In this document: positions 1 to 20,210 of the stretch, piece by piece | How the letters are laid out: every line of letters begins with the position of its first letter | How positions within the stretch are numbered: position 1 is the stretch's first letter | Source of the DNA: a virus | DNA: 20,210 nt | IMG/VR virus record: IMGVR_UViG_3300037459_000055 | Span: 1-20,210 of that record | Reading direction: 5' to 3' (one strand) | The notes under the pieces: generated by a model | Told to the model about the DNA's origin: nothing | Databases searched by the model: none | The model's input: the letters and a program-made list of their open reading frames with translations, nothing else | Program-made: the position numbers and the translations under genes

Positions 1-79
1 AATCTTCTGGCGGTTTCAGTTTTGTATTTTCTACTGGCCCGTCTGGACCTTCGTATCCACCTGTTAGTTCTTTCTTCAT
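1..79 (-). CDS. Unknown small protein, 3' part cut by window edge
   Basis: An ATG at 79 opens a frame that stays open to the window edge. It starts MKKELTGGYEGPDG and is rich in Gly, Pro, Lys and Glu. It begins 2 nt after the stop of the gene ending at 82, so it is probably the next cistron of the same minus-strand operon. A weak AAGG sits upstream. Only 26 codons are visible and no family can be named. Confidence 0.5.
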   Translation of the reverse strand, partial: MKKELTGGYEGPDGPVENTKLKPPED

Positions 80-81
80 TG

Positions 82-477
82 TTAGAACCTTTCGTAGTCA
101 GGATAATCAAACGGTTTCTTTACTTTCCCTAATGTTCTCCACACTCTAGGTGCAGCCCTCATCTTATCATACTCGTCAAGACTTATACTTAAGGTTGCAG
201 AGACAGGATATGCTTGCTTGTTATACATTTCCATTAAGTTTTTATCTATCGTCAAGTCTATAATGAAAACGTGAATCCCACTTCCACCAGATAGATTAGA
301 TTGTTCAAATAGTTTAGCGAATGTGTAATATGCTATGAGCTTATCTTTCTTGTAAAAGTATTCAATCCATTCTACATATTCAGTTCCTAACAAGGACATC
401 AGTTTTGCAGGCTTACCATTTTCTTCGTGACCAGCCCGCTTCATAACTGTTCGGCCCGTGTTTATAAGCTTGTTCAT
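82..477 (-). CDS. Hypothetical phage protein, 131 aa
   Basis: This 131-codon frame has its start overlapping the stop of the upstream gene by an ATGA (474-477), which indicates translational coupling. The protein is mixed alpha/beta with many aromatic residues (EYVEWIEYFYKKDK near residue 33) and shows no signal peptide or membrane segment. A central stretch, FIIDLTIDKN, looks like a beta strand and turn. The C-terminus is basic and aromatic (KKPFDYPDYERF). I do not recognise the family. The early operon position suggests a host-interaction or DNA-metabolism accessory, which is inference only. Confidence 0.75.
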   Translation of the reverse strand: MNKLINTGRTVMKRAGHEENGKPAKLMSLLGTEYVEWIEYFYKKDKLIAYYTFAKLFEQSNLSGGSGIHVFIIDLTIDKNLMEMYNKQAYPVSATLSISLDEYDKMRAAPRVWRTLGKVKKPFDYPDYERF

Positions 478-680
478 TTAAACTTCAAGTCTATAGCCTC
501 AGAAATCATTTTCTGTACTTCATCTACACTTCCATCCATACTCTCAGAACAACAAGAACCTCCACTGTGCCATATTATCTCCACACGGGAATATCCAGTA
601 TGAAAGTGAATCATATCTATAGCCTTTGGATTTATCCAGAAAGGATTTCCACTGGAGTCTATTAATCTAATCATAATCAT
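474..680 (-). CDS. Small hypothetical protein, 68 aa
   Basis: The frame has 68 codons and starts MIMIRLIDSSGNPFWINP; Met1 or Met3 could be used. The pattern of a short N-terminal strand, a Gly turn, an aromatic residue, NP and then a second strand recalls the small FlbD-like fold, but this is a weak resemblance by eye. It contains a CC pair (GSCCSE). No Shine-Dalgarno is visible: the ATG lies only 3 nt after the end of the tRNA-like element at 683-786, so its mRNA could be nearly leaderless if that element is processed. Its stop overlaps the next gene by ATGA. Confidence 0.7.
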   Translation of the reverse strand: MIMIRLIDSSGNPFWINPKAIDMIHFHTGYSRVEIIWHSGGSCCSESMDGSVDEVQKMISEAIDLKFK

Positions 681-682
681 AT

Positions 683-786
683 AGAGAGGGTGAGGATTTA
701 AACCTCACTCGAACATGGAGGAACCCCACAGTTCGTACCACATTCTTTCAGACGCCAAACCCTATCACCTGGAATTTGACCCTCTC
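683..786 (-). tRNA. tRNA-like element 1 (oversized, abnormal lower half)
   Basis: On the minus strand a perfect 7-bp acceptor pairing joins GAGAGGG (790 side, 780-786) and CCCTCTC (684-690). The T arm is good: TGAGG, loop TTTAAAT, CCTCA. No CCA is encoded. The two acceptor halves are about 103 nt apart, longer than a normal class II tRNA. The middle contains a hairpin CAAA..TCC/GGG..TTTG where the D arm should be. A second hairpin is anchored by GAAC/GTTC. I could not find a convincing anticodon arm: candidate loops have either poor stems or no U33. It could be a tRNA with an insertion, a decayed tRNA or a deliberate tRNA mimic. Confidence 0.4.
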
Positions 787-790
787 GCTC

Positions 791-1012
791 CTATTTTTTG
801 CTGTACAATCTAAGTGGTGTATCTCTATTCGGAAGTCTGGATATTATCAGTCCGTCCTTTTCCATCTGCCTCAGAGTTTCCTGCAACGGCCTTCCCTTTT
901 CCAGCCCCGCGCTTACGAGATCGGGTATGGTTGAGTTTGGCCTTTTTCTTAGTTCGTCCAGAATTACGTCCTTCATCATCTTTCTTACTCCTATGATCTT
1001 GAATGTTTCCAT
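791..1012 (-). CDS. Small winged-helix DNA-binding protein, 73 aa
   Basis: After a short N-terminal tail the sequence reads as a compact winged helix. Helix 1 is MKDVILDELRKRP, followed by STIPDLVSAGL and then a recognition-like helix PLQETLRQMEKDGLI. A wing-like strand, ISRLPNRDTPLRLYSK, closes the domain. This resembles MarR/GntR-type wHTH units and small phage regulators. Starts at Met1 (AGAGGA about 8 nt upstream) or Met12/13 are both possible. It probably binds DNA as a transcriptional regulator; the target is unknown. It overlaps a competing frame (825-1124) that I consider mostly non-coding within the overlap. Confidence 0.75.
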   Translation of the reverse strand: METFKIIGVRKMMKDVILDELRKRPNSTIPDLVSAGLEKGRPLQETLRQMEKDGLIISRLPNRDTPLRLYSKK

Positions 1013-1124
1013 AACAAGATCCTCTTAGTGGAGAATCATATCTCCCCATTTCTCTACCAACTAAAATTATTCTCTTTCTTTCATCGTCGTACATTAATCC
1101 ATCTTGTAACTTTTGGTAAGCCAT
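825..1124 (-). CDS. Questionable ORF overlapping the winged-helix gene
   Basis: An ATG at 1124 has a good ribosome-binding site (AGAGGAAAG) directly downstream of tRNA-like element 2. The first 37 or so codons (MAYQKLQDGLMYDDERK...) lie upstream of the winged-helix gene and look protein-like. The rest overlaps that gene in another frame and is a Lys/Arg/Gly/Ser-rich low-complexity string, typical of a shadow frame. Either this is a genuine overlapping gene, or the N-terminal part is a short peptide whose translation feeds the winged-helix start, or the two were one gene split by a frameshift. I cannot decide among these from the sequence. Confidence 0.35.
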   Translation of the reverse strand: MAYQKLQDGLMYDDERKRIILVGREMGRYDSPLRGSCYGNIQDHRSKKDDEGRNSGRTKKKAKLNHTRSRKRGAGKGKAVAGNSEADGKGRTDNIQTSE

Positions 1125-1138
1125 TTTACTTTCCTCTA

Positions 1139-1240
1139 TAGAGGGGCTAGGACTCGAACCTAGAGATCATCGCTTTGGATGTGACCGCCTCCCGAAGATC
1201 CAACGTAGTCTGTGCAGCAGAATCGCGTTGGCCCCCCTCG
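1139..1240 (-). tRNA. tRNA-like element 2, possibly tRNA-Trp (CCA) with D-region insertion
   Basis: The 3' two thirds read like a tRNA on the minus strand. An anticodon loop ATCCAAA (U33, anticodon CCA, A37) sits on a GTCAC/GCGAT stem with one A-C mismatch. A 5-nt variable loop, a perfect T arm CTAGG-TTCGAGT-CCTAG and an acceptor half CCCCTCT plus A73 follow. The pairing 5' acceptor half (GAGGGG) lies about 25 nt further upstream than it should. The extra sequence forms its own hairpin, CCAACG/CGTTGG with inner TCTG/CAGA. A D stem GCC/GGC is possible around this insertion. CCA is not encoded. Total length is about 101 nt. Confidence 0.5.
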
Positions 1241-1331
1241 GGCACCCTCGTCCAACAAGCGTTTCCTTTCTTTAGACTTCCACCTTTCGACAGGATATTA
1301 ACTCCCGTCTAATCTCTCATAATACACCCCC

Positions 1332-1532
1332 TTACCCTTTTCCAGAACGCTGCTCTGTTTGAATCTGTCTACATTCATCCAGAGTACGTTCGAGAAATTC
1401 TACTAAAGCATCTGTTGTGGCAAAGAAAGTTAAGTCAGGCTTTCCATTCACCCATACTTGAACTTGATTCCCCTGTGCTGAGAAGAATTTCATTGGTGTA
1501 AACTCTCCAACAGCATAAGCTTTAAGCTTCAT
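1332..1532 (-). CDS. Small hypothetical protein, 66 aa
   Basis: This frame has 66 codons and starts MKLKAYAVGEFTPMKFF. Its ATG overlaps the stop of the upstream 186-aa gene by one base (TAATG), which suggests translational coupling since no strong Shine-Dalgarno is present. The middle (QVQVWVNGKPDLTFFATTDALVEFLERTLDECRQIQ) looks like two beta strands followed by an amphipathic helix. There is no membrane segment, and the family is not recognised. It is the last gene before tRNA-like element 2. Confidence 0.7.
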   Translation of the reverse strand: MKLKAYAVGEFTPMKFFSAQGNQVQVWVNGKPDLTFFATTDALVEFLERTLDECRQIQTEQRSGKG

Positions 1533-2092
1533 TATTTAAAATGGAAATCTAAAAACTTCTGTCTCTCTATCATTTGTACTGGACATTGGTATCTAGCTTC
1601 CAGTTTATCAATTATACTTTGAGCATCTAACATCCATTCAACTTCTGGAACATCGGGAGCCATATACCACAACTCTTTAATCACAGCAATTTGAGCCCGG
1701 TATCCATATTCATGTTCTATCACATGGCCCGAACTTTCTATTCTTCCTACAGCAGTTTCAAAGTGTATTTTGTGTAACCCTTCCAAGAAAACTACACTCT
1801 TATAAGAATAGATTCCGTAATCGTGGTATGGATCTCTCCGTATTCTAACTGCGTTCCTAGACTTTACAGGATTTGAAGAACTAACTTTAGATAGAGTTCC
1901 ACTCAGTGTGGTTTTTGTTGTACAGGTTGGAGACTCCCAAACAAAGTCAGCAGACTTAGATTTCAACATTACATCCGGCCAAACAATATTCCAACTGCGC
2001 CACCCAACTAAAGGTTCTGATCTTTTCTCTGGCCTAGAACTAAAGAATCCCCTTACCTTCTCAGGATTATGTTCAAAATATTTGTAGCTCAT
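1532..2092 (-). CDS. Conserved-looking hypothetical protein, 186 aa
   Basis: The start at 2092 is chosen because the ribosome-binding block AAAGGAACCCCAC lies 1 nt upstream and the ATG forms an ATGA overlap with the previous stop; a longer frame from 2134 lacks this. The N-terminal part has GWRSWNI. The central part has YHDYGIYSYKS, then VGRIESSGHVIEHEYGYRAQ. From memory this layout (G-I-Y-x-Y-K, then G-x-V-x-x-x-G-x-V-I-E-H-E-x-G-Y-R-A) recurs in uncharacterised phage and actinobacterial proteins, but I cannot attach a function. The helical C-terminus (residues 150-186) is predicted by eye. It is soluble, with no signal sequence. Confidence 0.85.
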   Translation of the reverse strand: MSYKYFEHNPEKVRGFFSSRPEKRSEPLVGWRSWNIVWPDVMLKSKSADFVWESPTCTTKTTLSGTLSKVSSSNPVKSRNAVRIRRDPYHDYGIYSYKSVVFLEGLHKIHFETAVGRIESSGHVIEHEYGYRAQIAVIKELWYMAPDVPEVEWMLDAQSIIDKLEARYQCPVQMIERQKFLDFHFK

Positions 2093-2295
2093 CGTGGGGT
2101 TCCTTTTGTTAATGCCTCGAACAAGTTGTGACAAGTCAACTTCATTCTTTCTGAATCCATAGCATTAACAGATAACCCATATTCCTGGATTAATTCAACT
2201 GCTTTGTCTGTAGTCACAAGTTGAGGGCTATCTTCAACTCCTGCCTCATATCCTTCCTCTCTTGCTACACTTTCCATTCGTGTTTGGTAACTCAT
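2089..2295 (-). CDS. Small hypothetical protein, 68 aa
   Basis: The frame has 68 codons from MSYQTRMESVAREEGYEAG and is preceded by the conserved block AAGGAGCCCCAC. It overlaps the next gene by ATGA. It is mostly helical and acidic, with segments around VTTDKAVELIQEYGLS and SERMKLTCHNLFEALT. The first four residues (MSYQ) resemble those of the following gene (MSYK), which probably reflects the shared start context rather than homology. No family is recognised. Confidence 0.75.
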   Translation of the reverse strand: MSYQTRMESVAREEGYEAGVEDSPQLVTTDKAVELIQEYGLSVNAMDSERMKLTCHNLFEALTKGTPR

Positions 2296-2310
2296 AGTGG
2301 GGCTCCTTCG

Positions 2311-2460
2311 TCAATTAAACTTCTGGTACTCATCAAATAAATCTAACTGATACTCAATCTCTTTGATTGATTTTACAGATACATAAAATGCTATTATGAG
2401 TACGATGAAAATTACTATCATAAATATACCTAGAATAGCAAAGACTACATCTTCATTCAT
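2311..2460 (-). CDS. Single-pass membrane microprotein, 49 aa
   Basis: An ATG at 2460 opens 49 codons: MNEDVVFA, then a strongly hydrophobic stretch ILGIFMIVIFIVLIIAFYV (residues about 9-27), then a charged tail KSIKEIEYQLDLFDEYQKFN. This is a typical short N-out or N-in single-pass topology with a cytoplasm-like charged tail. The start overlaps the end of the upstream 57-aa gene by 8 nt, so it is probably translated by re-initiation. Its role is unknown. Small phage membrane proteins of this kind include holin-like, superinfection-exclusion and host-takeover factors, but none of these can be assigned here. Confidence 0.7.
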   Translation of the reverse strand: MNEDVVFAILGIFMIVIFIVLIIAFYVSVKSIKEIEYQLDLFDEYQKFN

Positions 2461-2626
2461 TCAAAAATCTTGGAGAAAGTTCGTTGTTATCTAGCATCTG
2501 TCTAACATCGTCGTGAGACATAAAGTTAAGACAGGCTTGGATTATAGTTTCTGTCCCAACTAAACCTTCTTCCCATAACTCCAATGCAAAACTTCTTGGG
2601 TCCTTCTGAAATTGTTCCGTATCCAT
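2453..2626 (-). CDS. Small acidic hypothetical protein, 57 aa
   Basis: The start at 2626 is fixed by the conserved block AAGGAGCCCCAC ending right at the ATG. The protein begins MDTEQFQKDPRSFALELWEEG and is largely helical and acidic. It contains an SHDDVRQMLDNNEL motif near the C-terminus. There is no membrane segment and no recognised family. It overlaps the following membrane microprotein by 8 nt, so the two are probably made together. Confidence 0.7.
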   Translation of the reverse strand: MDTEQFQKDPRSFALELWEEGLVGTETIIQACLNFMSHDDVRQMLDNNELSPRFLNE

Positions 2627-2636
2627 GTGGGGCTCC

Positions 2637-2825
2637 TTAGTGTAACATTAACTTTGCTTCACAAACAATTCTTGTGTCGGGAAGTCCATAACTTTCTAAC
2701 CTTAACAAAAAATTGTAGGCAAAAAGTTTATCGGCTCTCCGTCCATGTGCAGAGAAATCACCGGAATCCATCCTAATGAAATCATCCAGTAATTCAGCTA
2801 ACTGTAGAATATCATCTTCACTCAT
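2637..2825 (-). CDS. Small acidic hypothetical protein, 62 aa
   Basis: The start at 2825 (MSEDDILQLAELLDDF) is chosen because AAGGAGCCCCAC precedes it and because it makes an ATGA overlap with the 27-aa membrane gene upstream. The longer frame starting at 2918 would use a region better explained by that microprotein. The protein is helical and acidic at the N-terminus and more basic later (HGRRADKLFAYNFLLRLES). Its stop codon is fused with the next ribosome-binding site (TAAGGAG). Function is unknown. Confidence 0.75.
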   Translation of the reverse strand: MSEDDILQLAELLDDFIRMDSGDFSAHGRRADKLFAYNFLLRLESYGLPDTRIVCEAKLMLH

Positions 2826-2905
2826 TTTGTGGGGCTCCTTGTTACGAGAATACCTACTATCATAGCTAGTAGAAATATTATTATTTGTCCTTGCCAGTGT
2901 GTCAT
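2822..2905 (-). CDS. Membrane microprotein, 27 aa
   Basis: An ATG at 2905 with a short GGGA upstream opens MTHWQGQ, then a pure hydrophobic helix IIIFLLAMIVGILV, then TRSPTK and a stop. The stop overlaps the next start as ATGA, and its last codons contain the conserved ribosome-binding block of that next gene. Hydrophobic core, positive tail and coupling together argue that it is real despite the length. The topology is one transmembrane helix with a short basic tail. It could be a leader peptide as well as a functional membrane peptide. Confidence 0.55.
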   Translation of the reverse strand: MTHWQGQIIIFLLAMIVGILVTRSPTK

Positions 2906-2910
2906 AGTTC

Positions 2911-3050
2911 CCGTCCAAGTTTCGAGGCTTGGTTCTTTCGAGGAATACCGGCTTACAAAAAGCTGGGGTCTTGGTCTTTCCGAACCACGGACTTCGGACT
3001 TTTTGCTCCAGCGTTACCCGTCACACTCTGCTGCGACAGACACGGGAAAC
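2911..3050 (-). ncRNA. Non-coding gap with dense hairpins; structured RNA candidate
   Basis: This stretch has no convincing ORF on the operon strand but is packed with inverted repeats. CCAAG (2915-2919) pairs with CTTGG (2928-2932). CAAAAAG (2956-2962) pairs with CTTTTTG (2999-3005). Inside that, TCCGAA (2979-2984) pairs with TTCGGA (2993-2998). CCCGT (3017-3021) pairs with ACGGG (3042-3046), enclosing TCTG/CAGA. The strand cannot be proven, because hairpins exist on both; the minus strand is assumed from the operon. It could be a processed RNA, an mRNA-stability element or an attenuator. Confidence 0.4.
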
Positions 3051-3055
3051 CTTCG

Positions 3056-3232
3056 TTAATTACACTTACCTAATTTCCTATCAATCCATCTTTCATCATT
3101 TACCATATCGGCTCTATCTCCCATTTCATCTATCTGGGCTTCTGTAGCCATTTCACTTAATTCATCGTCACTTTTTTCTGGATGTTCTGCGTCCAGTCTT
3201 TCAAAGTGAGCGAACCAGTTTTCTTTGGACAT
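3056..3232 (-). CDS. Small acidic hypothetical protein, 58 aa
   Basis: The start at 3232 (MSKENWFAHFERLDAEHPEK) is preceded by AAGGAGCCCCAC. A longer frame from 3334 runs through the neighbouring membrane microprotein and lacks a good start site. The protein is helical with many Asp and Glu (DDELSEMATEAQIDEMGDRADM) and ends IDRKLGKCN. It is soluble and the family is unknown. It is the last gene before the hairpin-rich gap. Confidence 0.75.
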   Translation of the reverse strand: MSKENWFAHFERLDAEHPEKSDDELSEMATEAQIDEMGDRADMVNDERWIDRKLGKCN

Positions 3233-3243
3233 TGTGGGGCTCC

Positions 3244-3372
3244 TTATTTCATGAGTTCCGGGTGCATAAAAAGCCACCCAAGTAGTGCGCCGAATGCAGC
3301 GCAAATTGGAAGTGCGAAGATTAACAAAAGCCACAGTTCTATTTCGCGGCGTCTTTCAGATGCAAGCTTCAT
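3244..3372 (-). CDS. Single-pass membrane microprotein, 42 aa
   Basis: An ATG at 3372 with ribosome-binding site AAAGGAAAAG opens MKLASERRREIE, then a hydrophobic helix LWLLLIFALPICAAFGALLGWLF, then MHPELMK and a stop. The basic N-terminus before the helix suggests N-in topology. Its stop codon is fused with the next gene's ribosome-binding site (TAAGGAG). The same frame stays open upstream for about 55 more codons without a standard ATG start, so the protein could be longer if a rare start codon is used. Confidence 0.65.
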   Translation of the reverse strand: MKLASERRREIELWLLLIFALPICAAFGALLGWLFMHPELMK

Positions 3373-3505
3373 GATTTCTTTTCCTTTAATTATCCCTAGA
3401 GGTAGGACCAGCCTCTCAACAGTCCACTTACCTATGCACAGGATGTTACGTCTTTTAATTAGACACGCTTCACCGACAGGAAAAGCTGTAACTCCTTCTA
3501 GGGTT
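3373..3505 (-). other. Gap with open frame but no standard start
   Basis: The region between the helicase stop and the 42-aa gene contains no ATG-started ORF on the operon strand. The frame of the 42-aa gene runs open right through it (reading ...TLEGVTAFPVGEACLIKRR...), back into the end of the helicase gene. An AAGGAG is present around 3490 but has no ATG, GTG or TTG at proper spacing. It could be a 5' extension of the microprotein using a rare start, a decayed gene, or a leader. Confidence 0.35.
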
Positions 3506-5737
3506 TTAATTTGTCTGATACATTTCTTCCTTGATCTTTTTAATCAGATCCATAGCTAGCGATCCAGAAACGTCGCGGGAAAGTTCTATACCTTCCACGG
3601 TAGCTTCGATTATGTCAAACTTCTGATCCAATAGTTCTTGCATCCAATGTTCGATCTTTACATCGCATAACATATAGAATGCGTCAATCGGGTGCGGGTT
3701 ACTCATTCTGTAATGTGCTCTACCCTCACCTTGTTTATGTGCTTCGGGACTCCACCATTGATCGTTAAAGATAACCCAATAACAATATTCTATGTTGTGA
3801 GTTTCTTTCGCGGCTTCTGTTGTCACCACGTATTTAATCTTTGGATCTTCCCGTGTTGCTTCAAATAATGTATCTCTTTCTTCCGGCGTCATGGATACAA
3901 AATCGTCGTCAGTTTTAATCACAGTACAAACTGCTTCGTGACCTAAAGCTTGCGCGATTCCATAAGCCGATCCAAGGAATTGAGAAAAGATCAAGACTTT
4001 CTTGTCTCCCTCAGATTCTTCGATAAGTTCCTGTGCAAGTTCTACCGTGTACGGAATTTTATCTGCCGCACATATCTGCTTTAATCTCAGGATCTCTGTT
4101 AGAATGTGCATCACAGAAGAACCTTCTCCACCATGCCCGCGCGGATCGAAAACCGCAAGCTTCTGGTAGAATCCTTGCAATACTTCTTCATACTTTACCA
4201 TCGCAGAATCAGACATGGGAGAAATTCTTGTGATTCTATTCACATCATCCATATCTTTATCTACGTCGCCCCGTCGCCGCCTAATAAATCTGGGCCGGAG
4301 CATTTCGTGTAGCTTCTCTACGTTATCAGGAATCCTACCATCTATCGTGTAGGTATTTATGAAATCCTGATGGCTAGCGAAAGTCAAAGGATCTATGAGA
4401 TTCAACAACGGCCAAAATTCTCCAGTCCTATTAATAACCGGGGAAGCTGTTGCCGGAATCACATAAGGTATTCCGATTAACTTTCTGTGAGCTTTGGAAC
4501 GGTGCGTATCAAGATTTCTAATCTGGTGTGCTTCATCCAGAAGTAGAACCTTAATACCTAAAACAGTGAACATATTTGTCCAGTTGTAATTCTTTTCTGC
4601 TTCTTTGTCACCGTTATCGGATTTTTCATACGTCCCCATCATATCGTGAGAGATAATAATGTAGGGCGCACCTTGCATGATTTTACCGATTGCATCATGC
4701 TTCTTTCCGTTTGTATTCACACAGACAACCGCATCTTCTCCGGTTAGATTCTTGATCTCCCGAATCCAGTTTGGAATACTTCCAGCTTTGATAGAGCAAA
4801 CTATCTGAGCTTTCGGATCTTCCATCCTAATGATTTCAGAATACGCAATCATCTGACAGGTTTTTCCTAACCCTGTATCGTCTGCTAGAATATCTCTGCC
4901 TCCACTCACCAACATAAATTCTACTCCTACCCTTTGGAAAGGTAGAAGATATTCGTGGAAGGGAAGCTCTTTCTGCAATTTCTTAGACCAGACCATTCGA
5001 TCTAGTTTCAAAATGCGTGGATCTTGTGAATCTTCTTTTCCTGCAATTTCATCCAGCTTTGCACGATCCTCAATTTGTTTAAGGATCAGAGTCCTTGCAG
5101 TTTCAGAATAAACCACACCTTCAGTTTCTTCTAATGCCGGGAAAATTCTCCAACCTTCGGCCAGAGGAATAATCCAGCTTTCTGCATAATCCCATTCCGA
5201 TCCGGGAATCTCTCTAAATCCTGTGCTCCACGGACTAGAGTTCGGACCCTTCTTTGCCTCAAAACACAGAGACAGTTTAACTGTTTTGACATCTACATAC
5301 CAAGCCGGAGCCGTTAGATACCAGTCCAAATCTTCTTCTACACCCGATGCCCAAGATATAGAAACGGACGGTAAAGCTTCCAACTTAGTTTTGCAATCTT
5401 CCCAAGCTTTTATGGGAATCAAATTTCTACCGGGAGCTTCTTCACCCCTAGCTTGATATTCCCATTTGTCAACATATCCCCGATAACCTCTACCGGGAGT
5501 ATCTTTCCAAACTTCCAAAAGATCGGGTCGAGACAGAGATTCACAAACGAGCATACCGCCTTGCCTCGCAGTTACTACAATCTCAATCTCTTTCTTGAGT
5601 TGTTCTTCATACTCTATCAGAGCTTTTGACTCTGCATCAGCAATCTGAACTTCTCGTTTCTTTTCCGCGAGACTTGCTAACTGTTCTCGCAGAGCTTTTT
5701 CTTGCGCTTCTAAAGCAAGAATTTCGGTTTCGCTCAT
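3506..5737 (-). CDS. SNF2-type (SF2) DNA helicase/translocase, 743 aa
   Basis: This is a complete superfamily 2 motor of the SNF2 group. Residues 1-60 form a coiled coil rich in Glu, Lys and Ala. Residues 60-230 are a unique N-terminal domain. The first RecA lobe has LPFQRVGVEFM (Q-motif-like), Walker A DDTGLGKT at 286-293, DEAH at 401-404 and ATAS at 429-432. The second lobe has VLIFSQF near 581 and a motif VI variant GEGRAHYR near 670, where SNF2 enzymes usually have GRAHR. It should use ATP to move on double-stranded DNA, probably in phage replication, recombination or remodelling; such proteins are common in phage early operons. The start is fixed by the conserved AAGGAACCCCAC block. No nuclease domain is seen. 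Confidence 0.92.
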   Translation of the reverse strand: MSETEILALEAQEKALREQLASLAEKKREVQIADAESKALIEYEEQLKKEIEIVVTARQGGMLVCESLSRPDLLEVWKDTPGRGYRGYVDKWEYQARGEEAPGRNLIPIKAWEDCKTKLEALPSVSISWASGVEEDLDWYLTAPAWYVDVKTVKLSLCFEAKKGPNSSPWSTGFREIPGSEWDYAESWIIPLAEGWRIFPALEETEGVVYSETARTLILKQIEDRAKLDEIAGKEDSQDPRILKLDRMVWSKKLQKELPFHEYLLPFQRVGVEFMLVSGGRDILADDTGLGKTCQMIAYSEIIRMEDPKAQIVCSIKAGSIPNWIREIKNLTGEDAVVCVNTNGKKHDAIGKIMQGAPYIIISHDMMGTYEKSDNGDKEAEKNYNWTNMFTVLGIKVLLLDEAHQIRNLDTHRSKAHRKLIGIPYVIPATASPVINRTGEFWPLLNLIDPLTFASHQDFINTYTIDGRIPDNVEKLHEMLRPRFIRRRRGDVDKDMDDVNRITRISPMSDSAMVKYEEVLQGFYQKLAVFDPRGHGGEGSSVMHILTEILRLKQICAADKIPYTVELAQELIEESEGDKKVLIFSQFLGSAYGIAQALGHEAVCTVIKTDDDFVSMTPEERDTLFEATREDPKIKYVVTTEAAKETHNIEYCYWVIFNDQWWSPEAHKQGEGRAHYRMSNPHPIDAFYMLCDVKIEHWMQELLDQKFDIIEATVEGIELSRDVSGSLAMDLIKKIKEEMYQTN

Positions 5738-5790
5738 GTGGGGTTCCTTTGGATAAATCTCCTAGTGAAATGAAACTTCTCTGAAATACA

Positions 5791-5859
5791 TAAGCCGGGA
5801 AGGAATCGAACCTCCCTACAAACGTCCACCACGGATGTAAACCGTTCGGCTACCTCTGG
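5791..5859 (-). tRNA. tRNA-like element 3 (T arm and D arm present, middle too short)
   Basis: The minus strand shows a good T arm (GGAGG-TTCGATT-CCTTC) followed by CCGGCTTA. It also shows a typical D-arm start, TAGCCGAACGGTTTA, as in class II tRNAs. The expected 5' acceptor half (CCAGAGG) does not pair with CCGGCTT, and too little sequence lies between D and T arms for an anticodon arm plus variable arm. Alternatively AGCCG pairs with CGGCT and a hairpin ACGG-TTTACAT-CCGT presents a Val-like UAC loop in a D-armless form. It may be a decayed tRNA or a minimal tRNA mimic. Confidence 0.4.
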
Positions 5860-5881
5860 GGGGATCAATCTATTTTCCTTT

Positions 5882-6346
5882 TCAATCGACAAAGATAACG
5901 TGGGTAACTCTGCCCTTCCGAATCATAACACCGTTGGCCTCAAATATGTGTCCGAATCCTACATACATCACATGGTTACTTGCGCGGATAATTGCGATTC
6001 TGGTGGGATTCGCTTGGAGCCATTGATTTACTGTTGGGAATGTATCTGTGAATTTCACTCTACTTGCGACTCCGGTTCTGGCGTGTTTCGTTCCTAGATT
6101 TGCACTCTCTAGTTTCTTTCCTAGAACTTTTGCCACACTGGACATCGCTGTCCATCCACCTCCATTATATCCGGTTCCGATTTCCAAAAGCTTATCGGCT
6201 GCTTCCCCTCTGGAAATACTTAGGACGGCTGCAACAACTGCCGGACCACAGAAATATGAATACTTTTCTATTTCTCTGGCCCACATTTCTGATACAGTCC
6301 TCTCAACCTCCAACTGAATTTCCTCTTGTTTCTCGGCTAAAGTCAT
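5882..6346 (-). CDS. Cysteine-peptidase-like protein (papain/C39-like fold), 154 aa
   Basis: This is the first gene of the minus-strand operon, with ribosome-binding site AGAGGAAA before the ATG. After a helical N-terminus (1-30) comes YFCGPAVVAAVLSI, the usual nucleophile helix of C39 and papain-like peptidases (Cys33). There follow a Gly-rich loop (GTGYNGGGWTAMSS), then SNHVMYVGFGHIFEANG with His125 as the likely second catalytic residue and Asn138 as a possible third. It would cleave or bind a peptide in the cytoplasm; there is no signal peptide. In this position it could act early on a host protein, but that is inference. An inactive scaffold version cannot be excluded. Confidence 0.7.
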   Translation of the reverse strand: MTLAEKQEEIQLEVERTVSEMWAREIEKYSYFCGPAVVAAVLSISRGEAADKLLEIGTGYNGGGWTAMSSVAKVLGKKLESANLGTKHARTGVASRVKFTDTFPTVNQWLQANPTRIAIIRASNHVMYVGFGHIFEANGVMIRKGRVTHVIFVD

Positions 6347-6785
6347 TTTGCGTTTCCTCTGTGGGAAGGAAGTTTTTTACTAGACAGTTAAAATAACCCA
6401 TTTTCCCCATTTCCGCTAGGGGGGTCTAAGTCCTTTGATACCAACGACTTACGGGATCGGGTGCAGAAATGCCTCCCCTTACCTTACACGCAAGTTGTTG
6501 TGCCGCAACGAGTTACAGCGTCGAGCCTCCACCGTTTCAGAATATTTACCGTAAAACCCCATATTTCACCATTTATCACATTTAGTCCAGATGGTAGTTT
6601 TGGCTCCCCACCTGCATATCGGTGTGGGTGGTTCTATATATTTTTTTATTTATATACTATAATGCCACACTTCACGACCATGCTTGGATATTTGTCTGGT
6701 AGGGGTCATTTATACCACATGGGTTGCATGGGATTCATGGACTTACCGTAAAATACCGTAAAGCCCGGTCCTGCATCTTTCGTCG

Positions 6786-6856
6786 CGTCAATTATATTTG
6801 GTCGTGAAAGTATTTTCAACCTCGGCGTCAATTATACTTCGACGTCAATTATACTT
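6786..6856. repeat. Three direct repeats CGTCAATTATAYTT (iteron-like)
   Basis: Copies lie at 6786-6799 (ATATTT form), 6826-6839 and 6843-6856 (ATACTT form). The last two are 17 nt apart start to start and the first 40 nt before. Read on the minus strand each copy is AARTATAATTGACG, carrying TATAAT and TTGACG, so it could be an operator overlapping early promoters as well as an iteron. Confidence 0.7.
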
Positions 6857-6867
6857 AGCCAGGATTT

Positions 6868-6886
6868 TTCCAGATTCCAGATTCCA
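6868..6886. repeat. Short tandem repeat of TTCCAGA
   Basis: Two full copies and one partial copy of TTCCAGA follow each other directly, just after the CGTCAATTATAYTT repeats. This is a heptamer tandem of unknown role in the control region. Confidence 0.6.
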
Positions 6887-6911
6887 GCTTTTTCAAAATC
6901 CCGATTTACCC

Positions 6912-6933
6912 TTCGGTTTTTGTTCGGTTTTTG
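6912..6933. repeat. Perfect tandem repeat TTCGGTTTTTG x2
   Basis: Two identical 11-mers stand head to tail (6912-6922, 6923-6933). One turn of the helix per unit and the T5 tracts would phase intrinsic DNA bending. It lies just upstream of the GC-rich structured segment. Confidence 0.65.
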
Positions 6934-6977
6934 GATGTTGAGAAATTTCGTTCGGCTACTTGCGGAAACGACTTTCG

Positions 6978-7080
6978 GACCGTATTTTCAAGGTCAGGAT
7001 AGGATGTCGGACGGGGCCGCAAGGTCGGAGCCGAGGTAGCCTAGCCGGAGGGTCGAAGCGGATAACCCATCAGGGACCGC
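6978..7080 (+). ncRNA. GC-rich structured leader upstream of 7122-7607
   Basis: Three hairpins line up on the plus strand. GACC (6978-6981) pairs with GGTC (6992-6995). TCGG (7007-7010)/CCGA (7031-7034) encloses GGCC-GCAA-GGTC (7015-7026), capped by a GNRA-type GCAA loop. GCGG (7058-7061)/CCGC (7077-7080) encloses CCC-ATCA-GGG. The segment ends 41 nt before the ATG at 7122. It matches no riboswitch or ribozyme that I can recognise. A frame continuous with the gene runs through it from 6960, but it is Arg-rich and start-poor, so I treat it as an untranslated leader. Confidence 0.4.
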
Positions 7081-7121
7081 GCCCGAAACCAGTTTCCCAT
7101 TTCTTTAGACGGAGAAAAATC

Positions 7122-7607
7122 ATGGCTGTAAAAATCCCCAAGTTCTCTTTCCTTCCAAAGTCGTTCAAGGTCGAGCCGGATTCGGGCCTTGAAATTGTGA
7201 CCGTGGAAAGACAGTACAAAGAGACAAAGCCGAAAGACCCGAAAGACGGTTGGACGGCATCGGCTGAAAAGATCGCTTGCGATCTCATAATGCCAACGGC
7301 TAACAATGCCGGTGTTCTCGCATATGCGGCGCTCTACACAGAACACGGTCCGAAGCACGAATCCAGTGTGGACGGTCCGACGTTCATAGCCGAATGTGTG
7401 CGGGATGCAATTTCCGTAGGGTCGAGCAGGATTCTCACCCTTTCGGAAATGGACCCATCGGTCCGACTCTTGCCGCCAGTCGTTCGCGCGAAATTCGTGA
7501 ACAAAGCTGCGATGGCTGCAAAGAGGTTTGAGGTCTGGACATTGGCGAATCCGAATAAGATGCCGAATCCAGAGGAACTTGCCGCGATCTATGGCGGTGT
7601 TTCCTGA
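7122..7607 (+). CDS. Orphan protein in GC-rich island, 161 aa
   Basis: The start at 7122 follows GGAG by 7 nt; the longer in-frame start at 6960 would run through the structured leader. The protein has a basic N-terminus (MAVKIPKFSFLPKSFKVEP), a Lys/Asp/Pro-rich linker (KETKPKDPKDGWT), then a helical Ala-rich body containing IACDLIMPTANNAGVLAYAALYTEHGP and ending PNPEELAAIYGGVS. No family is recognised. Its base composition is visibly more GC-rich than that of the flanking genes. It has its own leader and a strong terminator 18 nt after the stop, so it is probably an independent moron-type gene acquired from elsewhere. Confidence 0.8.
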   Translation: MAVKIPKFSFLPKSFKVEPDSGLEIVTVERQYKETKPKDPKDGWTASAEKIACDLIMPTANNAGVLAYAALYTEHGPKHESSVDGPTFIAECVRDAISVGSSRILTLSEMDPSVRLLPPVVRAKFVNKAAMAAKRFEVWTLANPNKMPNPEELAAIYGGVS

Positions 7608-7625
7608 CCTAGCTTGAAAATTTCT

Positions 7626-7699
7626 GGATCGGTCTTTCAGATTCTATCTTCCCAATCTCAAAACGAGATAGAATCCGAAGGGCCGATCTGGATTTTTTT
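7626..7699 (+). terminator. Strong intrinsic terminator
   Basis: A long hairpin is followed by seven T. GATCGG (7627-7632) pairs with CCGATC (7683-7688), CTTTC (7634-7638) with GAAGG (7677-7681), and GATTCTATCT (7640-7649) with AGATAGAATC (7666-7675), leaving a 16-nt loop. The T tract is 7693-7699. It ends transcription of the 7122-7607 gene and would keep that transcript from running into the late genes. Confidence 0.85.
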
Positions 7700-8059
7700 C
7701 GGAATATATCCGCAGCTTATAAACATGGTTCGACCGTTTGGGATTTTGTCAAGACCCTAGCTTATTCGCAGTAATTTTGGCGGGTATGCTGTGGTCGATT
7801 TTGTCAACCCCCGCAGCTTAAGCGCAATTAGACCCCCCACCCCCCAATTTTCTGAATTGACCAAAGGGCGGATAGTGCGACAAATCGAACATAAAATTTT
7901 AAAATAATAAAAAAGAATCTAAAACAGAAATATCCAGTAGGGGCCTTGCGAAATGAGGGAGTGGGGTGTACCTTATATATAGGGGGTTTGAGGGGGACGT
8001 TTATGGGGGAGTAAACCGTAAAACCCCGTATAGTTTCTCTTTTCTTAATGGAGGACAGA
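7700..8059. promoter_or_regulatory. Non-coding region upstream of late genes
   Basis: No ORF is convincing here. It holds an imperfect direct repeat beginning GATTTTGTCAA (7742-7752 and 7797-7807), whose minus-strand reading begins TTGACAAAATC. It also holds C-runs near 7831-7846, an AT-rich segment near 7895-7920, G-runs around a TATATATA at about 7973-7982 and one ACCGTAAAACCCC copy. The late promoter probably lies between 7930 and 8030, but I see no consensus sigma-70 pair. Confidence 0.5.
7742..7830. repeat. Imperfect ~33-nt direct repeat, 55-nt period
   Basis: The two units share GATTTTGTCAA exactly and then AGCTTA plus CGCA with small differences. A further CGCAGCTTA occurs near 7711-7719. 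On the minus strand the unit starts with the -35-like TTGACA, yet no -10 stands at proper distance. The repeat could be a repressor-binding or replication site. Confidence 0.55.
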
Positions 8060-8242
8060 ATGGCTCATAAGGGAGGAGGAGGAAAAGTTGGTAGGGCTGG
8101 TGGAAAAAGACGTAAAAGAGTTAACCAATCTACAACTAGTCCTAATTCAACTATTTCCCGACTAACCCCAAAAAGAACTGCAACCGTAATTAGAGGTACT
8201 ACTGGCAGAGCTAGAAAATTATCAGGGAGGCGACGTAGCTAA
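8060..8242 (+). CDS. Very basic small protein, 60 aa
   Basis: The start at 8060 is chosen because GGAGGACAG, a strong ribosome-binding site, lies just upstream; the in-frame ATG at 8048 overlaps that site. The protein begins MAHKGGGGKVGRAGGKRRKRVNQ and ends RKLSGRRRS. It is rich in Gly, Lys, Arg, Ser and Thr, with almost no acidic residues. This suggests nucleic-acid binding or a charge-neutralising virion protein packaged with DNA. It is first in the late operon; the family is unknown. Confidence 0.75.
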   Translation: MAHKGGGGKVGRAGGKRRKRVNQSTTSPNSTISRLTPKRTATVIRGTTGRARKLSGRRRS

Positions 8243-8243
8243 A

Positions 8244-8390
8244 ATGCCAAAGAGAGCAGATTATACTCCAGCAAGACGCCCTGTGAAAGAAGCTATGAAA
8301 GCTAAGACTTCTCCTAGAAGAAAAAATCCTCCTAAGAAACTCGGAAGCTCTCATGGTAGTTCTCATGGTAGTTCCCACCGGAGCGGATAA
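8244..8390 (+). CDS. Very basic small protein with GSSH repeats, 48 aa
   Basis: An ATG at 8244 opens MPKRADYTPARRPVKEAMKAKT, followed by SPRRKNPPKKL and a C-terminal repeat, GSSHGSSHGSSH, encoded by 12-nt DNA repeats. It is strongly basic and probably unstructured. It starts 1 nt after the previous stop and its own stop overlaps the next start (TAATG), placing it firmly in the operon. It may bind DNA or RNA or line a virion component; histidines in the repeat could bind metal. No family is recognised. Confidence 0.65.
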   Translation: MPKRADYTPARRPVKEAMKAKTSPRRKNPPKKLGSSHGSSHGSSHRSG

Positions 8391-8740
8391 TGGCTAGAAA
8401 TCATTCTATTGATATTGGGATTCTAACTATTCTATCTGGGAATACAGAATCCGAACCGTTGAAGATGAACCAAATGCCATTAAGAGGCGTGACTGTTTTT
8501 TCTCCCGCTGCTCTTGATGGTCTTGTTACAATCGAAGTTTCTGGTGATTTTGCCGAAGCAGTTCCTACCTGGCAAAAACTACAATCCGGTGGATCGAATG
8601 TTGAAGTTGGTGCAGTTCAAGCTGTCCCACTAGATTATGTTGGATGGGATGCTTTTAGACTTTCTTCGGATACTCCAGAAACAGCAGATAGAGCTTTTAG
8701 ACTTAAGGGTGTTGAGGATCTCCAAGGTGGATTTGCATGA
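8390..8740 (+). CDS. Putative small virion protein, 116 aa
   Basis: The start overlaps the previous stop (TAATG) and the end overlaps the next start by 4 nt (ATGA). The protein is mostly beta: MARNHSIDIGILTILSGN, then a strand-rich core (GVTVFSPAALDGLVTIEVSGDF), a WQKLQSGGSNVEVG segment and a DAFRLSSD turn. This pattern is common in small phage head- or tail-associated proteins, but I cannot name the family. No signal or membrane segment is seen. Confidence 0.75.
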   Translation: MARNHSIDIGILTILSGNTESEPLKMNQMPLRGVTVFSPAALDGLVTIEVSGDFAEAVPTWQKLQSGGSNVEVGAVQAVPLDYVGWDAFRLSSDTPETADRAFRLKGVEDLQGGFA

Positions 8741-8931
8741 TAAGGCTTTTTAAGTGGATCGGCTTACATCTCACAACGATTCTTGGTGATGATAATGTTA
8801 AGGCAAAAGCCGAACCTATGGGATCTATCTCCGCCAGAGTGTTTAGAGCTGAGACTGGAGAGTATGAGGATCTTGGTATAATTTCTAAAGGAAAAGTAAG
8901 TAAAGGAATTATTCAACCAGAAGGAAAATAG
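8737..8931 (+). CDS. Small hypothetical protein, 64 aa
   Basis: The start is coupled by ATGA to the previous gene. An N-terminal amphipathic or membrane-associating segment, MIRLFKWIGLHLTTIL, is followed by a polar beta-like part (GSISARVFRAETGEYEDLGII) and a basic end. It may be an accessory virion or assembly factor. Nothing in it identifies a family. Confidence 0.65.
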   Translation: MIRLFKWIGLHLTTILGDDNVKAKAEPMGSISARVFRAETGEYEDLGIISKGKVSKGIIQPEGK

Positions 8932-8932
8932 A

Positions 8933-9310
8933 ATGGGAACCGTATACGTCCAAGCTGGAGAAGAGAAGGTTGTCGATATTATCGACGGATCAGCAGCCCC
9001 TCCGGTAGATTTAGGACCAGGAAATAGTTTTATTGGATGGGGTACGGGTGCTGGAGTTACGGCGAAAGGGGATACTACTCTTTTTACGGAAGCTGCCGAA
9101 GCTAGAATTGCAGCAGCAGTATCTCAACCCGCAGTTGATGTAAACCAGTGGTTGTCAGAACTTCAATCTCTCTCCGCACAAACAATTACAAATGCTGGAA
9201 TCTTTGACCTAGTTGCTGCTGGAATCTTAATTGTTAAAGGTGACTTTGTAGGAATCGTTTTGGGAATTGGAGACAGGATTGAATTTACGATCACCTTAGA
9301 GCAGACTTAA
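8933..9310 (+). CDS. Phage structural protein of the GTG...TNAGIFD type, 125 aa
   Basis: The sequence shows the layout I associate with a widespread phage structural family: a short beta start, FIGWGTGAGVTAKGDTTLFT, then EARIAAAVSQP, then TITNAGIFD followed by a loading strand and a C-terminal strand with GDRIEFTITLEQ. Related proteins in other phages commonly read GLGTG...LxTE...R...ITEAGLFD and sit with tail-fibre or appendage genes. It is therefore probably a small fibre-base or decoration component. The start is 1 nt after the previous stop. Confidence 0.65.
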   Translation: MGTVYVQAGEEKVVDIIDGSAAPPVDLGPGNSFIGWGTGAGVTAKGDTTLFTEAAEARIAAAVSQPAVDVNQWLSELQSLSAQTITNAGIFDLVAAGILIVKGDFVGIVLGIGDRIEFTITLEQT

Positions 9311-9314
9311 GACT

Positions 9315-9779
9315 ATGGCTAATGTTATTAAGACAGTAGTCAAAGACTTCAATCTTCCTATGTTAATGGAAGAATTGGAAGCCTCAGTAGTTCCCGCTTT
9401 TGGACTACTCATGGCTGGATTTGAAAAAACTGGTTCTGCACTTTACGAAGCCAATGCTGCTACTAAAGTTATTGGTTCATCTACAGATTCTACAGGAACT
9501 ACTGAAGATACCGCCGAACCTGGCGAATTGAGATTTGAGTTCCGCAACGCTTTAACCTCCGCACAAGATTCTGCTTTAGATTCTACTCTGGCTGGACACG
9601 TTGCTAGTAATAGAACAGATGAGCAGGTTAGAAAAGCTCAAGATGTAACTGACGCTAATCAACTTCTTGCAGATTATCCAAGTTACGATGCTATGACCGC
9701 AGCTCAAAAGAATGCGGTTAACAAAGTAATGTTAAGAGTTGTGATACGAGTTGTACTTGGTAGAGCAGCAGAAATTTAA
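9315..9779 (+). CDS. Putative structural protein, 154 aa
   Basis: The N-terminal half is helical and Ala-rich (MANVIKTVVKDFNLPMLMEELEA), then comes a Thr/Ser-rich linker (SSTDSTGTTEDTAEPG). A segment LRFEFRNALTSAQDSALDSTLAGHVAS follows, then a C-terminal unit LLADYPSYDAMTAAQKNAVNKVML. The LLADYxSxDxMTAAQK motif occurs, as far as I recall, in other phage virion-associated proteins next to fibre genes. The gene ends with a TAATG overlap into the large fibre-like gene and is probably made together with it. Confidence 0.65.
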   Translation: MANVIKTVVKDFNLPMLMEELEASVVPAFGLLMAGFEKTGSALYEANAATKVIGSSTDSTGTTEDTAEPGELRFEFRNALTSAQDSALDSTLAGHVASNRTDEQVRKAQDVTDANQLLADYPSYDAMTAAQKNAVNKVMLRVVIRVVLGRAAEI

Positions 9780-11758
9780 TGATTAGCGAAGTCAAAGCCA
9801 GCGCCAGTCTTGCTCTAACTTCCACAGCGGCTGGTGGAGTAATTCTCCCCGGAATGACATTGACCCCTGGTGCTGGGGATTATCTTGCCCTCTTCACAAT
9901 GGATGTAGAATTTGCAGATCCAGCAGGTTTTGAAGAATTGGAGGTTTTTCTTAAATTTGATGGGATTCAGAACGCTCAAACCCCTAGATTTCTAGATTCT
10001 GAAAATTCTTTGGATGGATCTAAATTTGCAATTTTGAGTAGTGGTAATACTTTTGTAACCTTTTTGGGTGGAGAAACTATAGAAGTTTTTTACACAGCTT
10101 CTGATTCAGCTGAATTTGTGGGATTTAATAGATCATTAACTCTGTTTCCAATAAATACACCTGAGCTTGCATCTGGCATTTCTACCTTCACTACAATAGC
10201 TGGAGGTGGAGAACAAAATTTTGCAGGCGTAGGTAATAATGTAGGACCTACTGGTGGTGGAGATTATTTCCTTTTATTCACAACTTCTATAGATGGAGTT
10301 GCAGATAATATTGTAGAACTTAGGGTAACAGTTGATGGAGTTCTAGTTCCTCACACAGCTAGACGATCCTCAAACGAAGGTTCTTCTCCTGACACAAAAA
10401 TGTGTCTGATGATATGTGCCAGAGTTAGTCCACTAGATAATCAAATTGTAAGAGTTGTGTGGGAAAGGGTTGCTGGCGGTGGGATTACGACCGCTTATGC
10501 AAGCCGTATGAATTTAATAAAAACAAAACCAGGGGATCTTTTTGATGCTACGTCCGTTGCTGATGATACTTCTTCTATAGCAGATGTTGATGAATTAATT
10601 GATGGAATGACTCTTTCTCCAAATTGTCCTACAGAGTATTTTGCGTTATTCTCTAGTTATGATTTCTATGGATCTATTATTCTTCGTGCAAGAACAACTT
10701 ACTTTATCACCGAAGATAATGCGCCGATGGTTGATGGCGAAAGAACTTTTGAACATGAAAATTCTATTGACAATACACCTATAGCTATATTTACAGGAGG
10801 ATTAGTTACAACTCCAGCGCCTCTTCCAATAGAATCAATTGCTGCTGATGCTGATGGGTCAGCTTGTTCTGCTTCTGCTACGGTTCACGATATTCCTGGT
10901 GCGGCTCATGGAGTAACTCTTAGTACATTACTAAATAGATATTTGTGGGTAGTAGTTTCTCAAGGTAATTCAGCCGAACCTATTACTTCTGTTATTTGGG
11001 ATCAGGGTGGAACTAATCAAGCTATGACTCTTGTTGGAACTGTCAGTAATGGTACTGATGCAAGAGTAGATGTATTTGAATTACTCAGTCCTGTTTCTGG
11101 GCAAAAACCTATTAGAGTTACAATGGCGATTGCTCAGGGAATTTCAGTTGGTGTTGAGGGTTATGCTCGTGTTAAACAAAGATCCGCTAGAAATCTAGTT
11201 ACTGCTACTGGAACTGGATCTCCTAACAGTGGACCTGTGTCAGCTAAACTTGGCGATTTAGTTTTGGATGGTGTAGCTTCAAGAGATACTGTTGGCCCTC
11301 ATTCTCCCACAGGTGGAACAAAAAGATTTGAAGCGTCTTGTAATACAGATGATGATTTAGTTTTGGGACATCATAGATCAAGTTTTGGTGGAAGTGTAAC
11401 AATGGCTTGGGGAGCTTCTGTAGATAAAGAGTGGGCTCAAGTAGCCGCTGTCATAGAACCTTTCTCTAACACTGATCCAGATATTACAGCTTTTTGGAGA
11501 GCTAATACTATTCAACTTAGAACAATGCACGAAAGAGCTTTAGTTGCAATTAGAGAACCTGCTCCCAAACAAGCTATATCAGCTACGGCAGTAGGTGTTG
11601 CATCAATGATAACAGTTTTTGGTAATATAACTTTTGTAGCTCTAAATGCAGTTGCAGTTGGACTTTCGGTACTTAGTTTTATACCTTTCATAGCAAGTCT
11701 TGGTGGAAGGATTACAGATATTGCTGGAAGATATACTAGACCTACAGATATAACATAA
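9779..11758 (+). CDS. Large modular appendage/fibre-like protein, 659 aa
   Basis: The protein is beta-rich. Three N-terminal modules share GMTLTP...DYLALFT: residues 25-125 (GMTLTPGAGDYLALFT), 150-245 (GNNVGPTGGGDYFLLFT) and 275-345 (GMTLSPNCPTEYFALFS). Residues 355-562 look like a jelly-roll or lectin-like domain (VHDIPGAAHGVT..., RYLWVVVSQG, ending WAQVAAVIEPF). Residues 600-642 are strongly hydrophobic (VGVASMITVFGNITFVAL...). It is probably a receptor-binding or surface appendage, placed unusually upstream of the terminase genes. Junctions on both sides are overlapping (TAATG). Confidence 0.75.
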   Translation: MISEVKASASLALTSTAAGGVILPGMTLTPGAGDYLALFTMDVEFADPAGFEELEVFLKFDGIQNAQTPRFLDSENSLDGSKFAILSSGNTFVTFLGGETIEVFYTASDSAEFVGFNRSLTLFPINTPELASGISTFTTIAGGGEQNFAGVGNNVGPTGGGDYFLLFTTSIDGVADNIVELRVTVDGVLVPHTARRSSNEGSSPDTKMCLMICARVSPLDNQIVRVVWERVAGGGITTAYASRMNLIKTKPGDLFDATSVADDTSSIADVDELIDGMTLSPNCPTEYFALFSSYDFYGSIILRARTTYFITEDNAPMVDGERTFEHENSIDNTPIAIFTGGLVTTPAPLPIESIAADADGSACSASATVHDIPGAAHGVTLSTLLNRYLWVVVSQGNSAEPITSVIWDQGGTNQAMTLVGTVSNGTDARVDVFELLSPVSGQKPIRVTMAIAQGISVGVEGYARVKQRSARNLVTATGTGSPNSGPVSAKLGDLVLDGVASRDTVGPHSPTGGTKRFEASCNTDDDLVLGHHRSSFGGSVTMAWGASVDKEWAQVAAVIEPFSNTDPDITAFWRANTIQLRTMHERALVAIREPAPKQAISATAVGVASMITVFGNITFVALNAVAVGLSVLSFIPFIASLGGRITDIAGRYTRPTDIT

Positions 11759-12315
11759 TGCCTACAAAGCTCATAAAAAACTGGTCAATGAAACATGAGG
11801 CCGTCGTGCAAATGCGAATGGCTGGTTGGCCCGTAGAGGATATTGCAATACAGTCTGGATATTCTAAAGTCAGAGTTTCCCAGATTCTTGGAGATCCTAA
11901 AGCAAAGCTTGTTATAGCTGAATCTGTAGAGAGACTCCGTAGGAGAATGGTTGAGGAAGTTGAAGGTGAGATAATTGATTTGTCTAAGGAAGCTCTAAAG
12001 AGAATTGGAGAAACTATTAGGCATGAGGATTTCCTACTTGGTGAAGATGCAAAGAAACATCAAGATACTCTGAGTTTAAATTTCCTTAGAGGTGCTGGAA
12101 TTTTGAATGGTATGGAAGCTGGAGCTAAGGAACAAGGTAGGCAATCTCCTATAGATCCTGCATTGTCTGTGAGACTTGTAAAAGCTTTGGAAGAGTCTAA
12201 TAAAGCTGATAGACTTAGGGAAGAAGCTATTGCTGCTATAGAAGAAGCGGTAGTAGAACCCGATGAAGAAGAAGTTGAAGTTCAAGAGAGTGAATTTGAG
12301 CTAGTAACTACATGA
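11758..12315 (+). CDS. terS: Terminase small subunit, 185 aa
   Basis: The N-terminal helix-turn-helix is clear: KHEAVVQMRMAGWPVEDIAIQSG followed by YSKVRVSQILGDP (residues 12-45), the usual DNA-recognition unit of small terminase proteins. A long helical region follows (residues 55-110, oligomerisation), and the C-terminus is strongly acidic (EEAVVEPDEEEVEVQESEF), as expected for contact with the large subunit. It recognises packaging sites and recruits TerL. Its stop overlaps the TerL start by ATGA, which strongly supports this call. Confidence 0.85.
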   Translation: MPTKLIKNWSMKHEAVVQMRMAGWPVEDIAIQSGYSKVRVSQILGDPKAKLVIAESVERLRRRMVEEVEGEIIDLSKEALKRIGETIRHEDFLLGEDAKKHQDTLSLNFLRGAGILNGMEAGAKEQGRQSPIDPALSVRLVKALEESNKADRLREEAIAAIEEAVVEPDEEEVEVQESEFELVTT

Positions 12316-13973
12316 TTGAAAACGTAGATATGGGCGAATTTGGGGATCTGTTTGACCCTGATAGCATTAAGCTTGCTAGAAAAGAAGCTGAGGAAAAAGC
12401 TAGAGATTGGACTTCTGATGATATAGCTATGCTCAGAAGGAAATGTAAGAATGATCTTTTCTTTCTTGCTAGAGGACCTTTAGAGTATACAGAACTAAGT
12501 CCTAAGTTTCACGGACATTTAACAGGATGGATGGCACAGACTCGTAATGCTCAATACAGGATGGAACTACTTCCTAGAGGTCATTACAAATCTACACTGA
12601 GTACAATTTCAGAAAGTATTCAGATGGCTCTGCCGAATGATGCAGGGATTCAAGAACATCCATACTGTTTGGGACCAAATGTTTGCATTCTCATATCTCA
12701 CGAAGTTAGAGAAAGAGCTGCCGATTTTCTATATGAAATTGCTGCTGGCTTTACACGCAAACCTGGAATGCTTGCACTATATCCAGAATTGATTCCATCT
12801 AAAAATGTACAAAGAATCAACAAGTGGCAACTTGAACTTCCTCGTACAGAGTATCCTAAAGAAGCTACTTTCAATACCATCGGTGCTGGTGGTGCTGCTC
12901 AAGGTGGACACTTTCACTGGCTAAAGCTAGATGACATTATCGGAGAAAAAGCCAGAGATTCTGAAACAATTATGCGCACGAACCTTAATTGGTTCGATAA
13001 TATTCTATCTTTGCTTGGCGCTAGTTCTCTTGAGATTGATGGGTTTGATTTAACAGGAACTAGATGGGCATACTCTGATACATATTCTCACGCGATGGAA
13101 AGGTATGGAATTGATGTAGAAAATTCTGTTCTAAACTGTATTGGGGAAAAAGAGATTGAGAAGTTTAAGGGTGGAATGCTTCATGTCTATGCTCGTGGGG
13201 CTATTGAAAATGAAGTTCCAGTTTTCTCAGAGCAGTTCTCTTTAAAGAGGTTAGCGGTTCTCAGAAAGAACAGACTTGTTTGGGCTGCTCAGTATGCAAA
13301 CAATCCTCAAGAGAGTGGACTGAATGAATTTCCTTGGAAACTAAAATTCTACAACACAGATAACAGAGATAACATTGTAGTATTTACAGGGGATGGAAGT
13401 TTTAGAAGGACTCAGAATGAATTGGACATAGTTGTTCTGACAGATCCTTCTATGGGTGAAACTCCTGGTGCTGACGAAACTGGCATTATGGTTGTGGGTG
13501 TGGATTTCAGATTCAATATCTTCATACTGGAAACAATTAAAAAGAGGCTTCTACCTCCAGCTTATGTTGACACCTTATTTAGACTTCACTTTAAGTATAC
13601 CCCAAGAGCCATCACGATTGAAGAGGTTAATTTCTCGGCTATTTATAAGTATTGGATTGAAGAGAAAAGCACTCAAATGGGAGTTTTTCCTCCAATCCGC
13701 CCCTATAAACCTGGAAACCAACGGTCAAAGCCAGCTAGAGTTAGAGGTCTATCTCATCTATTCTCTGCGGGACAAGTATACTGCCATGAGCAGATGCACG
13801 ATTTTCGCGATGAATACGAACAGTTTCCAATGGGAAAAGGCTACCATCTCCTAGATGCTTTGGCTCAAGGTCCTGAGTTTTGGCAGAAAGGTTTAAGTCA
13901 GAATGAATTGGATCATCAGAAAGCTATCGTAGACGACATTATGAATGATCGTTCTGCCCTCACAGGATACTAA
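12312..13973 (+). CDS. terL: Terminase large subunit, 553 aa
   Basis: The ATPase domain has a Walker A variant LLPRGHYKST (86-95), Walker B HWLKLDDII (202-210) and a motif III-like LTGTRWAYSD (247-256). The RNase H-like nuclease domain follows, with Asp378 in VVLTDPS, an EE pair at 437-438 in ITIEEVN and Asp515 in YHLLDAL as the likely metal ligands. Length and motif order match complete phage TerL proteins with P-R-G-H-x-K-S/T type Walker A. It cuts concatemeric DNA and pumps it into the prohead through the portal. Confidence 0.95.
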   Translation: MIENVDMGEFGDLFDPDSIKLARKEAEEKARDWTSDDIAMLRRKCKNDLFFLARGPLEYTELSPKFHGHLTGWMAQTRNAQYRMELLPRGHYKSTLSTISESIQMALPNDAGIQEHPYCLGPNVCILISHEVRERAADFLYEIAAGFTRKPGMLALYPELIPSKNVQRINKWQLELPRTEYPKEATFNTIGAGGAAQGGHFHWLKLDDIIGEKARDSETIMRTNLNWFDNILSLLGASSLEIDGFDLTGTRWAYSDTYSHAMERYGIDVENSVLNCIGEKEIEKFKGGMLHVYARGAIENEVPVFSEQFSLKRLAVLRKNRLVWAAQYANNPQESGLNEFPWKLKFYNTDNRDNIVVFTGDGSFRRTQNELDIVVLTDPSMGETPGADETGIMVVGVDFRFNIFILETIKKRLLPPAYVDTLFRLHFKYTPRAITIEEVNFSAIYKYWIEEKSTQMGVFPPIRPYKPGNQRSKPARVRGLSHLFSAGQVYCHEQMHDFRDEYEQFPMGKGYHLLDALAQGPEFWQKGLSQNELDHQKAIVDDIMNDRSALTGY

Positions 13974-13974
13974 A

Positions 13975-14172
13975 ATGGCTTTTCTAAAATTGAAGTTCAA
14001 TAAGAATCTCGAAGCTAATTTGGATCTTCCAGATTCATCTAAAAGACTTTTTTGGGTCTGGTTTAACAATCATAAAAATACAGAGATTGTTTCTGTAAAG
14101 ATTTGGTTTTTGGGATTTAAAATCAAGGTCAAGGATCTAAGACCTCTGTTTGACCTTCTGTTCGGGAGTTAA
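13975..14172 (+). CDS. Small hypothetical protein between terL and portal, 65 aa
   Basis: The start at 13975 (MAFLKLKFNKNLEANLDLP) follows the terL stop by 1 nt; an upstream in-frame start would lie inside terL. The protein is aromatic and basic, with a hydrophobic middle (RLFWVWFNNH) and EIVSVKIWFLGFKIKV, compatible with a small beta or membrane-peripheral protein. There is no family match from memory. Its place suggests a packaging or head-assembly accessory. Confidence 0.65.
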   Translation: MAFLKLKFNKNLEANLDLPDSSKRLFWVWFNNHKNTEIVSVKIWFLGFKIKVKDLRPLFDLLFGS

Positions 14173-14174
14173 CT

Positions 14175-16148
14175 GTGTCGAACTCTCTACTTTATGATGC
14201 AGCTTTTAAAGGGGAAGCTAGTGTCCAAGGGCCAGACGATGTTTCCTTTGATGATGCAGGTTTAAAGGGAAACTGGCCTCGGATGATTAAGTTGGATGAT
14301 GATGTTGAAGAGGATCTTAGGTTGTGGGTAGAATCTGAAATTGAGGATTTTAACCTAGAAAGGCAGGATTTGTTAGATGATTGGATTGCTTGGCAGAGGC
14401 TTTATTGGGCTACTCCTCTACAGAAGATTAAGAATTTTCCATTCAAAAAGTCTGCGAATGTTGTCATTCCACTAGCTGCGATTGCTGTAGAAGCATTTCA
14501 AGCTAGGATTATGAACACATTGTTTTCTGTAGAACCTTTCTGGAGTATCAGACCTAAATCGAAAGAGTGGATTGCAGCAGCCAAGCCTTTCCAAAAGTAT
14601 CTTCAGTCTGAAGTAGAGAATGCAGAAACTCTCGATCTCTTTGACTTTTGTAATGAAGCTACTACAGAGTTAGTTAAACTTGGAACCTGTATTGGAAAAT
14701 CTGGTTACGAGAAGCTGACTAAGAAAAGTAAGAGGATGGTTGGTGGCATAGAACAAGATTTCTTTGTAACGGTAAAGAATGGGCCGACAACGGGAAGAGT
14801 GCCTTTAGCAAATTTCTTTATGAGGTTTGCAGAACTTGATCCTCAAACTGCTCCATTGGTAGGGGAGAAGCATAACTTTTCCTGGGGCCAGTTAAAAAGA
14901 TTTGCTCAAGATGGTAGGATGAGGAAAGAAGAAGTTGAAGAAGTTAAAGAATTTTGGCAGCATAGGCAGCATTCTTCTGAACCTAATGATGGGGATAAAC
15001 TTACACGCGCAGTAGATCGACTTGCAAACACTGAGCCTATGTGGACAGAGGAGTTTGAAGTTTATGAAATGTGGTGTTCGTTTGATGTAAATAAAGATGG
15101 GTACAATGAAGAAATCATTTTTGACTACCATAAAGAAAGTAGGCGATTTCTTTCAATACGTTATAATTGGTATGACGATCTACACCGTCCTTATCGTATT
15201 TGTAACTTTATTAATGTTGAAGGTATATGGCCTGGGATTGGTCTATGCAAAACTACTGAACAATTCCAAGAAGAAGTCACCACGATCCATAGGCAAAGGC
15301 TAGATAATGCCACCCTTGCAAATATGGCTCAGATTGTACTTAGAAAAGGAATGGGATACGGACCCAAAGAACCCATATTCCCTGGAAAAATGTGGTTTGT
15401 TGACGATCCAAGCAAGGACATTAGAGAGTTTAAGCTCTCAGAAGTCTATCCTTCCGCATATAATAATGAAGAAAGCCTTGTCAGGTGGTTCGAGAAAAGA
15501 ACAGGAGTTAATGAAGTTGTATTGGGTATTCCTCAAGAGGGAACTCCTGGCACAGCAACCTCAGACCTTACCAGATTGGCCGAAGGAAATAAGAAATTCG
15601 ACCTAGTAATGAAGAATATTAAAAGGTGGCTTTCTCTGATTGGAACGGATGTTGTTTCTAACTATCAAATGTTCGGAAATCAAAATGTCCACTGGCTTGT
15701 TCTAGGTGAAGATGGAATATTTGTAGAACAGATTTTAAGTATGCCTGGGATATTAGTTCGTAGAGGGGCTGTAGTTGAGTTGACGGTTACTGATTCTGCT
15801 ACGAATCGTGAGGTTGAACAGCAACAGTGGATGTCCCTATTCCAGCTTATCACTAATTACTATAGAAGTGTTGCAGAGTTTGCACAGCTATTAGGTGATC
15901 CACAGGTATTCCAGCAGATTGCTCAGAAAGCTCTAATAGCGTCTGATGAAGCCATGCGTAGATTGTTGGATACATTCAATATTACAGATTCAGACAGATT
16001 CTCTTTAGTCGAGGAAAATCCAAATGCAGCAAGCAACCAGCAGCAACCCACTAACGGAACTGGAGCACCGGGAGCGGAAACCGGGGGAGGACCTGCTAAC
16101 CAACCTGTCGGAGCAGGAACTCAACCAGTTAACAGACTTGCTCCTTAA
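14175..16148 (+). CDS. Portal protein, 657 aa
   Basis: The GTG start at 14175 is preceded by GGGAG. After an acidic N-terminus (residues 1-60) the wing and stem regions follow: WQRLYWATPLQKIKNFPFKKSANVVIP, typical for portals of this size class, then a long central domain with FDYHKESRRFLSIRYNWYDDLHRPY and the loop GIPQEGTPGTATSDLTRLAEG. The C-terminal helices end in a Gln/Gly/Pro/Ala-rich tail from about residue 615. It forms the dodecameric channel at the capsid vertex, with position after terL confirming the call. Its last 125 nt overlap another frame (16024-16452). Confidence 0.9.
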   Translation: MSNSLLYDAAFKGEASVQGPDDVSFDDAGLKGNWPRMIKLDDDVEEDLRLWVESEIEDFNLERQDLLDDWIAWQRLYWATPLQKIKNFPFKKSANVVIPLAAIAVEAFQARIMNTLFSVEPFWSIRPKSKEWIAAAKPFQKYLQSEVENAETLDLFDFCNEATTELVKLGTCIGKSGYEKLTKKSKRMVGGIEQDFFVTVKNGPTTGRVPLANFFMRFAELDPQTAPLVGEKHNFSWGQLKRFAQDGRMRKEEVEEVKEFWQHRQHSSEPNDGDKLTRAVDRLANTEPMWTEEFEVYEMWCSFDVNKDGYNEEIIFDYHKESRRFLSIRYNWYDDLHRPYRICNFINVEGIWPGIGLCKTTEQFQEEVTTIHRQRLDNATLANMAQIVLRKGMGYGPKEPIFPGKMWFVDDPSKDIREFKLSEVYPSAYNNEESLVRWFEKRTGVNEVVLGIPQEGTPGTATSDLTRLAEGNKKFDLVMKNIKRWLSLIGTDVVSNYQMFGNQNVHWLVLGEDGIFVEQILSMPGILVRRGAVVELTVTDSATNREVEQQQWMSLFQLITNYYRSVAEFAQLLGDPQVFQQIAQKALIASDEAMRRLLDTFNITDSDRFSLVEENPNAASNQQQPTNGTGAPGAETGGGPANQPVGAGTQPVNRLAP

Positions 16149-16452
16149 ACCTGGATGGGAAATTCTCAGACGTATTTTTGAGGAACATCAAGTTAGCCTT
16201 CTTTCAAAAAATGCTTCAGATCCGAACGAAGCTTTTGCGAAAGTAAAAATCGAAGAGGGCTTTGGGCAAGCTCTTGACCTAATTTCTCGGATCTCTAGTC
16301 GAAAGGGGACCAATCATGAAGATGCCTTGGGACAAGAAAGAGGAAGAAAAGAGTTCGTCCATTCCAGAGCTAGACATCCCGGCAGAGGAAAAGAAGCCGG
16401 AGGAGACGAAAGTTACAGAAGTGATCTCGCCAGAAGCCCCAACGGGTACTGA
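16024..16452 (+). CDS. Overprinted helical protein between portal and scaffold, up to 142 aa
   Basis: An ATG at 16024 has ribosome-binding site GAGGAAAA and runs in a different frame from both neighbours. The middle part (about residues 23-95: NLSEQELNQLTDLLLKPGWEILRRIFEEH...LDLISRISS) looks like a real helical protein and fills the 167-nt space between the portal stop and the next start. Its first 41 codons overlap the portal tail and its last 45 overlap the scaffold-like gene; these ends are low-complexity. It may be a head-assembly accessory. A frameshift link to the next gene cannot be excluded. Confidence 0.6.
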   Translation: MQQATSSNPLTELEHRERKPGEDLLTNLSEQELNQLTDLLLKPGWEILRRIFEEHQVSLLSKNASDPNEAFAKVKIEEGFGQALDLISRISSRKGTNHEDALGQERGRKEFVHSRARHPGRGKEAGGDESYRSDLARSPNGY

Positions 16453-17134
16453 GAGTCCATTCAGTAATCCAGCTTTGGAGGGAATGTCAGAACAGGATAT
16501 TGCAGACAGATTAGCTTTACTAAACTCTACAGTAAAAGAACAAGGGGCAGCTCTAAGCGAATCTCAAAGAAGATTAAATGCTTCAACGGAGGCTCCTCCA
16601 GCAGCGGCTCCAGATGTACCTCCTACTGCTACACAGTTTTGGGAAGATCCAGCAAAAGAAATAAAGGCTATGATTCAAGAACAGATGGAAGAAACCATCA
16701 AGCCATTCAGAGATGATCTACAAGCTAATAAAGTTACTTCTGCTTGGTCTATTATGTCTAGCCGTCATGCTGATTTTGCTGAGTACAAACCTTTGGTAGA
16801 AACTCTCTTATCGAGAATGGGTATTGCTGAACCAGATGAGGCTTTACTAGATATGCTTTACCATACTGCTATAGGACTTCACTCTAAAACAGTTGGAAAC
16901 TTAGAAACGCCTACGGCGGCAGCTACTCCTGCGGAGGAAAATAGAAGAACTCCTCCACCCCAACACGCTCCATCTAGTCACCCTGTTGCTAGTGAAAGTG
17001 AAAAGGGTCCATCCAGAGAACTTACAGAAAGTGAAAGAGAAGTTGCTAAGTTGCAGGGATTTAAGACCGATGAGGAATATCTTGCATGGCTAGAGATAGA
17101 CGAAACTCAAGTTCTACAAGAGGCTAAAGAATAA
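16316..17134 (+). CDS. Scaffold-like protein, 272 aa
   Basis: The N-terminus is acidic and Pro/Glu/Lys-rich (KKEEEKSSSIPELDIPAEEKK). Then come coiled-coil segments (MSEQDIADRLALLNSTVKEQG; KEIKAMIQEQMEETIKPFRDDLQ), an Ala/Pro linker and a helical C-terminus. Position between portal and capsid, helical low-complexity composition and size fit an internal scaffolding protein that guides capsid assembly and leaves later. AAAGGGGA precedes the start; Met1 or Met3 is possible. It couples to the next gene by TAATG. Confidence 0.7.
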   Translation: MKMPWDKKEEEKSSSIPELDIPAEEKKPEETKVTEVISPEAPTGTESPFSNPALEGMSEQDIADRLALLNSTVKEQGAALSESQRRLNASTEAPPAAAPDVPPTATQFWEDPAKEIKAMIQEQMEETIKPFRDDLQANKVTSAWSIMSSRHADFAEYKPLVETLLSRMGIAEPDEALLDMLYHTAIGLHSKTVGNLETPTAAATPAEENRRTPPPQHAPSSHPVASESEKGPSRELTESEREVAKLQGFKTDEEYLAWLEIDETQVLQEAKE

Positions 17135-17967
17135 TGACCGATATAGAAATCACACCAAATCACGAGGAAGAATCTACACAGGAAGAAGCCGTAGAGGAAC
17201 CAGAACTAGCAGAAGTTTATCCCTCTACTGAGCCAGAAGAAGAACCCACAACGATTCATAGAGAAACTATTGACCAACCTATGAGTTCAAATAAAAACCT
17301 AGAAGAAGATGAAGATGTAGAGGGGCCTGGAGATATTCCTGTGGAACCTGATGATACTCCAGAACCAGTCCTAGCAGATCCTTTTGAAATTACTGATGAA
17401 GTAATTGAAGATGATCTAGGTTTGGAAGTAGGTACTATAGAAGAAGAGATTAAAGTTGCTGCAATTCAGTATACTGAATCTCAATTAGAGGCAGCACATA
17501 AGTTTCTAAATAAATATGGAATCAGAACAAGTCATCTTTCAGATGAACAAGTCGTTGAAAAGCTCAGAAAGATTCAAGATGCAAAAGCCGTTGCATCACA
17601 AGTTCTATCCCGAGGGAGAGTTATAGATACTGTTAGTCGTATCTTAGAGTATGTTCCCGATGGGATGATAGGGGAGTTTAAGCGAGATAATGATTTGGAT
17701 ATTTCTCGCGCAAAAGCTCTCAAGTGGGAAGTTTTCGTAGACGAGAAAGCTAAGTTGGAAAGTGCGACTGGAGGAGCCGACGGATGTACACGATTAGGCG
17801 ATCTAATCCTTATGGTAATTCCAGAGGAAGTTTATGTTGGCACTAGACTCGCTAGGGCTGACAGACTAGCCGAAAGGAGGAAAGTTAGAAAGTCAAAAGA
17901 AAGGAAACCATCTCAAGGGGATACAATAATGGGAGCAGATCCATTAGTCCCCGTCATTCAACTGTAG
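17134..17967 (+). CDS. Second acidic scaffold/assembly-like protein, 277 aa
   Basis: The first 105 residues are extremely acidic (many Glu, Asp and Pro, e.g. NHEEESTQEEAVEEPELAE and NKNLEEDEDVEGPGDIP). The second half is ordered and more basic: TESQLEAAHKFLNKYGIRTSHLSDEQVVEKL, then VSRILEYVPDGMIGEF and a Lys/Arg-rich tail (RLAERRKVRKSKERK). This charge polarity resembles scaffold or head-maturation proteins. No protease catalytic triad is seen. It is coupled by TAATG to the first scaffold-like gene, so the two may cooperate. Confidence 0.6.
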   Translation: MTDIEITPNHEEESTQEEAVEEPELAEVYPSTEPEEEPTTIHRETIDQPMSSNKNLEEDEDVEGPGDIPVEPDDTPEPVLADPFEITDEVIEDDLGLEVGTIEEEIKVAAIQYTESQLEAAHKFLNKYGIRTSHLSDEQVVEKLRKIQDAKAVASQVLSRGRVIDTVSRILEYVPDGMIGEFKRDNDLDISRAKALKWEVFVDEKAKLESATGGADGCTRLGDLILMVIPEEVYVGTRLARADRLAERRKVRKSKERKPSQGDTIMGADPLVPVIQL

Positions 17968-17979
17968 GGAGATTTCACT

Positions 17980-18456
17980 ATGGGCCTGCAAAGGTTCCAA
18001 ACCGCAAGGCGGGCTTCTGGCCCACCGGAAATAGCAGAGTTTGATATTGAAGCTACTGCTACATTTTCAGCGGGTGCTCCCGTTCAACGTGATGCAACTC
18101 CAAACTTTATCGAAGAATTTGCTGGCGGCGCAGTTGTCGTTGGAATCGTTGGAGTAGCATTATTCGGAGTGGACGCTGGCGTTCCTGCTGGAAAAGGAAG
18201 TACAGCATTTGGAACCAGAGTTCTTATCGAGATAGCAAATCACGATCAAGAATTTTGGGGACAGCTTACCAATGGTGGTTCTGTCGTTTCTCCAAGTTCT
18301 GCTGATGAGGGTGTTGAGTACGGTGTTCTGGAAGTTGGCGGTGAATGGTTTGTAGATCAAGCCGACACTGGCGATGTAGTGCTCACCGTTACAAGAGCAT
18401 ATCCTGAAATAGACACAGTTCTATTCAAATTCCTCGCTAGCGCCGTTTCGGTATAA
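17980..18456 (+). CDS. Putative capsid decoration/stabilising protein, 158 aa
   Basis: The gene lies directly before the capsid gene. It is a beta-rich protein with Gly/Ala/Val patterns: EFDIEATATFSAGAPVQRD, then AVVVGIVGVALFGVDAG, TRVLIEIANHDQEFWGQL and a C-terminal strand LTVTRAYPEIDTVLFKF. This looks like capsid-surface or DUF2190-type head proteins found beside major capsid genes, judged by pattern only. AGGGAGA precedes the start by about 7 nt. Confidence 0.55.
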   Translation: MGLQRFQTARRASGPPEIAEFDIEATATFSAGAPVQRDATPNFIEEFAGGAVVVGIVGVALFGVDAGVPAGKGSTAFGTRVLIEIANHDQEFWGQLTNGGSVVSPSSADEGVEYGVLEVGGEWFVDQADTGDVVLTVTRAYPEIDTVLFKFLASAVSV

Positions 18457-18468
18457 GGGGGCAAAATT

Positions 18469-19374
18469 ATGCTAGTACGCGGCGCTTTTAATCATCTATT
18501 GCGCCCAGGACTTAGGAGAGACTTCCGAGATTCCTATATGGATTTCGAGGAAGAGTATTCCAGAATCCTTCGTACTGGAACAATGGATCGCGCAGAAGTA
18601 GAAGCAGTTACTATTTCTGGTCTGCCAAGGCAAGTACAGATGGCAGAAGGTGAAGCATTTACTATTGTTGACACAGAACTTTCTGATAAGATCGTTTATA
18701 CAGATACTCAGTTTGGTCTTGGAATTTCGATTTCCCAGGAGCTTATGGAAGATGATCTGTATAATAGAGCGAATCAGTCTGCGATGTGGTTGGCTCGCTC
18801 CACCAGACTTTCCCAAGAGCATGAGGCTGGAGATTGGCTGGACGATGCCTTTGATGGATTGCTTTTCACTGGCTTCGCTGGAGAATCTCTAATTGCTCTG
18901 GATCACGAACTCATTGGTTCTGCTGCAACGTGGTCAAATCAAATTGCTGGAAATCTTCAGCTTGGTGTGACTGGACTTCAAGCAGCTTTCGAGTTGGGAG
19001 AGCAAACTGTAGACCATGTAAACGAGCCGATTCCGGTTCGTATCGACCACCTCTTTATCAATATTGCTGAAGAGTGGGTAGCGAGACAGCTTACAATGAA
19101 CTCCGATGAGCCCTTTACTGCTGATAGAAATATCAATGCAACACGCAGTAAGAGGCAGCTTGGATTTACTGTGTCTCACTACAAAGATCAGTCTGGATCT
19201 GATTGGTTTGCTAGAGATACCAAAGTTCACGATGCACATTTCTTGTTCAAAGTGCGTCCTCAGTTCCCAGATTGGTTTGAAGATTCGACTCGCTCTGCTT
19301 TCTTTGCTTCTAGGCAGAGATTCCTTGTTTACCACTATGATCCGCGTGGTTGGATCGGATCTAACGCAGCCTAA
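18469..19374 (+). CDS. Major capsid protein (HK97 fold), 301 aa
   Basis: The N-terminus (LRRDFRDSYMDFEEEYSRIL) matches the arm of capsid proteins in which an R-x-D-F-x-D-x-Y start is common. The central part has TDTQFGLGISISQELMEDDLYNRANQ, the usual P-domain helix. The region LLFTGFAGESLIALDHELIGSAATWSN recalls the LFSTxHPL...WSN loop of major capsid proteins. The conserved C-terminal strand SRQRFLVYHYDPRGW closes the protein. It forms the icosahedral shell. AAGGGGGC is the ribosome-binding site. No N-terminal delta domain or protease gene is seen, in agreement with separate scaffold genes upstream. Confidence 0.88.
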   Translation: MLVRGAFNHLLRPGLRRDFRDSYMDFEEEYSRILRTGTMDRAEVEAVTISGLPRQVQMAEGEAFTIVDTELSDKIVYTDTQFGLGISISQELMEDDLYNRANQSAMWLARSTRLSQEHEAGDWLDDAFDGLLFTGFAGESLIALDHELIGSAATWSNQIAGNLQLGVTGLQAAFELGEQTVDHVNEPIPVRIDHLFINIAEEWVARQLTMNSDEPFTADRNINATRSKRQLGFTVSHYKDQSGSDWFARDTKVHDAHFLFKVRPQFPDWFEDSTRSAFFASRQRFLVYHYDPRGWIGSNAA

Positions 19375-19386
19375 AGGGGGCCAAAG

Positions 19387-19803
19387 ATGGGTAAGTCTCA
19401 TATTGGTTCCGGCAGCGTTTCACCTGGAGCCATAGTAGCCGTAAAAACGGCAGAGATTCTTTTCACACAAACTGGCTCTTTTCAATCAGGAATCGAGATT
19501 CCGGCAAACCATAAGATTATTGATATTATTGTGGATTTTCCTGAGCCTTGGAACTCTGCAACTTCTGATGCACTAGCGATTGGTGTTGAGGGAGTTTCGG
19601 ATAATCTTTTTGGTAATGTTCCAGATATGCAAGTCAGCGGAAGGGCTGTGTTTACTGTTGACGAAGGTCAAGCAGAAGCTCTTGCAGACGTTGGCCCTCA
19701 AGATGTTGGAATTTTTCTAACTATTACTTCTGTTGGTGGTAGTTTGGATGAGGGAATTGGGCAAGTTGCCGTGTTGTATTCAACAACCGAAGATAACTTC
19801 TAG
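19387..19803 (+). CDS. Putative head-associated protein, 138 aa
   Basis: This beta-sandwich-like protein has strands TAEILFTQTGSFQSGIEIPANHK and IIDIIVDFPEPWNSATSDALAIGVEG, and a final strand VAVLYSTTEDNF. The pattern of a Pro-Ala-Asn/Gly turn followed by I-x-D-I and later A-I-G-V is frequent in capsid decoration or vertex proteins placed just after the capsid gene. The ribosome-binding site (AAAGGGGGCC) is nearly the same as that of the capsid gene, which suggests high expression. Confidence 0.55.
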   Translation: MGKSHIGSGSVSPGAIVAVKTAEILFTQTGSFQSGIEIPANHKIIDIIVDFPEPWNSATSDALAIGVEGVSDNLFGNVPDMQVSGRAVFTVDEGQAEALADVGPQDVGIFLTITSVGGSLDEGIGQVAVLYSTTEDNF

Positions 19804-19822
19804 TCGATAGAGGAGCGATAAA

Positions 19823-20068
19823 ATGAAAACAAAAGCCTTAATAGTCGGAGGCTTGGCTTCATTTGAAGGTCCTTGGGTACATCTGGAGGAAGGAAAATGG
19901 TTAGTCGAGCCGTCTCCAGATTTCGATTTGCACATTTACGAATCAACAAAATGCTATGCTCAACCAGACGGTGAGTTTGAAATAGTCGGACCCACTAGGA
20001 TTAGAGCAATAGTTGTAGACGGATATGAAGGTGAGGGAGTATTTCTTCAAGCTAGGAAAGTAGCATGA
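19823..20068 (+). CDS. Small hypothetical protein, 81 aa
   Basis: AGAGGAGCG precedes an ATG at 19823. The protein is a short beta-rich chain (MKTKALIVGGLASFEGPWV, FEIVGPTRIRAIVVDGYEGEGV) with acidic loops. It may be a head-completion or connector accessory, but no family is recognised. It overlaps the next gene by ATGA. Confidence 0.65.
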   Translation: MKTKALIVGGLASFEGPWVHLEEGKWLVEPSPDFDLHIYESTKCYAQPDGEFEIVGPTRIRAIVVDGYEGEGVFLQARKVA

Positions 20069-20210
20069 GTGTACTCAGGTTTAAAAAGGGAGTGCAAGTA
20101 GGCGCTCTGCACCCCTCTATTAGTTTCGGTTTAGACGTTACAGAGATGATTTATGAAAAGTTATTCGATGGAAATATCACAGTAACATCCCTTTTCGATA
20201 GTACACATAG
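20065..20210 (+). CDS. Start of a probable M15-like peptidase/endolysin, cut by window edge
   Basis: 48 codons are visible: MSVLRFKKGVQVGALHPSISF, then a helix DVTEMIYEKLFDG, then NITVTSLFDSTH. In phage peptidases of the VanY/M15-like group the text HP...A...V...(V/I)TS..D..H is followed by R-x-G-S-L-H and a zinc site, so the last visible H may be the start of the zinc-binding part. It would cut cell-wall peptides for lysis or entry. The catalytic half is outside the window, so this remains provisional. Confidence 0.55.
   Translation, partial: MSVLRFKKGVQVGALHPSISFGLDVTEMIYEKLFDGNITVTSLFDSTH

Follow-up and report, generated by a model that had tools for sequence, protein, structure and literature searches.

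Previously described tRNA-like RNAs

The closest known counterpart of the element described here (element B) is RNAC of phage T4, also called species 1 RNA, which is present in Tequatrovirus and related Straboviridae and is said to have been sequenced in early T4 work. The RNAC fold (L102:909-1047, minus strand) comprises an acceptor, a long arm, a hairpin, a T arm CCGGG-UUCGAAU-CCCGG and the second acceptor strand, with a z value of -4.57. With the T4 fold imposed on four relatives of RNAC, pairing was obtained in 171 of 187 cells, and 34 two-sided changes relative to T4 were counted; RNAC matches were found in 710 of 50,697 phage records. In addition, the UUGACG sequence of the RNAC long arm is perfectly complementary to CGUCAA in the second hairpin loop. 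Both are kept in Kosakonia phage 305, in which the remaining arm differs, and a kissing contact between them is possible.

A tRNA-like domain with a T arm also occurs in tmRNA, tRNA-Sec and the bacterial Y RNA (YrlA), the latter being represented in Rfam. RNAC has long been a lone unexplained oddity. One report presents RNAC and RNAD as small RNAs from the T4 tRNA region whose role is unknown (PMC3014915), and another as late RNAs confirmed by Northern blotting, their function being unknown (PMC9697503). The pseudo-tRNA tRNAOther of Bacillus cereus is a further tRNA-like gene that does not decode, and it affects the cell; it differs from element B in being chromosomal and tied to a genomic island (PMC3399842).

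Identification of element B and its relatives

The analyzed DNA (the window, meaning the whole stretch of 20,210 bases) is a virus record containing terminase, portal and helicase genes. Its minus strand carries a perfect T arm, CUAGG-UUCGAGU-CCUAG, at positions 1163-1147, followed by CCCCUCU-A. Two canonical 5-bp T arms are present in the window versus 0.05 expected in random sequence with the same dinucleotide make-up, the second perfect one being located at 5815 on the minus strand. The combination of a T arm having a TTCRA loop with a 7-bp acceptor occurs once versus 0.06 expected. The signal of element B is real; a tRNA-Trp with an insertion, which had been proposed from the sequence of the locus, is not what it represents.

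A search for relatives using the terminase revealed L008 (83% identity), which corresponds to a 50,496-base contig designated G001, and L009. At the DNA level, G001 is 75% identical to the window over window positions 1140-1333. Further contigs were found using patterns derived from the conserved loops and stems of element B. The first pattern search yielded four stretches (three true and one dropped), the second yielded five, all of them true, and the third yielded nine, of which seven were true and two had no model match. As a result, seven distinct orthologs and one paralog were collected, all in contigs of uncultured tailed viruses from metagenomes. They are listed below.

Window 1139-1250, minus strand: ortholog
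L021:2335-2447: ortholog in G001
L029:6100-6214: ortholog in G003
L031:7934-8046: ortholog in G004
L081:2725-2842: ortholog, the same element as in L082
L084:7738-7853: ortholog
L085:9061-9177: ortholog
L021:4611-4701, minus strand: paralog B2 in G001, shorter and with other loops (43.5 bits with model R1, 66.6 bits with model R2)

The copy in L082 was left out of the count, its element being the same as that of L081. Pairwise identity among the orthologs was 76-94%. Covariance model R1, built from two sequences only (those of the window and G003), found the remaining orthologs with scores of at least 89 bits (E values of about 1e-16 or lower) and detected the paralog with an E value of 3e-6; model R2 was built with the paralog included. 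Four pattern matches were rejected. L083, the only match in the genome_contigs set, falls within the ORF of a gene unrelated to the element; L025 matched neither the element B query nor R2; L086 and L087 showed no match with R1.

Cellular copies of element B were not detected in 296 Actinomycetota genomes at a threshold of 1e-5, a weak result, since the host may belong to another phylum. Among the best matches listed for named phages, none extended beyond the T-arm region, and a non-exhaustive search of the PMC open subset found no description of this RNA.

Structure of element B

According to the comparison of the seven orthologs, the element occupies positions 1139-1250 on the minus strand and consists of the following parts (window coordinates).

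1139-1250, minus strand: whole tRNA-like RNA element B (R1 and R2 covariance models, seven orthologs and one paralog)
1245-1249, minus strand: acceptor 5' strand GAGGG, partner 1145-1141 (5/5 pairs in 8/8 sequences; one pair is GC in five and AU in three)
1236-1242, minus strand: P2 5' strand CCCGAGG, partner 1197-1191 (two-sided change in 3/7 pairs, 98% of cells paired)
1232-1235, minus strand: GGGG run linking P2 to H1, left unpaired by the model (present in seven orthologs, absent from the paralog)
1227-1231, minus strand: H1 stem 5' strand CCAAC, partner 1204-1200 (two-sided change in 4/7 model pairs, 100% paired)
1207-1226, minus strand: H1 apical loop GCGAUUCUGCUGCACAGACU (core UCUGCUGCA common to 5/7 orthologs)
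1200-1206, minus strand: H1 stem 3' strand (covariation as for the H1 5' strand)
1191-1197, minus strand: P2 3' strand CUUCGGG (covariation alignment)
1187-1190, minus strand: AGGC linker (AGGC in 7/7 orthologs, AGGA in the paralog)
1182-1186, minus strand: H2 stem 5' strand GGUCA, partner 1169-1165 (two-sided change in 5/5 pairs)
1170-1181, minus strand: H2 loop CAUCCAAAGCGA, containing the previously suggested anticodon (identical in 4/7 orthologs, one-nucleotide variants in three)
1165-1169, minus strand: H2 stem 3' strand UGAUC (covariation alignment)
1147-1163, minus strand: T arm CUAGG-UUCGAGU-CCUAG (two-sided change in 2/5 pairs; TTCRA loop in 8/8 sequences)
1141-1145, minus strand: acceptor 3' strand CCCUC (sequence and covariation), with U72 at 1140 and discriminator A at 1139

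Thus, from 5' to 3', the arms follow in the order acceptor GAGRG (5 bp), U-G, P2, GGGG, H1, AGGC, H2, T arm and acceptor. In the family, P2 has 6-7 bp; H1 can reach 7 bp, and its apical loop measures 20-24 nt among the orthologs. In the window sequence, the H1 stem gains one additional G-C pair (1226 with 1205). A different version of the H1 loop, with GUUCUUGCGAUUC, is found in L081 and L084, and GCGAUUC, occurring in both versions, is common to six of the seven orthologs. H2 has 5 bp, all covarying, and its loop comprises 12-13 nt in the seven orthologs. Position N1 is unpaired with U72 in 7/8 sequences, and U7 with C66 in 8/8. The discriminator is A in six of the eight sequences and U in two, and CCA is not encoded.

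In the alignment of the eight sequences (A11), 99.5% of 222 cells pair, and two-sided changes are seen in 15 of 29 pairs (34 cells). None of 500 shuffles of this alignment reached any of five measures, and sliding the partners reduced pairing to about 55% or less. In P2, one cell is unpaired, and the paralog aligns poorly there. Since alignments A10 and A11 had been fitted to the structure, a structure-free MAFFT alignment of the seven orthologs was analyzed in RNAalifold as an independent check, and the same helices were obtained. The folding energy of the window sequence alone is ordinary, with a z value of -0.25 in the final frame (84 of 200 shuffles as good) and unremarkable values between 0.01 and 0.28 in earlier frames. 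The proof of the fold is comparative and does not come from single-sequence energy. No kissing of the H1 and H2 loops was seen by eye. Taken together, element B is best explained as a tailed-virus gene for a noncoding RNA that folds as a four-arm cloverleaf like that of T4 RNAC, with H2 and its conserved loop standing where a tRNA has its anticodon arm.

The sequence-only reading of the locus placed a tRNA-like gene at 1139-1240. Its tRNA-likeness, as well as the T arm and the acceptor 3' strand, both on the minus strand, agree with the present model, but its coordinates fall short of the 1139-1250 given by the orthologs. The G-run near 1236 that it took for the acceptor 5' strand lies about 10 nt too far in; the true strand is GAGGG at 1249-1245, because the G5-C68 pair becomes A5-U68 in three of the eight sequences. 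The separate hairpin noticed in the D region does exist, but as a conserved arm of all eight sequences rather than as an abnormal insertion displacing the acceptor. The comparison with relatives, one of the suggested checks, thus did not bear out a tRNA-Trp carrying a removable insertion.

Comparison of element B with tRNAs

ARAGORN found no tRNA in the window, with or without introns, and with default settings called none of the eight elements a tRNA. Relaxed ARAGORN searches reported tRNA-Trp for two of the eight (on a 3' fragment), tRNA-Cys for one and nothing for five. The Rfam tRNA model RF00005 did not report element B at E values up to 10, and the best Rfam matches of the element were sub-threshold, namely, mascRNA (14.2 bits, cut-off 42.5) and tRNA-Sec (13.8 bits, cut-off 47). 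At the element in the loci of four relatives, Rfam gave no match, the only hit being one unrelated weak match. As for other tRNA-like RNAs, ARAGORN (option -m) found no tmRNA in the window, where Rfam detected only a T-arm fragment of it at another site, element C (7.4 bits), and there was no Rfam match at element B in the comparison with YrlA. Both tRNA software and Rfam thus miss genes like this one.

The T arm with the TTCRANY loop is present in 8/8 sequences; the other structural hallmarks of a tRNA are lacking. Instead of a 7-bp acceptor with a 1-72 pair, there is a 5-bp core, and the D arm with a GG loop is replaced by the composite P2+H1 arm. The 7-nt anticodon loop of the sequence-only reading forms only part of the conserved loop of 12-13 nt on the 5-bp covarying H2 stem. 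Its assignment to Trp(CCA) also fails, since the U33-CCA-A-A frame (AUCCAAA) occurs in only four of the seven orthologs; of the other three, one has gained a C (L029), one is without the U (L084) and one has CCCAA (L085). This sequence is absent from the paralog as well.

It might nevertheless be supposed that element B is a real but highly deviant decoding tRNA-Trp (CCA) in which the D-region arm is enlarged or an intron is present, given its canonical T arm, AUCCAAA in 4/7 orthologs and the relaxed Trp calls on a 3' fragment in 2/8 sequences. Indeed, it shares with bacterial tRNA-Trp the T arm, the acceptor 3' strand and a CCA triplet in a loop, but differs in the lack of a D arm or a consistent anticodon frame and in a short, mismatched acceptor. 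The 7-nt U33-CCA frame is broken in 3/7 orthologs within a loop of 12-13 nt, there is no D loop, the acceptor has only 5 bp with mismatches at N1-U72 (7/8) and U7-C66 (8/8), and the relaxed calls disagree (Cys in 1/8, none in 5/8). When segments of element B were deleted, ARAGORN reported tRNAs in 74 of 4046 cases, 39 of them labelled Trp; this is equalled by controls with a shuffled middle part, of which 94% of 150 yielded a "tRNA" and 39% yielded at least 74. We consider a decoding tRNA-Trp very improbable, and the intron model was rejected because it is matched by the shuffle control and the insert is kept in 8/8 sequences.

Two other intron models were discarded. An archaeal tRNA intron, suggested by the similarity of the portal to a virus assigned to Methanomicrobiales, was unsupported after the relatives had been found; a group I intron, considered after a CAGACUA string had been noticed, gave no Rfam match.

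Element B could also represent an attP integration site or a decayed tRNA, that is, a viral copy of the 3' half of a host tRNA, and at first sight it is indeed tRNA-like only in the T arm and 3' acceptor. The exact 22-mer, however, was found in none of the genome contigs and none of the viral contigs. In addition, compensatory covariation is seen in the T arm and acceptor, and conservation extends to the remaining arms; this contradicts such a reading because decay would not produce that pattern. Its probability appears close to nil.

Comparison of element B with RNAC of T4

Element B and RNAC have the same order of arms, including a long imperfect arm where a tRNA has its D arm, a separate hairpin and a canonical T arm; both are encoded by phages and are not called tRNA by ARAGORN. 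The statement that insertions in the D region are not normal in phages needs qualification accordingly, RNAC having the same topology. At the same time, the two RNAs show no sequence homology, and their loops differ. With filters switched off, R2 scored RNAC at 13.2 bits, below tRNA-Ser of T4 (19.6 bits), so that a common origin with element B has no support at the sequence level. Another difference is that RNAC sits in a tRNA cluster, whereas ARAGORN detected no tRNA in the window or in those contigs that were scanned whole (G001, G003, G004, G022 and G024). The existence of a second, unrelated family with the RNAC topology in phages without ordinary tRNA genes suggests that tRNA mimicry is a recurring strategy.

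Gene environment of element B

Copies of element B lie between genes located on one strand. A small winged-helix-like gene ends immediately upstream of the element in L031 and L081 (its TrmB/MarR-type matches are weak and below cut-offs), and a similar C-terminus is found upstream in L084. In the window, a gene of this kind is located on the downstream side, at 791-1012; in L029 it follows the element at a distance of about 350 bases. The next gene is HTH/excisionase-like in L031 and L081, as well as in L084 judging by its first codons, and different in L029, L085, the window and G001.

In all seven orthologs, no more than a few dozen bases separate the end of the element from a purine-rich ribosome-binding site belonging to the next gene, and in the window the palindrome CCUCUAUAGAGG overlaps this site. 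Such an arrangement would fit a cis-acting mRNA element, namely, an intercistronic-leader cloverleaf controlling translation of the next gene, in which the acceptor CCYCUC would pair either with GAGRG or with the ribosome-binding site just downstream. The latter pairing is weak evidence because any CCUCU run complements such sites, and compact phage genomes put every element near the next gene. Moreover, the RNA is retained in lineages that have different genes downstream of it, and this favours action in trans. Control in cis thus seems unlikely, although it is less improbable than a decoding tRNA. As regards a trans target in the same genome, no loop-complementary sites of at least 11 nt were found besides the element itself, either for the H1 loop (window and the G001 pieces L020, L032 and L033) or for the H2 loop (window and L020).

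Possible role of element B

On the basis of the comparative data, we regard element B with reasonable, if incomplete, confidence as a non-decoding, tRNA-like RNA that stands alone, is probably processed in the manner of a tRNA and acts in trans via its two conserved loops. The RNA would be transcribed together with the neighbouring genes. Host tRNA-processing enzymes, recognizing the acceptor and T arm, could then excise and protect it, and the H1 and H2 loops would carry out its work in trans; the N1-U72 and U7-C66 mismatches, unusual for tRNA-processing substrates, count against this. These conserved loops offer direct handles on element B. It may be speculated, with a distinctly minority chance of being correct, that the RNA occupies or misleads a host protein handling tRNA, thus serving as a tRNA decoy.

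A broader and rather tentative proposal is that phages repeatedly evolve "pseudo-cloverleaf" RNAs borrowing tRNA processing and shape to engage a host tRNA-handling factor, such as a defence nuclease that cuts tRNAs. The conserved loop code would then be specific to each family. Candidate members are element B, B2 and T4 RNAC, and perhaps elements A and C of the window and an element in L055.

Other elements of the window and related contigs

Element A (window 683-786, minus strand; L021:1793-1875, minus strand) is a second tRNA-like stretch with an acceptor and a T arm. Its T loop is TTTAAAT in the window and the canonical TTCAAAT in G001, and the inner hairpin GAACUGUGGGGUUC is common to both. 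Element A folds better than shuffles (z -2.67), and R2 matched its G001 copy with an E value of about 1. Element C (window 5790-5867, minus strand) has a perfect T arm, GGAGG-UUCGAUU-CCUUC, with the D-loop-like sequence GCCGAACGG upstream; no matching 5' acceptor was found, and the DNA comparison of the window with G001 gave no match there. In the terminase relative L055, the stretch 5010-5092 (minus strand) contains a T arm and a 7-bp acceptor, is not called by ARAGORN and has an E value of 0.028 with R2.

Several other noncoding features were observed. Window positions 2908-2944 and L021:7436-7472 share 37 bases with 97% identity in different gene neighbourhoods, in a region rich in hairpins. 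The hairpin GGUAAGUGGAC-UGUUGAGAGGCUG-GUCCUACC (window 3394-3432, minus strand) is kept in G001, where visual inspection showed compensating changes, and its region in the window folds better than shuffles (z -2.84). A conserved noncoding block at 6411-6659, lying between divergent gene sets, is 72% identical to G001 and contains repeats of AACGACTTAC; it is perhaps a replication origin. A very strong hairpin followed by a T run (7622-7693, z -7.6) is probably a terminator, and its Rfam match to mir-232 (30.8 bits, cut-off 67) is most likely due to chance. Finally, the ribosome-binding-site string AAGGAGCCCCAC or a close variant recurs before many minus-strand genes in the left arm of the window, for example, near 2095, 2300, 2630, 2830, 3240 and 5745.

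Follow-up and report, generated by a model that had tools for sequence, protein, structure and literature searches.

Outside model phages, only few phage genes are known to have a defined structured leader RNA. In T4, the gene 32 operator, which serves autogenous control by a phage SSB, is folded in its 5' part, and the segment after it, which carries the Shine-Dalgarno (SD) sequence, is less structured (PMC535899). The put RNAs of phage HK022, which act in antitermination, are about 70 nt long and consist of two stem-loops; they are found after early promoters (PMC9378689). Finally, own control signals and a deviant GC content are two of the criteria for phage morons (PMC2920897).

In this study, we analyzed a 20.2-kb stretch of DNA (hereafter the window), which is the whole of one virus record and represents a genome fragment. 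Between its two gene arms lies a unit with a structured leader, one orphan gene and a terminator. The unit resembles morons in that one gene of deviant GC comes with a terminator of its own, the T4/RB69 gene 32 operator in its layout and its single phage gene (PMC535899), and the HK022 put sites in that a two-stem-loop RNA lies in a phage control region before a terminator (PMC9378689). Overall, the best explanation appeared to be a resident monocistronic unit with leader-controlled translation, to which we give about an even chance.

The unit between the two arms

The minus-strand arm of the window contains an SNF2 helicase gene and small genes, and the plus-strand arm is structural, with terminase, SU10-type portal and major head protein. 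The interval between the arms (6347-8047) holds a single gene (7122-7607, plus strand; hereafter the slot gene). An earlier note on this DNA had described a self-contained unit of structured leader, orphan gene and own terminator between two phage arms; gene layout and the family matches of both arms confirmed the location, and the description of the unit was supported. Its coordinates were right overall, except that its starting point, 6960, is merely the first in-frame TTG and the conserved RNA starts at 6994. A composition scan also recovered the sharp change in base composition reported there, with a GC peak of 0.546 (7001-7500) compared with about 0.42 overall.

The slot gene begins with an ATG at 7122, preceded by the SD sequence GGAG (7111-7114), and its stop codon lies at 7605-7607. 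It encodes a 161-aa orphan protein (P0001), for which no family match was found in Pfam, PHROGs, NCBIfam, PADLOC or PDB sequences, and no homolog besides that of the relative G001 (see below) was found in phage records, plasmids, sampled genome contigs or other viral contigs. Homology search thus agreed with the earlier view of an unrecognized gene, whereas a role in defence or anti-defence, also raised there, was left unsupported by the lack of any PADLOC match. Two AlphaFold2 predictions (pLDDT 44.6 and 44.7) gave no usable fold; with this pLDDT of about 44 and no family match, the protein was not recognizable as an SSB.

A terminase search led to the close relative G001 (IMGVR_UViG_3300020235_000070, 50.5 kb), the ends of which are identical over 141 bp, and its genome is therefore complete. 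It was the only close relative covering the slot position (n=1). The slot ortholog in G001 (23956-24474; 172 aa, 42% identity) has the same place and orientation, the genes flanking the slot are collinear, and shared genes are 33-89% identical, the slot gene being among the faster-diverging ones. Between the two slot genes, 53, 62 and 37% of codon positions 1, 2 and 3, respectively, are identical, which is the pattern expected of coding DNA. All three parts of the unit, leader, slot gene and terminator, have collinear counterparts in G001.

The slot gene is followed by a very strong intrinsic terminator (7617-7698, plus strand), a long hairpin and then a T run (-42.6 kcal/mol, z -6.45), in agreement with the earlier note; no shuffled sequence was equally stable. 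Its counterpart in G001 differs in sequence and is of equal strength (-46.6 kcal/mol, z -7.5). Since the terminator was kept while its sequence was rewritten, the closed unit is conserved.

Several features were also observed in the DNA on either side. A conserved non-coding block (6411-6665), 71.5% identical to G001, contains CAACGACTTAC repeats, a hairpin (CCCCACCT...GTGGGTGG) and the AT tract ATATATTTTTTTATTTATATA. Its core motif recurs in the remote phage G014, and the GC skew switches sign close to it; we regard the block as a candidate origin of replication and divergent control region. An origin-motif match in one unrelated phage was judged to be chance. Nearer to the leader, three copies of CGTCAATTATA (6786, 6826 and 6843) form a cluster (6785-6865) that is a candidate promoter or operator, the role being suggested by position; G001 has tandem copies at 23680 and 23696, and neither sequence contains further exact copies. 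Upstream in the window, a search of the plus strand revealed no sigma-70-like promoter. On the minus strand, a sigma-70-like promoter for the minus arm was observed at 6791-6819 (TTGAAA-17-TATAAT, 11/12), and the overlap of its -10 box with a CGTCAATTATA repeat suggested an operator. The motif ACCGTAAAA(C)CCCGTAT, a candidate phage promoter or operator, has three intergenic copies (6548, 6745 and 8015), the last just upstream of the structural arm; in G001, it has counterparts at position 24942 and near 23370.

At the start of the structural arm, a small ORF (8048-8242) is very basic, as is the G001 ORF in the equal position (24911-25114), and no BLAST match was detected between them. Further along this arm, ORFs of 154 and 659 aa (9315-11758) had no BLAST match in G001, which has an 803-aa repetitive protein at the position of the 659-aa ORF; the two ORFs are probably fast-evolving or swapped structural genes.

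Leader RNA and the ribosome-binding site

The leader proper aligns between the window (6994-7087) and G001 (23819-23906) with 70% of aligned columns identical, unlike most of the intergenic DNA around it, which is not conserved. Invariant blocks are UCAGGAUAGGAU, CGGGGCCGC, GAUAACCCAUC and CGCCCGAA. Folded separately, the two leaders gave the same two adjoining domains, with centroid equal to MFE, on the plus strand only; the minus-strand folds were ill-defined and unlike one another. Domain I (6994-7049, plus strand) is a long imperfect stem (UCAGGAUAGG / CCUA-CC-GA) with an invariant 5' strand, capped by a GNRA tetraloop that is GCAA in the window (7019-7022) and GAAA in G001. Its MFE and centroid structures coincide, and G001 folded alone gave the same domain. 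Domain II (7050-7084, plus strand) is composed of GGGU/GCCC, GCGG/CCGC, an invariant AUAACCC internal loop and an apical hairpin. In G001, the GCGG/CCGC stem is replaced by GUAG/CUAC, that is, by two double compensations that keep every pair, and slid registers of the partner strand gave zero compensations; the shuffle control by itself (128/500) is not significant with two sequences. The earlier description of a three-hairpin leader with a GCAA tetraloop was fair, comprising domains I and II and a hairpin that covers the SD sequence.

Further evidence for structure came from randomization. When the 26 variable G001 positions were shuffled and the invariant positions were kept fixed, only 0.4% of 2000 randomizations folded as close to the window structure, and RNAalifold on the leader pair scored z -2.1 (p 0.03) against column shuffles. 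Folding energy alone was not unusual (z -0.8), and energy z-scores, not being significant, were rejected as proof of leader structure. No Rfam family matched the leader at gathering score; weak microRNA matches below threshold were attributed to the terminator hairpin, which resembles microRNA precursors. The covariance search suggested in the earlier note, carried out with a model (R1) built on two sequences and correspondingly thin in covariation, recovered the RNA in the window and G001 only, across everything searched. Two matches to the leader pattern were judged to be chance, one in Bradyrhizobium (14 bits) and one in Desulfobacterales, which lies within a coding gene and has no model match. 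We also considered whether the leader encodes additional N-terminal residues of the slot protein, as the frame in the window is open from the TTG at 6960. This was rejected, because some of the leader indels between the two phages would shift the reading frame, their lengths not being divisible by three, and just 24 codons are open upstream of the G001 start. Judged from sequence comparison, the leader is a genuine conserved RNA that is absent from Rfam and known from two phages.

Downstream of these domains, hairpin III (7100-7117, plus strand; UUUCUUU-AGAC-GGAGAAA) includes the SD sequence in its 3' strand. It is weak, being rich in A-U and G-U pairs. The SD sequence was predicted to be paired in both phages with a mean probability above 0.9; the AGAC loop is invariant and the stem is partly rewritten. 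In G001, the SD pairing is divided between two neighbouring pyrimidine partners. Among SD-bearing genes, the SD accessibility of the slot gene ranked in the lowest 17% in the window and below all 56 others in G001.

Probable residence of the unit in the slot

The two-arm layout was also found in two remote phages, G014 (51 kb) and G021 (44 kb), each with one GC-rich gene in the slot interval, in an arrangement that is like that of the window by eye. These genes have the opposite relative orientation to the window slot gene, and no similarity was detectable between any pair of the slot proteins of G014, G021 and P0001. A helicase-guided search for further two-arm phages returned generic distant helicases only. 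When genes of at least 100 aa were ranked by GC3, the slot gene came first in each of the four two-arm phages: 0.59 in the window, 0.56 in G001, 0.63 in G014 and 0.59 in G021, compared with means of 0.31, 0.40, 0.37 and 0.40, respectively (slot z 3.1-4.6, with 4.6 in the window). The GC3 excess thus goes with the slot and is of long standing, and it speaks only weakly for a foreign origin. Its probable cause is codon selection for high expression in the slot, or else a distinct class of genes that has long resided there. Capsid-like expression as its cause was rejected, since CAI against the major capsid gene ranked the slot gene low. A sigma-70-like promoter precedes the slot gene by 58 nt in G014 and by 106 nt in G021, which suggests early expression by the host polymerase. 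Downstream of the slot gene in G021 (L037:1499-1553), we observed an RNA three-way junction (z -2.9) without a T run, in which TGTCGCG...CGCGACA encloses two hairpins.

The unit had been called moron-like in the earlier note, which implies a recently gained foreign cassette, or more generally a slot that acts as a hotspot taking in varied foreign GC-rich single-gene cassettes. Of the moron criteria (PMC2920897), the unit fits that of deviant GC, with GC3 of 0.59 compared with a mean of 0.31; as to own control signals, it has a very strong terminator, and the CGTCAATTATA repeats are the only candidate for a plus-strand promoter. The unrelated, oppositely oriented genes in the slots of G014 and G021 and the rapid divergence of the slot gene also favor such a slot. 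However, gene, leader and terminator are all kept in the only close relative that covers the place, searches of other phages, plasmids and the bacterial genomes sampled gave no homolog, and all four slots, those of the window and three other phages, have similarly elevated GC3 regardless of the protein. The window unit differs from morons on these points: unit and leader are both carried by the only relative that allows a comparison, remote slots share the GC deviation, and no outside homolog of the slot gene was detected. By the definition in PMC2920897, the unit does not qualify as a moron on two counts, its presence in the one close relative covering the place and the lack of a detected outside homolog, and we consider a hotspot of this kind improbable. 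The earlier note had itself named conservation of gene and composition in relatives as evidence against its reading, and both are conserved in G001; with this collinearity and the GC excess in four slots, a recent foreign gain was unsupported. It is very probable that the unit is resident rather than a recent import. Over longer evolutionary times, the slot may have swapped genes, as its occupant in G014 and G021 is a different gene that points the other way.

Proposed control of the slot gene

We propose that the unit belongs to a two-arm phage lineage and is flanked by the structural arm on one side and by a probable origin and control region on the other. Transcription would begin upstream of 6994 and pass through the two-domain leader and the slot gene to the very strong terminator, which would insulate the structural arm. 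The leader may set slot-gene translation: hairpin III would hide the ribosome-binding site, and a factor binding to domains I and II would alter the accessibility of this site or keep it shut. Our confidence that the leader controls translation is evenly divided. The likeliest factor would be the slot protein itself, in a negative feedback like that of T4 gp32 on gene 32. Such feedback would fit a small protein needed quickly and then capped. An autogenous operator should have a conserved structured leader with the SD sequence in or next to the bound region, and both the structure and the SD position were observed here. As in the gene 32 operator, the part bearing the SD sequence is pyrimidine-rich and less structured than the 5' part. 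Unlike the T4/RB69 operator, the window leader has no UUAAA repeats and no pseudoknot in its predicted fold, its SD sequence lies within a hairpin of its own, and its protein is not recognizably an SSB. By analogy, autogenous control in particular is possible, though we lean against it.

Other functions of the leader were weighed against translational control. It might be a 5' stabilizer or processing element that protects a short transcript or marks an RNase site, with no regulatory ligand. A structured 5' end and a strong 3' hairpin do flank the short GC-rich message, and both are conserved as structures, but such an element would require neither invariant loops and strands such as UCAGGAUAGGAU, AUAACCCAUC, CGCCCGAA and AGAC nor the covering of the SD sequence in both phages; we regard it as unlikely. 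A ligand-sensing riboswitch, with domains I and II as aptamer and hairpin III as expression platform, would account for the conserved loops, which are aptamer-like and in both phages precede a hairpin covering the SD sequence. However, with no Rfam match, two sequences only and a downstream gene that is not metabolic, this appeared very improbable.

Antitermination like that of HK022 put, in which a two-domain RNA modifies RNA polymerase and allows read-through into the structural arm, would fit the two adjoining stem domains about 500 nt ahead of a very strong terminator and a structural operon. On the other hand, the SD-covering hairpin and the tight linkage to one gene indicate translation, and the promoter-like motif at 8015 belongs to the structural arm. 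The leader in the window and G001 is 88-94 nt long, compared with about 70 nt for put, and is linked to a ribosome-binding site. The two-sequence model R1 had no match in HK022 25000-40751, the stretch expected to contain the put sites. We consider put-like antitermination quite improbable, and a weaker rival than translational control.

We tentatively suggest, and with more doubt than belief, that a new class of phage cis-regulatory RNA, made up of two folded domains and an SD-covering hairpin with an AGAC loop, controls the slot protein, and that the origin-side slot varies by lineage among equally high-GC3 genes, perhaps with a shared function in early takeover or replication control. The leader RNA has a clear boundary, an SD hairpin that could serve as a testable switch and an orphan target gene. 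The slot GC3 signature, seen in four phages, could be used to locate the same functional position in other uncultured phages even where the protein is unrecognizable.
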